Below, one piece after another: positions 1 through 64,000 of a stretch of DNA of 64,000 nucleotides (positions are counted from its first letter, which is position 1; each line of letters starts with the position of its first letter). A program made the position numbers and the translations under genes. The DNA lies in the NCBI GenBank assembly GCA_017471925.1, contig JAFURM010000026.1, forward strand, positions 1 to 64,000, given 5' to 3'. The stretch comes from Bacteroides sp. (GTDB taxonomy: Bacteria; Bacteroidota; Bacteroidia; Bacteroidales; Bacteroidaceae). The notes below the pieces were generated by a model. The model was not told the origin of the DNA and made no database searches. It saw only the letters and a list, made by a program, of their open reading frames with translations.

Positions 1-14
1 TCATTTTCGAGCAG

Positions 15-106
15 ATATACTTCATCGGCCAAGTAATATATACTTCATCGGTCAGGTAATATATACTTCAAGTGCTAACGGATATATACTGCGTTGGCCA
101 AGTAAG
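15..106. repeat. Four-unit 23-bp tandem repeat
   Basis: Four head-to-tail units of exactly 23 bp start at 15, 38, 61 and 84. Each begins ATATACT. Units 1 and 2 differ at only two bases (ATACTTCATCGGCCAAGTAA against ATACTTCATCGGTCAGGTAA); units 3 and 4 are more diverged after the first ten bases. No open reading frame spans them. They could be iteron-like protein-binding sites or a small minisatellite. The window starts too close to tell whether more units lie upstream. Confidence 0.8.
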
Positions 107-450
107 TACTTTGCCTTTTTCAACTAAATTGCAGAAGAGCCATAAAAGAAAGGAATAAATTCAGAACAGGTTCTTACACCGCAACAAAAGAAACCCATTT
201 AATCGGTGTATTTACGTATAGATTTTAACTAAGAAATCGCAGGATTTGCAATTATCTTAGAATTAAACGGAGATTTCGTAATAAGCAAATAATCTGTAGC
301 CCGGCACAGCATCCCATGATTTATCACGCTAAGTCGTCATCATTAGAATTGATAAGGGCAACCGGCTTCTCAGCCCGTCGCCCTTTGTTTCAATCATCAA
401 GAGGAGGAGGTGCGCATAGCGGCACCTTGCCATCGTAATTACACAACTGT
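107..450. other. Intergenic stretch, AT-rich, no gene seen
   Basis: No convincing reading frame was found in about 340 bp. A short GGTGC/GCACC inverted repeat (409-413 with 422-426) sits 25 bp beyond the dps stop codon and could be a weak terminator for that gene on the minus strand, but it lacks a clean T-run. Nothing else was recognised. Confidence 0.4.
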
Positions 451-939
451 CTACTTCTCGCAGCATTTTGCGCTAAAGGCTACGAGCATCCAGACGAGCT
501 TTTCCTGTTCTTTCAGGTAGCCGGTCAGCAAGTCGGCGGTAACGGCATCATTGGCGTCATTGGCCAGGTCGATGAGATTGCGCTCTTCGCGGATGAGGTG
601 ACGGTAGGTCTCCAGGATATTGGCAATGGCATCTGCGCCACACTTCACTCCCGTCACTTCCTGCACGTGCGACTGCTTCAGGTAGTCACTGAAGTTGTTG
701 GAAGGAGTGCCTCCCAGCGTCAGGATGCGCTCGGCCAGTTCGTCAATCTTCTCGGCGGCATCGTCATAGAGTTCCTCAAACTTGCTGTGGAGCACGAAGA
801 ATCCATGTCCTTCAATGTGCCAGTGGAAACCACGGAGGTTGGTGTAATATACTTGGAAGTCGGCCAACAACTGTTGCAACGCTGCTACTACGGCTACTGC
901 CTTACCTTCATTCAAATGCAAATAATCTAAAGTCTTCAT
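451..939 (-). CDS. dps: Dps-family DNA-binding ferritin-like protein, copy 1
   Basis: This 162-residue protein has the length and sequence of a Dps mini-ferritin. Dps dodecamers oxidise Fe(II) with hydrogen peroxide and store the iron, protecting DNA. The ferroxidase signature is visible: an H-W-H-x-x-G segment (LRGFHWHIEGHGFF, residues about 37-50) followed by F-E-E-L-Y-D-D-A-A-E-K-I-D-E-L-A-E-R. A second copy at 5553-6041 differs by one residue (Thr here, Met there, in the ERIL-LGG segment). The gene has its own TATCTTTG -7 element at 1018-1025 and an OxyR-like operator at 1048-1083, so peroxide induction by the OxyR encoded at 7867 is the likely control. The start ATG is at 937-939. Identification is firm; which copy dominates in the cell cannot be read from sequence. 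Confidence 0.95.
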   Translation of the reverse strand: MKTLDYLHLNEGKAVAVVAALQQLLADFQVYYTNLRGFHWHIEGHGFFVLHSKFEELYDDAAEKIDELAERILTLGGTPSNNFSDYLKQSHVQEVTGVKCGADAIANILETYRHLIREERNLIDLANDANDAVTADLLTGYLKEQEKLVWMLVAFSAKCCEK

Positions 940-1017
940 ACTTATTCAATGTTTAATGATTAATGTTTTATTGATTCACTCTTTTCGGATAGAACACCTA
1001 TCCTCTTGTTATTTTTG

Positions 1018-1025
1018 CAAAGATA
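1018..1025 (-). promoter_or_regulatory. -7 promoter element of dps copy 1
   Basis: Read on the minus strand this is TATCTTTG, an exact match to the Bacteroides -7 consensus TAnnTTTG. It lies about 80 bp upstream of the dps start and 22 bp from the OxyR-like site, the same geometry as at dps copy 2. Confidence 0.7.
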
Positions 1026-1047
1026 GGGCGGGAAGCGATGCACTCCA

Positions 1048-1083
1048 ACAGATTACTTCTACCGGGGGATAGAGGGAAGCTAT
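1048..1083 (-). promoter_or_regulatory. OxyR-like operator upstream of dps copy 1
   Basis: Reading toward dps the 36-bp site is ATAG-N7-CTAT-N6-GTAG-N7-CTGT. This follows the known OxyR pattern of four spaced quarter-sites (ATAG-N7-CTAT repeated), with a 6-bp rather than 7-bp centre. The same arrangement occurs before dps copy 2 and ahpC. It occupies the whole spacer between the receptor stop codon and the dps promoter. Confidence 0.65.
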
Positions 1084-1088
1084 GAAGC

Positions 1089-3398
1089 CTACTTGCTGCC
1101 CGAAAGGATGCCCGTATCTGTATCGCTGTTCTGTATGCGCTTGCCTGCCACCTGCCGTTGCTTGCCAAAGTCGAGATTGAATGAGACATTGAGCATAAAC
1201 ATCCGGGTAAAGTCTTTAGAGAAAGCCAACTGCTTGCTGGGTGCCAAATTCGACACATTCTCCACACCTTGATGATAGTCATTGGTAAACGGATTCATCA
1301 TCATAGCTTGTAAAGCCCATTTCCCAGCATTGTAACCCACAGCAATCGAATGAATGGCTTCACTTTCATTAATGGTCTCGCCCCAAAATTCATGCCAGGA
1401 AGTATGTATGTTCGCCATAAACATCCATTGCTTATACTTACCGATGATATTCCCCCGTAATCCCCAATTGCTGTGCGTATGAGTGTAGACATTGCCCCGG
1501 CTGATGTAGCGATTCAGATAGGGATTCAGACTGATGGAGAGATACTCCTTGAAAGGACGAAGCTGGATTTGACTCTGCAGGTTCAACCGATGAAAGCCCT
1601 TCTGGTTGGCATAGGTGCGGACAAAAGTCCCCGCTTCATAATGGGTCTCTTCCATAATGGGACGATGGTCGTAGCTATAGCGTGCAGACAGTTCCAGGTT
1701 TACCCACTTACCTCGCCAAGCAGCCGAAAGACGGTTGCTGAAGTAGATCACACTCTGCAGGTCGGGATTGCCCCGACGCACCTGATAGGCATCCATGCTC
1801 TGCTCCACGTTGCTGAGGGCGGAAAGGGAGGGAGCATAGCCCGAAAGGGTGGCATTGTATCGCAAGGAGAGTTGTTTCACCGGCTGATAGGCGAGGCTCA
1901 ACGTGGGACGGAAGATATATTTCTCCTGAGACGCGTCTCCCTGCCGGTGATAGGTGCGCATCGCTCCCAGCCCCAAGGTGTAGTTCAGTTTTCCCGCTCC
2001 TGCCTGATATTCGGTAAAGAGGGAGGTCTCCGCCGTATGCATCGTCACCTTGCTCTGGATGTCTCCATCATACACATTGTCCATCCATGCCTGGTTGTGC
2101 TTCAGCCCAGTAGAGAGTTTTCCACTCCACAGCGGAAGTTCGTAGATGGCTTCCCCTATCAAGGAATACTTGTCACCCTCGGTCTCCGAAAGTACTTCGA
2201 TCGGTGTCTGCCCCGGCTCCGTCATCGAGTAAGTGCGCCGACTGCAGCTGTTCAGGTAAGTGCCCACCAGATCGAGGTACAGATGATGGTCGTTCTTTAA
2301 GTTCTGCTGATAATAAACGTCGAGCGACGGGATGGTTGTTTTCGATTGCTCACGGTCCACTACCCGATACTCCTTGTCCTCCTGATAGAGTATGCTGTTC
2401 CTGTCGGAAGGGGAGTGCGGAATATCCTTGACACTATTGCGGAAAGTGATGTTCAGCATACTCTTTTCGTCGTTCGTATAGGCATAGTTGAATGACCAGT
2501 CCAGATAGTCGTACTTCACCTGAACGGGCGAAGCCACCATCTCTCGGTTGGTAATCGTGTAGTCCGGATAACGAAAGGTTTCTTCATTTTCGCGATTCCA
2601 TTCCAAGTCCCTACGACTCCACTGCAGCTGTGAGCTGAACGCCGACTTGCCGCGATAATATTTTCCCGATACCTGGTAATTCCCGAATCCGAGGTGTTCA
2701 ACACCGTTGGTCAGGTCGGCTGAGAGATTACCTCCTGCATTCTTCCTTCGGACAATGTAGTCCACTACAGCTGCCACACCGCCATAACGCAATCCCGGCT
2801 GGTCGTGATACTCCACTCGGATGACATCTGCCGGCCTAATGGCCACCACCTCGGCCTGGGTTGCTTCCACACCATTGATACGCAGTTGCACCGCTTCTCC
2901 ATAGCTTGTCCGAATGCTCTTGCTCATCAAATCGACAGAGAGGCCCGACAACTGGAGATGCTGCAATAAGGAGACACCGTTGGTAGCCGCTTTCCGTTGC
3001 ATTTCGGTAGGCATAACGACCTGCCGGTCTACCTTCCGAATTACCCGTTCGCCCTCAATCACCACCTCCTCCAGCATGGCCGAAGAATGCTTCAAACGGA
3101 TTTCACCCAAGTCCATGTGTTTCTCCAACCGCTTCAATACAACGGTAAAGGTATCATAACCCACATACGAGCATTGAAGCACATAGTCGCCCACAGCCAT
3201 TTCCTTCAGTTCGAAACGCCCGTCTGCACCTGTTGTCACACCTACGTATTGATTCATCTCTTCATCAAGCAAAACAACGGTTGCCCCTATCAACGGCGAA
3301 GCATCGCCATCGTCCACCACCATTCCACTGATTCTACCCTGTGCCATTGCCACACCTTGCAGCAACAGCATACTGATTGCCATTAAAATCTGTCTCAT
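1089..3398 (-). CDS. Outer-membrane beta-barrel receptor with carboxypeptidase-like N-domain (TonB-receptor type)
   Basis: The 769-residue product starts at MRQILMAISM with a signal peptide ending near VAMAQ, giving an outer-membrane protein. I chose the ATG at 3396-3398 over one 19 codons upstream because it begins directly with the signal peptide. Residues about 22-105 look like a carboxypeptidase-regulatory (CarboxypepD_reg) domain. Next comes a plug-like part with the segment RINGVEATQAEVVAIRP and the Y-H-D-Q-P-G-L-R-Y-G-G motif. The remainder has the alternating aromatic pattern of a beta-barrel. It resembles the Bacteroidetes beta-barrel family related to TonB-dependent receptors rather than SusC, and there is no SusD partner. 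The ligand is unknown. It is divergent from the TPR/LuxR-type regulator at 3624 and shares that control region, so the regulator may govern it. A TAACTTTG -7 element lies at 3429-3436. Confidence 0.8.
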   Translation of the reverse strand: MRQILMAISMLLLQGVAMAQGRISGMVVDDGDASPLIGATVVLLDEEMNQYVGVTTGADGRFELKEMAVGDYVLQCSYVGYDTFTVVLKRLEKHMDLGEIRLKHSSAMLEEVVIEGERVIRKVDRQVVMPTEMQRKAATNGVSLLQHLQLSGLSVDLMSKSIRTSYGEAVQLRINGVEATQAEVVAIRPADVIRVEYHDQPGLRYGGVAAVVDYIVRRKNAGGNLSADLTNGVEHLGFGNYQVSGKYYRGKSAFSSQLQWSRRDLEWNRENEETFRYPDYTITNREMVASPVQVKYDYLDWSFNYAYTNDEKSMLNITFRNSVKDIPHSPSDRNSILYQEDKEYRVVDREQSKTTIPSLDVYYQQNLKNDHHLYLDLVGTYLNSCSRRTYSMTEPGQTPIEVLSETEGDKYSLIGEAIYELPLWSGKLSTGLKHNQAWMDNVYDGDIQSKVTMHTAETSLFTEYQAGAGKLNYTLGLGAMRTYHRQGDASQEKYIFRPTLSLAYQPVKQLSLRYNATLSGYAPSLSALSNVEQSMDAYQVRRGNPDLQSVIYFSNRLSAAWRGKWVNLELSARYSYDHRPIMEETHYEAGTFVRTYANQKGFHRLNLQSQIQLRPFKEYLSISLNPYLNRYISRGNVYTHTHSNWGLRGNIIGKYKQWMFMANIHTSWHEFWGETINESEAIHSIAVGYNAGKWALQAMMMNPFTNDYHQGVENVSNLAPSKQLAFSKDFTRMFMLNVSFNLDFGKQRQVAGKRIQNSDTDTGILSGSK

Positions 3399-3428
3399 AT
3401 TGCTTTTTCTTTTTGATTTTTGTCGAGG

Positions 3429-3436
3429 CAAAGTTA
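3429..3436 (-). promoter_or_regulatory. -7 promoter element of the outer-membrane receptor
   Basis: Minus-strand TAACTTTG, 30 bp upstream of the chosen start. A TTTG lies further upstream (3453-3456), but its spacing of 16 bp is shorter than the usual 19-21 bp. Confidence 0.5.
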
Positions 3437-3599
3437 GGCATAGAACAAGGTTCAAAAGGTTTATACAGGGAAGTATTTATGGTGCAGTTAGTCCCATAAC
3501 ATGCTGACGCACAGAGCACTTCCAAAAGAAAAGTTTATATCCGGACAAAACGCCTTTATATAAGGAGTGCAAGGCAACATTCCCAACCACAAAAATCAC

Positions 3600-3607
3600 T
3601 ATCTTTG
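3600..3607 (+). promoter_or_regulatory. -7 promoter element of the TPR/LuxR-type regulator
   Basis: TATCTTTG matches TAnnTTTG and lies 16 bp before the chosen start codon, implying a very short leader. This fits the later start (3624) and not the in-frame ATG at 3567, which would lie upstream of the promoter. Confidence 0.55.
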
Positions 3608-3623
3608 CAGAAAACAATACACC

Positions 3624-5147
3624 ATGCGCATACTGACACTACTAACGCTCTCCCTGCTCCTTAGCGGATGTAGCCCTAAACAGCAGAACATTGATTTCCA
3701 ACAGGTGTTGGAGATTGCCCAACAGCGAGCCAACCAAAACAAATCGCTCAGTGAAGACACCTTATTATATCAAGCATTGGAACACTACCGAGCATTGGAG
3801 CCTAAAGACTCTGCCCGACTGTCGCAAGCCACCATCCTCACCGCCATTCACCATTGGTGGAAAGGTGAGAAGGCGGAAGCCTACAACTTATTGGAGTCCA
3901 TAGCCGAAACGGACAAGAATGCCTTAAAAACATTAATGAGTTTGAGCAATAGAGACTACAATTACGAAGCCTGTCACCGATACCTCCTCCGTATCATGAG
4001 AGATGAAACGGAAAGAAAGAGTTTCGAGAATCAACATGCACTCGCCATCATGCTATTCTACCTGAACCGCCCCGAGGAGTGCATACGGCTTTTCGGCAAC
4101 CTCACCCAGTACATCCGCACTTCCAGCGATACCACCAACTATTGGCGACAAGCATTGCGCAATTACGCGGACATACTCAGCGATTACGGCAATCAGGAAA
4201 AGGCCATCGAACTTCAAAAGCAGTATTTGCACCATTTTATCGAGAAAAAGGACAGTATGGAGGTGGCTTTTGCACATGCTTCTTTGGCTCGATATTATCT
4301 GTTGCAAGACAATCTGAAAGAGGCCGAACACCAAATAGCATTGGCAGAAGCAAATACCAACGATAAGTTCCTAAACAATCTGCCAATGCAAAGCTATATG
4401 CAACTGCTGAGGAGCATCCTGCACTATGCCAAGGAGAAACGCATCTACATCATGGAATGGGCAAATTTTGTCAACCAATTGGGAGAGAATGCCTACATCA
4501 GGCAAGCCATTACCGATGTCAAAGAGGAGAATAACCGCCTGCTGAACGAGCGAAACCTGAAACTGACCATCAAACAACAACAGACAAGATTGACCATGAT
4601 ATATGTGGCGAGTGGACTGCTCATCATTATCGCCGTACTGACCTTTATCATCCAGCGGAAAAAACGTCAGGCGCAAGAGAAGGAAGAGGAACTGGAGACC
4701 CTGCGAAAACTGGTCACAGAGTCGCAACAGCATACAGAGAAACAGAAGGATGACCGCTTCTTCAAGAGCGTAATGTTACAACAGCTGGGAGTCATCCGCA
4801 TGGCCGCTGCCAATCCCACTGCCGCCAACCAAGAACTGCTGAAGCGCATGACGGCCATAACCAACAAGGAGGTCGTTGTGGATGCCCTGCTCGACTGGCA
4901 GGTGCTCTATCAAACCATTGACTACATCTACGACGGCTTCCACCGCCATCTTCTGGAACGATATGCTGACGTGCTGAACGAAAAAGAAATCCAGCTCTGC
5001 TGCTTGCTCCGTGCCAACTTCTCGACCAAGGAAATCGCCCTCGTCACGCAACAAAGTGTCCGCACTGTCTACCAACGCAAAACCGTCGTCCGCCAGAAAT
5101 TAGGCATGGAAGAAAAAGAAAACATAGCGGAAGCTCTCGAAAAGTAA
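3624..5147 (+). CDS. Membrane-spanning TPR protein with C-terminal LuxR-type HTH
   Basis: This 507-residue protein is built like a one-component transmembrane regulator. Residues 1-16 form a lipoprotein-type signal with a lipobox ending at Cys16 (LLLSGC). Residues about 25-320 are helical repeats of TPR type. A transmembrane segment covers about 324-343 (MIYVASGLLIIIAVLTFII), followed by a basic stop-transfer and a coiled coil at 345-375. Residues about 450-507 look like a LuxR/GerE-type helix-turn-helix, including F-S-T-K-E-I-A and S-V-R-T-V-Y-Q-R-K. TPRs would face the periplasm and the DNA-binding part the cytoplasm. It is divergent from the outer-membrane receptor at 1089, its best candidate target. 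Having both a lipobox and an internal membrane segment is odd; the N-terminus may simply be a cleaved or retained signal. Confidence 0.75.
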   Translation: MRILTLLTLSLLLSGCSPKQQNIDFQQVLEIAQQRANQNKSLSEDTLLYQALEHYRALEPKDSARLSQATILTAIHHWWKGEKAEAYNLLESIAETDKNALKTLMSLSNRDYNYEACHRYLLRIMRDETERKSFENQHALAIMLFYLNRPEECIRLFGNLTQYIRTSSDTTNYWRQALRNYADILSDYGNQEKAIELQKQYLHHFIEKKDSMEVAFAHASLARYYLLQDNLKEAEHQIALAEANTNDKFLNNLPMQSYMQLLRSILHYAKEKRIYIMEWANFVNQLGENAYIRQAITDVKEENNRLLNERNLKLTIKQQQTRLTMIYVASGLLIIIAVLTFIIQRKKRQAQEKEEELETLRKLVTESQQHTEKQKDDRFFKSVMLQQLGVIRMAAANPTAANQELLKRMTAITNKEVVVDALLDWQVLYQTIDYIYDGFHRHLLERYADVLNEKEIQLCCLLRANFSTKEIALVTQQSVRTVYQRKTVVRQKLGMEEKENIAEALEK

Positions 5148-5180
5148 TGACCCTTTATTCTGTTTTACTATTTTATTGAG

Positions 5181-5188
5181 TACATTTG
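5181..5188 (+). promoter_or_regulatory. Promoter-like -7 element with no obvious gene
   Basis: TACATTTG matches TAnnTTTG. Its surroundings (TTTATTGAGTACATTTGCAA) are almost the same as those of the oxyR promoter at 7844-7851 (TTTATTGAGTATATTTGCAA). No gene begins downstream; a structured segment follows within 50 bp. Confidence 0.45.
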
Positions 5189-5233
5189 CAAAAGGAAAGC
5201 GCAAGCAAGTGTAGAGAGCATAAAAAAACTAAA

Positions 5234-5267
5234 CCCGATAGCTTGACTTGCGTCAGGGGCTACCGGG
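5234..5267 (+). other. Bulged hairpin, possible small-RNA element
   Basis: CCCGATAGC pairs with GCTACCGGG (one G-U type pair) and the inner TTGAC pairs with GTCAG around a four-base loop, with a two-base bulge. No T-run follows, so it is not a standard terminator. With the promoter-like element 46 bp upstream it could belong to a short transcript. Confidence 0.35.
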
Positions 5268-5336
5268 ATTCAACGCTGCAAATGTAACGCTTTCCGTCGA
5301 AATAACAAACGATAGAAAGAAAAAGTTTATGGGTAT

Positions 5337-5450
5337 CAGAAGATTCAGTCACTCTTCGCTTGGATGGCCATCGACAGCAGAGCCATGCTCTATGGACTGG
5401 ATCATGTGCTGACCACCTGCCGGAAGATAAACGAGCTGAAGGAATTATAA
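5337..5450 (+). pseudogene. Short start-less coding remnant, unrecognised
   Basis: A frame ending at TAA 5448-5450 reads as plausible protein over about 37 codons, including FAWMAIDSRAMLYGLDHVL and then TTCRKINELKEL, but it has no start codon of its own. I do not recognise the family. It may be the tail of a gene lost when the dps region was duplicated, or chance. Confidence 0.3.
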
Positions 5451-5496
5451 CCGTCATGAAATAAGGAGGACATCATACAAATCTACACATAGTAAA

Positions 5497-5524
5497 GGCA
5501 CCCCACCAATCTCGGTCGGGTGCC
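5497..5524 (-). terminator. Likely terminator of dps copy 2
   Basis: GGCACCC (5497-5503) pairs with GGGTGCC (5518-5524). On the minus strand the stem lies just beyond the dps stop codon and is followed by TTTACT, a weak T-run. Confidence 0.5.
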
Positions 5525-5552
5525 CTAGTTCTATCACAATTACACTACTAAC

Positions 5553-6041
5553 TTACTTCTCGCAGCATTTTGCGCTAAAGGCTACGAGCATCCAGACGAG
5601 CTTTTCCTGCTCTTTCAGATAACCGGTCAGCAAGTCGGCGGTAACGGCATCGTTGGCATCATTGGCCAGGTCGATGAGATTGCGCTCTTCGCGGATAAGG
5701 TGACGGTAAGTTTCCAGGATATTAGCGATGGCATCTGCACCACACTTCACTCCCGTCACTTCCTGCACGTGCGACTGCTTCAGGTAGTCACTGAAGTTGT
5801 TGGAAGGAGTACCTCCCAGCATCAGGATGCGCTCGGCCAGTTCGTCAATCTTCTCGGCAGCATCGTCATAGAGTTCCTCAAACTTGCTGTGAAGCACGAA
5901 GAATCCATGTCCTTCAATGTGCCAATGAAAACCACGGAGGTTGGTGTAATATACTTGGAAGTCGGCCAACAACTGTTGCAACGCTGCTACTACGGCTACT
6001 GCCTTACCTTCATTCAAATGCAAATAATCTAAAGTCTTCAT
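5553..6041 (-). CDS. dps: Dps-family DNA-binding ferritin-like protein, copy 2
   Basis: A 162-residue Dps, identical to copy 1 (451-939) except for one Thr-to-Met change in the ERIL-LGG segment. The genes differ at roughly 20 of 489 bases. Nearly all changes are silent and mostly G in copy 1 to A in copy 2 on the plus strand; the first 90 or so coding bases are identical. The ferroxidase motif H-W-H-x-x-G and the acidic helix after it are intact. The promoter copy is also conserved: TATCTTTG at 6127-6134 and an OxyR-like operator at 6157-6192, with the same 22-bp spacing as at copy 1. This looks like a segmental duplication kept under strong selection or homogenised by gene conversion. Confidence 0.95.
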   Translation of the reverse strand: MKTLDYLHLNEGKAVAVVAALQQLLADFQVYYTNLRGFHWHIEGHGFFVLHSKFEELYDDAAEKIDELAERILMLGGTPSNNFSDYLKQSHVQEVTGVKCGADAIANILETYRHLIREERNLIDLANDANDAVTADLLTGYLKEQEKLVWMLVAFSAKCCEK

Positions 6042-6126
6042 ACGTTCTTATTGTTTTAAAGGATTAATGAATCTGTTTTTCTCAACCGGTCCGGCTGCTA
6101 TAACAACCATCCCTTGGTTTTTGTTG

Positions 6127-6134
6127 CAAAGATA
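6127..6134 (-). promoter_or_regulatory. -7 promoter element of dps copy 2
   Basis: Minus-strand TATCTTTG, an exact Bacteroides -7 match, 22 bp from the OxyR-like operator as at dps copy 1. Confidence 0.7.
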
Positions 6135-6156
6135 AGAACGGGATGAAAACGCTCCA

Positions 6157-6192
6157 ACAGATGATTTCTATCGGGATATAGATGGAGACTAT
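6157..6192 (-). promoter_or_regulatory. OxyR-like operator upstream of dps copy 2
   Basis: Toward dps it reads ATAG-N7-CTAT-N6-ATAG-N7-CTGT, the best of the three such sites in the window, with three perfect quarter-sites. The gene-distal half is the stronger half, as at the other two promoters. Confidence 0.7.
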
Positions 6193-6318
6193 CAGGGAAA
6201 ACCAAACGACATCTATCGCATGCCGTTTCATAAACAATGCCACCTTGAATAATCGTTAAATCATTCGTGAATCAGCAGTTTTTTATAAGCGCATTAAACA
6301 GGTTTGGCACAAAATGAG

Positions 6319-6326
6319 TAACTTTG
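6319..6326 (+). promoter_or_regulatory. -7 promoter element of the hip module
   Basis: TAACTTTG, 43 bp before the antitoxin start. A TTTG at 6303-6306 is too close (12 bp) to be a standard -33 box. Confidence 0.5.
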
Positions 6327-6369
6327 CAACTGCTTATATTTTATCTTTATCTATATAAATAAGGCTGAT

Positions 6370-6705
6370 ATGAATAATATATTATCAATTTTAGAAAACT
6401 ACATGCTTGACAACGCCGATGACATAGCCAAAGCACTGGCCGATGACTTCCGCAAGCGTAGAATAGAGAAGAATCTGACCCGCGGACAAATGGCAGAACG
6501 TTCCGGTGTCGCCCAAAGCAACATTGTAAGATTTGAGCAAAAGGGGCTCATCTCCTTGAAAAACCTGATTGCATTAGCCATGGCAATGGATTATGCCTCA
6601 GAAATCAAAAGTATCTTCAGCCAGCCCAAATATTCCACGATGGAAGAATTGAGCCAAATTCGTAAAAACGCAGGCAAAAGCCGGGCTTATAAGAAAGACA
6701 TATGA
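6370..6705 (+). CDS. XRE-family HTH protein, HipB-like antitoxin
   Basis: A 111-residue protein with a Cro/C1-type helix-turn-helix at about residues 27-80 (RKRRIEKNLTRGQMAERSGV, then A-Q-S-N-I-V-R-F-E-Q-K-G). It overlaps the HipA-like gene by four bases (ATGA at 6702-6705), the tight coupling usual for toxin-antitoxin pairs. HipB-type proteins bind their own promoter and the kinase, holding it inactive. The roughly 25-residue N-terminal extension and the basic tail are beyond the HTH core. It most likely autoregulates from the spacer at 6290-6369. The role rests on the HTH plus the neighbouring gene. Confidence 0.8.
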   Translation: MNNILSILENYMLDNADDIAKALADDFRKRRIEKNLTRGQMAERSGVAQSNIVRFEQKGLISLKNLIALAMAMDYASEIKSIFSQPKYSTMEELSQIRKNAGKSRAYKKDI

Positions 6706-7823
6706 TAGACAGACTTACGGTTAAATACCACCATGGAATAGTGGGTATTTTATCGCTCACTCCCGACAACAGACTTTGTGCTTTCGAATATGATAAAGCA
6801 TGGTTGGGAAATGGCTTCAGCCTCTCTCCCCTCGAATTGCCATTGAAACCTGGCTTGTTTATAGCAAAGCCAGCCCCTTTCTATGGCAACTTCGGTATCT
6901 TTGAAGATAGTCTTCCTGATGGATATGGGCGCTACCTGCTTCATAGGACCTTGATGCGCAAAGGTATAGACGACAGGAATCTGACGTCCATTGACAGGCT
7001 GAGCCTGGTCGGGGGAAACGGTATGGGTGCTCTCTGTTACGAGCCAGAAACGCATATCGGCAATAGTCAGGAGATCAACGACTTTGATTTATTGCAAGAA
7101 AAGGCTTTGGAGGTACTGAAAGAGCAACAAGACACCGATGCCGGACTACTTCTTTATAACAGTGGCAACAGTGGCGGATGCAGACCCAAAACGATATTTT
7201 CGGATAATGAAGGACATTGGTTAGTCAAATTCAGGCATACCTACGACCCACAGGATATGGGCTTGCAAGAGTATCACTATAATGAGGTGGCCCGACGTTG
7301 TGGCATCAACGTACCCGACTTCAAGCTTATGAATGGCAAGTATTTCACCACCAGACGTTTCGACCTAACGCCCGAGGGGGAACGCATCCATATAGCTACA
7401 GCTGGCGGACTACTTTGTCTATCGCTTTCTGAGCCTGTTCTGGACTACAGCAACCTGTTGGCATTAACCGGCTATCTCACGCAAAGTCCGAAAGAAGTAG
7501 AAGAAATGTTCCGCCGAATGGTCTTCAACTATTTGACTGACAACAAAGATGATCACTGCAAAAATTTCAGCTTTTTCATCCAAAAAGACGACACAGGGAA
7601 ATGGGTGTGGCATCTGGCACCAGCATACGATCTTACACTCTGCACGGAAGGTTATAACGGTCAGCATGCAACTTCTGTCAATCAAACGGCAGTTCCGACA
7701 CTTCAGGATTTCATCGCAGTGGGCATCAAAACAAAAATGAGCGAAAAACGCTGTCGGGAAATATTTGATGAAGTCTACCAGAATTGCGGAGACATCCTAT
7801 TAAACAAGGTGGCAAATAAATAA
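6702..7823 (+). CDS. HipA-family serine/threonine kinase toxin
   Basis: A 373-residue HipA-type kinase. Residues about 5-105 match the HipA N-terminal subdomain and 140-360 the kinase core. The P-loop-like segment is GNSGGCRPK (155-163). The catalytic-loop equivalent is NKDDHCKNFS (281-290), where Asp283 aligns with the catalytic Asp of E. coli HipA, and A-Y-D-L-T places the metal-binding Asp at 310. E. coli HipA phosphorylates glutamyl-tRNA synthetase and causes growth arrest; the target here is unknown. At 373 residues it is shorter than E. coli HipA (440). All key kinase residues are present, so it should be active. It is translationally coupled to the HTH gene before it and sits between dps copy 2 and oxyR. 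Confidence 0.85.
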   Translation: MIDRLTVKYHHGIVGILSLTPDNRLCAFEYDKAWLGNGFSLSPLELPLKPGLFIAKPAPFYGNFGIFEDSLPDGYGRYLLHRTLMRKGIDDRNLTSIDRLSLVGGNGMGALCYEPETHIGNSQEINDFDLLQEKALEVLKEQQDTDAGLLLYNSGNSGGCRPKTIFSDNEGHWLVKFRHTYDPQDMGLQEYHYNEVARRCGINVPDFKLMNGKYFTTRRFDLTPEGERIHIATAGGLLCLSLSEPVLDYSNLLALTGYLTQSPKEVEEMFRRMVFNYLTDNKDDHCKNFSFFIQKDDTGKWVWHLAPAYDLTLCTEGYNGQHATSVNQTAVPTLQDFIAVGIKTKMSEKRCREIFDEVYQNCGDILLNKVANK

Positions 7824-7843
7824 TGTTTTTACCATTTATTGAG

Positions 7844-7851
7844 TATATTTG
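7844..7851 (+). promoter_or_regulatory. -7 promoter element of oxyR
   Basis: TATATTTG ends 15 bp before the oxyR start codon, leaving a very short leader. Its context is nearly duplicated at 5171-5192. Confidence 0.6.
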
Positions 7852-7866
7852 CAAAAAATTTCTATT

Positions 7867-8796
7867 ATGACCCTGCAACAACTTGAATACATCTTGGCCG
7901 TGGATCAGGTGCGGCATTTCGGGAAGGCGGCCGAGCTGTGCCGCGTGACACAACCTACCCTCAGCGCCATGATTCAGAAACTGGAAGAGGAACTGGACAC
8001 GAAAATCTTCGACCGCTCACAACAGCCCATCGCTCCCACCCCCGTGGGTACGCACATCATCGCACAGGCACGCGAGGTACTGGCACAGGCAGCACGCATC
8101 AAAAACATCATCCAGGAGGAGAAACACTCCATGACAGGCACCTTCCGGTTAGGCATCCTGCCCACCATCGCCCCCTACCTGCTGCCCTGCTTCTTCCCGC
8201 AACTGATGAAGAAGTACAAGGGACTGGACATCCGTGTGCGCGAAATGAAGACTTCCGAAATAAAGGAAGCGTTGCTGACGGGCGACATCGATGCCGGCAT
8301 CCTGGCACAGATTGACGGACTGGAGCCATATAACCAGGTGCACCTGTTCTACGAACAATACTTTGCCTACGTGGCACGCGAGGACGAACTCTTCAAGAAC
8401 AGCCTCATCCGCACCAGCGACCTGGCCAACAGCCGCGAACTGTGGCTGCTGGACGAAGGCCACTGCTTCCGCGACCAATTGGTACGTTTCTGTCAGCTGA
8501 AGGGGGCACAGAGCAGCCAGCTGGCCTACAGCCTGGGCAGCATGGAGACCTTCATGCGCATGGTGGAGAGCGGCAAGGGCATCACCTTCATCCCCGAACT
8601 GGCCGTACGCCAGCTCAGCGAGTCGCAGCGCGAACTGGTGCGCCCCTTCGCCATCCCCACGCCTACCCGCCAGCTTATCCTCATCACCGGCAAGAACTTC
8701 GTGCGCCACACGCTGTTGGAGAACCTCGTGAAGGAGATACAATCCTCCGTCCCCAAGGAGATGCTGAAGCTGAAGGGGACGCAGGCACTGGTGTAA
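7867..8796 (+). CDS. oxyR: OxyR, LysR-family peroxide sensor and regulator
   Basis: A 309-residue LysR-type regulator. Residues 1-60 are the winged HTH (MTLQQLEYILAVDQVRHFGK onward) and 90-300 the substrate-binding-like sensor domain. The redox pair of OxyR is conserved exactly: Cys200 and Cys209 in GHC-FRDQLVRF-C, with the same eight-residue spacing as Cys199/Cys208 of E. coli OxyR, where disulfide formation switches the protein to an activator. The ATG at 7867 was chosen over one six codons upstream because the family begins M-x-L-x-Q-L-x-Y. OxyR-like operators precede both dps genes and ahpC in this window. It converges on the DUF362 gene with 5 bp between them. Confidence 0.95.
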   Translation: MTLQQLEYILAVDQVRHFGKAAELCRVTQPTLSAMIQKLEEELDTKIFDRSQQPIAPTPVGTHIIAQAREVLAQAARIKNIIQEEKHSMTGTFRLGILPTIAPYLLPCFFPQLMKKYKGLDIRVREMKTSEIKEALLTGDIDAGILAQIDGLEPYNQVHLFYEQYFAYVAREDELFKNSLIRTSDLANSRELWLLDEGHCFRDQLVRFCQLKGAQSSQLAYSLGSMETFMRMVESGKGITFIPELAVRQLSESQRELVRPFAIPTPTRQLILITGKNFVRHTLLENLVKEIQSSVPKEMLKLKGTQALV

Positions 8797-8801
8797 GCCC
8801 C

Positions 8802-9929
8802 CTACTTCACCAACTCATAATCTCGGCTGCCCAAGCCGATTTTCTCGGCATGTTCCAGGCAAGACTTCCATTCTGATTCGGGAGTGGAGTTTACGAAGTG
8901 GTCGTGGTGGTCACAGAAGTCAGGCTGCTGCATGCGGTCATAGAGTTGGCTGCCCGGCATGGGTGTGGCGGCAAGGCAAGCATCCACACAAGCCTGGTCC
9001 AACGCCAGGGGGTCGGCAGAGGCAAACATACCGATATTGGGGAGAATGGGAACATCGTTCTCGGCATGACAGTCACAGTTGGGCGACACGTCCAGCACCA
9101 AGGAGATGTGGAACTGCGGGCGTCCGCTCACCACGGCCTTGGCATATTCCGCCATCTTGCGGTTCAGCAGTTGGGGTGCATGATAGTTCTCAAAGTGAAT
9201 GGCATCATAGTTGCACGCCCCCAGGCAACGGCCACATCCCACACAACAGGCCTTGTCCACCGTCATCTTGCCCATCTCCTCATCAAACACCAGTCCGTTA
9301 TTGGCACACTGGGCCAGGCAACGTCTGCAGCCGCGACAAAGGGCCGCATCAATGTCAGGCTGTCCGCTGATGTGCTGTTCGGTCTTTCCTGCCCGCGAGC
9401 CACAGCCCATGCCTATGTTCTTGATGGCTCCGCCGAAACCGGTCATTTCGTGCCCCTTGAAGTGGTTCAGACTGATGAACACATCGGCATCCATTACGGC
9501 CCGTCCTATCTTGGCCGCCGTCACATACTCACCGCCCTCTACGGGCACCTCTACCTCGTCGGTTCCTTTCAGGCCATCGCCAATCAGGATGGGACACCCC
9601 ACGGTAAGCGGCGTGAAGCCGTTCTCCCAGGCACAGTACAAGTGCTCGATGGCATTCTTTCGGCTACCCGGATACATGGTGTTGCAGTCCGTGAGGAAGG
9701 GCTTGCCGCCTAGTTCCTTTACCACGTCCACCACGGCGCGGGCATAGTTGGGACGCAGGTAACTGATGTTGCCCAGTTCGCCAAAGTGCATCTTGATAGC
9801 CACAAACTTGCCGTCCATGTCCATGTTGGCTATACCGGCCCTACGGATGAGTTTCTTCAGTTTGGAAGGAAGACCGTCTCCGTAAGCCTTCGTACGGAAA
9901 TCAGTAAAGTAAACTTTAGGTTTTTGCAT
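8802..9929 (-). CDS. DUF362 protein with two 4Fe-4S ferredoxin motifs
   Basis: The 375-residue protein has an N-terminal DUF362 domain (about 1-190, with H-F-K-G-H-E-M-T-G-F-G-G-A-I-K-N at 156-171) and a bacterial ferredoxin domain. The two cluster motifs are Cys198-Cys201-Cys204-Cys208 and Cys229-Cys232-Cys235-Cys239, each CxxCxxCxxxC. No signal peptide, so cytoplasmic. DUF362 proteins are probable redox proteins of unknown reaction. It lies divergently to ahpC across a 279-bp spacer with an OxyR-like site and next to oxyR, so a link to oxidative-stress repair is a fair inference only. I chose the ATG at 9927-9929 (MQKPKVYFTD) because a longer in-frame start would run over its own promoter at 9973-9980. 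Confidence 0.85.
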   Translation of the reverse strand: MQKPKVYFTDFRTKAYGDGLPSKLKKLIRRAGIANMDMDGKFVAIKMHFGELGNISYLRPNYARAVVDVVKELGGKPFLTDCNTMYPGSRKNAIEHLYCAWENGFTPLTVGCPILIGDGLKGTDEVEVPVEGGEYVTAAKIGRAVMDADVFISLNHFKGHEMTGFGGAIKNIGMGCGSRAGKTEQHISGQPDIDAALCRGCRRCLAQCANNGLVFDEEMGKMTVDKACCVGCGRCLGACNYDAIHFENYHAPQLLNRKMAEYAKAVVSGRPQFHISLVLDVSPNCDCHAENDVPILPNIGMFASADPLALDQACVDACLAATPMPGSQLYDRMQQPDFCDHHDHFVNSTPESEWKSCLEHAEKIGLGSRDYELVK

Positions 9930-9972
9930 GATATATACCTTTATTATTAAATTCTGTCCGGGAGAATCAGCG

Positions 9973-9980
9973 CAAATATA
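9973..9980 (-). promoter_or_regulatory. -7 promoter element of the DUF362 gene
   Basis: Minus-strand TATATTTG, 43 bp before the chosen start. Confidence 0.5.
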
Positions 9981-10043
9981 CAACAAATCTCCTTTCATCA
10001 CTCCACTACTGCCATCAAAATTCAACTTCCCATTTGCGCCCGC

Positions 10044-10079
10044 ATAGAAATTCTCTATCACCCCATAAAACCTTTCAAT
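10044..10079 (+). promoter_or_regulatory. OxyR-like operator upstream of ahpC
   Basis: Toward ahpC it reads ATAG-N7-CTAT-N6-ATAA-N7-CAAT, with the same polarity (stronger half distal) and 6-bp centre as the two dps sites. It ends 32 bp before the -7 element, ten bases more than at dps, close to one helical turn. It could also act on the divergent DUF362 promoter. Confidence 0.6.
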
Positions 10080-10111
10080 CGGGAAAATTGTTTTAATCGG
10101 AATTTCTGCTA

Positions 10112-10119
10112 TATTTTTG
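10112..10119 (+). promoter_or_regulatory. -7 promoter element of ahpC
   Basis: TATTTTTG matches TAnnTTTG; predicted leader about 85 nt. Confidence 0.55.
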
Positions 10120-10208
10120 CAGCGTCAAGACAGGGGAACAGCTCCCCAAGAAGAGACAGCAAGCATATAACAAAAATAAGTAATAACCCTTTTAAAACAA
10201 GTAAGATT

Positions 10209-10775
10209 ATGACACCTATCATCAACTCCCAACTCCCCGAGTTCAAAGTTCAAGCCTATCACAACGGCGCGTTCAAAACCGTCAGTAGCGACGACGTAAA
10301 AGGCAAGTGGGCCATCTTCTTTTTCTACCCCGCCGACTTCACCTTCGTCTGCCCCACCGAGCTGGTGGACCTGGCCGAGAAGTATGAGAAGTTGCAGCAG
10401 CTGGGCGTGGAGGTCTACTCCGTAAGCACCGATTCCCACTTCGTACACAAGGCCTGGCACGATGCCTCCGAGAGCATCCGCAAAATCAGCTACCCCATGC
10501 TGGCCGACCCGACAGGCATCCTCAGCCGTGGCTTCGGCGTGATGATTGAAGAAGACGGCATGGCCTATCGCGGCACCTTCCTCGTGAATCCCGAAGGCAA
10601 GATCAAGGTGGCCGAAATCCATGACAACAACATCGGTCGCAACGCCGACGAACTGCTCCGCAAGGTAGAGGCCGCCCTTTTCGTGGCCAGCCATCCGGGC
10701 GAAGTGTGCCCCGCCAAGTGGAAGCAAGGTGCCGAAACTCTGAAGCCCAGCATCGACCTGGTAGGCAAAATCTAA
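10209..10775 (+). CDS. ahpC: AhpC, 2-Cys peroxiredoxin
   Basis: A 188-residue typical 2-Cys peroxiredoxin that reduces hydrogen peroxide and organic hydroperoxides in the cytoplasm. The peroxidatic Cys48 lies in DFTFVCPTEL and the resolving Cys167 in HPGEVCPAKW. Length and motifs fit the AhpC/Prx1 subfamily. The C-terminal tail is present, so the enzyme should be peroxide-sensitive in the usual way. The reductase ahpF follows 68 bp downstream on the same strand. Control by OxyR is predicted from the operator at 10044-10079. Confidence 0.97.
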   Translation: MTPIINSQLPEFKVQAYHNGAFKTVSSDDVKGKWAIFFFYPADFTFVCPTELVDLAEKYEKLQQLGVEVYSVSTDSHFVHKAWHDASESIRKISYPMLADPTGILSRGFGVMIEEDGMAYRGTFLVNPEGKIKVAEIHDNNIGRNADELLRKVEAALFVASHPGEVCPAKWKQGAETLKPSIDLVGKI

Positions 10776-10843
10776 AATAATGGATAGTTTTTAGCCACTG
10801 TCAACTATCACTTATCACTTATCAATTATCAATTAAAGGAATT

Positions 10844-12412
10844 ATGCTCGACTCCTCCATCCTCCAGCAAGTCCGTCAGATTTTCCAAAATCTTGATGCA
10901 CACTACACCTTCCGCCTCATAGCCGACAGCCGGCGAAGCGAAACCGAAGAGCTTCAGGCCTTCCTCAGCGACGTAGCCTCGTGCTCCGACCATCTGGCGT
11001 GTGAACTGAACCAGACTTTCCAAGATAACAGCCTCGAATTTTCCCTGCTGAAGGATGGCGAGGAGACCGGCATCACCTTCCGGGGCATCCCCAACGGGCA
11101 TGAATTCACTTCCCTGCTTCTGGCCGTGCTAAACGCCGATGGAAAGGGGAAAAATCTGCCCGACAGCGGCATCATCCGCCGCATCCAATCCCTGAAAGGG
11201 GGCATTCGTCTGACAACCTATGTTTCGCTCACCTGCACCAATTGTCCCGATGTGGTACAGGCCCTGAACATCATCGTTTTGACCAACCCGAACCTTAGCC
11301 ATGAGATGGTAGACGGTGCCCTCTTTCAAGCGGAGGTGGAGCAACGGAACATCCAGGCCGTGCCCTCGGTCTATGCCAATGGCGAACTGCTGCACGTGGG
11401 GCGCGGTGACCTGGGCGAACTGCTCCAGAAGTTGGAAGAACGCTTCGGTAGCGAGCCGTCAACAAGCGAAAATCCCCCTATCCATCGGGAATTTGACCTG
11501 CTCGTACTGGGCGGCGGGCCCGCCGGAGCATCGGCTGCCATCTACTCGGCCCGCAAGGGATTGCGTGTAGCCATCGTGGGCGAGCGCATCGGTGGACAGG
11601 TGAAGGAGACCGTGGGCATCGAAAACCTCATCTCCGTTCCCCACACCACCGGAGTCCGACTGGCCGATGATCTGCGTACCCACCTGGGACACTATCCCAT
11701 CGAACTTTTCGAGAACCGCACCATCGAACAGGCCGAACTGCGGGAACGCATAAAGAACATCACCGTGAAGGGGGGTGAGAGTTTCTCGGCACCGGCTGTC
11801 ATCATTGCCACGGGAGCCGGCTGGAGAAGACTGAACATTCCGGGCGAAGCCGAGTACATCGGCCGTGGCGTAGCCTTCTGTCCTCACTGCGACGGTCCCT
11901 TCTATCAGGGCAAGCACGTGGCCGTCATCGGCGGAGGCAACTCGGGCATTGAAGCCGCCATCGACCTGGCCGGCATCTGCAGCAAGGTCACCGTCTTTGA
12001 GTTCATGGACTCCCTGAAAGCCGACCAAGTGTTGCAGGACAAGGCCCGCAGCCTGCCCAACGTGGAAATCTTCACCTCCATGCAGACCACCCGCGTGACG
12101 GGTGACGGCAACAAGGTCACCTCTCTCCGTGCCAAGCACCGCACCACCGGCGAGGAGCACGACTTCCCCCTGGACGGCATCTTCGTACAGATTGGACTGT
12201 CGGCCAACAGCCAGCCCTTCCGACACGAACTGGAGACCTCTCCCATCGGTGAAATTCTCATCGACACCCACTGCCGCACCTCCCTGCCCGGAGTCTATGC
12301 CGCCGGTGACGTCTCCTCCGTGCCCTACAAGCAAATCATCATCGCCATGGGCGAAGGAGCCAAAGCCGCCCTCTCCGCCTTCGACGACCGCGTAAGGGGA
12401 ATATCGGGATAA
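10844..12412 (+). CDS. ahpF: AhpF, alkyl hydroperoxide reductase flavoprotein
   Basis: A 522-residue NADH-linked reductase for AhpC. The N-terminal tandem thioredoxin-like region (1-200) carries its CxxC at Cys131/Cys134 (LTCTNCPDV). The thioredoxin-reductase-like part has the FAD motif GGGPAG (223-228), the active disulfide Cys346/Cys349 (AFCPHCDGP) and the NAD(P)H-binding GGGNSG (363-368). Near the C-terminus TSLPGVYAAGDVS is the second FAD motif. All redox centres of the family are present. It forms an operon with ahpC and ends at a strong hairpin terminator (12502-12541). Confidence 0.97.
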   Translation: MLDSSILQQVRQIFQNLDAHYTFRLIADSRRSETEELQAFLSDVASCSDHLACELNQTFQDNSLEFSLLKDGEETGITFRGIPNGHEFTSLLLAVLNADGKGKNLPDSGIIRRIQSLKGGIRLTTYVSLTCTNCPDVVQALNIIVLTNPNLSHEMVDGALFQAEVEQRNIQAVPSVYANGELLHVGRGDLGELLQKLEERFGSEPSTSENPPIHREFDLLVLGGGPAGASAAIYSARKGLRVAIVGERIGGQVKETVGIENLISVPHTTGVRLADDLRTHLGHYPIELFENRTIEQAELRERIKNITVKGGESFSAPAVIIATGAGWRRLNIPGEAEYIGRGVAFCPHCDGPFYQGKHVAVIGGGNSGIEAAIDLAGICSKVTVFEFMDSLKADQVLQDKARSLPNVEIFTSMQTTRVTGDGNKVTSLRAKHRTTGEEHDFPLDGIFVQIGLSANSQPFRHELETSPIGEILIDTHCRTSLPGVYAAGDVSSVPYKQIIIAMGEGAKAALSAFDDRVRGISG

Positions 12413-12482
12413 GAGCCTTCCGCCACAAACTGTCGCCACAATCATTGGAAAATCGACTTCGCAGCACTGCCTAAAAAGACTT

Positions 12483-12541
12483 TCCCTGCGATGGAAAATT
12501 TCCGCCCCAACTGGGAAAAAATTCCTCCCCAACTGGGGCGG
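12483..12541. repeat. 22-bp repeat forming the ahpF terminator region
   Basis: CCCCAACTGGG occurs at 12505-12515 and again at 12527-12537, exactly 22 bp apart, each followed by G/A and a TTCC or CGG segment. A degenerate third unit (CCCTGCGATGG, 12484-12494) begins 22 bp earlier. CCCAACTGGG is itself close to a perfect dyad. The period matches three other arrays in this window. Confidence 0.55.
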
Positions 12542-12547
12542 TTTTTT
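12502..12547 (+). terminator. Rho-independent terminator of ahpCF
   Basis: CCGCCCC (12502-12508) pairs with GGGGCGG (12535-12541) and is followed directly by TTTTTT (12542-12547). Confidence 0.75.
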
Positions 12548-12752
12548 GAGCAGGCAATTCATATGTCTTGAGATTAGTGCGAATGCTTTACATTCCATAG
12601 CGACAAGGGGGAGGAAAGGAGAAGCCCGTCAAAAAACGGGGAGATGGCGGCGTCAGGAGCGTGGGTGCGAAAAAAATCCGCTGTTTTTCTTGCTTTCTTC
12701 CGCAAAATCCCGTTACTTTGTTCATCGTTGAACTTTAAAATACAAGAAACAC

Positions 12753-12887
12753 ATGGGAAAGAACAAGAAAAAACAGCAGTCATACAGCAAGAAAGAGGAG
12801 AAACAGGCCAAGAGAATCCTGGTGATTCTGGGCATATCGGCAGTGATACTGATGTGTGCCCTGTGGGTGGCCTCTTCCCTTATGTAA
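12753..12887 (+). CDS. 44-residue single-pass membrane protein
   Basis: An ATG at 12753 opens a 44-codon frame ending TAA 12885-12887. Residues 1-21 are strongly basic and glutamine-rich (MGKNKKKQQSYSKKEEKQAK). Residues about 22-43 form one hydrophobic helix (ILVILGISAVILMCALWVAS). A positive-inside rule would place the basic head in the cytoplasm. It begins 32 bp after a TTACTTTG promoter-like element and ends 20 bp before the CYTH gene, suggesting co-transcription. I recognise no family; function unknown. Confidence 0.6.
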   Translation: MGKNKKKQQSYSKKEEKQAKRILVILGISAVILMCALWVASSLM

Positions 12888-12907
12888 CGCGCGGCCCAAG
12901 GAGCAGT

Positions 12908-13378
12908 ATGGCACAGGAGATAGAACGGAAATTCCTCGTAACAGGCGACTTCAAACCACTGGCCCACGCCAGCAGCCACATCGTGCAGGGCTACATCAGC
13001 AGTGCGCGGGGACGCACCGTGCGTGTGCGCATCAGGGACGAGAAGGCTTACCTCACCATCAAGGGACCTTCCAACGCGACAGGCACCAGCCGGTTTGAGT
13101 GGGAAAAGGAGATTCTCCCCGAAGAGGCCCGTGAACTGATGAAGCTCTGCGAGCCGGGCCTGATAGACAAGAGACGCTACATGGTGAGAAGCAGTAGCGG
13201 ACATCTCTTTGAAGTGGACGAGTTCTACGGCGAGAATCAGGGTCTCGTCATGGCCGAAGTGGAACTGCAGGCCGAAGACGAACCCTTCGAAAAGCCGCCC
13301 TTCATCGGCAAGGAGGTGACAGGCGACATCCGCTACTACAACTCCCACCTCATGAAGTGCCCCTTCACGACGTGGTGA
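12908..13378 (+). CDS. CYTH-domain protein (triphosphate tunnel metalloenzyme)
   Basis: A 156-residue CYTH protein. The family signature E-x-E-x-K is visible at the N-terminus (EIERKFLV, residues 4-11), followed by alternating basic strand motifs (R-V-R-I-R, Y-L-T-I-K-G, F-E-W-E-K-E-I, D-K-R-R-Y). Acidic strands near the end include F-E-V-D-E-F and M-A-E-V-E-L. CYTH enzymes form a beta-tunnel that binds a triphosphate and divalent metal; bacterial members include inorganic tripolyphosphatases and adenylate cyclases, and bacterial short forms mostly hydrolyse tripolyphosphate. The exact substrate is not readable here. The gene converges on the GH3-GH144 gene and their 3' ends overlap by 14 bp. 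Confidence 0.85.
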   Translation: MAQEIERKFLVTGDFKPLAHASSHIVQGYISSARGRTVRVRIRDEKAYLTIKGPSNATGTSRFEWEKEILPEEARELMKLCEPGLIDKRRYMVRSSSGHLFEVDEFYGENQGLVMAEVELQAEDEPFEKPPFIGKEVTGDIRYYNSHLMKCPFTTW

Positions 13379-16300
13379 ATCCCAACAACGCCAGCCCGCG
13401 CTGCACATCGGGGTGGCTCATGAAGAGCCGCCACAGCAGTCCTGTGCGATAGTTCTCTATCATCACCACGACAGGCCCCTGGTCGATGGCCAGGTAGCGC
13501 CGTGGATACCAGTCGGCCGCCGGGCTGAAAGCATCATAGAAGCCATAGGGACCCCACAGTTTGTTGCCCAAGCCATAGAGGTGACGCATCACCTGCATGG
13601 ACGCCTCGGGCGTATAGACAATGGAACTGAGGGCGGCCGTAGGGGCAATGACTCCCCTGTCTTCCGCCTCGGCAGGAGCATGGGCCGCATAGCCTTCCAC
13701 GCTGTAACTGGCCGTCAGCCCCCAACAGTCGGTGCCGAAGCCCTTCCAGCCGTGCGGATTGCGGATGCAGTAGGCCCGGTTCACCAACGTCAGGTTTCTC
13801 ATCTCATGAAAATAGGAGGGACAATACTCGTCGGCCAGGCCGCGAGGATCCAGTCCCAGGAAGGAGTATTGCGCCCAAAAGAGCGGCCCCGCCTCACCTC
13901 CCTGATAGTGCAGACGGAGCGGGATGCCCTCCACCGTGTGGGGACGGACAATGGCACCATTCCCTGCCCATCCCTGATGGTAGACCGTGGCGGGCACCCC
14001 GTGAGTGGGCGATGCCGCCGCCAGCAGATACATCACCAGACACTCATTATAGCCCCTTACCGGAAAGTCCATGGCCCAGCCGTGGACGGGACTCCAGTGC
14101 CAATAGAGCACATCGCGGCCATCGCGGCGGAAGAAGTCCCACTCCACCCCGCGCCACAGGCTGTCCACCCTGACCGCCAACGCACGCTCCTCGGCAGAGC
14201 CGCCGGCATAGTACTGTTGCAGGCAGAGCAGGCCCTGCATCAGGAAGGCCGTCTCCACAAGGTCGGCCCCGTCATCGTGGGGACTGAAAGCCTTGGCACG
14301 CCCCGTGCTGCCCACCCACCAGTGGGGACTGGCTCCGTGGAAACGCTCGGCCTGCTCCAGGAAAGAGACTATCCGCTCAAAGCGTTGGAAACCCTCACGG
14401 GGCGTAATCCATCCCCGCTCCACACCGGCAATGAGGGCCATGATGCCAAAACCACTGCCTCCCGAGGTGACCACGCCGGCATCATTCTGCGGATAGATAC
14501 CGTCCATGTGGATGCGCTCGGGGGCCAGGCCACTGTGTGGCTCGGCTCCCTGCCAGAAGTAGAGAAACGTGCGCCGCTCCACACTGTCCATCAACGCTTC
14601 ATCCGACAGCATGGAATCCGCTGCCGGCAACGGTGCAGCCGCTGCAGAGGTGGCGGCCGACAGCGGAGAGGCGGTCAATGACGAAGAGACGGCCGACGGC
14701 AACGGCTGTGGGGCATAGGTGGCCTTCAGCGGCTGCACATCGCGGCTGCTGCTGCCCACCATCACCAGGAAGTCGCCCGGCTCGGCCACGTAGTGCAGGT
14801 CGGCATCATAGAACTTCAGCAGGTCGGGGGTGATGGTGAAGGAGACCGTGCGGCTCTCCCCGGGATTCAGCCAGATTTTCTGAAAGCCCTTCAACTCCTT
14901 GACGGGGCGCGTGGTGCTGCCCACAAGGTCGCGCAGGTAGAGCTGCACCACTTCCGAGCCGGGATAGCGGCCCGTGTTGGTCACGGTGAGCGAGGCGGTC
15001 AGTGCCCCGCCATCGGTCAGCAACGTATCGTTCAGCGCCAAGGGACCGAATCCGAAAGTGGTATAGGAGAGGCCGTAGCCAAAGGGATAGAGCGGCTCGT
15101 TGTCCACGTCCAAGTAGTTGCTCCTGAACTTCCTGAACCATTCTCCCTGCGGCAAGGGGCGGCCCGTGTTCTTGTGGGCATAGTAGAGGGGAATCTGTCC
15201 CACCGTCTTGGGCCAGGTCATCGTCAGTTTGCCTCCGGGATTGTAGCGGCCGAAGAGCACGTCGGCAATGGCATCGGCCGCCTCACTGCCGCCAAACCAC
15301 ACATTCAGGATGGCCGGCACATGGGCCTGTTCCCACGTCAGCGTGAGGGGACGGCCCGTGAAGAGCACCAGCACCACGGGCTTTCCCGTCTCTAACAGCG
15401 CCTGCAGCAGGGCACGCTGCACGTCGGGCAGGTCCAGCTCCGTGCGGCTGGAGCTCTCGCCGCTCATCTCCGAGCTCTCGCCCAGGGCCGCCACGATGAC
15501 ATCCGACTGGCGGGCTACGGCCAGTGCCTCCTGCAACAGTTCCTCGTCCGTACGTCCGTCACGCCCCAACTCGCGGCCAAACATCGTGGCCCGCGCCTCA
15601 TAGAGCGAATCGCTCACCAGGTTGCTTCCCTTGGCATAGAGCAGCTTCAGGTTGGTCTGCATCTCCATCAGGGGGATGTACCACGGCTCGTCGGGTTGGT
15701 TCACCGGCAGGGCGTTCAGGCGTTCCACCATGTCAGTGAGCCCCTGCAGCAGGGTGGCCGTGCGGCCCGGTACGGCCGTCACGGCCCACGTGCCGTTCAT
15801 GTTGTTGCTCGTGTTGGCCAATGGACCTATCACACCGATGGTGGCACTCCCGTCGAAGGGGCCGCCGGCCTCGGTGGTCGTCATCCTTACAGACCCGGGA
15901 GCCGCCACGGCCAGGTAGTCCGTCAGCGGCAGCAGCCGACAGGCGGCACCGTTGCCATCCTTCACGTCGGGCGATGGAGCTTCGTTCTTCAGCAGCACGA
16001 AACTCTCGGCGGCAATGCGCCGCGCAGCCTTGCGGTGGGCCGTGGTGTAGATGTCTCGCTTGGCCCGATGGGGATTGCAGTATTTGTAGGGGTTCTGGAA
16101 AAGGCCCAGGCGGTACTTGGCCTCCAGGATGCGGCGGCAGGCGGCATCAATGGCACTCATGGAGACCTTTCCCTGCTGCAGCGACCGGAGCAGCGTGCCG
16201 GTAAAGGCTTCGCTCACCATGTCCATATCCACCCCGGCCTCCAAGGCCAGAGCCGCCACGTCGGGACGGGAGCCGAGGCCATGCTCCACCATCTCGTCCA

Positions 16301-17192
16301 CGCCCGTATAGTCGCTCACCACGAAGCCGTCAAAGCCCCACTGCTTGCGCAACACGTCGGTCATCAGCCAGCGGTTGGCTGTGGCCGGCACCCCGTCCAC
16401 CTCATTGAAGGCGGCCATCACACTGCCCACACCGGCCTGCACCGCAGCCAGGAAGGGCGGGAAGTAGACGTTATACATCGTCTGCCGGCTCATGTCCACC
16501 GTGTTGTAGTCGCGTCCGCCCTCGGCTGCGCCATAGAGGGCAAAATGCTTCACACAGGCCATCATCTCATTCTCCTTCTGCAGGGGATTCTCCGCTCCCT
16601 GATAGCCCCTAATCATAGCCTGGGCAATGAGCGAACCCAGGTAGGAGTCTTCGCCCGAACCTTCGGAAACACGTCCCCAACGGGGGTCGCGGGTGATGTC
16701 CACCATCGGGCTGAAGGTCCATGACAGGCCGTCGGCCGTAGCCTCAACGGCGGCTATGCGGGCCGACTCTTCGATGCTCGCCATGTCCCACGTGCACGAC
16801 AGGCCCAACGGAATGGGAAAGATGGTTTCATAGCCATGAATCACGTCCATACCGAAGAGCAGGGGAATGCCTAAGCGGCTCTTTTCCACCGCCAGCTGCT
16901 GCAACTCGCGCACCTTCTCCACGCCTCTCAGGCCAAAGAGTCCGCCCACCTGGCCGCGTTGTATCTTGCTGCCGATGTCCGACGAGCGCACCTCGCCCGT
17001 CACGATGTCGCCCGTCACGGGCAGGTTCAGCTGGCCAATCTTTTCGGCCACCGTCATACGTCCCATCAGGGAGGTGATGAAGGCATCCATCTCCTGCGCT
17101 CCGTCCGTGGAGGCGTTCCAACCGCCCTGGGCCGATAGCTCAAGGCTGCATGCAGCCCCAATCAGGACTGCCCATATTTTCTTTGTTTTCAT
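13365..17192 (-). CDS. GH3-GH144 fusion, predicted beta-1,2-glucan-degrading enzyme
   Basis: This 1275-residue secreted protein joins two glycosidases. After a signal peptide (1-22), residues about 30-830 are a full GH3 beta-glucosidase: N-domain with the nucleophile Asp294 in FVVSDYTG, a C-domain with the GESSEMSGESSSR segment that carries the likely acid/base Glu, and a fibronectin-III-like domain (about 735-820). A Ser/Ala/Pro-rich linker (about 828-862) leads to residues 863-1275, which match the Glycoamylase family (PF10091) now placed in GH144, with motifs DGIYPQNDAGVV, HWWVGSTGRAKAF and DDGADLVETAFL. Characterised GH144 members are endo-beta-1,2-glucanases, and in B. thetaiotaomicron GH144 and GH3 genes for beta-1,2-glucan lie side by side. 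Here an endo enzyme and an oligosaccharide-trimming enzyme are predicted in one chain, downstream of susD in the same operon. Lack of lipobox suggests a periplasmic or exported soluble enzyme. Confidence 0.85.
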   Translation of the reverse strand: MKTKKIWAVLIGAACSLELSAQGGWNASTDGAQEMDAFITSLMGRMTVAEKIGQLNLPVTGDIVTGEVRSSDIGSKIQRGQVGGLFGLRGVEKVRELQQLAVEKSRLGIPLLFGMDVIHGYETIFPIPLGLSCTWDMASIEESARIAAVEATADGLSWTFSPMVDITRDPRWGRVSEGSGEDSYLGSLIAQAMIRGYQGAENPLQKENEMMACVKHFALYGAAEGGRDYNTVDMSRQTMYNVYFPPFLAAVQAGVGSVMAAFNEVDGVPATANRWLMTDVLRKQWGFDGFVVSDYTGVDEMVEHGLGSRPDVAALALEAGVDMDMVSEAFTGTLLRSLQQGKVSMSAIDAACRRILEAKYRLGLFQNPYKYCNPHRAKRDIYTTAHRKAARRIAAESFVLLKNEAPSPDVKDGNGAACRLLPLTDYLAVAAPGSVRMTTTEAGGPFDGSATIGVIGPLANTSNNMNGTWAVTAVPGRTATLLQGLTDMVERLNALPVNQPDEPWYIPLMEMQTNLKLLYAKGSNLVSDSLYEARATMFGRELGRDGRTDEELLQEALAVARQSDVIVAALGESSEMSGESSSRTELDLPDVQRALLQALLETGKPVVLVLFTGRPLTLTWEQAHVPAILNVWFGGSEAADAIADVLFGRYNPGGKLTMTWPKTVGQIPLYYAHKNTGRPLPQGEWFRKFRSNYLDVDNEPLYPFGYGLSYTTFGFGPLALNDTLLTDGGALTASLTVTNTGRYPGSEVVQLYLRDLVGSTTRPVKELKGFQKIWLNPGESRTVSFTITPDLLKFYDADLHYVAEPGDFLVMVGSSSRDVQPLKATYAPQPLPSAVSSSLTASPLSAATSAAAAPLPAADSMLSDEALMDSVERRTFLYFWQGAEPHSGLAPERIHMDGIYPQNDAGVVTSGGSGFGIMALIAGVERGWITPREGFQRFERIVSFLEQAERFHGASPHWWVGSTGRAKAFSPHDDGADLVETAFLMQGLLCLQQYYAGGSAEERALAVRVDSLWRGVEWDFFRRDGRDVLYWHWSPVHGWAMDFPVRGYNECLVMYLLAAASPTHGVPATVYHQGWAGNGAIVRPHTVEGIPLRLHYQGGEAGPLFWAQYSFLGLDPRGLADEYCPSYFHEMRNLTLVNRAYCIRNPHGWKGFGTDCWGLTASYSVEGYAAHAPAEAEDRGVIAPTAALSSIVYTPEASMQVMRHLYGLGNKLWGPYGFYDAFSPAADWYPRRYLAIDQGPVVVMIENYRTGLLWRLFMSHPDVQRGLALLGFTTS

Positions 17193-17243
17193 TATTGATT
17201 CAAATTTAAATAAGGAGATAAAGGGGGTTAGAGGGAGTTATAA

Positions 17244-18764
17244 TTAATAATCCGGATTCTGCACCAACACGCCATCCGACTTGTCTATCTCGCTTTGCGG
17301 GATGGGGAGCAGGGCGTTCTTCTCCTGATAGTTCTTTCCGGCAGCTGTCAGCACCTCCTTGGCAATGCCCCACCTCACGAGGTCGTAGAAACGGTCGGGT
17401 TCCAGGGCCAGCTCCACGCGGCGTTCATGCCTGATGGCCTGGCGCAGTGCCTCGCGGTCGGTGGTAGTCACCGGCGGCAACACCGTGTTGTCTCCGCCAC
17501 GGGCATGGGCACGCACCTGCTCCAAGTAGCCCAGTGCCTCCGGTGCCAGTCCCTTCTCATTGGCCGCCTCGGCAGCCATCAGCAGCACGTCGGGATAACG
17601 GATGAGACGGATGTTCACCCAATAGCCCATGCGGGTGTACTTCTCGCGCAGGACGGGGTCGGTGTAGGCCTTCTTGTTGAAATAAGCCCCCATGGCTGTG
17701 GAGACCGGCGACTCGCCCCAAGGCTTGTTGGTGTTCTCGGGAGTGACGGGTTCGTCGTTGCTGCGGCGGAAGTAGAGCAGGGTGGCATCACGCCGTGGGT
17801 CGCCCTCCTCGAAAGCCTCGCCAAGCAGTGTGGTCCCCATGTGCCATCCCCAGCCCAGGTCCCAGTTGCCGGCACCACGCACGCCTTGCACCTCGCAGAA
17901 CTGGCTGCCGATGGAAGCATCCTGCTTCATGGATTCGGTGGACTCGCACTGCAGCTCAAAGATACTGGCACCGCAGTTCTCGCCCTCCACGGTGAAGACC
18001 TGGTCCACCGGTGTGTCTAAGTTGTAAATCCCCCGCCCTATCACCTCGGTGGCCGCTGCATAGAGGTTGTCCCAGTCGTTGCGCATCATGTAGGTGCGTG
18101 CATGGAGGGAACGGACGGCTCCCCACGTGACACGCCCCGTGTAGTCGCTGCCCCACGTGGTCGGCAGACAGGCAGCGGCCTCCGTCAGGTCACTGTCTAT
18201 CTGGCGGTAGATGGCTTCGGCACTGCTCTTGGGCAGATTGGCCTCGGCGGCTTCCGCCACCTTGAAGGTGACTAACGGCACCTCGCCCCATGCCCTCACC
18301 AGGTTGAAGTAACACCAGGCACGGAAGAAGAGGGCTTCGCCACGGGTGCGCAGGGCCTCTTCACTCTCGTTGTGGTCACTCTTCTCCAGGTCGTCAAGCA
18401 CCTCGTTGCACTGGTAGATGATGGTGTAGTTCTGTCCCCAGTAAGCCGCAAGCGGTCCGTTGCTGGCCGAGTACTGGAAGTCGTCCCACATGGCCGCCTC
18501 ACCGGCACCGTCGCCGGCATCACTCCCCTTCTCGGAGTCCTCGCTGCGCACATTGTGCACCATGAAGGCCGGCACGCCCGCCGTGATGTTGTAGCTGCGC
18601 ATCAGGTAGTAGACGTTGAACATCTTTCCCTCGGCCAAGGCGTTGGGAGCATCATCCTCGGTGAACTGCCCCAAGGGCGAACGGTCGAGGAAGTCATTGC
18701 AAGCCGTCAGCGCCATAACGGCCGCTACGGAGACAACTGCAGATAGATAGGTGATTGGTTTCAT
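17244..18764 (-). CDS. SusD/RagB-family glycan-binding lipoprotein, PUL 1
   Basis: A 506-residue SusD-like surface lipoprotein. The signal ends in the lipobox LTAC with Cys22, followed by the family hallmark N-D-F-L-D-R-S-P-L. Four TPR-like helical pairs fill the N-terminal half, and the C-terminal part contains W-V-N-I-R-L-I-R-Y-P-D-V-L-L-M-A-A-E and E-R-R-V-E-L-A-L-E, typical of the family. It would cap the SusC transporter and bind oligosaccharide. It lies 51 bp before the GH3-GH144 gene and, unusually, 517 bp after susC, the gap being filled by an inverted-repeat element. Confidence 0.93.
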   Translation of the reverse strand: MKPITYLSAVVSVAAVMALTACNDFLDRSPLGQFTEDDAPNALAEGKMFNVYYLMRSYNITAGVPAFMVHNVRSEDSEKGSDAGDGAGEAAMWDDFQYSASNGPLAAYWGQNYTIIYQCNEVLDDLEKSDHNESEEALRTRGEALFFRAWCYFNLVRAWGEVPLVTFKVAEAAEANLPKSSAEAIYRQIDSDLTEAAACLPTTWGSDYTGRVTWGAVRSLHARTYMMRNDWDNLYAAATEVIGRGIYNLDTPVDQVFTVEGENCGASIFELQCESTESMKQDASIGSQFCEVQGVRGAGNWDLGWGWHMGTTLLGEAFEEGDPRRDATLLYFRRSNDEPVTPENTNKPWGESPVSTAMGAYFNKKAYTDPVLREKYTRMGYWVNIRLIRYPDVLLMAAEAANEKGLAPEALGYLEQVRAHARGGDNTVLPPVTTTDREALRQAIRHERRVELALEPDRFYDLVRWGIAKEVLTAAGKNYQEKNALLPIPQSEIDKSDGVLVQNPDY

Positions 18765-18805
18765 GTTCTTGTTTCTTTATTGATTAAAATGCTTGTTAGT
18801 TAGTT

Positions 18806-19264
18806 GTACTTTTTCTTTCGCTTGCCCGAAAGAAAAAGATACCAAAAAGAAAGGGCCCGGTCTGAGGCTACAGGGCTACTCCAACCCTGCCATTCGTGGA
18901 CGGAGCTCAAACTCGCTTCGCTCAAACAATCGCTCCTTTCCCACGCCTGACAGGGCCTCCGCTTACGCCCCTCCGCCTAGGACCGAAAACCATGCGGCAC
19001 AAAACAACATAACCATTACAACCCGAACAAACGAATGGCTACACTCCTCAGCATGAATATTACCATCCGAACAGCCGCATGGCTACGGTCCTCACTGGAG
19101 GAGCGTCAAGCGGAGAGTGTCTTGTCGCCGTGAAGAAGGGCAGACTGTTTGAGCGAAGCGAGTTTCTGCCCTTTAGGCGACAAGGCGCTCGGAGTAGCTC
19201 CGGAAGTGCAGACCTTGAATTTTTCTTTGGCACCTTTCTTTTGTTTCAAGACAAAAGAAAGTGC
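18806..19264. repeat. Inverted-repeat (MITE-like) element between susC and susD
   Basis: About 460 bp bounded by imperfect inverted arms of roughly 45 bp (18806-18853 and 19218-19264; both rich in CTTTCTTTT/AAAAGAAAG). A perfect 20-bp inner pair matches AAACTCGCTTCGCTCAAACA at 18909-18928 with its complement at 19146-19165. A local two-part hairpin pairs CTTGTCGCC (19121-19129) with GGCGACAAG (19176-19184) and AAGGGCAGA (19136-19144) with TCTGCCCTT (19165-19173). No transposase frame or clear target-site duplication is seen. The element is in the middle of the susC-susD transcript. Confidence 0.7.
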
Positions 19265-19281
19265 AGTAGAAACTGCAATAA

Positions 19282-22200
19282 TCAGAACGTCACATTCACC
19301 CCAAACGTATAGACTGCCGGCAGTGGATAGCTGCCATTGTCCACTCCGAAGGCGAGTGCCGAGCCGCCCAGTTCGGGGGTATAGCCCGTGTTGTGCTTCC
19401 AGGTCTTCACGTTCTGTATGTTGACATAGAGTTTCAGGGCCTGCATACCGGCCTTGGCAATCAGCTTGGGGTCGAAGTTATAGGCCAGGGCAATGTTGCG
19501 GATGCGGAAGAAGGCACCGTTCTCCACGTAATAGTCCGAGTTCAGGAAATTGATGCTGTGCTTAGTGTCGAGCAGCGGTTGGGAGTTGCTGGTTCCCTCG
19601 CCGTGCCAGCGCTGCAGGCGTTGGGCCATATAGTTGAACTGCGCGAAGTTATAGTTGTCCCAGGTTCGGAAAATCTGGTTGCCGCCCTGCCCCATCATGT
19701 CGATGCCCAGTTCCCAGTTGCGCCAGCCCAGGCCCAGCGTGATGCCATAGGTGACATCGGGCGTGGGGTTGCCTATCATCGTGCGGTCGGCGGGTGTGAT
19801 TTCGCCGTCGCCGTTCACGTCCCTGAACTTCAGGTCACCGGGAGTCACGTCGGCCAGCGTGTTGCGGGGTGAGACGGCAATCTCCGCTTCGGTCTGGTAG
19901 ACTCCCTCCACCTGATAGCCATAGAAGTAACCGATGGGATAGCCCGCCATGGTATAGCTCTGGTTCTTGTCGCCGGCAATGATACTGTAGCCCTCCTGCA
20001 CCAGGCTCTGCACACGGTTGCGGATGGTGGTGAGGTTGAGGCCCACGTCGTAGTTCCACTCGCCGATGTGGTCGCGCCAGCTCAGGGCAAGCTCCACGCC
20101 CCTGTTGGCGATGGCTCCCAGGTTGCCCATGCCGGGCACGGTACCCGAGATACCGGGAACCTGTGTCAGCAGGTCCTTGGTCTTCTTGTGATAGTAGACC
20201 ATCTCCGCGTGGAGACGGTTGCGCAGGAAGTTGGCCTCAAAGCCCGCTTCCCAGGCCTCCACCTTCTCCCAACGCAGGTCAGGGTTGGGCAGGTAGGCCA
20301 GCTGGTAGCCCGGATAGATGGCCGAGGGGGTGCCGAAGACGGCCGAGTAGGCATTGGTCAGCAGGGGCTGTGCGGGATAGGCTTCTCCGAGGTTCTGGTT
20401 GCCCAGTGTTCCCCAGGAGGCTTTCAGCTTCAGCATGTCTAACCAGGAGAGGGACTTCATCCACTCCTCCTCGCTCATCAGCCATCCTAAGCCCACGGCG
20501 TAGAAGTTCTGCCACTCGTTGCCCGTATAGGCAAAGGCCGACGAGCCGTCGCGGCGGTAGGAGACGTTCAGCAGGTAGCGTCCGCGATAGTTGTAGAGCG
20601 CGCGTGCCAGGATGGAGAGGGTGCTGCGCTCCCACTGCGTGCTGCCGTTGGTGGCCGTGGCGGCATCGCCGATGCTCAGGTACCACTTGTCGGAATTGTC
20701 GGGAATGAGCAGTCCCACGCCTTGGGTGCGCGCACCGTTCAGGTTCTCCAGTCTGTTGTAATAGGTCGTGAATCCCGCCGTGGCCGTCAGGCTGTGTCCG
20801 CCCCAGGTGTTGGTGTAGGTCAGCAGGTAGTCGCTCTGCACCTTCACCTCGGTCTGCTTCTCCTGTCCCACGCCGGTCTTGCCATCGCCCAGGGTGGCCA
20901 CACCGCCGGTCGCGGCCTCATCATAGACGCGGATGACGGGCGTGTAGCGGCGCACACTGTTGGAGGCGTAGTCCAGGGCATACATCACCTTGAACTGCAG
21001 ACCCTGCATGATGTCCCACTCGCCATAGATGTTTCCCCCGGCCTGATAGTTCTCGGCCTTGGTGGTGTTGGCCTTCAGGGCCACGTCCACCATGGGATTG
21101 TTCATCTGTGCCTTCTGGAAGGGTGGCAGGGAGGTGTAGAGCTGCAGTTCCTCGTTGTAGACCGGTGCCACGGGTGCGGCCCTCAGGGCGGTGAGCACAC
21201 TCTTGCTGTCGGCGGGCAGCAGGCGGGCGCCGTTGAAGCGGAAGCCCACCTTCAGGGCCTCCGTCAGGCGATAGTCATTGCCCAGGTTCAGCGTCACCTT
21301 GCTGTACTTCTCGTGCTTGATGCTGCCTTGTTCGTAGGCGTAGCCCAGGCTCATGTAGAAGCTGTTCTTGTCGGTGGCCGCCGTGATGCTGATGTTGTTG
21401 CTGGTGACGAAGCTGTTCTGGAAGATTTCATCCTGCCAGTCGGTGTTGCCGTTCCAGGAGGAGAAGTCGAAGGCGGGGTTTCCCTCGTTGGCCAGCTGTT
21501 CGTTGTAGAGGGTCTTGAACTGTGCGGCATCGGTCAGGGCGATGCGGTCGGTCACCGCTTTCCACCCGAAGGAGGAGTGGATGCTCACCTTGGCCTTCCC
21601 TTCGCGTGCCCGCTTGGTGGTGACGATGATGACGCCGTTGGCTCCGCGCACGCCGAAGATGGCGAGCGACGAGGGGTCCTTCAGTATCTCCATGGATTCG
21701 ATGTCCTGCGGATTCACGGCGGTGATGTTGTCGGTCAGCAGGCCGTCCACCACGTAGAGAGGCTTGTAGCCGTTGATGGAGTTGGTGCCTCGCACGCGGA
21801 TTTCAGGCTCCGCCCCTGCCTGTCCCGAGTTGATGACCTGCACGCCGGCCACCCTGCCCTGCAGAGCCTCGGCGGCATTCATGACGGGTTTGTCGGCCAG
21901 TTCTTCGCCCCGTATGTTGGCGATGCTTCCCGTGAGGTCGCGCTTCTTGGCACTGCCATAGCCGATGACCACCGTTTCGGCCAGCAGTTGGGCATCGTCC
22001 TGCAGCTGCACGTTAATGACCGTGCGGTCGCCCACAGGGATACGCTGTCGGGTCATGCCCACGTAGGAAAACTCCAGGGTCTCTTCGGGCGAAGCCTCCA
22101 GGGCATAGGCTCCATCCAGGTTGGTGATGACGCCCTGTCCGGTCTCGGTCACGGTAACCGTTGCGCCGGGCAGCGGCTCACCGCTCTGGTCGGTCACGGT

Positions 22201-22323
22201 TCCGGTCACTCTTTTGGTTTGCGCCAGGGCGGGCAGTGCCCACAGGAACAGTCCCACGGCCAGCAGGGCCGTCCATCGGCGTTTACATTCTCTCCACGTA
22301 AGGTCAGGTCTCTTTTTCTTCAT
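19282..22323 (-). CDS. SusC/RagA-family TonB-dependent transporter, PUL 1
   Basis: A 1013-residue outer-membrane TonB-dependent transporter. The signal peptide ends at about residue 35 (ALPALAQ). Residues 37-115 are a CarboxypepD_reg-like domain (V-T-G-T-V-T-D-Q-S-G-E-P-L-P-G-A-T-V). The plug (about 125-240) includes the SusC signatures A-L-Q-G-R-V-A-G-V-Q-V and G-T-N-S-I-N-G-Y-K-P-L-Y-V-V-D-G, then D-I-E-S-M-E-I-L-K-D-P-S-S. The barrel follows to the C-terminal aromatic F-G-V-N-V-T-F. It is the first gene of the PUL 1 operon with susD and the GH3-GH144 enzyme, so its cargo is probably beta-1,2-glucan oligosaccharide. No SusR, hybrid two-component or ECF sigma gene is next to it. I found no good TAnnTTTG element in the 140-bp leader. 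Confidence 0.95.
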   Translation of the reverse strand: MKKKRPDLTWRECKRRWTALLAVGLFLWALPALAQTKRVTGTVTDQSGEPLPGATVTVTETGQGVITNLDGAYALEASPEETLEFSYVGMTRQRIPVGDRTVINVQLQDDAQLLAETVVIGYGSAKKRDLTGSIANIRGEELADKPVMNAAEALQGRVAGVQVINSGQAGAEPEIRVRGTNSINGYKPLYVVDGLLTDNITAVNPQDIESMEILKDPSSLAIFGVRGANGVIIVTTKRAREGKAKVSIHSSFGWKAVTDRIALTDAAQFKTLYNEQLANEGNPAFDFSSWNGNTDWQDEIFQNSFVTSNNISITAATDKNSFYMSLGYAYEQGSIKHEKYSKVTLNLGNDYRLTEALKVGFRFNGARLLPADSKSVLTALRAAPVAPVYNEELQLYTSLPPFQKAQMNNPMVDVALKANTTKAENYQAGGNIYGEWDIMQGLQFKVMYALDYASNSVRRYTPVIRVYDEAATGGVATLGDGKTGVGQEKQTEVKVQSDYLLTYTNTWGGHSLTATAGFTTYYNRLENLNGARTQGVGLLIPDNSDKWYLSIGDAATATNGSTQWERSTLSILARALYNYRGRYLLNVSYRRDGSSAFAYTGNEWQNFYAVGLGWLMSEEEWMKSLSWLDMLKLKASWGTLGNQNLGEAYPAQPLLTNAYSAVFGTPSAIYPGYQLAYLPNPDLRWEKVEAWEAGFEANFLRNRLHAEMVYYHKKTKDLLTQVPGISGTVPGMGNLGAIANRGVELALSWRDHIGEWNYDVGLNLTTIRNRVQSLVQEGYSIIAGDKNQSYTMAGYPIGYFYGYQVEGVYQTEAEIAVSPRNTLADVTPGDLKFRDVNGDGEITPADRTMIGNPTPDVTYGITLGLGWRNWELGIDMMGQGGNQIFRTWDNYNFAQFNYMAQRLQRWHGEGTSNSQPLLDTKHSINFLNSDYYVENGAFFRIRNIALAYNFDPKLIAKAGMQALKLYVNIQNVKTWKHNTGYTPELGGSALAFGVDNGSYPLPAVYTFGVNVTF

Positions 22324-22463
22324 ATCATCTTCATTTTATGTAATGACACATGTTGATTGCTTCCACATGAAACAATCCGATGAAGAAAAAGATTGCCGCC
22401 GCTTCCTGTTTTGATTTTATTCAGCCTTTTTAAAGCGTGTCATCAATCAGAAACAGGATGCCC

Positions 22464-24269
22464 TCACTCCTCATACATCCGTTCTATCTGCTCCTTGTAG
22501 TTCACGTAGAGGGCGGCCCGCTTCACCTTCAGGGTGTTGGTCAGTTCGCCGCGCTCCATGCTGAAAGGCTCGGGCAGCAGGGTGAAACGTTTCACCTGTT
22601 CATAGTGGGCAAACTGTTGCTGTAGGGTCTCTATGCGGGCACGGAACAGGGCCTGCACCTTCTCGTGCTGCAACAGCTCGGCCATGCTGCCATAGGCAAT
22701 GCCCTTCTCCTTGGCATAGGCCTCCACGACGGGATAGGCGGGCACGATAAGGGCCGAGACAAACTTGCGTTGGTCGGCGATGATGGCTATCTGGTCGATG
22801 TAGCGGTCTATGCCCAGCTTGGTCTCCAGGGCCTGCGGAGAGATGTACTTGCCGTTGCTGGTCTTGAAGAGGTCCTTGATGCGCTCGGTCAGGAAGAGTT
22901 GGTTGCCCTTCAGGTAGCCGGCATCGCCCGTGTGGAACCACCCCTCGGAGTCGATGGCCTCGCGGGTGGCCTCGTCCTTCTTGTAGTAGCCCTTGGTGAT
23001 GGTCTTGCCGCGCAGCAGGATTTCGTTGTTGGCCCCAATCTTCACCTCCACATCGGGCATCACCGTGCCCACCGAGCCTATCTCAAAGCCCTTGTCGAGG
23101 AAGCAGGAGACCGTGGCACACGACTCCGTCAGTCCATAGCCCACTACCATGTTGATGCCCACGGCATGGACAAACTCGCACACCTCGTTGGGCACGGCCG
23201 CGCCGGCCACGGGGAAGAAGTTGCCGTTCTCTATGCCGATGGTCTTCTTCAGCAGGGCATAGACAGTCCGCTCGTAAAACTTGTACTTCAGGTGGAGCCA
23301 CAGGGGGGGACGCTTGTCCAGGCGCACGTAGTCCAGGTTGTGCCGCTTGCCCACCCGGATGGCGTCGAGCATCAGCTTGCGCTTCATTCCCTTCTCGGCG
23401 GCAATCTTCTCGTTCACGGCAGCATAGACCTTCTCCCAGAAGCGGGGCACGCTGCACATCAGCGTGGGGCGCACCTCCTTGATGGTGGAGGCTATCTCGG
23501 CCGGACGCAGGTTGAGGCACACCTGTGTGCCCTTGTGCAAGCAGTAGTAGGTCCAGGCCCGCTCGAAGACGTGGGTCAGGGGGAGGAAGTTCATCGAGAC
23601 GTCACGGTCGCTCATGTGAATCAGGCGGATGTCGTGGATGCGGATAATCTCCTCGTAGGTGGAGTGATGGAGCATCACGCCCTTAGGCTCACCGGTGGTT
23701 CCGCTGGTGTAGAGGATGTTGGCCAGGTCGTCGGACGAAGCACGCCCCATGCGTTCCTCCACCACCGTGTCGTGGGGCAGCCCCTCGCCCAACTTCAGGA
23801 AGTCGCTGAAGTAGATGGAAGTGGTGTCGCGCGGGTCTTTCCGTATGGCGGGGTCGAAGAGCACCAGCTGCTGCAGCGACTGGCAAAGGCCGAGAACGCT
23901 GAAGGCGGCGTCATACTGGAACTGCTCGCCCACAAAAAGCAGGCGTATCCGGGCGTCGTTGACGATGTATTGCACCTGGGCCGGAGAACTGGTGGCATAC
24001 AGGGGCACGGAGACGGTCCTGTTGGCCAGTCCGGCAAAGTCCACGTAGAGGCATTCGGGCTTGTTCTGCGAGAAGATGCCGATGTTCTCTTCCTCCTTCA
24101 CGTCCAGGGCCACCAGGGCATTGGCCGCCACCTTTACGGTTCGGGAAAACTGGTTCCACGTCACGGGAATCCACTGTGCTTTTTCATAGTCCCTGTATTT
24201 CAGGGCCACTCTATCGCCGTACTTCTCTGCCTGGCGATGTATCATGACGGACAAATGATGAACTGTCAT
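22464..24269 (-). CDS. Long-chain fatty acid-CoA ligase (AMP-binding)
   Basis: A 601-residue ANL-superfamily adenylating enzyme. The phosphate-binding motif is ILYTSGTTGEPKGVML (about 179-194), followed by M-N-F-L-P-L-T-H-V-F-E-R, V-G-Y-G-L-T-E-S and W-F-H-T-G-D-A-G-Y. These are the core motifs of long-chain acyl-CoA synthetases, which activate fatty acid with ATP to acyl-AMP and then acyl-CoA for lipid synthesis or degradation. The size is typical of the Bacteroides FadD-like form. It has its own promoter (24296-24303) and is probably independent of the susC gene downstream of it. Confidence 0.93.
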   Translation of the reverse strand: MTVHHLSVMIHRQAEKYGDRVALKYRDYEKAQWIPVTWNQFSRTVKVAANALVALDVKEEENIGIFSQNKPECLYVDFAGLANRTVSVPLYATSSPAQVQYIVNDARIRLLFVGEQFQYDAAFSVLGLCQSLQQLVLFDPAIRKDPRDTTSIYFSDFLKLGEGLPHDTVVEERMGRASSDDLANILYTSGTTGEPKGVMLHHSTYEEIIRIHDIRLIHMSDRDVSMNFLPLTHVFERAWTYYCLHKGTQVCLNLRPAEIASTIKEVRPTLMCSVPRFWEKVYAAVNEKIAAEKGMKRKLMLDAIRVGKRHNLDYVRLDKRPPLWLHLKYKFYERTVYALLKKTIGIENGNFFPVAGAAVPNEVCEFVHAVGINMVVGYGLTESCATVSCFLDKGFEIGSVGTVMPDVEVKIGANNEILLRGKTITKGYYKKDEATREAIDSEGWFHTGDAGYLKGNQLFLTERIKDLFKTSNGKYISPQALETKLGIDRYIDQIAIIADQRKFVSALIVPAYPVVEAYAKEKGIAYGSMAELLQHEKVQALFRARIETLQQQFAHYEQVKRFTLLPEPFSMERGELTNTLKVKRAALYVNYKEQIERMYEE

Positions 24270-24295
24270 AACTCAATAGAATTGGTTAGTAGGCG

Positions 24296-24303
24296 CAAAG
24301 ATA
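24296..24303 (-). promoter_or_regulatory. -7 promoter element of the acyl-CoA ligase
   Basis: Minus-strand TATCTTTG, 27 bp before the start codon. Confidence 0.6.
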
Positions 24304-24807
24304 ATCGTTTCATTTGAAACTATCTCCTTTCCCGGCAAGTTTTTCTTTCGTGCAGACTGCGGCGGCAGGTGTCCGACCACCCCTCATCGATCTCCCTCCG
24401 AGCCTTCAACGCTGCAAAGATAGAGAGCCTCCCGGAAACAGAAAAACGTTTTCAGCAAAAGGCGAAAACTATTTGGCCTCCATCCCTCTCAAAAGTTCCG
24501 CCGTTTCGGAGGAACTATTCAAGGAGGAGGTTTCCTTTGCTTTGCTATGCTTTTCTTTGCTTTGCTTTTACCGCACGCGCGCGCGGCTTTGCACTTTTCA
24601 GCGGTTAATTACGCAAATAAGGGGTTATTTTCCGCATTTATCCCCTTTTTTGCAGCATTTTCAGTTTCTGTTTTGAGAGTCTGTTTTGAATTTATTCAGC
24701 CTTTTTATGAGGAGTCTTTTCGAGAGATTTTGTTCGCTCTTCCAAGGAACCAAGAAGAAAAACGACTCCCGCCCACCCCTCCCCGCAAAAGGCGCGTCAG
24801 GCTGTTG

Positions 24808-24891
24808 GACGAGACACGTCCCGTCCGCGGGCCACACACGTATGGACGACGGACGACACACGTATGCTCCAGGCACCACACATGTGTGGCT
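24808..24891. repeat. 22-bp period array, ACAYGT core, locus A
   Basis: Cores ACACGT, ACACGT, ACACGT and ACATGT start at 24814, 24836, 24858 and 24880, exactly 22 bp apart, with GGAC or similar flanks. GGACGACGGACGA at 24844-24856 is identical to 47242-47254 in the second array and lies in the same phase to the core. The array ends 16 bp from the stop of the truncated kinase gene. Confidence 0.7.
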
Positions 24892-24906
24892 GCACAAACA
24901 TGAGCA

Positions 24907-25476
24907 TCAATCCCACTCAATTTCAGTAGTCAGGTTACGACATCCACCACATCGTAAGTCTGCTGTATTGATTCGGATATCACAATCTACTACAAAGATA
25001 TTCCCCGACGACGAACGTATCACATTCTCATCGTGCATATCACTAAGATAAATATCAGGAGTTGCAAAAGTCCAATTGCGTGAATTATACAGTTTAAAAC
25101 CCATGTTTTTCATGTAAAAAGCGATGTCGCTATCAGTCATCCGTTCACCTTTAATAAAAGGCTGTTCAACAATTATCCTGAAATCACCATCTACATTGCG
25201 ACCAAAACCAAGAACAATGAAATGCGTTTCGGGGAAATAAGCATTATGAAGAGAAATACGGTCTAAAGCAAGAATTGGTTCAACGAAGTAATCTAAACCT
25301 ATAGATTTCACAAGAGTAGCCCCGTGGTCATATACCATAGCTTCACCACCTTCGGCAATTTTATCCCCGAGCATTTCAGATAATAAGATGTCTGTAGGAT
25401 CCATCCAAACACCTACATTCTTTGCCCATTGCTCTATCCTTTCAGCTTGTTTATTATCAGTAGGGAAAGCAGCAAA
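24907..25476 (-). pseudogene. 5'-truncated polyvalent-protein-type kinase
   Basis: From the first ATG (25402-25404) the frame gives 165 residues, but coding continues 24 codons upstream (FAAFPTDNKQAERIEQWAKN, then V-G-V-W) to a stop at 25477-25479 with no start codon. The product resembles the serine/threonine/tyrosine kinase domain found in polyvalent proteins of mobile elements: a glycine-rich loop I-A-E-G-G-E-A-M-V-Y, then L-S-D-M-H-D-E-N-V-I as catalytic loop and V-V-D-C-D-I as the metal-binding Asp. The N-terminal part of the gene has been lost. A terminator-like hairpin abuts the break. The base composition is more AT-rich than its neighbours, consistent with transfer. Kinase motifs remain, so a short product from the internal ATG is possible. 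Confidence 0.6.
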
Positions 25477-25479
25477 TTA

Positions 25480-25809
25480 TTTGGAGGGCGTGTCAAAAAT
25501 CGGCACGTCCTCTTTCTTTTCCCTTTCCTTAAACACAAGGCACAACCCGCTTCAGAACGCCCTCAAAGCGTGGTTCTTCACAAAAAAGATTAAATTTTCC
25601 ACCTATTTCATTAATTTCTCCACATTCATTTACGCAAATACTCTGAAATTTGCAGCGGTGAATTTTGGGTATTTACGAACTGATGAAAAACACGTTTTGA
25701 AAAGCACGCCTGTTTTCCTTGGTCTGAGTTCCCGAACATCCCCAACAACGATGAAAAAACAGAGAACCAAAAATAATTAATTAATTTGTTTAACTTAAGT
25801 AATGCTATC
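25480..25809. other. Leader region of the second susC operon
   Basis: 330 bp, AT-rich, no gene. The left end has a hairpin (25484-25492 with 25504-25512). No clean TAnnTTTG promoter was found; TTTG at 25649-25652 with TATTTACG at 25670-25677 is only a partial match. Confidence 0.4.
25484..25520 (+). terminator. Terminator-like hairpin next to the truncated kinase
   Basis: GAGGGCGTG (25484-25492) pairs with CACGTCCTC (25504-25512) with one G-U type pair, followed by TTTCTTTT. No plus-strand gene precedes it, so it is probably a relic of the rearrangement that cut the kinase gene. Confidence 0.45.
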
Positions 25810-28800
25810 ATGAAACAGAAGATCTGCAAGATGAACAAGCTGCTTTTAGTTTTGGCACTGATGTTGTTGGTGCCAATAGGAGTGCTTGCTCAGACCATTA
25901 CGGTAAAAGGTACTGTAGTAGACTCTGCCGGTGAACCGATTATCGGCGGTACTGTAGTGGAAAAAGGTAACACGTCAAACGGTGCAATCACTGATTTGGA
26001 CGGACACTTCACCATCAACGTAGGCGCCGGAAAGACGCTCGTGATTTCCTACATCGGCATGGAGAGCCAGGAAGTGGCTGCCGCCGCCGGCAAGGAACTG
26101 CGCATTGTCCTGAAGGACGACTCTCAGGCGTTGGAAGAAGTGGTGGTAATCGGTTACGGCAGCAAAGCCCGTAAAGACCTGACCGGTTCGGTAGGTTCTA
26201 TCTCGGGAGCCAAGCTGGCAGCCGTTCCCGTGACTTCGGCAGCTGTGGCCCTGCAGGGTAAGATTGCCGGTGTGCAGGTGACCACGGTCGACGGTGCTCC
26301 GGGTGCCGACATCAACATCCGTGTGCGTGGCGGTACGTCAGTGACACAGACCAACGAGCCTCTCTACATCGTGGACGGTTTCCAGACGGACAACATCAAC
26401 GACATTCCGCCGACGGATATCGCCTCTATCGACGTATTGAAGGATGCCTCTCTGACAGCCATCTATGGCGCAAAGGGTGGTAACGGTGTAGTTGTGGTGA
26501 CGACCAAGAGTGCCAAGCAAGGCAAGGTGACCGTAGGACTGAACGCCCAACTCTCCATCAGCAAGCTTTCCAAAAAGCTGGACCTGATGAACGCCTATGA
26601 CTATGCAGACTACCAGTATGACTGGGCCTCCTCTACAGGTAACAACCGCAGCACACAGGCCAAGTTCTATCGCGCCAACTTCGGTAACCCGATGGATATT
26701 GACATCTATCGCCGTGCTACAACCCACGACTGGCAGGATGAAGTAATGGGCGAGACTCCGCTGAACTACTCCACCAACCTGACCATCGGTGGCGGTACGG
26801 ATAAGTTCCGCTTCAACATTTCACTGACCCAATCGGATGACAAGGGTATCATCATGAGCAGCGGCGTTCGCCGTACCAACCTGAACATCAAGTTGAACGC
26901 TGAACTGGCCAAGAACCTGACGCTCTCCATCAACCCGAAATTCTCTTATCGCCGCGACACCGGTGCCGGTGGTGACAAGATTGGTTCAGGAGGTATCATC
27001 GACGTGTTGCGCTATCGCCCCACCAACGGTTTGCGTGAATTCGCATTCTGGGACCCTGCAACAGTAGACCCCGATGAAGAAGCTATCTTTGAATACACCA
27101 ACCCGAAGAGCGACATTGACCAGAATGTACGCCTGCAGCACTCTTATTCTTACACCAACCAGTTTGCATTGGACTGGAAGCCCATCAAGGGACTGACGCT
27201 GCGCACAGAGGCCGTACACTTCATCCAGTTCAAGGATGACAACCGCTTCTATGGCCGCATGACCGACGAAGGACAGAAGCACAACAAACTGCCGGTAGCC
27301 GAGAAGACCAACAAGCGTGCCGAGAAGATTACATGGACCAACACGGCCAACTATAACTGGGAGATTGACCCGCTCAACACCATGTCTTTCCTGTTGGGTC
27401 AGGAAATCCAGACCTATCAGACGAAAGAGGACTATATCAAGGCCCGTTACTTCCCCTCTTACATCACTGCCGACCGTGCCTTCAACAACATGGATCTGGC
27501 CGAGGATACTTACGAGAAGGATTCAGACCTTTCCACACCCGACCACACCGCTTCATTCTTCGGTCAGGTGAACTACAATCACGACGGCAAGTATCTGCTC
27601 TCTGCCACACTGCGTGCCGACGGTTCCACCAAGTTTGCTCCGGGTGACCAATGGGGTTACTTCCCCTCACTCTCCGGTGCATGGGTCATCTCTAAGGAGG
27701 GCTTCCTGGAGAACAACACCGTCATCAGCAACCTGAAGCTGCGTGCCGCCATCGGTATGGCCGGTAACAACCGTATTGACGACGACCTCTGGCGTTTCCT
27801 CTATCAGGTGAACTCCACTGTAGGACCGGCCTTCAACGAACAATCCGATAGCAAATTGCAAAAGTGGTACGGCCTGGGTGACGGCAAGACTTATCCCAAT
27901 CCCAAAATCAAGTGGGAGACTACCCTGACCCGCAACCTGGCTTTCGACATCAGTCTCTTCGGCGACCGTCTGAACATCACTCCCGAAATCTATTGGAATA
28001 CAACGAATGACTTGCTCTATTGGTCTGACGTGCCCACCGTATCCGGCTATACCAAGCAGATGCGTAACATCGGTCAGGTAACCAACAAGGGTTTTGAACT
28101 CTCCATCAACGGCGACATCCTTCGCGGCAAGGACTATGTATTGAGTGCCAACCTCACTTTCGGATTCAACAAGATGGTCGTTGACAAACTGAACGAAACC
28201 GATGATGTCATCTGGGACCAGAACGACCGTTGGAAGTCCAGCTACAATGACTACTGCCTGAAGGTAGGCGACCAAGTGGGTCTGATTTACGGTTTCGTTT
28301 ATGACGGACTCTACTCCATGGACGAGTTTGACTTTGACCCGAACCAAAACTTCCTCGCCATTCCCAAGGAAGGTACAGTGGTGAACACCGTATTCAACAA
28401 CAGTAATTCAGGTGAAGCCACCCTGCCCGGCAAGATCAAGTTCAAAGACCTGAACGAAGACGGTGTCATCGACGAAAAAGACCGCACCGTGATTGGTAAC
28501 ACCAACCCCAAATTCCAGGGTGGTTTCGGTCTGAGCGGACAGTGGAAGAACTTTGACTTCACGGCCAACTTCAACTACATGGTAGACTTTGACGTGAACA
28601 ACGCTACCGCTTACCAGCTTTCATCTTCTGAAGGAAACAGCGGTAAGTACTACAACGTTCTCAGCAAGTTCAAGGACAGCTGGCACTACTTCAATCCGGT
28701 AGACGGCGACAACTATTACAAGAACTACTGGATTGACAATACGATAGAGGTTTACCGCGCAGCCAACGAAGGCGTTACCCTTTGGAACCCTTCCGATGTT

Positions 28801-29076
28801 GTCAACAAGGTGACCCACTCTTACTTCATCGAAGACGGTTCATTCCTCCGTTGCCAGGACATCACCATCGGCTACACCCTGCCCGAATCACTGACCAAGA
28901 AGTGGGGCATGAGCAAGCTGCGCTTCTATGCAAGCTGCTCCAACCTCTTCATCATCACCGGTTATTCCGGTTATGACCCCGAAGTGGACGTGCAGACCGG
29001 CCTGACTTGCGGTATGGACTACAACCGCTATCCGCGTAGCCGTGGCTTCGTATTCGGTACAAACATTACATTCTAA
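25810..29076 (+). CDS. SusC/RagA-family TonB-dependent transporter, PUL 2
   Basis: A 1088-residue TonB-dependent outer-membrane transporter. The start at 25810 (MKQKICKMNK) leads into a signal peptide ending at about residue 28 (PIGVLAQ); a start seven codons further (25831) is also possible. A CarboxypepD_reg-like domain follows (V-K-G-T-V-V-D-S-A-G-E-P-I-I-G-G, about 31-105). The plug has A-L-Q-G-K-I-A-G-V-Q-V and G-G-T-S-V-T-Q-T-N-E-P-L-Y-I-V-D-G-F, and the barrel ends in G-F-V-F-G-T-N-I-T-F. It heads an operon with a SusD protein and a DUF5123-type lipoprotein. No enzyme is nearby, so the ligand cannot be inferred. Confidence 0.95.
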   Translation: MKQKICKMNKLLLVLALMLLVPIGVLAQTITVKGTVVDSAGEPIIGGTVVEKGNTSNGAITDLDGHFTINVGAGKTLVISYIGMESQEVAAAAGKELRIVLKDDSQALEEVVVIGYGSKARKDLTGSVGSISGAKLAAVPVTSAAVALQGKIAGVQVTTVDGAPGADINIRVRGGTSVTQTNEPLYIVDGFQTDNINDIPPTDIASIDVLKDASLTAIYGAKGGNGVVVVTTKSAKQGKVTVGLNAQLSISKLSKKLDLMNAYDYADYQYDWASSTGNNRSTQAKFYRANFGNPMDIDIYRRATTHDWQDEVMGETPLNYSTNLTIGGGTDKFRFNISLTQSDDKGIIMSSGVRRTNLNIKLNAELAKNLTLSINPKFSYRRDTGAGGDKIGSGGIIDVLRYRPTNGLREFAFWDPATVDPDEEAIFEYTNPKSDIDQNVRLQHSYSYTNQFALDWKPIKGLTLRTEAVHFIQFKDDNRFYGRMTDEGQKHNKLPVAEKTNKRAEKITWTNTANYNWEIDPLNTMSFLLGQEIQTYQTKEDYIKARYFPSYITADRAFNNMDLAEDTYEKDSDLSTPDHTASFFGQVNYNHDGKYLLSATLRADGSTKFAPGDQWGYFPSLSGAWVISKEGFLENNTVISNLKLRAAIGMAGNNRIDDDLWRFLYQVNSTVGPAFNEQSDSKLQKWYGLGDGKTYPNPKIKWETTLTRNLAFDISLFGDRLNITPEIYWNTTNDLLYWSDVPTVSGYTKQMRNIGQVTNKGFELSINGDILRGKDYVLSANLTFGFNKMVVDKLNETDDVIWDQNDRWKSSYNDYCLKVGDQVGLIYGFVYDGLYSMDEFDFDPNQNFLAIPKEGTVVNTVFNNSNSGEATLPGKIKFKDLNEDGVIDEKDRTVIGNTNPKFQGGFGLSGQWKNFDFTANFNYMVDFDVNNATAYQLSSSEGNSGKYYNVLSKFKDSWHYFNPVDGDNYYKNYWIDNTIEVYRAANEGVTLWNPSDVVNKVTHSYFIEDGSFLRCQDITIGYTLPESLTKKWGMSKLRFYASCSNLFIITGYSGYDPEVDVQTGLTCGMDYNRYPRSRGFVFGTNITF

Positions 29077-29107
29077 TTGAATCAGTAACCTTGTAACAAA
29101 AGAAAAG

Positions 29108-31108
29108 ATGAAACTTAAAAATATACTATTCAGCGGTCTTTTGCTGGCAGGTTTGTCTTCTTGCAACGACTTCCTCGATGTGGAAGCACCTTCCAAGTAT
29201 GGTAATGACTACATTTACCAGGACAAGACCGAAATCAACCGTGCCCTGAACGGTGTGTATGCACAATTGCTGGATGGCAATACCTATGGCGCAGCTTACC
29301 TGAGCACGTTCTGCCTGAACAGCGATGTGGACATGGCCGTCTATACCAATGAAGTGGCCACCGACAACAGCTATCGCCGTTTCGACTGTACCCCTCAGGG
29401 CGGTGAAATCGAAAAGGCATGGAATGCAGCCTATAAAGGTGTGGAATATGCCAACAACTTTATCTATCAGTTGGAAAACAGTGACCTGTACAAGGAAGGT
29501 GATGAAGAACTGGAGCAGATGCTGGGTGAAGCCAAAGTGCTGCGCGCCGTCTTCTATCACGACCTCATCGTGATGTTCGGTGACATACCTTTCTCTGTAA
29601 CGCCTGTTTCAGGTGCCGAGGACAACAATGCCCTGATTCTCCCGGTTGTAGACCGTGAAACGGCCCACAAGACCCTGATTGAAGACCTGAAGGCCGTCGC
29701 TCCCAAGATGAAGTTTGCCGCCGACCTTTCTGAAGGCGTGGAACGCGTTTCCAAGGAGTTCTGCTGGTCCATGATTGCCCGCATGGCTCTCACTTGCGGC
29801 GGCTACTCCCTGCGTCCCGACACGAGCAACCCCAAGAGCTACGGCAAAATGGACCGCCCTGCCAACTACAAGGAGTATTACGAAATCGCACGCCAGTATG
29901 CAGACTCTGTCATCACCTCCAACACTCACGCCCTGAGCCTTCCCTACCGCCAGGTGTTCATCAACGAGTGCAACTATATAGTGGTGAACAACGATGACCC
30001 CATCTTCGAAATTCCTTTCGGCAAGAACTCTACGGGTAGCATCGGTTACATCCAGGGTCCTTCAAGCGACCTCTACGAAGGTTCTACCAGCGGCAAGAAC
30101 GTTTGGGGCGAAGCCAAGGGTAACGCCCGCCTGAATGCCCTCTACCGCTTCATGTTCGATGCAGACGACCTGCGTCGCGACTATGTGAACGGCATGTGGT
30201 ACTACACCTACGACGGTACTCCCACACTGCGTAACGACCGCACCGTGCACAACAACAAGTGGTCTAAGCTGTGGACAACTGCTCCGCTGGGCAACAACAC
30301 CCAGGGCAACACCGGTATCAACTATCCCTACATGCGTTATGCCGACGTTCTGTTGATGTATGCTGAAGCGGTGAACGAAGTGGAGAACGGAGTAGGTGGT
30401 GCCAATGGAACCAAAGCTATCGAAGCCTTGCGCCAGGTGCGCAACCGCGCATTCGCTGATGGCACCAAGGTAGAAGAGTATATCAACTCCGTTACCGGCT
30501 CCAAGGAAGACTTCCTGAAAGCCGTGCTCAACGAGCGTAAGTTTGAGTTTGCCGGTGAAAACATGCGTTGGCGCGACCTCGTGCGCAACAACATGTACAG
30601 CGAAGAAGTTTACTGGACCTTCATGCGTTACTATGGCGTGGCCATGAACGGTGAGTCTTCAATGGATATGGAGGAAATCAACCTGCACGACGGTATAAAC
30701 TGGGACAACATTCCTTATTCCGCATTCACAAAGGAAGGAGACCTTGGTGTGGCTAACCCCAACGACATCAACATCTACCCCAACCTTGCGCTGAACGTTC
30801 TGGAATTCTACAAGAACTGTCTGTATGACAAGGCCGATAACCCGAACCTGACTGGTGAAATCGGTTGGACAAAGTCAGACCTCTTCGGCTGGTTTGATGC
30901 AGAATCCGGCTATCCCGAAGACCGTATGCTCTACTCCTTCTTCGGCTTCATCCGTGGCGACAGAGGCGGCAACATCTATGTTATCCGCGACGGTGCAACA
31001 GAAACGCCCAACGTGGACAACCTGCCGGTAGTCCGTTACATCCTGCCTTATCCCAACTATGCAATCCAACGCAGTGCTGGTGTATACAAGAATTATTACG
31101 GTTATTAA
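29108..31108 (+). CDS. SusD/RagB-family lipoprotein, PUL 2
   Basis: A 666-residue SusD-like lipoprotein, longer than the usual 500-600. The lipobox is LSSC with Cys19, followed by the hallmark N-D-F-L-D-V-E-A-P. The helical core includes G-E-A-K-V-L-R-A-V-F-Y-H-D-L and Y-M-R-Y-A-D-V-L-L-M-Y-A-E-A-V-N-E, and N-E-R-K-F-E-F-A-G-E lies in the C-terminal half. The extra length is mainly beyond residue 490, where about 175 residues follow the ERKFEF motif, more than in PUL 1. It starts 31 bp after susC and ends 17 bp before the next gene, so the three form one transcription unit. Confidence 0.93.
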   Translation: MKLKNILFSGLLLAGLSSCNDFLDVEAPSKYGNDYIYQDKTEINRALNGVYAQLLDGNTYGAAYLSTFCLNSDVDMAVYTNEVATDNSYRRFDCTPQGGEIEKAWNAAYKGVEYANNFIYQLENSDLYKEGDEELEQMLGEAKVLRAVFYHDLIVMFGDIPFSVTPVSGAEDNNALILPVVDRETAHKTLIEDLKAVAPKMKFAADLSEGVERVSKEFCWSMIARMALTCGGYSLRPDTSNPKSYGKMDRPANYKEYYEIARQYADSVITSNTHALSLPYRQVFINECNYIVVNNDDPIFEIPFGKNSTGSIGYIQGPSSDLYEGSTSGKNVWGEAKGNARLNALYRFMFDADDLRRDYVNGMWYYTYDGTPTLRNDRTVHNNKWSKLWTTAPLGNNTQGNTGINYPYMRYADVLLMYAEAVNEVENGVGGANGTKAIEALRQVRNRAFADGTKVEEYINSVTGSKEDFLKAVLNERKFEFAGENMRWRDLVRNNMYSEEVYWTFMRYYGVAMNGESSMDMEEINLHDGINWDNIPYSAFTKEGDLGVANPNDINIYPNLALNVLEFYKNCLYDKADNPNLTGEIGWTKSDLFGWFDAESGYPEDRMLYSFFGFIRGDRGGNIYVIRDGATETPNVDNLPVVRYILPYPNYAIQRSAGVYKNYYGY

Positions 31109-31125
31109 TCCTTAAATGAAAAACA

Positions 31126-33330
31126 ATGAGAAAGAAATTTATATACGCTTTGATGGCTCTTCTGACTTGCTCCTTCCACAGCTGTAAGGACGACGAAGTT
31201 GCTGCAAACGAAGACGGCACCGTTCCCGAGAGAGAATTCATGACCATGTTCCGCAAGGATCATAATACGGGTAAGGGTGACGACGAGCCTTATGCATCTC
31301 AGGTAGAAAACCTGAATGACATCCACCTCCGCTGGTATGGCGTGAACGGCTGCGCCGGCTATCAGATACGCATGGCTCTGCAACCCAACGTGGCTAACGG
31401 TGCCGAAGGTTGGGAAACTCCCGGCAATCTGCTGGTGGACACTATCGTAGGTCCCGAAGTGCTGGAACTCACTTTCAAGGATTTGGAATACAGTACGAGC
31501 TACCGCTTTGCCATCCGCACCCTTTCCACCAAGGGTGAAGGCTTCCACTCCAAGTGGTACGGCTATGGCGACGGTCGTCACTGGGCCGACTGGTTCGGTC
31601 TGGACACCGACCTCCGCTACAACACGCCCGACGTGGTGGTTATCAGTGACATCACCAAGAATTCTTTCCGCCTGAACCTCGACCTGATTTATGCCAACTC
31701 AGGTGACCCCGGTGACTATATGGAGCACTTTGAAGTGGACGATGCCGGCAACTTTGTGGTACACACCATTCAGGTAGCCGTTTCTCCCACAAACCCCGAT
31801 GGCAAAGTACCCGACAAGTGGAAGAACTACACAGTTACTGAAGAAGACAAGGCCAAGGGCTACATTGACATTGACGGTCTGGACATGAACACCGTGTATG
31901 TGGTGAACGCCAAGAACAACAACGTGAAGATTCCTGTGGATGCCATCTACAACACCTGCACGGTGCGTACAGACGGTATTCCGGGTGATCCTATCTTCGT
32001 AAAGCATATAGTAGACCCCAATGACTCTATCCCCGGTGCTGTGGAATATGATGCCATGCGTCTGGATACTGTCCTGAGCAACTATACAGCGAACAACGAA
32101 CTGGTGGAAGGTACCATCTTCGAACTGGAAGGCGGCAAAGCCTACTACTTCTCTAACATCACCAACCCCACACTCTGCAAGGGCTTCGTGTTCCGCACAC
32201 GCCAGTCCGACCTGGAGGCCGGAAAGGGCAATGCCAAGATTTACTTGGGCGGCCTCTCGCTCAACCCCGATGGAACGGCAGCTTCCTGTAACTTCATGTT
32301 CGGACGTCAGCCGCAGGCTGGTGAAGCCGATGCCCCCATCAGCGTGAAGTCCATTGTCTTCGAAGACATTGACTTTGACTGTCCGTTGGCCACCAACTTC
32401 GGTGACACCAAGGCTACGGGTAACTACTTCGCCAACATGTACTCCAACGGTATGGCCGTATCATTCAGCTCATTCGAAGTACGTCGTTGTACCTTCCAGC
32501 GCATGGTACGTGGTTTCATCCGCGTGCAAGGCTCCAAGCGTAAGGTATTCGAGAAGATCATCATAGAAGACTGTCTGTTCTACAACTGCGGTTACTATGA
32601 CAACAACGGTCGTGGTTATGCCTGGATTGCCGGTGACGGTAAAGACCCGAAGTCCAACGTGTTCCGTGACATTACGTTCCGCAACAACACGTTCTTCGAC
32701 AGCCCGCGTACTTGCCTCTTCTCTGACAACAACAAGACCTTGGCTTGGCCGCCCAGTGTGAAATACAACATTACTCTGGAGAACAACACGTTCATCAACT
32801 TCAGCGCACGCTCTCCCGGCCGTTTCCTCGTAGACATGCGCTACTTGCCGGGCGGTAGCTCCATCACCATCAAGAAGAACCTCTTCATCCAGACTTGCCA
32901 GGCCGGCGACACGCGCAACATGTACTTCGGCGGTATGGATGTCCGCGAACTGATGGGTACAGGTCCTCGTGAAATCACGTTTGACATTGCCGACAACTAC
33001 TCATCCAGCAGCGACGAGAGCAAACAGTTCGATGACAAGATCTTCACCTCAGGTGCATTCAGTGCCAAGAAGAACAGTGCCGGTGCATTCCTGGACTACA
33101 CTCCGGGCGTAATCAACGGTGCCGAGAATTTGGTAGTCAGCGTAGGCGAAACTCCCATCTCTCCGACAGAGCTGATGGTAGACCCCAATCCACCTTACAA
33201 GGAGGGTGATCCCAACATGCACGAAACGACTACCGAAAGAGTGCTGAACGGACTGAAGTACAACAAGACCGACAAGGTGCTGAACCACGAAATCTATACG
33301 AAAGGTATCGGTGACCCGCGTTGGCGTTAA
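31126..33330 (+). CDS. Surface lipoprotein with Fn3-like and DUF4957/DUF5123-type beta-helix regions
   Basis: A 734-residue lipoprotein (lipobox SFHSC, Cys20). Residues about 45-290 look like tandem fibronectin-III-type modules (for example I-H-L-R-W-Y-G-V-N-G-C-A-G-Y-Q-I-R-M). From about 330 to 690 the pattern of short strands with N-N-T-F and asparagine turns (I-T-F-R-N-N-T-F-F-D-S, I-T-L-E-N-N-T-F-I-N-F) is that of a right-handed beta-helix, as in DUF4957/DUF5123 proteins. These occur as third genes of susCD operons and are presumed surface glycan-binding proteins or inactive lyase-like folds; I see no catalytic signature. It is the last gene of PUL 2 and is followed by a strong terminator. 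Confidence 0.75.
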   Translation: MRKKFIYALMALLTCSFHSCKDDEVAANEDGTVPEREFMTMFRKDHNTGKGDDEPYASQVENLNDIHLRWYGVNGCAGYQIRMALQPNVANGAEGWETPGNLLVDTIVGPEVLELTFKDLEYSTSYRFAIRTLSTKGEGFHSKWYGYGDGRHWADWFGLDTDLRYNTPDVVVISDITKNSFRLNLDLIYANSGDPGDYMEHFEVDDAGNFVVHTIQVAVSPTNPDGKVPDKWKNYTVTEEDKAKGYIDIDGLDMNTVYVVNAKNNNVKIPVDAIYNTCTVRTDGIPGDPIFVKHIVDPNDSIPGAVEYDAMRLDTVLSNYTANNELVEGTIFELEGGKAYYFSNITNPTLCKGFVFRTRQSDLEAGKGNAKIYLGGLSLNPDGTAASCNFMFGRQPQAGEADAPISVKSIVFEDIDFDCPLATNFGDTKATGNYFANMYSNGMAVSFSSFEVRRCTFQRMVRGFIRVQGSKRKVFEKIIIEDCLFYNCGYYDNNGRGYAWIAGDGKDPKSNVFRDITFRNNTFFDSPRTCLFSDNNKTLAWPPSVKYNITLENNTFINFSARSPGRFLVDMRYLPGGSSITIKKNLFIQTCQAGDTRNMYFGGMDVRELMGTGPREITFDIADNYSSSSDESKQFDDKIFTSGAFSAKKNSAGAFLDYTPGVINGAENLVVSVGETPISPTELMVDPNPPYKEGDPNMHETTTERVLNGLKYNKTDKVLNHEIYTKGIGDPRWR

Positions 33331-33422
33331 AATCGAACCCCTAACACAACATAGGCGTTTAGTTCAATAAAACAATATAGTGTCTGATACTGTCGTGAGA
33401 CATTGTTAGACATTCTTTGCAG

Positions 33423-33457
33423 GGAGGGTGCGTCCGAAAGGCGCACCCTCCTATTTT
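33423..33457 (+). terminator. Rho-independent terminator of PUL 2
   Basis: A perfect 10-bp stem, GGAGGGTGCG (33423-33432) with CGCACCCTCC (33442-33451), nine-base loop, then TATTTTC. It lies 93 bp after the last gene of the operon. Confidence 0.8.
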
Positions 33458-33527
33458 CATATACAGACACCACAGGATATATCTGTTAATAAAGCGAAAA
33501 GGACAGAAGGAAACGATAAAAAACTCT

Positions 33528-33535
33528 TATCTTTG
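33528..33535 (+). promoter_or_regulatory. -7 promoter element of the beta-propeller gene
   Basis: TATCTTTG, 35 bp before the start codon. Confidence 0.55.
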
Positions 33536-33570
33536 ACGCAACAAAAATCATCACCAATCATCTGCATACC

Positions 33571-35199
33571 ATGAAAAGCCTGTCTATGCCTCATACACTA
33601 TATCGCTGTTTATTTTTATCACTATCGTTGCTTTGCGTATCGCTCCATGCCCAAGTGGACAGCATAATGGTAGGACTGAGGAATGACAGTACCCCTGTGT
33701 GGACTCCTGCCTATTGTTTCGGCAAGCGCGTGCATCAGTTCTCGGCAAGCCCCAGCGGAGACTACCTCGCCCTCTCCTTCTTGCCACCCCCGTCCAAAGG
33801 CGGCTATTACACGGACATGGAGGGAGAAGTGGGCCTCTATCACACCCGTGGCGGAGGACTACTGTGGACGCTAAAGGCTGACCTTGACGGTCTGAAAGCC
33901 ACATGTATGGAAAATGGTATCCTGCTGGCCAACAGTATGGAGGGAACTGTGGCCCTGGCACATAAGGACTATGGCAAAAAGATCTGGGAACAGAAACTCT
34001 ATCCCATCCATATCGATGACTCTCTGCAGATGGTGTTGGGCTATGCTTCGCCAACCAGTACCAAGCTGAAAGCCATTTCGCTGAATTATGGAGCCGTGGC
34101 CTGGGAACAAAAGATGAAGCATGACTACGGATGGAACGAGGTGAAGGAGATTCCCGGTACCAGCCAACGCCTGATTGTGGCCGACGACCTGCACAGACTG
34201 GACCTGCGCACCGGCGAACTGAAGACCATGAAGGCATCGGTGGCCCAAGCCAATGCCAAGAAACTGGCCGGAGATGCGGCAATCATCGCCCTACTGGGGG
34301 TTACCAACGCCATAATAAGTCCCGGTGTAGGCTATTTCTATATGCCTGCTTATACACCACGAGGCGGATATGCCACAGTGCCCGCCTCTCCCATCCACAT
34401 CACCGGACTGACCTCCAACCTGATGTTGAGAGACTCCTTGCTCTACTGGGCCGACCGTGAATACCTGACCTGCATGGACACTGCGCTCAACGTGCGTTGG
34501 AAGGTGGAATTTCCTCAAAGACAGAAGGGGTCTTCGTCACTGATTTTTCAAGACGGAGACAGCCTCTTCATGCTGAACCTGGGCTATGGATGGAAAGGTG
34601 GGCGGAAAAGAAAGACATACGGACGCCCATTCCTGAGTTGCCATGACATGAAAAGCGGCAAACTGAACGGTTATCACCCCCTCTCTCTCCACAGAGAGCA
34701 ACTGCAGGACGTGCTCTTCAGCAAAAGGCTCTACATGCTACAGGAAGAGGCCATGTTGCACAAGGAGTACTTTGAACCTACCGTCAGGATTGCCCCTTGG
34801 GAGAAGAAACGACGAGGCAAGCTGAAAGGATTCCTCTCCCGCCATTACTTCGTGGCCAACAAAGAGCGCAGCATGTTCCGTCCCTTGTCTGAAGATATGG
34901 ACCACTGCCTGGTCTATACGGAGAAGGACAGCATTTACGAAGTGGACAAACAACTGAACATCAAAGCTACCTACACCTGGACCGACATCTACAAGCCCGA
35001 ATTTCCCATCGGCGAGGATTACCTTTGTGTGAGCAATCACCTGAAAGAGTATTACTTCATCCACCACATCGGCATGCCCGTGTTCCGCCTGAAACGAAAG
35101 TTCAGAGACGCAGCCATCGTGGACGGCATCCTGCTGCTCCTGGATGCCGAACAGGAAGACCATCTGATTTTCATCGACCTGAAGAAGTGCGTGGAATAG
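33571..35199 (+). CDS. Secreted PQQ/WD-type beta-propeller-like protein, unknown function
   Basis: A 542-residue exported protein with a signal peptide ending near LHAQ (residue 28); an alternative start five codons later would keep the signal. The mature part has regularly spaced modules with W-x-L/V-K and D-x-x-T-G-type turns (for example L-L-W-T-L-K-A-D-L-D-G, V-A-W-E-Q-K-M-K, L-N-V-R-W-K-V-E-F-P), suggesting a quinoprotein-like beta-propeller that compares stored values. No enzyme motif is visible. Its promoter follows the PUL 2 terminator, so it is independent of that locus. Function is unknown. Confidence 0.6.
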   Translation: MKSLSMPHTLYRCLFLSLSLLCVSLHAQVDSIMVGLRNDSTPVWTPAYCFGKRVHQFSASPSGDYLALSFLPPPSKGGYYTDMEGEVGLYHTRGGGLLWTLKADLDGLKATCMENGILLANSMEGTVALAHKDYGKKIWEQKLYPIHIDDSLQMVLGYASPTSTKLKAISLNYGAVAWEQKMKHDYGWNEVKEIPGTSQRLIVADDLHRLDLRTGELKTMKASVAQANAKKLAGDAAIIALLGVTNAIISPGVGYFYMPAYTPRGGYATVPASPIHITGLTSNLMLRDSLLYWADREYLTCMDTALNVRWKVEFPQRQKGSSSLIFQDGDSLFMLNLGYGWKGGRKRKTYGRPFLSCHDMKSGKLNGYHPLSLHREQLQDVLFSKRLYMLQEEAMLHKEYFEPTVRIAPWEKKRRGKLKGFLSRHYFVANKERSMFRPLSEDMDHCLVYTEKDSIYEVDKQLNIKATYTWTDIYKPEFPIGEDYLCVSNHLKEYYFIHHIGMPVFRLKRKFRDAAIVDGILLLLDAEQEDHLIFIDLKKCVE

Positions 35200-35236
35200 G
35201 TGTAGGGGCGGACAAGGAAAAGATTTCCGCAGTTCC

Positions 35237-35268
35237 TTTGCAGGATATAAAAACATATCTTATATTTG
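35237..35268 (+). promoter_or_regulatory. Full Bacteroides promoter of the DUF4160-DUF2442 pair
   Basis: TTTG (35237-35240), 20-bp spacer, TATATTTG (35261-35268): both boxes match the consensus at the expected distance. The first start codon is 26 bp downstream. Confidence 0.75.
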
Positions 35269-35293
35269 TGCCATAATTGAAAACAAAAGGAAT

Positions 35294-35533
35294 ATGCCAA
35301 CAGTTTTGATGTTGTTCGGATTGAAGTTCAGGATTTACACGGCGGAACACCTGCCGCCGCACTGCCATGTGACCAGCCAGGACGGGCAGGCCAAGTTTGA
35401 AATCAAGGACGAAGTCATCCTGATGGAGAACCACGGATTGAAGCCCAAGGACCTGAGCCTTGCAAAGGCCATCCTGGAAGAAAATCTGGAATTGATTCAA
35501 GAGGAATGGAAAAAGCTGCATGGGGAGTTCTGA
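35294..35533 (+). CDS. DUF4160 protein, predicted partner in a two-gene module
   Basis: A 79-residue DUF4160 protein recognisable by its opening (P-T-V-L-M-L-F-G-L-K-F) and the conserved H-L-P-P-H-C-H-V near residues 19-26. The family is widespread, usually beside a DUF2442 gene, and has been proposed as part of a toxin-antitoxin-like pair; biochemical function is not established. The His/Cys cluster could bind metal. It has its own complete promoter and is followed 33 bp later by the DUF2442 gene. The fold and length are normal for the family. Confidence 0.8.
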   Translation: MPTVLMLFGLKFRIYTAEHLPPHCHVTSQDGQAKFEIKDEVILMENHGLKPKDLSLAKAILEENLELIQEEWKKLHGEF

Positions 35534-35566
35534 ACCCCATGCCCGGCATAAGGAAAGGAGGCTGAC

Positions 35567-35986
35567 ATGAAGATGAACATTCTTAAGCTGTGGTTCAAGG
35601 ACGGACGCATCTATGTGACGAACAACAAGGGCGAGACCCTCTACCAGTCGCTGAAATTCTATCCGCGCCTGCTGGTCGCCACCGACGAGCAGCGGCAGGC
35701 GTATGAGTTCGAGCCCTTCGGCATTCATTGGGAGTGCATCGACGAGGACATGAGCTACGAAAGCTTCTACTACGAAGACACCAAGGAACCGGCACCGGGC
35801 ATACAGGACGCGTTCCTCTCGAACCCGGAACTGAACATCTCGGCCGTGGCACGCCGCATGGGCATCCAGCAAAGCCTGTTGGCCAGCTACATCAAGGGCA
35901 CCAAGACCCCCTCGCCGGAACGCCGCAAGCTGATTCTGGACACCATACACGAAATAGGCAGCTCACTAATGGCTGTCTCGTTCTGA
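35567..35986 (+). CDS. DUF2442 protein with C-terminal helix-turn-helix
   Basis: A 139-residue protein. Residues 1-75 match the DUF2442 pattern (small beta domain with L-W-F-K-D-G-R-I-Y-V and Y-P-R-L-L-V-A-T-D-E-Q-R). Residues about 85-130 form an XRE-like helix-turn-helix (N-I-S-A-V-A-R-R-M-G-I-Q-Q-S-L-L-A-S-Y-I-K-G). With a DNA-binding tail it is the likely regulator or antitoxin of the pair, the DUF4160 protein being the other member. GGAAAGGAG lies upstream of ATG 35567. It ends 13 bp before the M20 hydrolase, which may be read through from the same promoter. Confidence 0.75.
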   Translation: MKMNILKLWFKDGRIYVTNNKGETLYQSLKFYPRLLVATDEQRQAYEFEPFGIHWECIDEDMSYESFYYEDTKEPAPGIQDAFLSNPELNISAVARRMGIQQSLLASYIKGTKTPSPERRKLILDTIHEIGSSLMAVSF

Positions 35987-35999
35987 GAAAAACATCTGT

Positions 36000-37073
36000 A
36001 TGAAAACTGACCTGACATATCTCACTGATGAAGCGACTGCCCTGCTGCAGTCGCTCATCGCCATTCCCTCGGTGAGTCGCGACGAGGAGAAGGCCGCCGA
36101 CTGCCTGCAGCACTACCTGGAACGGAAAGGCATGCAGACGAAACGGCAAGGCAACAACGTGTGGTGTCTCGCTCCCCGGTTCGCCTCCGGAAAGCCGACC
36201 CTGCTGCTGAACTCCCACATAGACACTGTGAAGCCCGTGGCCGGATGGCAACGGCAACCTTTCACTCCCGTACTGGAAGAGAAGGACAAACTCTATGGCC
36301 TGGGCAGCAACGATGCCGGTGCCAGCGTGGTGAGCCTGCTGCAGGTGTTCCTCTGCCTGTGCGAAAGCGAGCAGAGCTACAACCTCGTCTATCTGGCTTC
36401 GTGCGAAGAGGAGGTGTCGGGCAAGGGAGGGATAGAGAGCGTGCTGCCCCTGCTTCCTCCCATAGACTTTGCCATCGTGGGCGAGCCTACGGACATGCAT
36501 CCCGCCATTGCCGAGAAGGGGCTGATGGTGATAGACGTGACGGCCACGGGACGTTCCGGCCATGCCGCACGCAACGAGGGAGAGAATGCCATCTACAAGG
36601 TGCTGGACGACATCGCCTGGTTCCGCGACTACCGCTTTCCCAAGGAATCACCCTTGCTGGGACCGGTGAAGATGAGTGTCACCGTACTCAATGCCGGCAC
36701 GCAGCACAACGTTATCCCTGACCGCTGCACCTTCACCGTGGACATCCGCAGCAACGAGTGCTACACCAATCAGGAGCTGTTTGACGAAATAGCAAGCCAC
36801 ATTCACTGTACGCCCCAGGCCCGTTCTTTCCGCCTCGGCTCTTCCCACGTCTCGCCGGAACATCCGCTCGTAAGGCGTGCCGTAGCCCTGGGGCGCACTC
36901 CCTTCGGCTCTCCCACCCTGAGCGACCAGGCGCTGATGTCCTTCCCCTCCATGAAGATGGGGCCCGGACAGAGCAGCCGCTCGCATACGGCTGATGAGTT
37001 TATCCATATTCACGAAATAGCCGAAGCCATCCGCCTCTACCTGGAGCTATTGGACGGGGCGGAGGTGAAGTAG
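36000..37073 (+). CDS. M20-family metallohydrolase, ArgE-type N-acyl deacylase
   Basis: A 357-residue M20 amidohydrolase. Metal-binding motifs are in order: S-H-I-D-T-V (His72), G-L-G-S-N-D-A-G-A-S (second-metal Asp near 101), C-E-E-E-V-S-G (catalytic Glu pair near 130) and V-G-E-P-T-D (Glu near 160). The dimerisation-domain motif G-R-S-G-H-A-A is near 180 and the last ligand is in R-S-H-T-A-D-E-F. The best match in kind is the ArgE/DapE group. In Bacteroides the arginine pathway uses succinylated intermediates and a deacylase of this type, so N-succinyl- or N-acetyl-citrulline/ornithine deacylation is the likely reaction. No other arg gene is adjacent, so the assignment stays provisional. 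Confidence 0.8.
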   Translation: MKTDLTYLTDEATALLQSLIAIPSVSRDEEKAADCLQHYLERKGMQTKRQGNNVWCLAPRFASGKPTLLLNSHIDTVKPVAGWQRQPFTPVLEEKDKLYGLGSNDAGASVVSLLQVFLCLCESEQSYNLVYLASCEEEVSGKGGIESVLPLLPPIDFAIVGEPTDMHPAIAEKGLMVIDVTATGRSGHAARNEGENAIYKVLDDIAWFRDYRFPKESPLLGPVKMSVTVLNAGTQHNVIPDRCTFTVDIRSNECYTNQELFDEIASHIHCTPQARSFRLGSSHVSPEHPLVRRAVALGRTPFGSPTLSDQALMSFPSMKMGPGQSSRSHTADEFIHIHEIAEAIRLYLELLDGAEVK

Positions 37074-37089
37074 GAAAAAGCAAAATCAA

Positions 37090-37152
37090 TGTATAAATTA
37101 TGTAGAATTTACACCGTTACGCAGAATTTATACAAAATCAAATGTAGAATTT
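37090..37152. repeat. Short inverted and direct repeats in a convergent spacer
   Basis: TGTATAAATT (37090-37099) is the inverse of AATTTATACA (37125-37134). The motif G(T/C)AGAATTT recurs at 37102, 37121 and 37144. It lies between the convergent M20 and GT2 genes and could act as a bidirectional terminator, though without a GC stem. Confidence 0.4.
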
Positions 37153-37199
37153 GAGTGCTATCCATCGTTGGAAAGGTGAAGGTTTCCACTGTTCAAGCC

Positions 37200-38105
37200 C
37201 TATAAGGACGGATATTTGCCCAAGCGTTCCTTTACGCCGTCACGATAGGCCTGCCACAGGCGGGGAATGTCGGAGAAGCGGTAGGCTTTGCTGAAGGGGG
37301 CGGTGAAGAGGGCCGTAAGCAGATAGCCGGAGACTCCGATGAAGCTGCGCAGGTGGCGCACGGCCCAGTTGCGCCCATAATGATGGTTCAGGTAGGCCGA
37401 ATTGCGGATGTGATAGAAGCGTTTCCATTTCTTCTTCCTGTTGCGCTCGGCCCAGGTGTCGTTGCTGAAGAACTTCTGCTTGTCCATCAGGGCCTGGGGC
37501 ACATAGAGAATCTTGTAGCCGGCCAGGACGGCACGCAGGCAGTAATCGGTGTCGTCGCAGAAGATGAAGAGTTCCTTGTTGGGCAGTCCTATCTGTGCCA
37601 CAGCCTCGCGCCTGATGCAGAGGCCCTCAAAGGCAGTGCCGGCCACCTCGGTGGGAGCCGTAATCTCCTCGCCTGCCAACTTGCCGCGATACATGGAGGC
37701 CAAGGGATTGGTGAGGTTGTAGTTCCTGAAGTCAGAGGTGAAGATTTCGCCTTCCAACAGGCGGCGGGGGGCCAATATGCCCACGTGAGGATAGTCGGCA
37801 TGGCGCATCATCTGCTCCAGACAGTCGGCACGGGGAAAGACATCATCGTCCATGCACCAGGTCCAGTCGGGCTGCAGACGGGCCGCTTCGCGGATGCCGG
37901 TGCAGAAGCCGCCCGAACCTCCCACGTTCTCCTGATGGATAACGGTGAGTCCCTCTTCGGCATCTAACCATTCGGCCGTGCCGTCGGTGCTGCCGTTGTT
38001 CACTACGATGATGCCAGACAGGGGCTTGTTCCTGCGCAGGCAGGCGATGTTGCGTTTCAATAACTCCAGGCGGTTGTATGTCACGACTACAGCGATAATC
38101 TTCAT
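37200..38105 (-). CDS. GT2 glycosyltransferase, probable galactofuranosyltransferase
   Basis: A 301-residue GT2 enzyme. The nucleotide-sugar motif V-V-T-Y-N-R opens the protein, followed by V-V-N-N-G-S-T-D-G-T and the metal-binding C-M-D-D-D-V. The glycine-rich N-V-G-G-S-G-G-F (residues about 64-71) is typical of the branch with GlfT1-like galactofuranosyl and rhamnosyl transferases. Its operon contains the UDP-galactopyranose mutase gene that makes UDP-Galf, which supports that donor. I took the ATG at 38103-38105; an upstream TTG in frame would add five residues. It is the last gene of a four-gene operon building a surface glycan. Confidence 0.8.
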   Translation of the reverse strand: MKIIAVVVTYNRLELLKRNIACLRRNKPLSGIIVVNNGSTDGTAEWLDAEEGLTVIHQENVGGSGGFCTGIREAARLQPDWTWCMDDDVFPRADCLEQMMRHADYPHVGILAPRRLLEGEIFTSDFRNYNLTNPLASMYRGKLAGEEITAPTEVAGTAFEGLCIRREAVAQIGLPNKELFIFCDDTDYCLRAVLAGYKILYVPQALMDKQKFFSNDTWAERNRKKKWKRFYHIRNSAYLNHHYGRNWAVRHLRSFIGVSGYLLTALFTAPFSKAYRFSDIPRLWQAYRDGVKERLGKYPSL

Positions 38106-38138
38106 AGGGACTTTCTTCAATGGATTAGGGGGAATGAA

Positions 38139-38885
38139 TCAATATTTACCGTCTATCAGGCCCGGTTGCACGCGGCGATAGGCGGCCATCAGGCGACAGC
38201 ACTCCTCGGCATCGAAGCCTCGCAGACGGGCATATTCCTCGGCAATGAGGGCGTGCATGCGGGGGGTGGCGGGCAGGCGTTCCAGGTTCTTGCAGCCGGC
38301 CTTGAGGCCGATGCGCCCCACGTGCATGCGGTTGAGGTCTACAATCTCTATACGGACGGTGCCGTCCTCGTCACGCCCGAAGAGGATATTGCCGCGACCG
38401 TAATCCTTGTGGGCATAGCCGTGCTCGTGCAGGGTGGCCGTGACGCGGCCTATGGCACGCATCACCTCGTCTTCGTAGGGGAACTTGCGCTCGAAAAGCT
38501 CGCTGTAGACGTGGGGACAGCGGGATTCCTCGCTGATGTAGTAGCTCCGGTCGAAGAGAAGGCCGCTACGCACGTTGACGTAACCCACGGGAGCCGGCGT
38601 GCCTACGCCTATACTGAGGTAGATGACGGCATTGTCATAGGAACGCTTGGCCTTGCTGGGACGGAAGATGCCGTAGACAAAACGATTGATGAGATGGGGG
38701 GCATGGAAGGACTTCACGACATAGCGCTTGCCCTCGTGCTCCATGACCCGCAGCTCGTTGCGTCCCTGATAGATGACGCTCCCCTCGCCCCGCTCAAAGC
38801 GGTCGGGCACGGAGGCCACGAAGGGTCTCAGCGCTTCAAAGGAGGGATTGACGACGAGGGTCATGGGATGGAATATCTGTTTCAT
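38139..38885 (-). CDS. WaaP/Kdo-kinase-like lipopolysaccharide kinase
   Basis: A 248-residue protein-kinase-fold enzyme of the LPS kinase (Kdo/WaaP) family. The Lys motif is Y-V-V-K-S-F (about residue 57). The catalytic loop is H-G-Y-A-H-K-D-Y-G-R-G-N-I-L-F, with Asp in the HxDxxxxN pattern, and the metal-binding Asp is in I-V-D-L-N-R-M. Members phosphorylate Kdo or heptose in the lipid A core at the cytoplasmic face. Here it lies between glf and a GT2 gene with gaps of 26 and 33 bp, so it probably modifies the core or a Galf-containing glycan made by the same operon. Confidence 0.85.
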   Translation of the reverse strand: MKQIFHPMTLVVNPSFEALRPFVASVPDRFERGEGSVIYQGRNELRVMEHEGKRYVVKSFHAPHLINRFVYGIFRPSKAKRSYDNAVIYLSIGVGTPAPVGYVNVRSGLLFDRSYYISEESRCPHVYSELFERKFPYEDEVMRAIGRVTATLHEHGYAHKDYGRGNILFGRDEDGTVRIEIVDLNRMHVGRIGLKAGCKNLERLPATPRMHALIAEEYARLRGFDAEECCRLMAAYRRVQPGLIDGKY

Positions 38886-38911
38886 AACTCGGTGATTCTG
38901 GATGAGGTTGT

Positions 38912-40027
38912 TCAGGATGGGGAGAGTTCTTTCCCGGCCAGTTCCAGGGCAGCGGCCACCGTGTCGTCCATGTCGGCATAGGTATACAGGGCCAAGCGTC
39001 CGCCAAGAAGCAGGCGGGGCGAGGCGGCGGCCAGCTCACGATAGCGGGCAAAGAGGGCCGAATTGGCGGCATCGTTCACGGGATAGTAAGGCTCCTTACC
39101 GGGAGCGAAACTGTCGGGATATTCACGGGTGATGACGGTGGTGGGTTGCTGGCCGAAGTCGAAGTGTTTGTGCTCGATGATGCGGGTGTAGGGCACTTCG
39201 CGGGCGGTGTAGTTCACCACGGCATTGCCCTGGAAGTCGGGGCGGGGAAGGTGTTCGTGCTCGAAGCGCAGGCTGCGATACTCTAAGCGGCCCAGGCTGT
39301 AGCCGAAGAGGGCATCTATCTGTCCGGTGAAGAGCACCTTGTCGGCCAGGGCATCCAGTTCCTCACGATGCAGCAGATAGTCGGTCTCCGTACGCACATC
39401 GGCTCCCGCCAACAGGGCCTGTATCAGCGGATTGTATCCACCGTGGGGAATGCCCTGATAGGGGTCGTTGAAGTAGTTGTTGTCGAAGGTGAAGCGCAGG
39501 GGCACACGCCTGATGATGAAGGCCGGCAGTTCCTTGGCCGGGCGTCCCCACTGCTTTTCGGTATATCCCTTGATGAGTGTGCGGTAGATATCCTCGCCAC
39601 ACAGTTTCAGGGCCTGTTCCTCCAGGTTGGCAGGCTGTTCAATGTGGGCATAGGCACTGCGCTGCTCCTCTATCTTGGCACGGGCCTCGTCGGGGGTCTT
39701 CACGCCCCACAGCTGGTAGAAGGTATTCATGTTGAAGGGCAGGTTGTAGAGCCGGCCTTCATAGTTGGCAATGGGGGAGTTGGTGTAGCGGTTGAACTCC
39801 ACAAAGCGGTTCACGTAGTTCCACACCTGCTTGTTGTCGGTATGGAAAATGTGTGCGCCATACTTGTGTACCTGTATGCCTTCCACAGCTTCGCAATAGA
39901 TGTTTCCGCCCACGTGGCTTCGTTTGTCTACCACCAACACGCGCCGTCCGGCATCCAGTGCCTCACGTGCAAACACAGCGCCAAAGAGACCTGCGCCTAC
40001 TATCAGATAGTCATATTGTTTCTTCAT
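38912..40027 (-). CDS. glf: UDP-galactopyranose mutase
   Basis: A 371-residue flavoenzyme that converts UDP-Galp to UDP-Galf, the donor for galactofuranose in surface glycans. The N-terminal FAD motif is LIVGAGLFGAVFAREA (8-23), followed by H-V-G-G-N-I-Y and the family segment H-K-Y-G-A-H-I-F-H-T-D. Later F-T-G-Q-I-D-A-L-F and Y-P-V-N-D are also characteristic. It lies 7 bp after the upstream GT2 gene, and the operon contains a probable galactofuranosyltransferase at its end. Confidence 0.95.
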   Translation of the reverse strand: MKKQYDYLIVGAGLFGAVFAREALDAGRRVLVVDKRSHVGGNIYCEAVEGIQVHKYGAHIFHTDNKQVWNYVNRFVEFNRYTNSPIANYEGRLYNLPFNMNTFYQLWGVKTPDEARAKIEEQRSAYAHIEQPANLEEQALKLCGEDIYRTLIKGYTEKQWGRPAKELPAFIIRRVPLRFTFDNNYFNDPYQGIPHGGYNPLIQALLAGADVRTETDYLLHREELDALADKVLFTGQIDALFGYSLGRLEYRSLRFEHEHLPRPDFQGNAVVNYTAREVPYTRIIEHKHFDFGQQPTTVITREYPDSFAPGKEPYYPVNDAANSALFARYRELAAASPRLLLGGRLALYTYADMDDTVAAALELAGKELSPS

Positions 40028-40034
40028 ATGGCCC

Positions 40035-40751
40035 TCAAATTTTGTCTAATCCCTTAGTGAACTTCAGCCAATAATATTTCAGGGGATTGGTGTACTTCAG
40101 TTGTTTCCAGGGGCGGCTGCCGTGAGGTCTGTGCCACACGGGCAGATTGGTGAACAGGTAGTTCTTGAAGCCGTGCTTCAAGGATTGGTGGCTGATGGTG
40201 ACGTCGTGCCAATGCTTCTCGGGATTGAGCAGGTGGAAGTCGAAAGCCTGCAGATAGGCCGGTGTGAGCAACGTACAGCAGAAGCTGAAGCGCTTGCGGG
40301 TGGCAAAGACGGCGTTTTCCCGTCCTTTGGCATAGAGATAGGGGAAGTTGATGCGTCCCTCCTCGTCCACAGTCACGGCTGCCGCCATGCCGCAGTCTAT
40401 CCGCTGCCGGGCTCCATCCACCAGTGCCTGCAAGGTATCGGGCTTCACCAGCACATCCGACTCCACAATCACCAGTGCTGCCTCGTCCTGCAACGCCTCG
40501 CGCTGAGCGGTCTGCAACACCAGCAGGTAGTTGGGCGAGGGATGGTCGGTCACGTCGGCCAGGTTCACCAGCCGGAAGCCCAACCGCTCTGCCGCCTCTT
40601 GCAGGCGCAGCGTGTTCTCGGGCGTACTGAAATCATTGTAGATGGTGTATGTGAAAGGTAACGTCAGTTCCGAAGCCATGATGGCTTCAGCCGTCTGCAG
40701 CGTCAGGTCAATGGAATCCTTTACAGGGGTAATGATGTGAATGCTGTTCAT
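40035..40751 (-). CDS. GT2-type glycosyltransferase
   Basis: A 238-residue GT-A-type enzyme and first gene of the glf operon. It opens S-I-H-I-I-T-P-V-K-D-S and has I-Y-N-D-F-S-T-P-E-N, then a Mn-binding-type V-I-V-E-S-D-V-L-V and W-H-D-V-T-I-S-H near the C-terminus. This is the pattern of GT2 enzymes, though E-S-D replaces the more usual D-D/D-x-D. The start at 40749-40751 was chosen because upstream sequence is promoter (40814-40845). The acceptor is unknown. Confidence 0.75.
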   Translation of the reverse strand: MNSIHIITPVKDSIDLTLQTAEAIMASELTLPFTYTIYNDFSTPENTLRLQEAAERLGFRLVNLADVTDHPSPNYLLVLQTAQREALQDEAALVIVESDVLVKPDTLQALVDGARQRIDCGMAAAVTVDEEGRINFPYLYAKGRENAVFATRKRFSFCCTLLTPAYLQAFDFHLLNPEKHWHDVTISHQSLKHGFKNYLFTNLPVWHRPHGSRPWKQLKYTNPLKYYWLKFTKGLDKI

Positions 40752-40813
40752 TGAGTCAGAGGTTTGACGCTCAATCTGAATCCTGTTCCGATTAAACGTT
40801 CTTTTTAGTTGGG

Positions 40814-40845
40814 CAAAGATAATCCTCTCTTTTGAAACAGCCAAA
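40814..40845 (-). promoter_or_regulatory. Full promoter of the glf operon
   Basis: On the minus strand TTTG (40842-40845), 20-bp spacer, TATCTTTG (40814-40821); a perfect Bacteroides promoter pair 62 bp before the first start codon. Confidence 0.75.
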
Positions 40846-40949
40846 TTATTGCTTCATATAATCAAATTCCGCTCCTGAAAGAGTCATCCAACGACTCCTG
40901 AAGGCCTGCATCGGACATTGCCTACTCGCTGACGATTATTTTGTGCAAC

Positions 40950-43115
40950 TCAACGCACAAGGTTGAACTCTTCGATGAGGTGGGAGGCGTGGCCGATACG
41001 CTCCATGACGAAGAGGATGTAGCGCACGTCCACACCGATGCAACGCTGGGTGCGAGGCTCATAGAGGAGGTCGCTGCTCATGGCTTCCCAATTGCCGTCG
41101 AAGGCCAGGCCGAGCAGTTCGCCACGGGCGTTGAACATGGGGCTGCCACTGTTTCCACCGGTGATGTCGTTGTTGGAAATGAAGCAGACGCGCATGTCGC
41201 CCTGTTCGTCGGCATAGGGACCGAAGTCACGGGAGGAGAGCTGACGAAGCACCTGGGGCTGCACGGCAAAGTCTACATCGCCGGCATGAGCCTTGACTTT
41301 CTGGAGGATGCCACGGGAAGTGGTGTAGTAGTCGTAGTGGGCACCGTCGAAGGGGTCGTAACCGCCCACCGCACCGAAACTGAGGCGCATGGAGGAGTTG
41401 GCATCGGGATAGAAGTTGCGCTCGCTGTACATGCGGCGCACGGCCTGGGTCAGCAGTCGTTCGCCACGGGTCACCACCTGAGTGGGTTCCTTGAGCTGCA
41501 TCTCCATCTCAAAGTACTTGGTGAGCAGGTCTATGCAGAGGTTGATGGCGGGGTCTTCGAAGAGGACGTAAGTGGTGTCGTTGGCCAGGAAACGGCGCAG
41601 TCCCTCCTTGGAATCCATCAGGGAGTGTTCGTAGAGGGTGTCCACATAGGCTTGCTCGGAGCCGCCGAAACGGCTGTCTACGGCATGACAAGGCTCGGGC
41701 CAGTAGAGGGTATCCACCCGCTGGCGATATTCGCGAAGCAGGGCGGTGAAGACCTCCCGGTCTATCTGTTCGTCCATGTTGTCATACTTTTCCACCATCT
41801 TCTTCAAGGCTGTGATTACCTGCTCTTCTTCGCCCTCAAAGTCAAGGTTCAGCAGCATGAGGGCCTGCTGTACCAATTCGGGACCGTTGAAGAAGGTTTC
41901 CACGAAATAGGCCTGTGCACGGGTCACGTCGCGACGGTTTCTATAGGCCAGTTCCAGATCGGTGAAGAGAGGGAGCAGGCCGGACATCCCTTCGTCGGAG
42001 CGGACATCGGTAAGCTGCGATTTTTCCCGAATCCATCGGTGAAGTTCCTGCTCCATGGCGCGTTTCTTGTCCAGGACATTCAGGCGGCGGATGGCACGGT
42101 TCACACCGATGCTGTTCTTCCAATAGTTGGAGCTTTCGTCATACTTGGAGGCATACTTGATGCGGATGTCTTCGCGGCGGTCCATCTCGCGCTTCCAGAT
42201 GGCTTGCTTGACACCACGGATGTCGATGCGGGCCTGGTTGTCGCAGGCCATCATCTCTTCGATGCCATAGGAGGAGAGGTAGCGCTCGGTAGTGCCGGGA
42301 TAGCCCAAGGTCATGCAGAAGGAGCCTTCGCGATAGCCTTCCAAGGAGACGGGGGCCACGTAGGCGGGACGATAGGGGACATTGTCGGGCGAGTAGTCGG
42401 CCGGACGGTTGTCCCGGTCGGCATAGATGCGGAAGACGCAGAAGTCGCCCGTGTGGCGCGGCCACTCCCAGTTGTCCTTGTCCCAGCCGAACTTACCGAT
42501 GGAGCTGGGCGGGGCAAAGACCAGGCGCACATCGTAGAAGTCGCGATAGACAGAGAGCCAGAACTCGTTGCCGCCATAATAGGGGTCTACCACGCCCACC
42601 AAGGTGCTGTCGGCCAGGGAGACCTCCTGACCGATGGCCATCATGACGGAGTCTACGGCGACGGTGCGCTCGCTCTCGCTCATGGAGGGGGAGACCACAC
42701 TGAGCACACGCGGGGTGACATCCTCCGTGCGCAACAGGAAGCGGACGTAGAGTTCGGGATTGGGCAGCTCTTCCTCACGGGTACGGGCCACGAAGCCGTC
42801 CTGTATGTAGTCGTGCTCCACGGTGGAGTGCTGCTGCACACACTGGAAACCGCAATGGTGGTTGGTGAGGAGCAGGCCGTCGGGACTGACGACCACGCCC
42901 GTGCAGAATCCGCCGAAGCTGACCACGGCATCCTTCAGCGAGGGTTTCTTGGGGTCATAGAGTTTCTTGGCCGGCAGTTTCAGGCCCAGTTCCTTCATGC
43001 TGCGGCGGGTCTGCTTGTTCAGGTTGCCCAGCATCCACATGCCTTCATCGGCCCGGATGGAGGAGACCAGCGTCAGGAGCATGGCCAGGAGGAGAAGTTT
43101 AGGAGTTGTCTTCAT
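40950..43115 (-). CDS. dpp7: S46 dipeptidyl-peptidase, DPP7 type
   Basis: A 721-residue serine exopeptidase of family S46, exported by a signal peptide (1-22, ending SSIRA). The His motif is TNHHC (84-88) and the nucleophile is Ser656 in GGNSGSPMF, positions that agree with characterised DPP7/DPP11. S1 specificity in this family follows one residue: Gly in DPP7 (hydrophobic P1) and Arg in DPP11 (Asp/Glu P1). Here the segment is L-G-L-A-F-D-G-N-W-E with Gly at 674, so DPP7-type release of dipeptides with a hydrophobic second residue is predicted. It would work in the periplasm on oligopeptides. It starts 6 bp after the flippase gene in the same orientation. Confidence 0.92.
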   Translation of the reverse strand: MKTTPKLLLLAMLLTLVSSIRADEGMWMLGNLNKQTRRSMKELGLKLPAKKLYDPKKPSLKDAVVSFGGFCTGVVVSPDGLLLTNHHCGFQCVQQHSTVEHDYIQDGFVARTREEELPNPELYVRFLLRTEDVTPRVLSVVSPSMSESERTVAVDSVMMAIGQEVSLADSTLVGVVDPYYGGNEFWLSVYRDFYDVRLVFAPPSSIGKFGWDKDNWEWPRHTGDFCVFRIYADRDNRPADYSPDNVPYRPAYVAPVSLEGYREGSFCMTLGYPGTTERYLSSYGIEEMMACDNQARIDIRGVKQAIWKREMDRREDIRIKYASKYDESSNYWKNSIGVNRAIRRLNVLDKKRAMEQELHRWIREKSQLTDVRSDEGMSGLLPLFTDLELAYRNRRDVTRAQAYFVETFFNGPELVQQALMLLNLDFEGEEEQVITALKKMVEKYDNMDEQIDREVFTALLREYRQRVDTLYWPEPCHAVDSRFGGSEQAYVDTLYEHSLMDSKEGLRRFLANDTTYVLFEDPAINLCIDLLTKYFEMEMQLKEPTQVVTRGERLLTQAVRRMYSERNFYPDANSSMRLSFGAVGGYDPFDGAHYDYYTTSRGILQKVKAHAGDVDFAVQPQVLRQLSSRDFGPYADEQGDMRVCFISNNDITGGNSGSPMFNARGELLGLAFDGNWEAMSSDLLYEPRTQRCIGVDVRYILFVMERIGHASHLIEEFNLVR

Positions 43116-43121
43116 GGCAGA

Positions 43122-44549
43122 TTATCGTTTAAGGATTTGGCGCAACGGCAGGTCGCGCTTCAATATGTAGCCCACAAAAAGGAGGAGCAACAGGGTGCGC
43201 CACGCCATGCGGAGCCAGAAGTGCTCCACCGGCACGCAGAAGGCGGCGGCACAGAGGAGGGCTGCCAGCAGCAGGTAGCCGGCCAGGCCCTTGAGGTCGT
43301 AGCGGATGGGGTACTTCTTCCGCCCCACGACATAGGAGAGCAGCATGGCCACACCATAGCCTGCAAAGCCGGCCCAGGCACAAGCCATATAGCCGTAATG
43401 GGGAATCAGCAGCACGTTCATCAGCACCAGCACCGCACAGCCGGCCAGCGAGAAGTAGGCGCCCCAGCGGGTCTCGTCAATCAGTTTGTACCAGAAGGAG
43501 AGGTTGAAGTAGATGCCCATGAAGATTTCGGCCGCCATGACGATGGGCACCACCTTCAGGCCCGGCCAATAGTTGGGGGCGATGATGTAGCGCAGGATGT
43601 CCAAGTAGAACATCACGGCCAGATAGGCCAGCAGGGTGAAGATGACGAAGAACTTCATGGCGGTGGCATACATCTGCCGGTTGTCCTTCTCGCGGCTCTT
43701 GCCGAAGACAAACGGCTCATAGGCAAAGCGGAAGGCCTGCGTCAGCATGGCCATGACCATGGCAATCTTGCTGGCTGCGCCATAGATGCCCAGCTGCACG
43801 GTGGCTTCGGCCTTGTCGGGATAGACGAAGGGGAAGATAATCTTGTCGGCCACCTGGTTGAGAATGCCGGCCAGGCCCAGCACCAGCAGGGGCAGGCTGT
43901 AGGAGAGCATGCGCCGCAAGAGGGCACGGTCCAGCACATAGCGGAAACCGCACAGCTCGGGCAGCAGGCAGAGCATCACTACCGAGGTGCACACCAGGTT
44001 GAAGAAGAAGGCGCAACCCACGTCACTGCCGCCCATCAGGACGTAGTAGGTCAGGTTGAGCAGAATGTTCAGGAAGATGAAGAGCAGCTTCAGGGCGGCA
44101 AACTTCAGGGGGCGTTTCCTGTAGCGCAGGTAGGCGAAGGGAATGCACTGGATGGCATCCATGGCCACCACCACCATCATCATGCCCAGATACCAGGGAT
44201 GCTCGCCGTAGCCCAGGAAACCGGCGATGGGCTGCAGGAACAGCAGGCCCAGCACGAGGAAACTGAGGGAGACACCGCCCACGCTGAGCAGCGTGGTGCT
44301 ATAGACACGCACGGGGTCTTCGTCCTCCTTGTTGGCAAAGCGAAAGAAGCCCGTCTCCATGCCAAACGTGAGCAGCACCAAGGCCAGCGCCACCCAGGCA
44401 TAGACATTGGTCACTACGCCATAGCCGCCCGACTGGGCCGACATGGCACTGGTATATATCGGTACAAGCAGGTAGTTCAGGAACCTGCCCACAATACTGC
44501 TCAGTCCATAGATGGCAGTATCCTTTGCTAAACTCTTTAAACTTCCCAT
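43122..44549 (-). CDS. Polysaccharide flippase of the MOP/Wzx type
   Basis: A 475-residue polytopic protein with about 12-14 hydrophobic segments. The opening (K-D-T-A-I-Y-G-L-S-S-I-V-G-R-F-L-N-Y-L-L-V-P) is typical of oligosaccharide flippases of the MOP exporter superfamily (Wzx/RfbX, MurJ-related). Such proteins move lipid-linked glycan repeat units across the inner membrane. It lies between ruvB and dpp7 and not with the glf operon, though a link to that glycan is possible. Spacing is 39 bp from ruvB and 6 bp to dpp7. Confidence 0.88.
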   Translation of the reverse strand: MGSLKSLAKDTAIYGLSSIVGRFLNYLLVPIYTSAMSAQSGGYGVVTNVYAWVALALVLLTFGMETGFFRFANKEDEDPVRVYSTTLLSVGGVSLSFLVLGLLFLQPIAGFLGYGEHPWYLGMMMVVVAMDAIQCIPFAYLRYRKRPLKFAALKLLFIFLNILLNLTYYVLMGGSDVGCAFFFNLVCTSVVMLCLLPELCGFRYVLDRALLRRMLSYSLPLLVLGLAGILNQVADKIIFPFVYPDKAEATVQLGIYGAASKIAMVMAMLTQAFRFAYEPFVFGKSREKDNRQMYATAMKFFVIFTLLAYLAVMFYLDILRYIIAPNYWPGLKVVPIVMAAEIFMGIYFNLSFWYKLIDETRWGAYFSLAGCAVLVLMNVLLIPHYGYMACAWAGFAGYGVAMLLSYVVGRKKYPIRYDLKGLAGYLLLAALLCAAAFCVPVEHFWLRMAWRTLLLLLFVGYILKRDLPLRQILKR

Positions 44550-44588
44550 CTGTCATAAGATTGGATGTGAATAAATGGAGCACGATGC

Positions 44589-45623
44589 TCAATCGAAGAG
44601 AGTCCGCTGATTGCCGTTATAGAGACTCCGCCCCAGGTGCTTGTAGGCCAGTTCGGTCACTTCTCGTCCGCGTGGCGTGCGTTTCAGGAAGCCCTCCTTG
44701 ATGAGGAAAGGCTCATACACCTCCTCCACGGTGCCCGCATCCTCGCCCAGCGCCGTGGCAATGGTGGTGAGTCCCACCGGTCCGCCTGCAAACTTGTCGA
44801 TGATGGTGCAGAGAATCTTGTTGTCTATCTCGTCCAGGCCATACTTGTCGATGTTCAGCGCTTCCAGGGCAAAGTTGGCAATCTCGGTGTCGATGCTTCC
44901 GGTGCCCTTCACCTGGGCAAAGTCGCGCACGCGGCGCAACAGGGCATTGGCGATACGCGGCGTTCCCCGGCTGCGACCGGCAATCTCCAGGGAGGCCTTG
45001 GCCGAACAGGGCACACCCAGGATGCCCGCCGAGCGCTTGATAATGCCGCTCAGCACGCCCGTGTCATAGTATTCCAGGTGCATGTTGATGCCGAATCGTG
45101 CCCTGAGCGGTGCCGTGAGCAGTCCGCTCCGCGTGGTGGCTCCCACCAGCGTAAAGGGGTTCAGGTCTATCTGTATGCTTCTGGCCGAAGGGCCCTTATC
45201 TATCATGATGTCAATGCGATAGTCCTCCATGGCCGAGTAGAGGTATTCCTCCACCACGGGACTGAGTCGATGGATTTCATCGATGAAGAGCACGTCGTTG
45301 GGCTCCAGGCTGGTCAGAATGCCCGCCAGGTCGCCCGGCTTGTCCAGCACGGGACCGCTGGTAATCTTGAAGCCCACGCCCAGTTCGTTGGCAATGATGT
45401 TGCTCAGGGTGGTCTTTCCTAATCCCGGAGGGCCGTGCAGCAACACGTGGTCCAGTGCCTCGCCCCTGAGGCGGGCCGCCTTCACAAAGATGCGCAGGTT
45501 GTCCACCACCTTGTCCTGTCCGCAGAAGTCCTCGAATGCCAACGGGCGGAGCGCGTTCTCAAAGTCTCGCTCCTTTCCCGAAGCCATCTGCTGGCTGCGT
45601 ATGTCAAAATCCTCTTGTTCCAT
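44589..45623 (-). CDS. ruvB: RuvB, Holliday junction branch-migration ATPase
   Basis: A 344-residue AAA+ motor that with RuvA drives Holliday junction migration. Walker A is [11 protein letters not shown], Walker [10 protein letters not shown], sensor I is G-A-T-T-R-S-G, and the C-terminal winged helix has [13 protein letters not shown]. The chosen start gives [12 protein letters not shown], the normal family N-terminus; an ATG nine codons earlier overlaps the promoter (45648-45655). It heads an operon with the flippase and dpp7. Confidence 0.97.
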
Positions 45624-45647
45624 TCTTACCGTTTCTTTTATGAAAGG

Positions 45648-45655
45648 CAAAGATA
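45648..45655 (-). promoter_or_regulatory. -7 promoter element of ruvB
   Basis: Minus-strand TATCTTTG, 24 bp before the chosen ruvB start. Confidence 0.6.
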
Positions 45656-45674
45656 GTGCATTCTTTTTGCAAAA

Positions 45675-45709
45675 TAAAAAGAAAGCACGCAGAAATAATT
45701 CTGCGTGCT
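45675..45709 (-). terminator. Terminator of the PD40-type lipoprotein gene
   Basis: AGCACGCAGAA (45684-45694) pairs perfectly with TTCTGCGTGCT (45699-45709) around a four-base loop; on the minus strand TTCTTTTTATTTT follows. Confidence 0.75.
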
Positions 45710-45744
45710 CTACATTCAGATAATAGGTTATATGCGGATGGGTA

Positions 45745-46770
45745 TCAATTCAGGTCGAATCGCATCTTCCAGACGTTGTACCAGCCGTCCTTGTTGGCGC
45801 GGTTGGAGAGGAAGAAGACGCTTCTGCCGTCAGCAGACCAGGAGGGACAGCAGTCCTGCTCGGGGTGGTAGGTGAGCTGCACCAGTCCCGTACCGTCAAT
45901 CTTCACGGCGAAGATGTCGAGGTTGTGCTTCTTGTTGATGGTGGAGGTGCTGTTGCCCTGACAGAGAATCCACTTACCGTTGGGTGATACCATGGGGTTG
46001 GTGAAGCCGCGCTTCTTGTCGGAAAGAATCAGCGTCTCCTGGCCCAGAACATAGTTCACCAACCAAATTTCGCTCACGCCGCTGCTGGAGTTGCGCACGC
46101 AGAGGAAGGTGTCGTTCTTGTCGCCGAGGAGGCAGGGATTGTAGCCGCGGGCACAGGAGGTGAGCGAACCGTTTGTCAGGTCGAGCGACCAGATGGAGGG
46201 GCCGGACTTGTCGGTACGCGTGAAGAAGAGCATCGTGCCGTCCTTGCTTACTACCGGATTGTCATCCATATTGTTGCTCGTCAGCTGGCGAATCAAGCTG
46301 CCCACGTGGGCGTTGGTAGAGGCCACCTGCTCAAATTCGCCATTGGCGATGTCGCTGAAATAGAGGTTGCCGTCATTTCCCCAGGAGAAGTCGGAGATGT
46401 GTCTGAAGGTGCGTTGCGTGGCGGCACCCTGTGCGGAAGCCTTGCGAATCATGATGTTCTGCTGCTTGTTGATTCGGCTCATGTAGGCCAGTTCCGTACC
46501 GTCGGGAGAGGGATAGAGCAGACGGGAAGTGTGCCAATAGAACTTGGCATCCTTGCAACCACCGGTCGTGGAGGCGGCAAATGCTGCAGGACGCAACCAT
46601 GCTCCGGTGGAAGGTCCCAACACCGTGTTGGAAGTCTCGTCCGTAATCTTCATCACATTCAAACCGCTCTCTTCGGGAGCATACAAGTCCATAAACTGAC
46701 CACCGCCGCAAGAAGTGAGTACCATGGCCGAAACAGCCATCATGCCAAACAGAATTTTTTTGTTTTTCAT
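45745..46770 (-). CDS. Lipoprotein with TolB/PD40-type beta-propeller
   Basis: A 341-residue lipoprotein with lipobox LTSC (Cys21) followed by three glycines. The mature part is made of PD40-like repeats of the TolB C-terminal/WD40-like type: [39 protein letters not shown] and [13 protein letters not shown], spaced 45-75 residues apart. Such propellers bind partner proteins in the envelope. It is not next to tol-pal genes and is too short to carry the TolB N-domain, so it should not be called TolB. Function unknown. Confidence 0.75.
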
Positions 46771-47278
46771 AAACATATTCAGATACGTGACCTATAGAAC
46801 TCCTCAGATTCGGTCGGTAAAATTAAAAAAAGACGCAGGAGCCTGTGCTTTCGCCCTCTCCCCACTCAACACATGACCGGAATCGAAGAAACGGAGCAAA
46901 CGTCTTTTTTGTTGCTATTCACAGTAAGAACGTCTTAGCCTAATAGGATTAAGATTTTGCAAAGAAAAAGCATTTTATGTAAAAAAGCAAACTATTACTT
47001 AAAAATTTGAGCCTTGGTATCTGATTTTGAGCCGCCTTGAATCGGAAAGCATTTCCGTAACCCATCGCCCACCCCTTTGTGAAGTGTGTCTGAAGGGGGA
47101 AGGAGGGAGAAAAAGAGGGGAATGGATGGGCGCAGCAAGAGCGCGAGAGAGACGAAGGAAAAGGGAAAGCGGTATGGCCCGTGGACGAGACACGTGTGGT
47201 CCGTGGACGAGACATGTATGGACCACGGACGAGACACGTGCGGACGACGGACGAAACATGTATGGACGAAAGGGGCTT
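46771..47278. other. Spacer with upstream region of the lipoprotein and a 22-bp array
   Basis: About 500 bp, AT-rich on the left, purine-rich at 47090-47170 (GGAGGGAGAAAAAGAGGGGA and similar), then the 22-bp repeat array at the right end. No gene and no clean TAnnTTTG element for the lipoprotein were found. Confidence 0.5.
47179..47266. repeat. 22-bp period array, ACAYGT core, locus B
   Basis: Four exact 22-bp units start at 47179, 47201, 47223 and 47245, with cores ACACGT, ACATGT, ACACGT, ACATGT at 47190, 47212, 47234 and 47256. Units read roughly CCGTGGACGAGACAYGTRYG plus two bases. It shares core, period and the phased GGACGACGGACGA with locus A. It ends 12 bp from the stop codon of the next minus-strand gene. 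Confidence 0.8.
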
Positions 47279-47725
47279 TTACTTGAAGAGTCCGCCCAGC
47301 AGGCTGCCGGCAGCACCCTTCAGCGTGTCGCCCAGCGAGGAGCCGCCCAGGGAGGAGAGGATGTCGTCCAGCCCGATACCGTCGCCGGAAGAGGACTTCT
47401 TGGTGAGTTTGTCAATGACCACGGGAATCAGTTTGGTGACTGCAGAGGTGATGGTCGGCGAAAGGCCCAGCTTGGGCGCTACATTGGCGGAGAAGAGCTG
47501 TCCGGCCAGGGCGGAGACGGGGCTGGCGGAGGCACTCTGTCCGCCGGTGAAAAGGGAAGTAATCTGCCCTATGCCACCCTCTTTGGCGGCCGTCTGCTTC
47601 AGACTGTCGAAGATGGAGTCGGAGACGCCGCCCATCACTTGTTCTTTCAGGTTCTCGGGAATGGAGAGGTTGCCCGAAGCTGCTTCGGCCACCTGCTTCT
47701 TGATGAAATCTACCAGTTGAGACAT
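47279..47725 (-). CDS. Small Gly/Ser-rich helical protein, DUF937/YidB-like
   Basis: A 148-residue protein with no signal peptide. The N-terminal 60 residues are helical and charged (L-V-D-F-I-K-K-Q-V-A-E-A-A-S). The rest is rich in Gly, Ser, Leu and Ala, with short repeats such as S-S-L-G-G-S-S-L-G-D-T-L-K and G-S-L-L-G-G-L-F-K. This is reminiscent of DUF937 (YidB-like) proteins, but I am not sure of the family. Function unknown. The 22-bp array lies directly downstream. Confidence 0.6.
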   Translation of the reverse strand: MSQLVDFIKKQVAEAASGNLSIPENLKEQVMGGVSDSIFDSLKQTAAKEGGIGQITSLFTGGQSASASPVSALAGQLFSANVAPKLGLSPTITSAVTKLIPVVIDKLTKKSSSGDGIGLDDILSSLGGSSLGDTLKGAAGSLLGGLFK

Positions 47726-47810
47726 AGTTGTTGATGTTTTTAAGTTTGATTAGGGGGCGAAGATAATAAAAAAGCAGGTCACACAGATAAAACGAGGCCA
47801 AAAAAGTGCA

Positions 47811-48599
47811 TCATCGCCACTGCATCCAGCTCTTGCGCTCGGCCTCGGGAAACTTCTCGATGGCATAGCGCAGCATGGTGCGCGGCATGAGGGCGGCATG
47901 CTTCTCCAGGAACTGGACGAGGAGGTCCTTGTCCCGCTTGCCCATCTCGCGGAGCATCCAGCCTATGGCCTTCTGCATGAGGTCGTGCATCCGGGCGGAG
48001 GGAGGAGCATCCCAAGTGTGGCAGCCCGCTTCGGAACATGTAGAAAAAGTGTATAATTTCGGCTCGTCGAGTCTGCCGAGGAAGTGCTCGGAGAGGGAGA
48101 GAATGTCGATGAAATCGCGGTTTCTGATTAATGCCAGGGTGGCGACCACGGCTATGCGCTGTTCCCAAAGCAGGCGGCTCTGCGCCAGGCTGTAGAGCAC
48201 GTCGCGCGGCTTGTCCTTCAGGTATTCGCCCACGATGCCCGGTGCCGAGAGGTCCACCAGGTCCCAGTTGTTGATGCAAAGGGTGTGGGAGAGATAGAGG
48301 TCGAACAGCTCCTTACGCCCCTTTTCATCGCTCTTCCGGAAACGCTCCACCAGCATCAGCAAGGCACAGAGGCGGCACTCATGCCAGGGGCGTTGCAACA
48401 GTCCCAGCATGACCTCCGTAGAGACGTCCCTGTACTGACGGGCCACTCTTCGGGTGTCGGGCACCACCACGCCCATGAAGCGGTCGCCCTCGCCATACTC
48501 TCCCCTCCCCGTCTTGAAGAATCCGGGCAGGACCTCCCGCTTCACTGGGTCACTGCAAGCCTGCAAGGCCTGCTCAATCGTTGCAATCTGCTGTTTCAT
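47811..48599 (-). CDS. AlkD-like DNA alkylation repair protein
   Basis: A 262-residue all-helical protein with the HEAT-like repeats of the AlkD family. Conserved features include G-V-V-V-P-D-T-R-R-V-A-R near residue 40, H-E-C-R-L-C-A-L-L-M-L near 70, N-N-W-D-L-V-D-L-S-A near 110, and F-I-D-I-L-S-L-S-E-H. AlkD removes bulky or cationic alkylated purines (3- and 7-methyl) without flipping the base. The start (48597-48599) begins MKQQIATIEQ; an upstream in-frame ATG would add 33 untypical residues. It has its own promoter at 48716-48723. Confidence 0.85.
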   Translation of the reverse strand: MKQQIATIEQALQACSDPVKREVLPGFFKTGRGEYGEGDRFMGVVVPDTRRVARQYRDVSTEVMLGLLQRPWHECRLCALLMLVERFRKSDEKGRKELFDLYLSHTLCINNWDLVDLSAPGIVGEYLKDKPRDVLYSLAQSRLLWEQRIAVVATLALIRNRDFIDILSLSEHFLGRLDEPKLYTFSTCSEAGCHTWDAPPSARMHDLMQKAIGWMLREMGKRDKDLLVQFLEKHAALMPRTMLRYAIEKFPEAERKSWMQWR

Positions 48600-48715
48600 T
48601 GTTCTATTCTTTTTTTGATTCTGTCTATCTTCACAGGCCCCAGCAATCCGGCACGAGGCGTGCCCCTGTAGGCCGAGGGTATCGTCTGGTAGTGCCAACC
48701 GCTCGTTTCTTGCCG

Positions 48716-48723
48716 CAAAAATA
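48716..48723 (-). promoter_or_regulatory. -7 promoter element of the AlkD-like gene
   Basis: Minus-strand TATTTTTG, about 117 bp before the start. Confidence 0.45.
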
Positions 48724-48798
48724 GGGCTTTATTGATATTTATCCATAACCTATCAGCGATTTGTGGTAGGATTTTCCCGAGAATAAAAAGATATTCCT

Positions 48799-48806
48799 TA
48801 CTTTTG
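48799..48806 (+). promoter_or_regulatory. -7 promoter element of the SpmAB-like gene
   Basis: TACTTTTG, 28 bp before the start codon. Confidence 0.55.
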
Positions 48807-48834
48807 CGGAAAAACAACAAACAACGCGCTTCGC

Positions 48835-50067
48835 ATGGTACTGAACTACATTTGGGTGGCATTCTTCGTGATTGCCTTTGTCGTGGCTCTCATCCGGCTG
48901 CTCTTCATGGGCGACCTGGAAATCTTCACATCGCTGGTCAACGCCACGTTTGACTCCTCCAAGAGTGCATTCGAGATTGCTCTCGGACTGACGGGCATTC
49001 TCTCCCTGTGGCTCGGCATCATGAAAATCGGCGAACAGAGCGGCATGATCGGTGCCCTGAGCCGCTGGCTGAGTCCCGTGTTCTGTCGGCTCTTCCCCGA
49101 CATTCCCCAAGGACATCCGGCCATGGGCTCCATCTTCATGAACCTGTCGGCCAACATGCTGGGACTGGACAACGCCGCCACTCCCATGGGACTGAAAGCC
49201 ATGAAGGAACTGCAGGAGTTGAACCCCAAGAAGGACACAGCGACCAATCCGATGATTATGTTCCTGGTTATCAACACTTCAGGACTGATATTGATTCCCG
49301 TCAGCATCATGGTCTACCGCGCACAGATGGGGGCCGCACAACCTACAGACATCTTCATTCCCACCCTGCTTACGACGACGGTCTCCACGCTGGTAGGCAT
49401 CACTGCAGTGAGCATCAGTCAACGTATCAACTTGATTTGCAGGCCAATACTGATTCTCGTGGGAGTCATTGCCCTGCTGTTCTCGGGACTAATCTACCTC
49501 TCCACACAAATCAGCCGGGAGGCGATGGGCACCTACTCCACCCTGACAGCCAACGTCATCCTCTTTGGCATCATCCTGCTGTTCATCCTGTGGGGAGTAT
49601 GGAAGAAGACCAACGTCTATGATGCCTTCATCGAAGGGGCCAAAGAGGGTTTCACCACAGCGGTGAGAATCATTCCCTATCTGGTGGCTTTTCTCGTTGG
49701 AATCGCGGTTTTTCGCGCCTCGGGTGCCATGAACATGCTGGTGGATGGCATTGGATGGTTAGTGGGGATGACCGGAGCAGACACCGACTTCGTGGGCGCA
49801 TTGCCTACTGCCCTGATGAAATCGTTGAGCGGAAGCGGAGCCAACGGACTGATGATTGATGCCATGAAGGAATATGGCGCCGACTCTTTCGTGGGCCGCC
49901 TGAGCTGCGTGGCACGCGGAGCATCGGACACCACGTTCTACATCCTGGCCGTTTACTTCGGCAGTGTGGGCATCAGCAAGACGCGCAACGCTGTGACCTG
50001 CGGACTCACGGCCGACCTGGCAGGCATACTGGCTGCCATCTTCTTCGGCTACCTGTTCTTTCACTGA
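48835..50067 (+). CDS. SpmA-SpmB-like fused membrane protein (nucleoside-recognition/Gate domains)
   Basis: A 410-residue membrane protein of two halves. Residues about 1-200 match SpmA (L-W-L-G-I-M-K-I-G-E-Q-S-G, then G-H-P-A-M-G-S-I-F-M-N-L-S-A-N-M-L-G-L-D-N-A-A-T-P-M-G). Residues about 215-410 match SpmB (F-I-E-G-A-K-E-G-F-T-T-A-V-R-I-I-P-Y, then S-L-S-G-S-G-A-N-G-L and S-C-V-A-R-G-A-S-D-T-T-F-Y). In sporulators these are separate spore-maturation genes. Bacteroides do not sporulate, so the fused form must have another membrane role; transport of a small molecule is often suggested for Gate-domain proteins. Confidence 0.88.
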   Translation: MVLNYIWVAFFVIAFVVALIRLLFMGDLEIFTSLVNATFDSSKSAFEIALGLTGILSLWLGIMKIGEQSGMIGALSRWLSPVFCRLFPDIPQGHPAMGSIFMNLSANMLGLDNAATPMGLKAMKELQELNPKKDTATNPMIMFLVINTSGLILIPVSIMVYRAQMGAAQPTDIFIPTLLTTTVSTLVGITAVSISQRINLICRPILILVGVIALLFSGLIYLSTQISREAMGTYSTLTANVILFGIILLFILWGVWKKTNVYDAFIEGAKEGFTTAVRIIPYLVAFLVGIAVFRASGAMNMLVDGIGWLVGMTGADTDFVGALPTALMKSLSGSGANGLMIDAMKEYGADSFVGRLSCVARGASDTTFYILAVYFGSVGISKTRNAVTCGLTADLAGILAAIFFGYLFFH

Positions 50068-50111
50068 GCAAAAGAAGCATACATATAGTCTAAAATAAAA
50101 ACAGAAAGAGT

Positions 50112-50525
50112 ATGATCAGCTATCAGACAGAAGGCGTGCAGATGCCCGCCATCAAAAAACGCGAAACGACAGCGTGGATCAAGGCCGTAGCGGCAAGTTA
50201 TGACAAGAAGGTGGGCGAAGTGGCCTACATCTTCTGCTCGGACGAAAAGATACTGGAGGTGAACAAGCAGTATCTGCAACACGACTATTTCACGGACATC
50301 ATCACCTTTGACTACAGCGAGGGCAACCGCATCGGCGGAGACATCTTCATCAGCCTGGACACCGTACGCACCAATGCCGAACAGTTTGCCAACGGCGATT
50401 ATGAACGCGAACTGAACCGCGTCATCATACACGGCATCCTGCACCTCTGCGGCATCAACGACAAGGCACCCGGCGAGCGCGAACAGATGGAAGCGGCAGA
50501 AAATAGAGCACTCTCCATGCGGTAA
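50112..50525 (+). CDS. ybeY: YbeY, endoribonuclease / rRNA maturation factor
   Basis: A 137-residue YbeY family metalloprotein, involved in 16S rRNA 3'-end processing and ribosome quality control. The signature is H-G-I-L-H-L-C-G-I-N-D (about 113-123), with the first two zinc His residues. The third ligand of the HxxxHxxxxxH pattern is replaced: the residues after H-L-C-G-I are N-D-K rather than D-H. Upstream F-C-S-D-E-K-I-L-E-V-N-K and D-I-I-T-F-D-Y are typical. It lies 44 bp after the SpmAB-like gene and before mnmG. Confidence 0.92.
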   Translation: MISYQTEGVQMPAIKKRETTAWIKAVAASYDKKVGEVAYIFCSDEKILEVNKQYLQHDYFTDIITFDYSEGNRIGGDIFISLDTVRTNAEQFANGDYERELNRVIIHGILHLCGINDKAPGEREQMEAAENRALSMR

Positions 50526-50538
50526 AACAACTTTTTCT

Positions 50539-50546
50539 TACCTTTG
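50539..50546 (+). promoter_or_regulatory. -7 promoter element of mnmG
   Basis: TACCTTTG in the 45-bp gap after ybeY, 24 bp before the mnmG start, suggesting mnmG can start its own transcript. Confidence 0.5.
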
Positions 50547-50570
50547 CACCGTTATAAAACGAATGTAAAG

Positions 50571-52448
50571 ATGGAATTTACGTATGACGTCATCGTGATA
50601 GGTGCCGGACATGCCGGCTGCGAGGCCGCCGCCGCTGCTGCCAACCTGGGGAGCAAGACGTGTCTCATCACGATGGATATGAATAAAATCGGCCAAATGA
50701 GCTGCAATCCGGCCATCGGCGGCATTGCCAAGGGGCAGATTGTGCGCGAAATAGACGCACTGGGCGGCTACACCGGCCTGGTGACCGACCGGACGGCCAT
50801 CCAGTTCCGCATCCTGAACCGCTCGAAAGGACCGGCCATGTGGAGCCCCAGGGCACAATGTGACCGGGGAAAGTTCATCTGGGCCTGGCGTGAAGTGCTG
50901 GAAAACACGCCCAACCTGAACATCTGGCAGGACACCGTGCAGGAGCTTCTTGTGGAAGAGGGGGCCGTCAGCGGAGTAGTCACGGCATGGGGCGTCACCT
51001 TCCGTGCCAAGTGTGTGGTGCTGACTGCAGGCACCTTCCTCAACGGTCTGATGCACGTAGGCAAAACCATGCTTCCCGGCGGGCGAATGGCCGAGCCTGC
51101 ATCCTACAAATTGACCGAATCCATCGCAAAACACGGCATTTCCTATGGCCGCATGAAGACGGGAACGCCCGTGCGCATTGACGGCCGAAGCGTACACTAT
51201 GAAGAGATGGAGATTCAGGAAGGAGAAAACGATTTCCACAAGTTCTCTTTCATGGACACCGGCAAGCGCCACCTGAAACAACTGCCCTGCTGGACATGCT
51301 TCACCAACGAAGAGGCACATGAGGTACTACGTGCCGGACTGGCAGATTCTCCCCTTTTCAACGGGCAAATACAGAGTATCGGTCCGCGCTACTGCCCCAG
51401 TATCGAGACCAAAATCGTGACCTTCCCTGACAAACCGCAACACCAGCTCTTCCTGGAACCAGAGGGAGAAAGCACACAGGAGCTCTATCTGAACGGTTTC
51501 TCTTCATCCCTCCCGATGGAAACGCAGATTTCTGCACTTAAGAAGATTCCGGCCTTCAGGGATATGGTCATCTACCGACCGGGCTATGCCATCGAATATG
51601 ACTACTTCGACCCCACGCAACTGAAGCATACGCTGGAAACGAAACGCATCAAGAACCTATTCTTCGCCGGACAGGTAAACGGAACCACCGGCTATGAGGA
51701 AGCGGCCGGACAGGGCATCATTGCCGGCATCAACGCACACATCAACTGTCACGGCGGAGAGCCCTTCACCCTGGCCCGCGACGAGGCTTATATCGGCGTA
51801 CTCATCGACGATTTGGTGACAAAAGGCGTAGACGAGCCCTACCGTATGTTCACCTCAAGAGCCGAATATCGCATCCTGCTTCGTATGGACGATGCAGACA
51901 TGCGCCTGACGGAGAAGTCCTATCGGATAGGACTGGCCAAGAGCGACCGCTATGAACTGCTGAAGAGGAAACGGGAGGCCGTGAACGGAGTGATAGACTT
52001 TGCCCGCACCTACTCCATCAAGGCGGCGCTCATCAACCCGGCCTTGGAACAACTGGGCACCACACCCCTGCGTCACGGTTGCAAACTGGTGGACCTGCTG
52101 AACCGTCCACAAGTCACCATAGCGAACATAGCCGAACACATTCCCGCCTTCCAACGTGAATTGGACAAGATTACCGACAGCCGGAAAGAGGAGATTCTGG
52201 AAGCCGCCGAAATCCTACTGAAATATGAGGGGTACATCGGACGTGAAAGAATCATTGCCGACAAGTTGGCCCGCCTGGAAAGCATCAAGATTAAGGGGAA
52301 GTTCGACTATGCTTCCATCCAGTCGCTCTCCACCGAAGCCCGGCAGAAGCTGGCAAAGATAGAGCCTGAAACCATTGCACAGGCCAGCCGCATACCCGGA
52401 GTATCGCCCAGTGATATCAACGTGCTGCTGGTGCTTTGCGGCCGTTGA
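50571..52448 (+). CDS. mnmG: MnmG (GidA), tRNA U34 modification enzyme
   Basis: A 625-residue flavoprotein that with MnmE adds the carboxymethylaminomethyl group to U34 of certain tRNAs. The FAD motif is VIVIGAGHAGCEAA (about 7-20). Other family motifs are C-N-P-A-I-G-G-I-A-K-G, G-P-A-M-W-S-P-R-A-Q-C-D, and G-T-T-G-Y-E-E-A-A-G-Q-G-I-I-A-G-I-N-A. The chosen start (50571) leaves MEFTYDVIVIG; an upstream ATG in frame would lie within the promoter. Length is standard. Confidence 0.97.
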   Translation: MEFTYDVIVIGAGHAGCEAAAAAANLGSKTCLITMDMNKIGQMSCNPAIGGIAKGQIVREIDALGGYTGLVTDRTAIQFRILNRSKGPAMWSPRAQCDRGKFIWAWREVLENTPNLNIWQDTVQELLVEEGAVSGVVTAWGVTFRAKCVVLTAGTFLNGLMHVGKTMLPGGRMAEPASYKLTESIAKHGISYGRMKTGTPVRIDGRSVHYEEMEIQEGENDFHKFSFMDTGKRHLKQLPCWTCFTNEEAHEVLRAGLADSPLFNGQIQSIGPRYCPSIETKIVTFPDKPQHQLFLEPEGESTQELYLNGFSSSLPMETQISALKKIPAFRDMVIYRPGYAIEYDYFDPTQLKHTLETKRIKNLFFAGQVNGTTGYEEAAGQGIIAGINAHINCHGGEPFTLARDEAYIGVLIDDLVTKGVDEPYRMFTSRAEYRILLRMDDADMRLTEKSYRIGLAKSDRYELLKRKREAVNGVIDFARTYSIKAALINPALEQLGTTPLRHGCKLVDLLNRPQVTIANIAEHIPAFQRELDKITDSRKEEILEAAEILLKYEGYIGRERIIADKLARLESIKIKGKFDYASIQSLSTEARQKLAKIEPETIAQASRIPGVSPSDINVLLVLCGR

Positions 52449-52505
52449 CAGCGAAAAGTTCCACGTGAAACAAAACATTCAATAAACGAACAAAATCATC
52501 TGATT

Positions 52506-53030
52506 ATGAGCAAAGAAACATTAGTGAAGAGTATCCGGGAAATTCCCGATTTTCCAGTACCTGGCATCCTGTTCTATGATGTAACAACGCTATTCAAAAA
52601 GCCCGAGGCATTGCAAGAGTTGTCGGACACACTCTATGAAATGTACAAGGACAAAGGGGTGACCAAGGTCGTAGGAATTGAGTCGCGCGGCTTCATCATG
52701 GGCTCCATCCTCGCCACCCGACTGGGAGCGGGCTTCGTGCCCATCCGCAAGCCCGGCAAACTGCCCGCCGAAACCATAGAAGAGAGCTACAGCAAGGAAT
52801 ACGGCACCGACACCATCCAGATGCACAAAGATGCCATAGGAGAAGAGGATGTGGTGTTGCTGCACGATGACCTGTTGGCCACCGGAGGCACTATGGCTGC
52901 CGCCTGCAAACTGGTGGGACAACTGAAGCCCAAGAAAATGATGGTAAACTTCATCATTGAACTGAAGGAACTGGACGGGAGAGCAGCTTTCAGCGATGAA
53001 ATCGAAGTAAAATCGGTGCTTGAACTCTGA
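52506..53030 (+). CDS. apt: Adenine phosphoribosyltransferase
   Basis: A 174-residue purine-salvage enzyme making AMP from adenine and PRPP. The PRPP-binding motif is VVLLHDDLLATGGTM (about 118-132). F-P-V-P-G-I-L-F-Y-D-V-T-T and I-E-S-R-G-F-I-M-G are conserved APT segments. Its stop codon overlaps the uvrC start by one base (TGATG), implying translational coupling. Confidence 0.96.
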   Translation: MSKETLVKSIREIPDFPVPGILFYDVTTLFKKPEALQELSDTLYEMYKDKGVTKVVGIESRGFIMGSILATRLGAGFVPIRKPGKLPAETIEESYSKEYGTDTIQMHKDAIGEEDVVLLHDDLLATGGTMAAACKLVGQLKPKKMMVNFIIELKELDGRAAFSDEIEVKSVLEL

Positions 53031-54868
53031 TGGAACAGCTAAAAGGGAATGACTACCTGAGAGGTATCGTGGAGAACCTGCCCGACAAGCCCGGCATCTA
53101 CCAATACCTGAACGAGGAGAAAGTCATCATATACGTAGGCAAGGCCAAGAACCTGAAAAAGCGTGTATCGTCTTACTTCAATCGCGAGCACGAGCCAGGC
53201 AAGACAAGGGTGCTGGTGAGCAAGATTGCCGACATCCGCTACATCGTGGTGAAAACGGAGGAAGATGCCTTGCTGCTGGAGAACAACCTCATCAAGAAAT
53301 ATCGTCCTCGCTACAACGTACTGCTGAAAGATGACAAGACCTACCCTTCCATCTGCGTGCAGAACGAGAATTTCTCACGCGTATTCGCCACCCGAAAGAT
53401 TATACGCAACGGTTCCAGCTACTACGGACCCTACAGTCACATTCCCGCCATGCACTCCCTGCTGGGACTGGTGAGGCAACTCTATCCGCTACGCACCTGC
53501 AACCTGAACCTTTCGCCTGAGAACATCCGCAACGGCAAGTTCAAGGTGTGCCTGAAGTATCACATCAAGAAATGCGCAGGGCCCTGCATTGGTCTGCAAA
53601 GCCTGGAAGAGTATCAGAAGAACATCGATGAAATCAAGCAAATCCTGAGCGGAAACACAAAGGGACTGGCCGAAATGCTACTGAAACAGATGCATGCACT
53701 GGCCGAAGAGATGAGATTCGAAGAGGCTGAAAAGCTAAAGAAACGCTATCTGCTGTTAGAGAAATACCGCGTCAAGTCGGAGGTTGTAAGCAACATGCTG
53801 CACAACATCGACGTCTTCTCCATCGAAGAAGAGGAGGATGGCAAGTCGGCCTACATCAACTTCCTGCACATCACCAACGGTGCCATCAACCAAGCCTTCA
53901 CCTTTGAATACAAGAAACAGTTGGAAGAGAGCAAGGAAGAGCTGTTGGCTCTGGGCATTGCAGAGATGCGCGAACGCTACAAGAGCACCTCCACCGAAAT
54001 CATCGTACCCTTCGAGATGGGACTGGAGCTGAAAAACGCCGTTTTCACCGTACCACAGCGGGGCGACAAGAAGAAGCTGTTGGACCTCTCCATCCTGAAT
54101 GTGAAGCAATACAAAGCCGACCGCCTGAAACAAAACGACAAGCTGAATCCCGAACAACGAAGCGTGAGACTGCTGAAAGAGATACAAAGCATCCTGCATC
54201 TGGAGAACCTGCCCATGCAGATAGAGTGTTTCGACAACTCCAACATACAGGGGACGGATGCCGTAGCGGCCTGCGTCGTGTTCAAGAAAGGAAAGCCCTG
54301 CAAACAGGAATACCGGAAATACAACATAAAAACGGTGGTAGGCCCCGACGACTACGCCTCCATGCAGGAGGTGGTGCGCCGCCGTTACAGCCGTGCCATT
54401 GAAGAAGGCAGTCCCCTACCCGACCTGCTTATCACTGACGGTGGAAAGGGACAAATGAGCGTAGTGAAAGAGGTGATTGATGAACTGGGACTGAACATTC
54501 CCATTGCCGGACTGGCCAAGGACAGCAGGCACCGCACGTCGGAACTGCTCTATGGATTCCCGCCCCAAACCATTGGCATGAAGCAGAACACACCTCTGTT
54601 CCAGCTACTTACGAGAATACAGGACGAAGTACACCGCTTTGCCATCACCTTCCACCGCGACAAGCGGAGCAAACGACAGGTAAGCTCGGAAATAGACCAC
54701 ATAAAGGGTATCGGGAACAAGAGCAAATCCGCTCTGCTTCAACGGTTTAAAAGTGTAAAGCGAATCAAGTCGGCCACCCTGGAAGAACTATCGGAAGTGG
54801 TGGGAGCAAGCAAAGCCGCAATACTGAAGGCCCACTTTGAAGCAGCGGAACAGGAACAGAAAGGATAA
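53030..54868 (+). CDS. uvrC: UvrC, nucleotide-excision repair endonuclease
   Basis: A 612-residue UvrC that makes both incisions at the UvrB-bound lesion. The GIY-YIG domain begins G-I-Y-Q-Y-L-N and contains I-I-Y-V-G-K-A-K-N-L-K-K-R-V-S-S-Y-F (residues about 34-51). A UVR motif lies near 205-240 (F-E-E-A-E-K-L-K-K-R). The RNase H-like domain includes I-E-C-F-D-N-S-N-I-Q-G and L-I-T-D-G-G-K-G-Q. The C-terminal helix-hairpin-helix pair is I-K-G-I-G-N-K-S-K and L-S-E-V-V-G-A-S-K-A. All domains are complete. Confidence 0.97.
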   Translation: MEQLKGNDYLRGIVENLPDKPGIYQYLNEEKVIIYVGKAKNLKKRVSSYFNREHEPGKTRVLVSKIADIRYIVVKTEEDALLLENNLIKKYRPRYNVLLKDDKTYPSICVQNENFSRVFATRKIIRNGSSYYGPYSHIPAMHSLLGLVRQLYPLRTCNLNLSPENIRNGKFKVCLKYHIKKCAGPCIGLQSLEEYQKNIDEIKQILSGNTKGLAEMLLKQMHALAEEMRFEEAEKLKKRYLLLEKYRVKSEVVSNMLHNIDVFSIEEEEDGKSAYINFLHITNGAINQAFTFEYKKQLEESKEELLALGIAEMRERYKSTSTEIIVPFEMGLELKNAVFTVPQRGDKKKLLDLSILNVKQYKADRLKQNDKLNPEQRSVRLLKEIQSILHLENLPMQIECFDNSNIQGTDAVAACVVFKKGKPCKQEYRKYNIKTVVGPDDYASMQEVVRRRYSRAIEEGSPLPDLLITDGGKGQMSVVKEVIDELGLNIPIAGLAKDSRHRTSELLYGFPPQTIGMKQNTPLFQLLTRIQDEVHRFAITFHRDKRSKRQVSSEIDHIKGIGNKSKSALLQRFKSVKRIKSATLEELSEVVGASKAAILKAHFEAAEQEQKG

Positions 54869-54899
54869 AGCGAAAACAAACATTAAGCAAAGAAAAGAT

Positions 54900-55352
54900 A
54901 TGAGAGTAGTGATACAACGCACAGCCCACGCCTCGGTCACCATAGAGGGACGACAGAAGTCGGCCATCGGCAAAGGCCTGCTGGTGCTTGTGGGCATTGA
55001 AGAAAGCGACAGCCGCGAAGACATTGACTGGCTGTGCAAAAAGATAGTAAACCTGCGCATCTTCGACGATGAAAACGGGGTAATGAACCGCTCCGTGACA
55101 GATATTGAGGGCGATATTCTGGTGGTCAGCCAGTTCACTCTGCACGCTTCCACCAAGAAGGGCAACCGTCCCTCCTACATCCGTGCCGCACGGCCGGAAA
55201 TATCCATCCCCCTCTACGAGGAGTTCTGCAGCACATTGCGCCAGGCCATAGGCAAGGAAATTGGGACGGGCGAATTTGGTGCCGACATGAAAGTGGAACT
55301 GCTGAACGATGGCCCCGTGACCATCTGCATGGATACGAAAAACAAGGAATGA
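54900..55352 (+). CDS. dtd: D-aminoacyl-tRNA deacylase
   Basis: A 150-residue DTD, which removes D-amino acids (and glycine mischarged on tRNA-Ala) from tRNA. The family start is MRVVIQRT, and the active-site motifs S-Q-F-T-L-H-A and N-D-G-P-V-T-I (Gly-cis-Pro) are both present. The ATG at 54900 follows uvrC by 31 bp. Its stop overlaps the next start (ATGA at 55349-55352). Confidence 0.96.
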   Translation: MRVVIQRTAHASVTIEGRQKSAIGKGLLVLVGIEESDSREDIDWLCKKIVNLRIFDDENGVMNRSVTDIEGDILVVSQFTLHASTKKGNRPSYIRAARPEISIPLYEEFCSTLRQAIGKEIGTGEFGADMKVELLNDGPVTICMDTKNKE

Positions 55353-55765
55353 ACATTTCTCAGGAAACTGATGGACCTTTAATGCAGCAAACAACGATGG
55401 AAACGAAGAAAAACAATCCCAACGACCTGACGCTGAAAGAGGCACAGAAGCGTGTGGACCAATGGATAAAGAGCTACGGCGTACGCTACTTCAGCGAACT
55501 GACCAACATGACCGTACTGATGGAAGAGGTGGGCGAACTGGCCCGCGTGATGGCCCGTAAGTATGGCGAACAGTCGTTCAAGCCCGGTGAAAAGGAGAAT
55601 TTGGACGAAGAGATGGCCGACGTGCTGTGGGTACTGATTTGTCTGGCCAACCAGACGGGAGTGGACCTGAACGAAGCCCTCCTCCGCAGCATCGAGAAAA
55701 AGACCCGAAGAGACAAAGAAAGACATCAAAATAACCCCAAACTGAAGAATCATGGAGAAGCATGA
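55349..55765 (+). CDS. MazG-like nucleotide pyrophosphohydrolase
   Basis: A 138-residue single-domain MazG-type protein. The metal-binding pattern E-E-V-G-E-L (about 53-58) and E-E-M-A-D-V-L-W-V-L (about 79-88) corresponds to the ExxE...ExxD signature of all-alpha NTP pyrophosphohydrolases that clear non-canonical nucleotides. The first ATG overlaps the dtd stop; an in-frame ATG at 55382 is an alternative. It is translationally coupled on both sides. Confidence 0.88.
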   Translation: MNISQETDGPLMQQTTMETKKNNPNDLTLKEAQKRVDQWIKSYGVRYFSELTNMTVLMEEVGELARVMARKYGEQSFKPGEKENLDEEMADVLWVLICLANQTGVDLNEALLRSIEKKTRRDKERHQNNPKLKNHGEA

Positions 55766-55766
55766 A

Positions 55767-56651
55767 ATGACCCAAAGCAAGTATGAGGCCACACTGGCCA
55801 AGTACAACACCCGACTGAGCGACAGCGAAGTGGAGCAGCAAGTGAAAACCATCCTGGAAAAGGTGGGCGAAAACAACACAGAGGAGGTGAAGAAGCTACT
55901 CTTCCACTGCATTGACCTGACCACACTGAACACCACCGACAACGACGAAAGCGTGATGCGCTTCACGCAGAACGTGAACCGTTTCGAAGAGGAATTTCCC
56001 GACCTGAAAAACGTGGCAGCTATCTGTGTCTATCCCTGTTTCGCCGAAATCGTACGCGACACACTGGAAGTAGAAGAGGTACAGATAGCCTGCGTATCGG
56101 CCGGATTCCCCTCTTCACAGACCTTCACCGAAGTGAAAGTGGCCGAGACGGCAATGGCGCTGATGGATGGTGCCAGCGAGATAGACATCGTTATCCCCGT
56201 GGGCAAGTTCCTGGCCGGAGACTACGAAAACATGTGCGACGAGATTCAAGAGTTGAAGGCCACCTGCAAGGAGAAACACCTGAAGGTCATCCTGGAGACC
56301 GGTGCGCTGAAGACGGCCGAAAACATCAAAAAAGCCTCCATTCTATCGATGTATGCAGGTGCAGACTTCATCAAGACTTCCACCGGCAAGCAGCAACCCG
56401 CCGCCACGCCCGAAGCTGCCTACGTAATGTGCCAGGCCATCAAGGAATATCACGAACAGACGGGCATCAAAATCGGCTTCAAACCGGCAGGAGGCATCAA
56501 CTGCGTGAACGATGCACTGGCCTACTACACCATCGTCAAGGAGGTGCTGGGCGAAGAGTGGCTGAACAACGGACTTTTCAGAATCGGCACCAGCCGACTG
56601 GCCAACCTGTTGCTTTCTGAAATTCTGGGCAAGGAGACGAAGTTCTTCTAA
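55767..56651 (+). CDS. deoC: Deoxyribose-phosphate aldolase
   Basis: A 294-residue class I aldolase splitting 2-deoxyribose 5-phosphate into glyceraldehyde 3-phosphate and acetaldehyde in deoxynucleoside catabolism. The Schiff-base Lys lies in A-D-F-I-K-T-S-T-G-K. E-I-D-I-V-I-P-V-G-K and G-F-K-P-A-G-G-I are other family motifs. The start at 55767 (MTQSKYEATL) has GGAG 13 bp upstream and lies just past the MazG stop; an ATG at 55752 would add five residues. It is the last gene of the mnmG operon and ends before an inverted-repeat element. Confidence 0.95.
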   Translation: MTQSKYEATLAKYNTRLSDSEVEQQVKTILEKVGENNTEEVKKLLFHCIDLTTLNTTDNDESVMRFTQNVNRFEEEFPDLKNVAAICVYPCFAEIVRDTLEVEEVQIACVSAGFPSSQTFTEVKVAETAMALMDGASEIDIVIPVGKFLAGDYENMCDEIQELKATCKEKHLKVILETGALKTAENIKKASILSMYAGADFIKTSTGKQQPAATPEAAYVMCQAIKEYHEQTGIKIGFKPAGGINCVNDALAYYTIVKEVLGEEWLNNGLFRIGTSRLANLLLSEILGKETKFF

Positions 56652-56664
56652 AAAGTGTTTTGAT

Positions 56665-56782
56665 TTCAGGCACGGATTACGCGGATTTTCACGGTCGGCT
56701 TATAAGTCCACTCGGACTATAAGCCGATCGGATTCAATATACTGAAAGCAGTCTGTGAAAAGCCGCATCATCCGTGCCTGAA
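56665..56782. repeat. Inverted-repeat element, copy 1
   Basis: Ends are TTCAGGCACGGATTACGCGG (from 56665) and its near complement finishing TCCGTGCCTGAA (56771-56782). The centre has a strong hairpin (56696-56726, CGGCTTATAAGTCC with GGACTATAAGCCG, one bulged base). It lies between the convergent deoC and polyprenyl synthetase genes and may act as a two-way terminator. A second copy with the same ends and a different centre is at 63724-63862. Confidence 0.75.
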
Positions 56783-56813
56783 TTATATGCAGACCTGATG
56801 CCGGAGCGGCCTT

Positions 56814-57791
56814 CTACTTTGCACGCTCAATCACATAATCCAGATAGGCCACGAGAGCCCGCTTCACCTCGCTGTCGGGATGAGCATCGAGCAAGGCCAG
56901 CGCCTTGTCGTGGAAATGTACCATGGTTTCGCGGGCACGCTCAATTCCCCCATGCCGCTTGGTAAATTCCACCAAACGGGCGATTTCATCGGCAGAGGCC
57001 GACATACTCTTCACCTTCAGCGCCAGTTCGGCCATCTCCTTATCGGCCGTCTCGTTCAGGACATAGAGCAGCGGAAGCGTCAGCTTGCCCTCCAGCATAT
57101 CATTGCCTGTGGGCTTGCCCACCTCCGTGTTGTCGTAATAGTCAAAGATGTCGTCCCTGATTTGGAAGCAGAGACCGATGTACTCACCGAACAAGCGAGC
57201 ATTTTCCACCCATTCATCGCGGTCTGTGACCGACAAGGCCCCAACCTTGGTGCAGGCGGCGAAGAGCGATGCCGTCTTCTTGCGAATGATGTCGAAGTAG
57301 GTCTCCACGGAGAATTGGCGGTTGGAGACGTTGGCCAGCTGCAACAACTCGCCGTTGGCCAGTTCGCGTCCCAGCTGGGAGACTACGGAGAAGATGTCAT
57401 AGTTGCGCGTCAGCCCCACCTGCAGGAGTGCCGTGGAGAGCAGATAGTCGCCCACCAGCACGGCCACCTTATTATTAAATGCCGCATTCACCGAGGGTTG
57501 TCCCCGTCTTTCATCGCTTTCGTCCACCACATCATCGTGCACCAGACTGGCCGTGTGAAGCAGTTCCAACGCCACGGCAGCATGAAGCGTAACAGGGAGC
57601 ACCGAACCATGGTATAGCTTGGCCATGAGCAACACCAGCATGGGACGCATCATCTTGCCCCGTCTCTGACAGATGTACGCCGTGGCCTGGTTCAGCAACG
57701 GATTGGAGCTGGCAATCGAAGCGTCAAAGAGCGTCTTGAGCTCTTCCAGTTCGGCTGTAATCGGAGATTTTATGGTCAATGAATAGTTCAT
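56814..57791 (-). CDS. Trans-polyprenyl diphosphate synthase
   Basis: A 325-residue E-type prenyltransferase. The first Asp-rich motif is HDDVVDESD (85-93, Asp86/87/90) and the second Q-I-R-D-D-I-F-D-Y (210-218). Medium-to-long chain (octaprenyl-type) products are likely, supplying the menaquinone side chain, since the residues before the first motif (L-E-L-L-H-T-A-S-L-V) are small and do not block elongation; chain length is inference. It is divergent from polA with an 88-bp gap and has a TACTTTTG promoter element at 57809-57816. Confidence 0.9.
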   Translation of the reverse strand: MNYSLTIKSPITAELEELKTLFDASIASSNPLLNQATAYICQRRGKMMRPMLVLLMAKLYHGSVLPVTLHAAVALELLHTASLVHDDVVDESDERRGQPSVNAAFNNKVAVLVGDYLLSTALLQVGLTRNYDIFSVVSQLGRELANGELLQLANVSNRQFSVETYFDIIRKKTASLFAACTKVGALSVTDRDEWVENARLFGEYIGLCFQIRDDIFDYYDNTEVGKPTGNDMLEGKLTLPLLYVLNETADKEMAELALKVKSMSASADEIARLVEFTKRHGGIERARETMVHFHDKALALLDAHPDSEVKRALVAYLDYVIERAK

Positions 57792-57808
57792 GAGTCGTTA
57801 TTTGCGCA

Positions 57809-57816
57809 CAAAAGTA
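57809..57816 (-). promoter_or_regulatory. -7 promoter element of the polyprenyl synthetase gene
   Basis: Minus-strand TACTTTTG, 17 bp before the start codon. Confidence 0.5.
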
Positions 57817-57879
57817 GTAATAAAACGGTTAATACCGTATTTTTTTGTACTTTTACCCAGCAAAAAAAGAATAAATGGT

Positions 57880-60774
57880 ATGAATTCAGAGCATAAACTT
57901 TTCCTTCTCGACGCTTATGCGTTGATTTATCGGGCCTACTATGCCCTCATCAAGAACCCCCGCATCAATTCCAAGGGAATGAACACCTCAGCCATACTGG
58001 GTTTCGTCAACACGCTGGAGGAGGTGCTGAAGAAAGAGAAGCCCACACACATCGGTGTGGCCTTCGACCCTGCCGGACCCACCTTCCGCCACGAAGCCTA
58101 CGAAGCCTACAAGGCACAGCGCGAGGAGACCCCCGAGGCCATCCGCCTCTCCGTGCCCATCATCAAGGAGATTATCCGCGCCTACCGCATCCCCATCCTG
58201 GAGGTTCCCGGCTTCGAGGCCGATGATGTCATAGGCACCCTGGCCACGGAAGCCGGACGACAGGGCATCACCACCTACATGATGACGCCCGACAAGGACT
58301 ATGGACAGCTCGTCTCTGCCAACGTCTTCATGTATCGCCCCAAGCACACGGGCGGCTTTGAGGTGATGGGGCCGGAAGAGGTGAAGGCAAAGTTCTCTAT
58401 CGACTCCACCACGCAAGTGATAGACATGCTGGGTCTGATGGGCGATGCATCAGACAACATCCCCGGCTGTCCGGGCGTGGGCGAAAAGACGGCACAGAAA
58501 CTGATTGCTCAGTTCGGCAGCATCGAAGGACTCCTGGAACATACCGACCAGCTGAAGGGTGCACTGAAGAAGAAGGTGGAAGAGAACCGCGAGCAGATTC
58601 TCTTCTCCAAGTTCCTGGCTACCATCAAGACCGATGCCCCCATCCGGCTGAACATGTCTACGCTCGTGCGGGAAGCTCCCAACGAAGAAGAGCTGCGCCG
58701 GATTTTCGAACAGCTGGAGTTTCGCGCACTCATCGACCGCGTACTCCGCAAGGAGGAGAACACTCCCCTACCCTCCACCACCGGCCGAAGCACTGCCCGC
58801 ACTCAGCCGACGGAGCCGGACCTCTTTGCCGGCACCCTCTTCGCCCAAGCCGCACCGACAACCGAGGCTGCCACTCCACAGGGCGAAAAAAAGACGCCCA
58901 CACAAGGCGATTTGTTTGCGTTTTTTGCGGACGAGGGGGCAGACGAGCCGAATTTTTCGATTCTCAGCCGCTTAAATGAGGCCGAAGTAGACTATCAACT
59001 CATTGATTCAGAAGAGAAAAGACGCGAAATTCTTCAAAAGTTGCTTACATCGGAAATTCTCGCGATAGACACGGAGACCACGGGAACCGAGCCAATGGAG
59101 GCCGAATTGGTGGGCATGAGCTTCAGCGATGCCGAAAACCGGGCCTACTATGTGCCGGTACCTGCCGAAAGGAGCGAAGCCTTAAAAATTGTAAACGAGT
59201 TGCGTCCGCTCTACGAAAGCGAACAAATCACCAAGGTGGGACAGAACATCAAATACGACATGGTGGTGCTGGGCAACTATGGCGTTCATGTCCGCGGTCC
59301 GCTGTTCGACACCATGATTGCCCACTACGTGCTTCAGCCCGAACTGCGCCACAACATGGACTACCTGGCCGAAGTCTACCTGCACTATCAGACCATACAC
59401 ATCGATGAACTCATCGGCCCGCGCGGCAAGAACCAGAAAAACATGCGCGACCTTCCGCCCGAAGCCGTCTACCGTTACGCCTGCGAAGACGCCGACGTCA
59501 CCCTGAAGCTGAAGAACATACTGGAAAAGGAGCTGAAGAAGAAGCAGGCCGAACAACTCTTCTATGACATCGAGATGCCGCTCGTTCCGGTGCTCGTTGC
59601 CCTGGAGAGCAACGGTGTGCGCTTAGACACCGAGGCCCTGAAACTCTCGTCCGTCCACCTGAACGAACGGTTGCAGCAGATTGAACAAGACATCTACAGC
59701 ATGGCCGGCATCACCTTCAACATCGCCTCGCCGCGACAGGTGGGCGAAGTGCTCTTCGACCGCCTGAAGATTGTCTCCAAAGCCCGCAAGACCAAGACGG
59801 GCCAGTACGTCACCAACGAAGAGGTGCTGGAGAGCCTGAGGGGCAAGCACGACATCGTGGGGCGCATCCTGGAATACCGGGGCCTGAAGAAGCTGCTCGG
59901 CACCTATGTGGACGCCCTGCCCCAGCTCATCAATCCCCGCACGGGACGCATACACACCTCTTTCAACCAGGCCGTCACCGCCACCGGCCGACTCAGCTCC
60001 AGCAACCCCAACCTGCAGAACATCCCCATCCGCGACGAGGACGGCAAGGAGATACGCAAAGCCTTCATCCCCGACGAAGGGTGTGAGTTCTTCTCGGCCG
60101 ACTACTCACAGATAGAACTGCGCATCATGGCCCACCTGAGCGGAGACACGAACATGATTGACGCCTTCCGCAGCGGGCACGACATCCACGCCGCCACGGC
60201 CGCCAAGATATATAAGGTGGACATCAGCGAGGTGACGAGCGACATGCGGCGCAAGGCCAAGACGGCCAACTTCGGCATCATCTATGGCATATCGGTCTTC
60301 GGACTGGCCGAGCGCATGAACGTGGACCGCAAGGAGGCCAAGGAACTGATAGACGGCTACTTCGAAACCTATCCGCAGGTAAAGGCCTACATGGACCAGA
60401 GCGTGGCCGTGGCTCAGGAGAAAGGCTACGTAGAGACTATCTTCCACCGCAAACGCTTCCTGCCCGACATCAACTCGCGCAACGCGACGGTACGCGGATA
60501 TGCCGAACGCAACGCCATCAACGCACCGATACAGGGCAGCGCGGCCGACATCATCAAGGTGGCCATGGCCCGCATTCACGAACGCTTCGAAGCCCTCCAA
60601 CTGAAGGCAAAGATGATTCTGCAGGTGCACGACGAACTGAACTTCAGCGTACCCACGGCCGAGAAGGAAGCCGTGCAGCAGATTGTCATCGAAGAGATGG
60701 AGCGTGCCTACGCCATGCAGGTGCCGCTTAGAGCCGACTGCGGATGGGGCAAGAACTGGTTAGAGGCGCACTGA
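57880..60774 (+). CDS. polA: DNA polymerase I
   Basis: A 964-residue DNA polymerase I with all three activities. Residues 1-295 form the 5' nuclease (LFLLDAYALIYRAYYALIKN and F-E-A-D-D-V-I-G-T-L). A variable linker (about 300-385) follows. The 3'-5' proofreading domain is intact, with Asp397 and Glu399 in A-I-D-T-E-T-T-G-T-E. The polymerase domain carries motif A (D-Y-S-Q-I-E-L-R, Asp741), the O-helix R-R-K-A-K-T-A-N-F-G-I-I-Y-G and motif C (Q-V-H-D-E-L, 915-920). The start at 57880 (MNSEHKLFLL) is preferred to an ATG 30 codons upstream, which would overlap the divergent gene. It is slightly longer than E. coli Pol I (928) because of the linker. Confidence 0.97.
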   Translation: MNSEHKLFLLDAYALIYRAYYALIKNPRINSKGMNTSAILGFVNTLEEVLKKEKPTHIGVAFDPAGPTFRHEAYEAYKAQREETPEAIRLSVPIIKEIIRAYRIPILEVPGFEADDVIGTLATEAGRQGITTYMMTPDKDYGQLVSANVFMYRPKHTGGFEVMGPEEVKAKFSIDSTTQVIDMLGLMGDASDNIPGCPGVGEKTAQKLIAQFGSIEGLLEHTDQLKGALKKKVEENREQILFSKFLATIKTDAPIRLNMSTLVREAPNEEELRRIFEQLEFRALIDRVLRKEENTPLPSTTGRSTARTQPTEPDLFAGTLFAQAAPTTEAATPQGEKKTPTQGDLFAFFADEGADEPNFSILSRLNEAEVDYQLIDSEEKRREILQKLLTSEILAIDTETTGTEPMEAELVGMSFSDAENRAYYVPVPAERSEALKIVNELRPLYESEQITKVGQNIKYDMVVLGNYGVHVRGPLFDTMIAHYVLQPELRHNMDYLAEVYLHYQTIHIDELIGPRGKNQKNMRDLPPEAVYRYACEDADVTLKLKNILEKELKKKQAEQLFYDIEMPLVPVLVALESNGVRLDTEALKLSSVHLNERLQQIEQDIYSMAGITFNIASPRQVGEVLFDRLKIVSKARKTKTGQYVTNEEVLESLRGKHDIVGRILEYRGLKKLLGTYVDALPQLINPRTGRIHTSFNQAVTATGRLSSSNPNLQNIPIRDEDGKEIRKAFIPDEGCEFFSADYSQIELRIMAHLSGDTNMIDAFRSGHDIHAATAAKIYKVDISEVTSDMRRKAKTANFGIIYGISVFGLAERMNVDRKEAKELIDGYFETYPQVKAYMDQSVAVAQEKGYVETIFHRKRFLPDINSRNATVRGYAERNAINAPIQGSAADIIKVAMARIHERFEALQLKAKMILQVHDELNFSVPTAEKEAVQQIVIEEMERAYAMQVPLRADCGWGKNWLEAH

Positions 60775-60846
60775 TGCCACGGAATAACCAATTTTAACTC
60801 ATTGGCAGAAAGCAAGCCAAGAGCAGAAGAGACGCACAGTTTGCCG

Positions 60847-60892
60847 CAAAGGACGCTCCCGAAAGCATCGCCGGAGCGTCCTTTGGCTTTTA
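60847..60892 (+). terminator. Terminator of polA
   Basis: CAAAGGACGCTCC (60847-60859) pairs perfectly with GGAGCGTCCTTTG (60873-60885), followed by GCTTTTA. Confidence 0.7.
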
Positions 60893-60961
60893 CCGCTGTC
60901 AAAAAGGAAACGGAGAATAGGAGAAAGAAATAACATAAAGACAAAAATATCGCCCCGTTCC

Positions 60962-60992
60962 ATTGTTTTTATCCACAGAAAATGTATCTTTG
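60962..60992 (+). promoter_or_regulatory. Promoter of the candidate small RNA
   Basis: ATTG (60962-60965), 19-bp spacer, TATCTTTG (60985-60992). The -7 box is exact and the spacing right. Confidence 0.6.
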
Positions 60993-60997
60993 TCACG

Positions 60998-61153
60998 TAT
61001 TAACTACCAGAATGATAGAAATATGTCATTTCTATCCCGAGGAACAGCCATGAATTCTCTCAATGATAAACTAATACTCTTAACAATAACCCGAAACCTT
61101 TTTATTGATTTTAGAAAAGCCGGAATGCGTGAGCACTCCGGCTTTTCGTTTTC
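60998..61153 (+). ncRNA. Candidate structured small RNA, about 155 nt
   Basis: The segment begins just after a good promoter. A perfect 9-bp hairpin is near its 5' end (GATAGAAAT 61014-61022 with ATTTCTATC 61028-61036). It ends in a strong terminator (GAAAAGCCGGA 61115-61125 with TCCGGCTTTTC 61138-61148, then GTTTT). The middle is AT-rich. A short frame from ATG 61050 (MNSLNDKLILLTITRNLFID) runs into and past the terminator and so is unlikely to be the product. It could also be a leader or attenuator for the downstream DUF5703 gene, but that gene has its own promoter. Confidence 0.5.
61115..61153 (+). terminator. Terminator of the candidate small RNA
   Basis: Perfect 11-bp stem with a 12-base loop and GTTTT after it. 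Confidence 0.75.
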
Positions 61154-61212
61154 CGGCGAAAACACCCCCAAGGCAGCGGTCGAACGGCAGCCACATGACG
61201 CCTCCAAACGGT

Positions 61213-61325
61213 GCTCCGGAACAGCGTGCAATTCCTGCCGGAGCTGCGTGCAATAACTTCCGGAATCGCGCGCAGTTTCCCGGAAAACTGCACGCAGAAA
61301 CTTTGGAAACAGCGTGCAATTCCGC
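61213..61325. repeat. 22-bp period array, GCGYGCA core, locus C
   Basis: Five cores (GCGTGCA, GCGTGCA, GCGCGCA, GCACGCA, GCGTGCA) start at 61224, 61246, 61268, 61290 and 61312, exactly 22 bp apart. The better units are dyads of the form GGAA-N2-GCRYGC-N2-TTCC. The period matches loci A and B although the core differs. Confidence 0.8.
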
Positions 61326-61386
61326 CACAGAGGCAATTTGTCGGCCAATTTAAGCCTATATTAATCGTTTTATTAAGCCATGCGGC

Positions 61387-61394
61387 TAACTTTG
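61387..61394 (+). promoter_or_regulatory. -7 promoter element of the DUF5703 gene
   Basis: TAACTTTG, 58 bp before the start codon. Confidence 0.55.
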
Positions 61395-61452
61395 CAAGCC
61401 ATTCTAACTCTTACAAAAAGAATTTCTAACTCTTATTAAAAGGAAACAGAAC

Positions 61453-63702
61453 ATGAAAAACAGAATCCTGAAACTCGCCCTCTGCCTGATGGTCATGATG
61501 GGCACAGCAAGCCGCGCAGCAGCCAAGAACGAACTGCCGGCCGACGTGTTGAAACAACTGAACCGATACAACGTGGTGTGGGAAACGGCCAGCCGCAGCG
61601 GTTCTATGGAGTCCATGCCCTTAGGCAACGGTGACATCACCGCCAACGTATGGGTGGAAGAAGGCGGCGACCTGATGCTCTACATCGGCAAGTCCGACAC
61701 CTGGAGCGAAGCCACCCGGCTGCTGAAGGTGGGCCGCCTGCGCATCCAGGTATCGCCCAACCCCTTCACCGAGGGAACCCCCTTCCGCCAGGAGCTGAAT
61801 CTGCACAAGGGCGAGATAGACATCACCGCCGGAGCCAAGGGCAACCGCGTGCAGATGAAGCTGTGGATTGATGCCAACAATCCCGTGGTACGCATAGAGA
61901 CCACCTCCGACCGCCCCGTGAGCGTAAGCTGCACCACCGAGCTGATGCGCCCCGCCCCCTTCACTCTGGAACGCGGCGACCATCCCCTGGCCTCCAGTTT
62001 CCGAGGACTGATAGACAGTCCCGTGCGCCCATCGGAAAGTGCCGACGTACTGCAGTCCCTGAACGACCGCATCCAGTGGTATCACCGCAATGAAAGCTCC
62101 TTCTACCCCCTCATCATGGAGCGTCAGAACGTACCCCAACTGACCGGGAAATATCCCGACCCCTACCTGAACCGCACCTTTGGCGCCGCCGTGACCGGCA
62201 GCGGCATGCAGCTTGCAAACGACAGCACGCTCGTCTCCGCCAAGGCATCGCGCCGCCACCTGATAACCCTCTGTGCCCTGACCGCACAGACCGAGAGTGC
62301 TCAGGCCTGGAGCGACAAGCTGGATGCCATCGTGGAACAGACGGCCGCCACACCGCTGAAGACGGCCTACAAGAAGCATCTGGCCTGGTGGGACAGCTTC
62401 TGGAACCGCAGCTGGATATTCCTCTCGGGCGATGAAGCGGCCGAGGCCGTGACCCGCGCCTACCAGCTGCAACGCTTCCTCATGGCCTGCCAAAGCCGTG
62501 GAGCCTATCCCGCCAAGTTCAACGGTGGCAACTTCACCTTCGACTATCAGGGACGCAACGGCGACTACCGCAACTGGGGACCGGGCTACTGGCACCAGAA
62601 CTGCCGCCTCTACTACTGGCCGCTGGCCGCCTCGGGCGACTTCGACCTGAAGAAGCCCTGGTTCGACATGTACCTCCGCATGATGCCCCTGCAGATGGAC
62701 ATCACACGCCTCTACTATGGCCACGACGGAGCCTTCTTCCCCGAAACGCTCAACTTCTTCGGCATGTACATCCAGGACGACTGGGGATGGAACAACCCCG
62801 GAAAAGCCTCACAGACACGCTGGATACGCTACCACTATGCCGGAGCACTGGAACTGCTGACCGAGATGCTGGACATGTATCACTACACGAACGACGAAGC
62901 CTTTGCACGGCAGTACATCGTACCCTTCGGCACACAGGTCATCCGCTTCTTCGCCCAGCACTGGCCGCGTATCAACCAAACCCTGCGCTTCATCCCCGCC
63001 AACTCGCTGGAGCAGTTTTGGGACTGCCTGAACCCCATCGACTACATTGCCGGACTGACCTACACCATCAACCAGCTGAAGGCCCTGCCCAAGGAGCTCA
63101 CCAGCGACGAGCTGCTGGCCGAGTGGCAAGACTGCCTACAGGCCCTCCCACCCCTGCCCAAAACCCAGGACGGACAACGCCTGCTACCGGCCGAGGAGTA
63201 TGGCGTGGGCCGCAACTTTGAGAACCCCGAGTGCTACGCCATCTTCCCCTTCAAGCTCTACGGCCTGGGCCGCCCCGACCTGCAAGTGGCCATCAATACC
63301 TTCCAGGCCCGCCGGTTCAACCAGACCACCTGCTGGTCGCAAGACCCCATCCAGGCTCCCCTCCTGGGCATGGCCGACTTTGCCAAGGAGTGCCTGATGA
63401 AGAACGTGCGTGCCACCGACCCCGCCGTGCGCTTCCCCGTCTTCTGGAAGCCGGGCAGCGACTACTGCCCCGACCTGGACAACGGCGGCGCCTTCTGCAT
63501 CGGCCTGCAGAACATGCTGTTGCAGAATGTGGACAGCCGGATTCTCCTGCTGCCCGCCCTACCTGCCGAGTGGCACGTGGACTTCAAGCTCCACGCCTAT
63601 GACAACACCACCGTGCGTGCCAAGGGCCAGGGCAAAGAGGTGCTGCAGCTGCAGGTATTCCCCGCCGAACGCGCCAAGGATGTGACTACCGACTTCCGAT
63701 AA
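61453..63702 (+). CDS. Secreted DUF5703 protein, GH95-like
   Basis: A 749-residue exported protein with a signal peptide ending near SRAAA (residue 24). The N-terminal region has the DUF5703 pattern (V-V-W-E-T-A-S, S-M-P-L-G-N-G-D-I-T-A-N-V-W-V and M-L-Y-I-G-K-S-D-T-W-S-E), close to the beginning of GH95/GH65-type enzymes. From about 280 to 640 helices with conserved aromatics (H-L-A-W-W-D-S-F-W-N-R-S-W, Q-L-Q-R-F-L-M-A-C and Y-W-H-Q-N-C-R-L-Y-Y-W-P-L) suggest an (alpha/alpha)6 barrel. It is probably a periplasmic glycosidase; the substrate is unknown and activity is not demonstrated by motif alone. It stands alone with its own promoter and is followed by an inverted-repeat element. Confidence 0.75.
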   Translation: MKNRILKLALCLMVMMGTASRAAAKNELPADVLKQLNRYNVVWETASRSGSMESMPLGNGDITANVWVEEGGDLMLYIGKSDTWSEATRLLKVGRLRIQVSPNPFTEGTPFRQELNLHKGEIDITAGAKGNRVQMKLWIDANNPVVRIETTSDRPVSVSCTTELMRPAPFTLERGDHPLASSFRGLIDSPVRPSESADVLQSLNDRIQWYHRNESSFYPLIMERQNVPQLTGKYPDPYLNRTFGAAVTGSGMQLANDSTLVSAKASRRHLITLCALTAQTESAQAWSDKLDAIVEQTAATPLKTAYKKHLAWWDSFWNRSWIFLSGDEAAEAVTRAYQLQRFLMACQSRGAYPAKFNGGNFTFDYQGRNGDYRNWGPGYWHQNCRLYYWPLAASGDFDLKKPWFDMYLRMMPLQMDITRLYYGHDGAFFPETLNFFGMYIQDDWGWNNPGKASQTRWIRYHYAGALELLTEMLDMYHYTNDEAFARQYIVPFGTQVIRFFAQHWPRINQTLRFIPANSLEQFWDCLNPIDYIAGLTYTINQLKALPKELTSDELLAEWQDCLQALPPLPKTQDGQRLLPAEEYGVGRNFENPECYAIFPFKLYGLGRPDLQVAINTFQARRFNQTTCWSQDPIQAPLLGMADFAKECLMKNVRATDPAVRFPVFWKPGSDYCPDLDNGGAFCIGLQNMLLQNVDSRILLLPALPAEWHVDFKLHAYDNTTVRAKGQGKEVLQLQVFPAERAKDVTTDFR

Positions 63703-63723
63703 ACGGTAGCGCATCACTATGTA

Positions 63724-63862
63724 TTCAGGCACGGATGACGCGGATTTATTCCGCAGACCGTTGATTCACCGATTAATTTCGCTTTGCCCGACAAACCGTC
63801 ACAGTGGGATTGGTATAAAATAATGAAATAATCCGTGAAAATCCGTATCATCCGTGCCTGAA
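63724..63862. repeat. Inverted-repeat element, copy 2
   Basis: Ends TTCAGGCACGGATGACGCGG (from 63724) and the complement finishing TCCGTGCCTGAA (to 63862) are the same as in copy 1 (56665-56782) apart from one base, but the centre is unrelated and 21 bp longer. It lies 22 bp after the DUF5703 stop codon, again immediately 3' of a gene. Confidence 0.75.
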
Positions 63863-63919
63863 ATATCCATGATTTGATTGATGCCTCAATAACGGAATGG
63901 ATTCAAAACAGACTCTAAA

Positions 63920-63951
63920 TTTGCTACTGCGCGCGGTTCTTATTATCTTTG
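63920..63951 (+). promoter_or_regulatory. Full promoter of the gene leaving the window
   Basis: TTTG (63920-63923), 20-bp spacer, TATCTTTG (63944-63951), a perfect consensus pair. Confidence 0.75.
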
Positions 63952-63993
63952 CGCCGTTAAAAACAGAAACAATAACGCAAAAGATAACAAGTA

Positions 63994-64000
63994 ATGGCAT
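63994..64000 (+). CDS. Start of a gene cut by the window end
   Basis: An ATG at 63994-63996 follows the promoter by 42 bp. Only two codons (Met-Ala) and one further base are inside the window, so the product cannot be named. Confidence 0.4.

Follow-up and report, generated by a model that had tools for sequence, protein, structure and literature searches.

The 64,000-nucleotide window, by which we mean the whole stretch of DNA analysed here, carries at locus B a compact array in which four six-base cores alternate at an exact 22-bp step. The cores are enclosed by two arms that are degenerate at this locus, where family ends resemble TTTATGGCC ... GGCCATAAA, and the exact edges given for the element are our choice. 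The features of the window are as follows.

1..118, no strand: 23-bp array at the window edge, about four copies of a third unit with TRF consensus ATATACTTCATCGGCCAAGTAAT, related to the locus B family only via its near-equal period
24795..24904, no strand: locus A element, same family as locus B, cores at 24814, 24836, 24858 and 24880
47171..47280, no strand: locus B element, four cores and two 19-base arms, the arms compared over 80 ends of 40 copies
47190..47195, no strand: locus B core 1, ACACGT
47212..47217, no strand: locus B core 2, ACATGT
47234..47239, no strand: locus B core 3, ACACGT
47256..47261, no strand: locus B core 4, ACATGT
47279..47725, minus strand: neighbour gene of 148 amino acids whose stop codon abuts the locus B element; its DUF937 match (22.6 bits) lies below the curated cutoff of 25.4
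61208..61314, no strand: 22-bp array whose unit is unrelated to that of locus B (TRF consensus TCCGGAACAGCGTGCAATAACT), the same kind of object by period only

A preliminary description had placed four alternating units of exactly 22 bp at 47179-47266, which is the locus B array in another register. The core positions bear out the period, unit number and alternation, and the array end at 47266 does lie 12 bases away from the minus-strand ORF's stop codon. The likeness to locus A that had been noted in core, period and a phased shared word is also recovered, where both loci have four cores at 22-bp steps and share GGACGACGGACGA at the same offset (8) from the core start. A CRISPR had been set aside, and rightly: the units abut, and the between-core segments are variants of one theme common to the copies. 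Three ACAYGT cores at 22-bp steps match four times in the window (two overlapping matches at each of two loci) versus 0 times in 100 dinucleotide shuffles of it, which places the array far above chance.

The family is dispersed through G000, the genome of the window. BLAST with the locus B array returned 61 matches, merged by us to 40 places, and a genome-wide ACAYGT search of the kind that had been proposed as a check, run with a three-core pattern, gave 56 forward + 47 reverse matches and three further places, versus 0 + 0 matches for the same pattern read backwards. BLAST and pattern matches, again merged by us, thus put the family at no fewer than 43 places, 40 of which were fetched for copy-level counts with three left out. 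Four cores are present in 34/40 copies, five in 4/40 and three in 2/40, where detection by core patterns or BLAST, as used for all copies discussed from G000, G003 and G026, favours copies with good cores. Inspection of 80 ends reveals recognisable but degenerate inverted arms, TTTATGGCC-like and GGCCATAAA-like, on an element that is near-symmetric anyway. With a simple ORF caller, 20 copies fall in convergent gaps, 15 in tandem gaps, 2 in divergent gaps and 3 inside a called frame, as raw counts without a genome background of gap types. The expected intergenic placing thus holds for most copies, with 35/40 in convergent or tandem gaps; the three copies inside open frames each lie near the frame's upstream end, and such frames may have been called too early at their start.

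Searching 158 genus genomes for the ACRYGT form of the family with up to 3 mismatches gave matches in 3, namely G000, G141 and G148. G141 has 367 + 343 three-core matches in 2.5 Mb, with a related core and different between-core letters, and G148 has 7 + 7 matches, mostly with ACGCGT cores. Loci from these two genomes (L303, L304, L305) are possible drift stages of the window's family.

The reversed control pattern was strongly positive in two other genomes of the genus, G003 (135 per strand) and G026 (116 per strand), which were chosen because they are rich in it. The core in both is TGTACA, forming an analogous family with another core. In G003, at least 43 main-family arrays were counted by hand up to 2.69 Mb of 4.25 Mb; among these, as listed, 41 have four exact cores, 2 have three and none has five. 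Exactly four cores, three intervening 16-mers and CCT...AGG-like ends are present in 36/36 fetched main-family copies, mostly those listed with four exact cores. Another four of the loci fetched have three cores each and represent a different TGTACA family. Four cores are likewise present in 34/37 fetched G026 copies. Gap placing in G003 by the simple ORF caller (23 tandem, 10 convergent, 7 divergent) is again raw, without genome background. Gene neighbours are hardly common to G000 and G003/G026, with 3 matches, in one of which the gene closest to the array on its left is the same in both, and shared chromosomal slots across distant species are too few for a claim. Even spacing along the chromosome was also considered and dropped: gaps fit random placing (37 positions in G026; 41 in G003 up to 2.69 Mb). 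Separately, one locus, L057 (G034:C4:113908-114067), is a homogeneous 22-bp TGTACA tandem with eight in-register cores and nearly identical units, unlike the four-core elements. Two others, L107 and L110, have in common a stretch of 1386 bp (98 percent identity) next to three-core TGTACA arrays that form another family.

Further families have the same geometry with different letters. A third, in Bacteroides sp. 519, gave 52 matches, merged by us to 35 places; among the 20 loci displayed, 9 were readable in one orientation, where 8 had five units and 1 had six. These units are of TCCCGGTAGGA type, the last one often inverted, and the three middle positions of their linkers (n=52) are G or C in 45, 49 and 42 cases, flipping freely. 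The fourth family, in B. cutis, occupies 9 places with four GCCA-N6-TGGC units in 9/9, and complement flips were not seen in its linkers. A 400-kb sample of B. fragilis held 9 places at period 22 versus 0-3 at other periods from 16 to 31. The dispersed family of this species (37 matches at E up to 1; by our merging, about 21 places at E below 0.01) has inverted ends, with three central units in 7/9 and two in 2/9. A second copy of the B. fragilis GGTGCACC array was searched for and none was found.

To find periods irrespective of letters, self-shift counting was applied to 80 named loci around one conserved gene (1.44 Mb). This de novo scan gave 57 places at period 22, compared with 12 at 21, 10 at 24, 9 at 23, 6 at 16, and 0-3 at each remaining period of 16-31; period 44, twice 22, gave 27. 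Period 22 ranked first under five threshold settings, at least one such place occurred in 40/80 loci, and Markov-1 resamples of the scanned sequence gave 0, 0 and 1 places. An other-family sample gave 2 matches at period 22; at 20 contigs and 261 kb it is too small to show that the arrays are restricted to the genus. Simple or coding repeats may account for some of the period-22 places. A dyad test on 66 arrays (the 57 plus the 9 of B. fragilis) reached p<0.05 in 42 and the 0.01 level in 33, and was failed by 24/66, so that the 57 + 9 places need not all be one thing. Arrays at neighbouring periods were also seen, with similar AACATGGGGATGTT or AACATCCCCATGTT units at 23 bp (L160, L183, L189) and others at 21 bp (L164, L171, L186).

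Comparison of G003 with G026 reveals how individual arrays change. By flank similarity, 27/37 G026 loci match a fetched G003 locus, 17 of them strongly; some of the others are repeats. In 16 four-core ortholog pairs the cores agree at 383/384 bases, a figure partly conditioned by detection, which required near-exact cores; the 16-mers of the same pairs agree at 86 percent (75 percent for random array pairs) and the 50-base flanks at 78 percent, gapped. Changes over whole 16-mers comprise 46 transitions, 47 complement flips and 17 others. At positions 4, 6, 7, 10, 11 and 13, 42 changes are complement flips (A-T or G-C) and 2 are others, while the two edge positions show transitions only. That is to say, given the 46 transitions and 17 others over whole 16-mers, flips rule the six inner positions only. 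Across copies, positions 4, 6 and 7 keep their A/T-or-G/C class in 99-100 percent of cases in G003 and G026 (210 16-mers), and in G000 (102 16-mers) positions 3 to 7 do so in 94-100 percent. We infer that the flips may break up long palindromes without altering the base-pair class, as would suit a reader of shape or of the minor groove. We also considered whether single 16-mers had been inverted between orthologs: 5/48 are closer when inverted, one exactly (L213/L091), and the effect is not general. Apart from these comparisons, one G026 array (L287:11430-11750) is interrupted relative to its G003 counterpart (L098) by extra sequence of roughly 140-190 bp.

The reading that we favour, at a probability of roughly 40%, is that the elements serve as double-stranded platforms on which a dimeric protein binds cooperatively, with a motif that varies from species to species. 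Each element would offer a few quasi-palindromic sites, two helical turns apart on double-stranded DNA, to several dimers of one DNA-binding or DNA-bending protein sitting side by side on one helix face, where a four-core array would take four dimers of one protein. Since the half-sites switch direction roughly every 11 bp, all dyads within an array fall on the same helix face. A cooperative protein-binding array had already been proposed in the preliminary description; the exact phasing, fixed unit number, conserved cores and absence of extra pairing fit cooperative binding by a putative dimeric protein. The model rests on the constant period, the family-fixed unit number, dyads in most tested arrays and the mostly intergenic placing, and further on the conserved cores, the base-pair-class constraint between them and folds with no hairpin-pairing excess over rearranged controls. 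Against a fixed number of four stand the five or six units of sp. 519 and the three or two central units of the B. fragilis family; by family, the number is four in three families and five in sp. 519.

The protein that reads the arrays would then vary from one species to the next or be retargeted: what is repeated throughout the genus is the 22-bp step and not the sequence, hence a single protein with a fixed motif cannot serve all these species. Against the model, clustering of the genes next to the arrays brought no reader protein to light. One conserved Lrp/AsnC paralog is an unlikely reader, its HTH VSRAAIHQRVQRL being identical in six genomes spanning five array families; a second AsnC-type protein was read in two genomes. 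The output may be architectural or insulating rather than ordinary promoter control, and the rarity of G000 copies in divergent gaps argues against promoter control in that genome. More tentatively still, these families may form one genus-wide class of element in which the geometry of three to six palindromic units at 22-bp steps endures through successive replacements of the sequence in different lineages. Such a class implies fast specificity turnover of a DNA-binding architecture, or else a writer with a 22-bp ruler acting on different starting sequences; the latter is raised because one B. fragilis genome holds both the dispersed family and the array for which no second copy was found.

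A serious rival, which we consider somewhat less probable than the platform reading, holds that the arrays are non-autonomous mobile or gene-converting repeats (MITE-like) spread by an enzyme, where the inverted ends and the 22-bp step would be what the enzyme needs and species would differ as families invade and die. In favour of such an origin, copies are scattered by the dozen through a genome, the ends are inverted both in G000 and in the B. fragilis family, copy similarity stops near the array edges (median 2-8 bp beyond), and the ACRYGT family is present in only 3/158 genus genomes, its own included. Flanking direct repeats of at least 5 bases are in excess in G003 (9/40 versus 2 in the control) and G026 (7/37 versus 2), or 16/77 versus 4/77 together, where the control lay 200 bp away and its composition may differ; G000 shows no excess (2/40 versus 2). 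These repeats are, however, short and of mixed length, with no constant length. It also speaks against mobility that orthologous copies have kept their positions and are more strongly conserved than the flanking sequence. Nine copies without a listed partner were checked in the other genome: 3 are in place with altered letters, 1 is interrupted, 1 is absent without a clean junction (L206/L284) and 4 gave no clear outcome. Clustering of neighbouring genes brought out just two recurrent groups, an ABC-F-like family at 7 loci and, at 3 loci, an artefact of reading through the arrays. At three other loci (L078, L096, L103), the arrays lie within a flank of at least about 450 bp common on one side, and by eye a terminator-like hairpin with a T run stands just before the arrays of the shared stretch.

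That the arrays act as RNA, transcribed into a long hairpin, a hairpin chain or a terminator, strikes us as improbable. The units are palindromic, and compared with its dinucleotide shuffles the window array has the more stable fold (z -2.35; 2/200 as good), although palindromic sequence tends that way. The placing of G/C flips at half-unit position 4 of oriented arrays is also non-random (CGGCGG 31, GGCGGG 19 and GCGGGG 6 of 70), h1 being like h4 and h3 like h6 (z about 5). One ortholog pair (L198/L072) shows a compensating change, and 16-mers 1 and 3 are exactly complementary in L288. Selection for pairing would be expected to make the real arrays fold more stably than rearranged controls. 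Instead, with half-units or 16-mers dealt anew (three shuffle kinds, six shuffles of each), z was +4.6, +1.7 and 0.0 for 70 G003/G026 arrays and +6.6, +6.8 and +5.3 for 34 G000 arrays, where positive values mean that real arrays fold worse. T-runs after the array, which a terminator would lead one to expect, occur at 4/80, 14/80 and 11/74 ends versus 0, 6 and 4 in controls (29/234 versus 10/234 in total). No terminator-like site was found at 46700-47800, and Rfam gave 0 matches at gathering scores over the whole window. Pairing was also sought in column covariation and rejected, the strongest G000 signals being flips two bases apart rather than pairs. Least probable is that slippage has produced a neutral minisatellite, mutation favouring 22 bp. 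This would account for tandem arrays and for unrelated units within one genome, such as the B. fragilis array found once, but not for a unit number fixed within a family, cores conserved in place between two species or units common to dozens of unlinked copies.

Several known systems resemble the arrays in part. REP/BIME elements are palindromic, intergenic, dispersed and species-variable, as the arrays are, and are hairpin-defined and associated with RAYT transposases; pairing in the arrays, in contrast, is not favoured over rearranged controls, even though the window array beats dinucleotide shuffles. Plasmid iterons are few direct repeats near two-turn phasing, bound by Rep, whereas the arrays occupy dozens of chromosomal places and have palindromic units. 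Lrp/AsnC octamers wrap phased sites, and four dimers on phased palindromic sites would match four cores; unlike what this leads one to expect, the HTH of the conserved paralog is constant while array sequences change. The nearest printed parallel found, as far as the consulted text of its source extends, is the BrickBuilt MITE of Porphyromonas gingivalis, in which a non-repetitive leader and tail, with ends resembling IS-element ends, enclose a 23-nt repeat that reaches 18 full copies in one element (PMC4596501). BrickBuilt elements resemble the arrays in being scattered between genes in the Bacteroidales and in having tandem repeats of similar length, and their inverted ends have a possible counterpart in the degenerate arms of the arrays; unlike them, the arrays have few palindromic units and no leader or tail, a comparison made by description and not by repeat letters. 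The same text mentions 22-nt tandem repeats in W83 without locating them (PMC4596501). The consulted portions of the open-access literature searched (including PMC4596501, PMC5771137, PMC7366714 and PMC2267715) hold no description of such Bacteroides arrays.

If the genus-wide reading is right, the arrays would form an undescribed layer of chromosome elements in a major gut genus, several tens per genome examined, and easily missed because repeat searches seek shared sequence where here mainly spacing is shared. They would then offer either retargeted DNA-binding proteins in a series made by nature or mobile repeats of a new kind, and the question is open to clear experiment in culturable species, B. 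fragilis among them.
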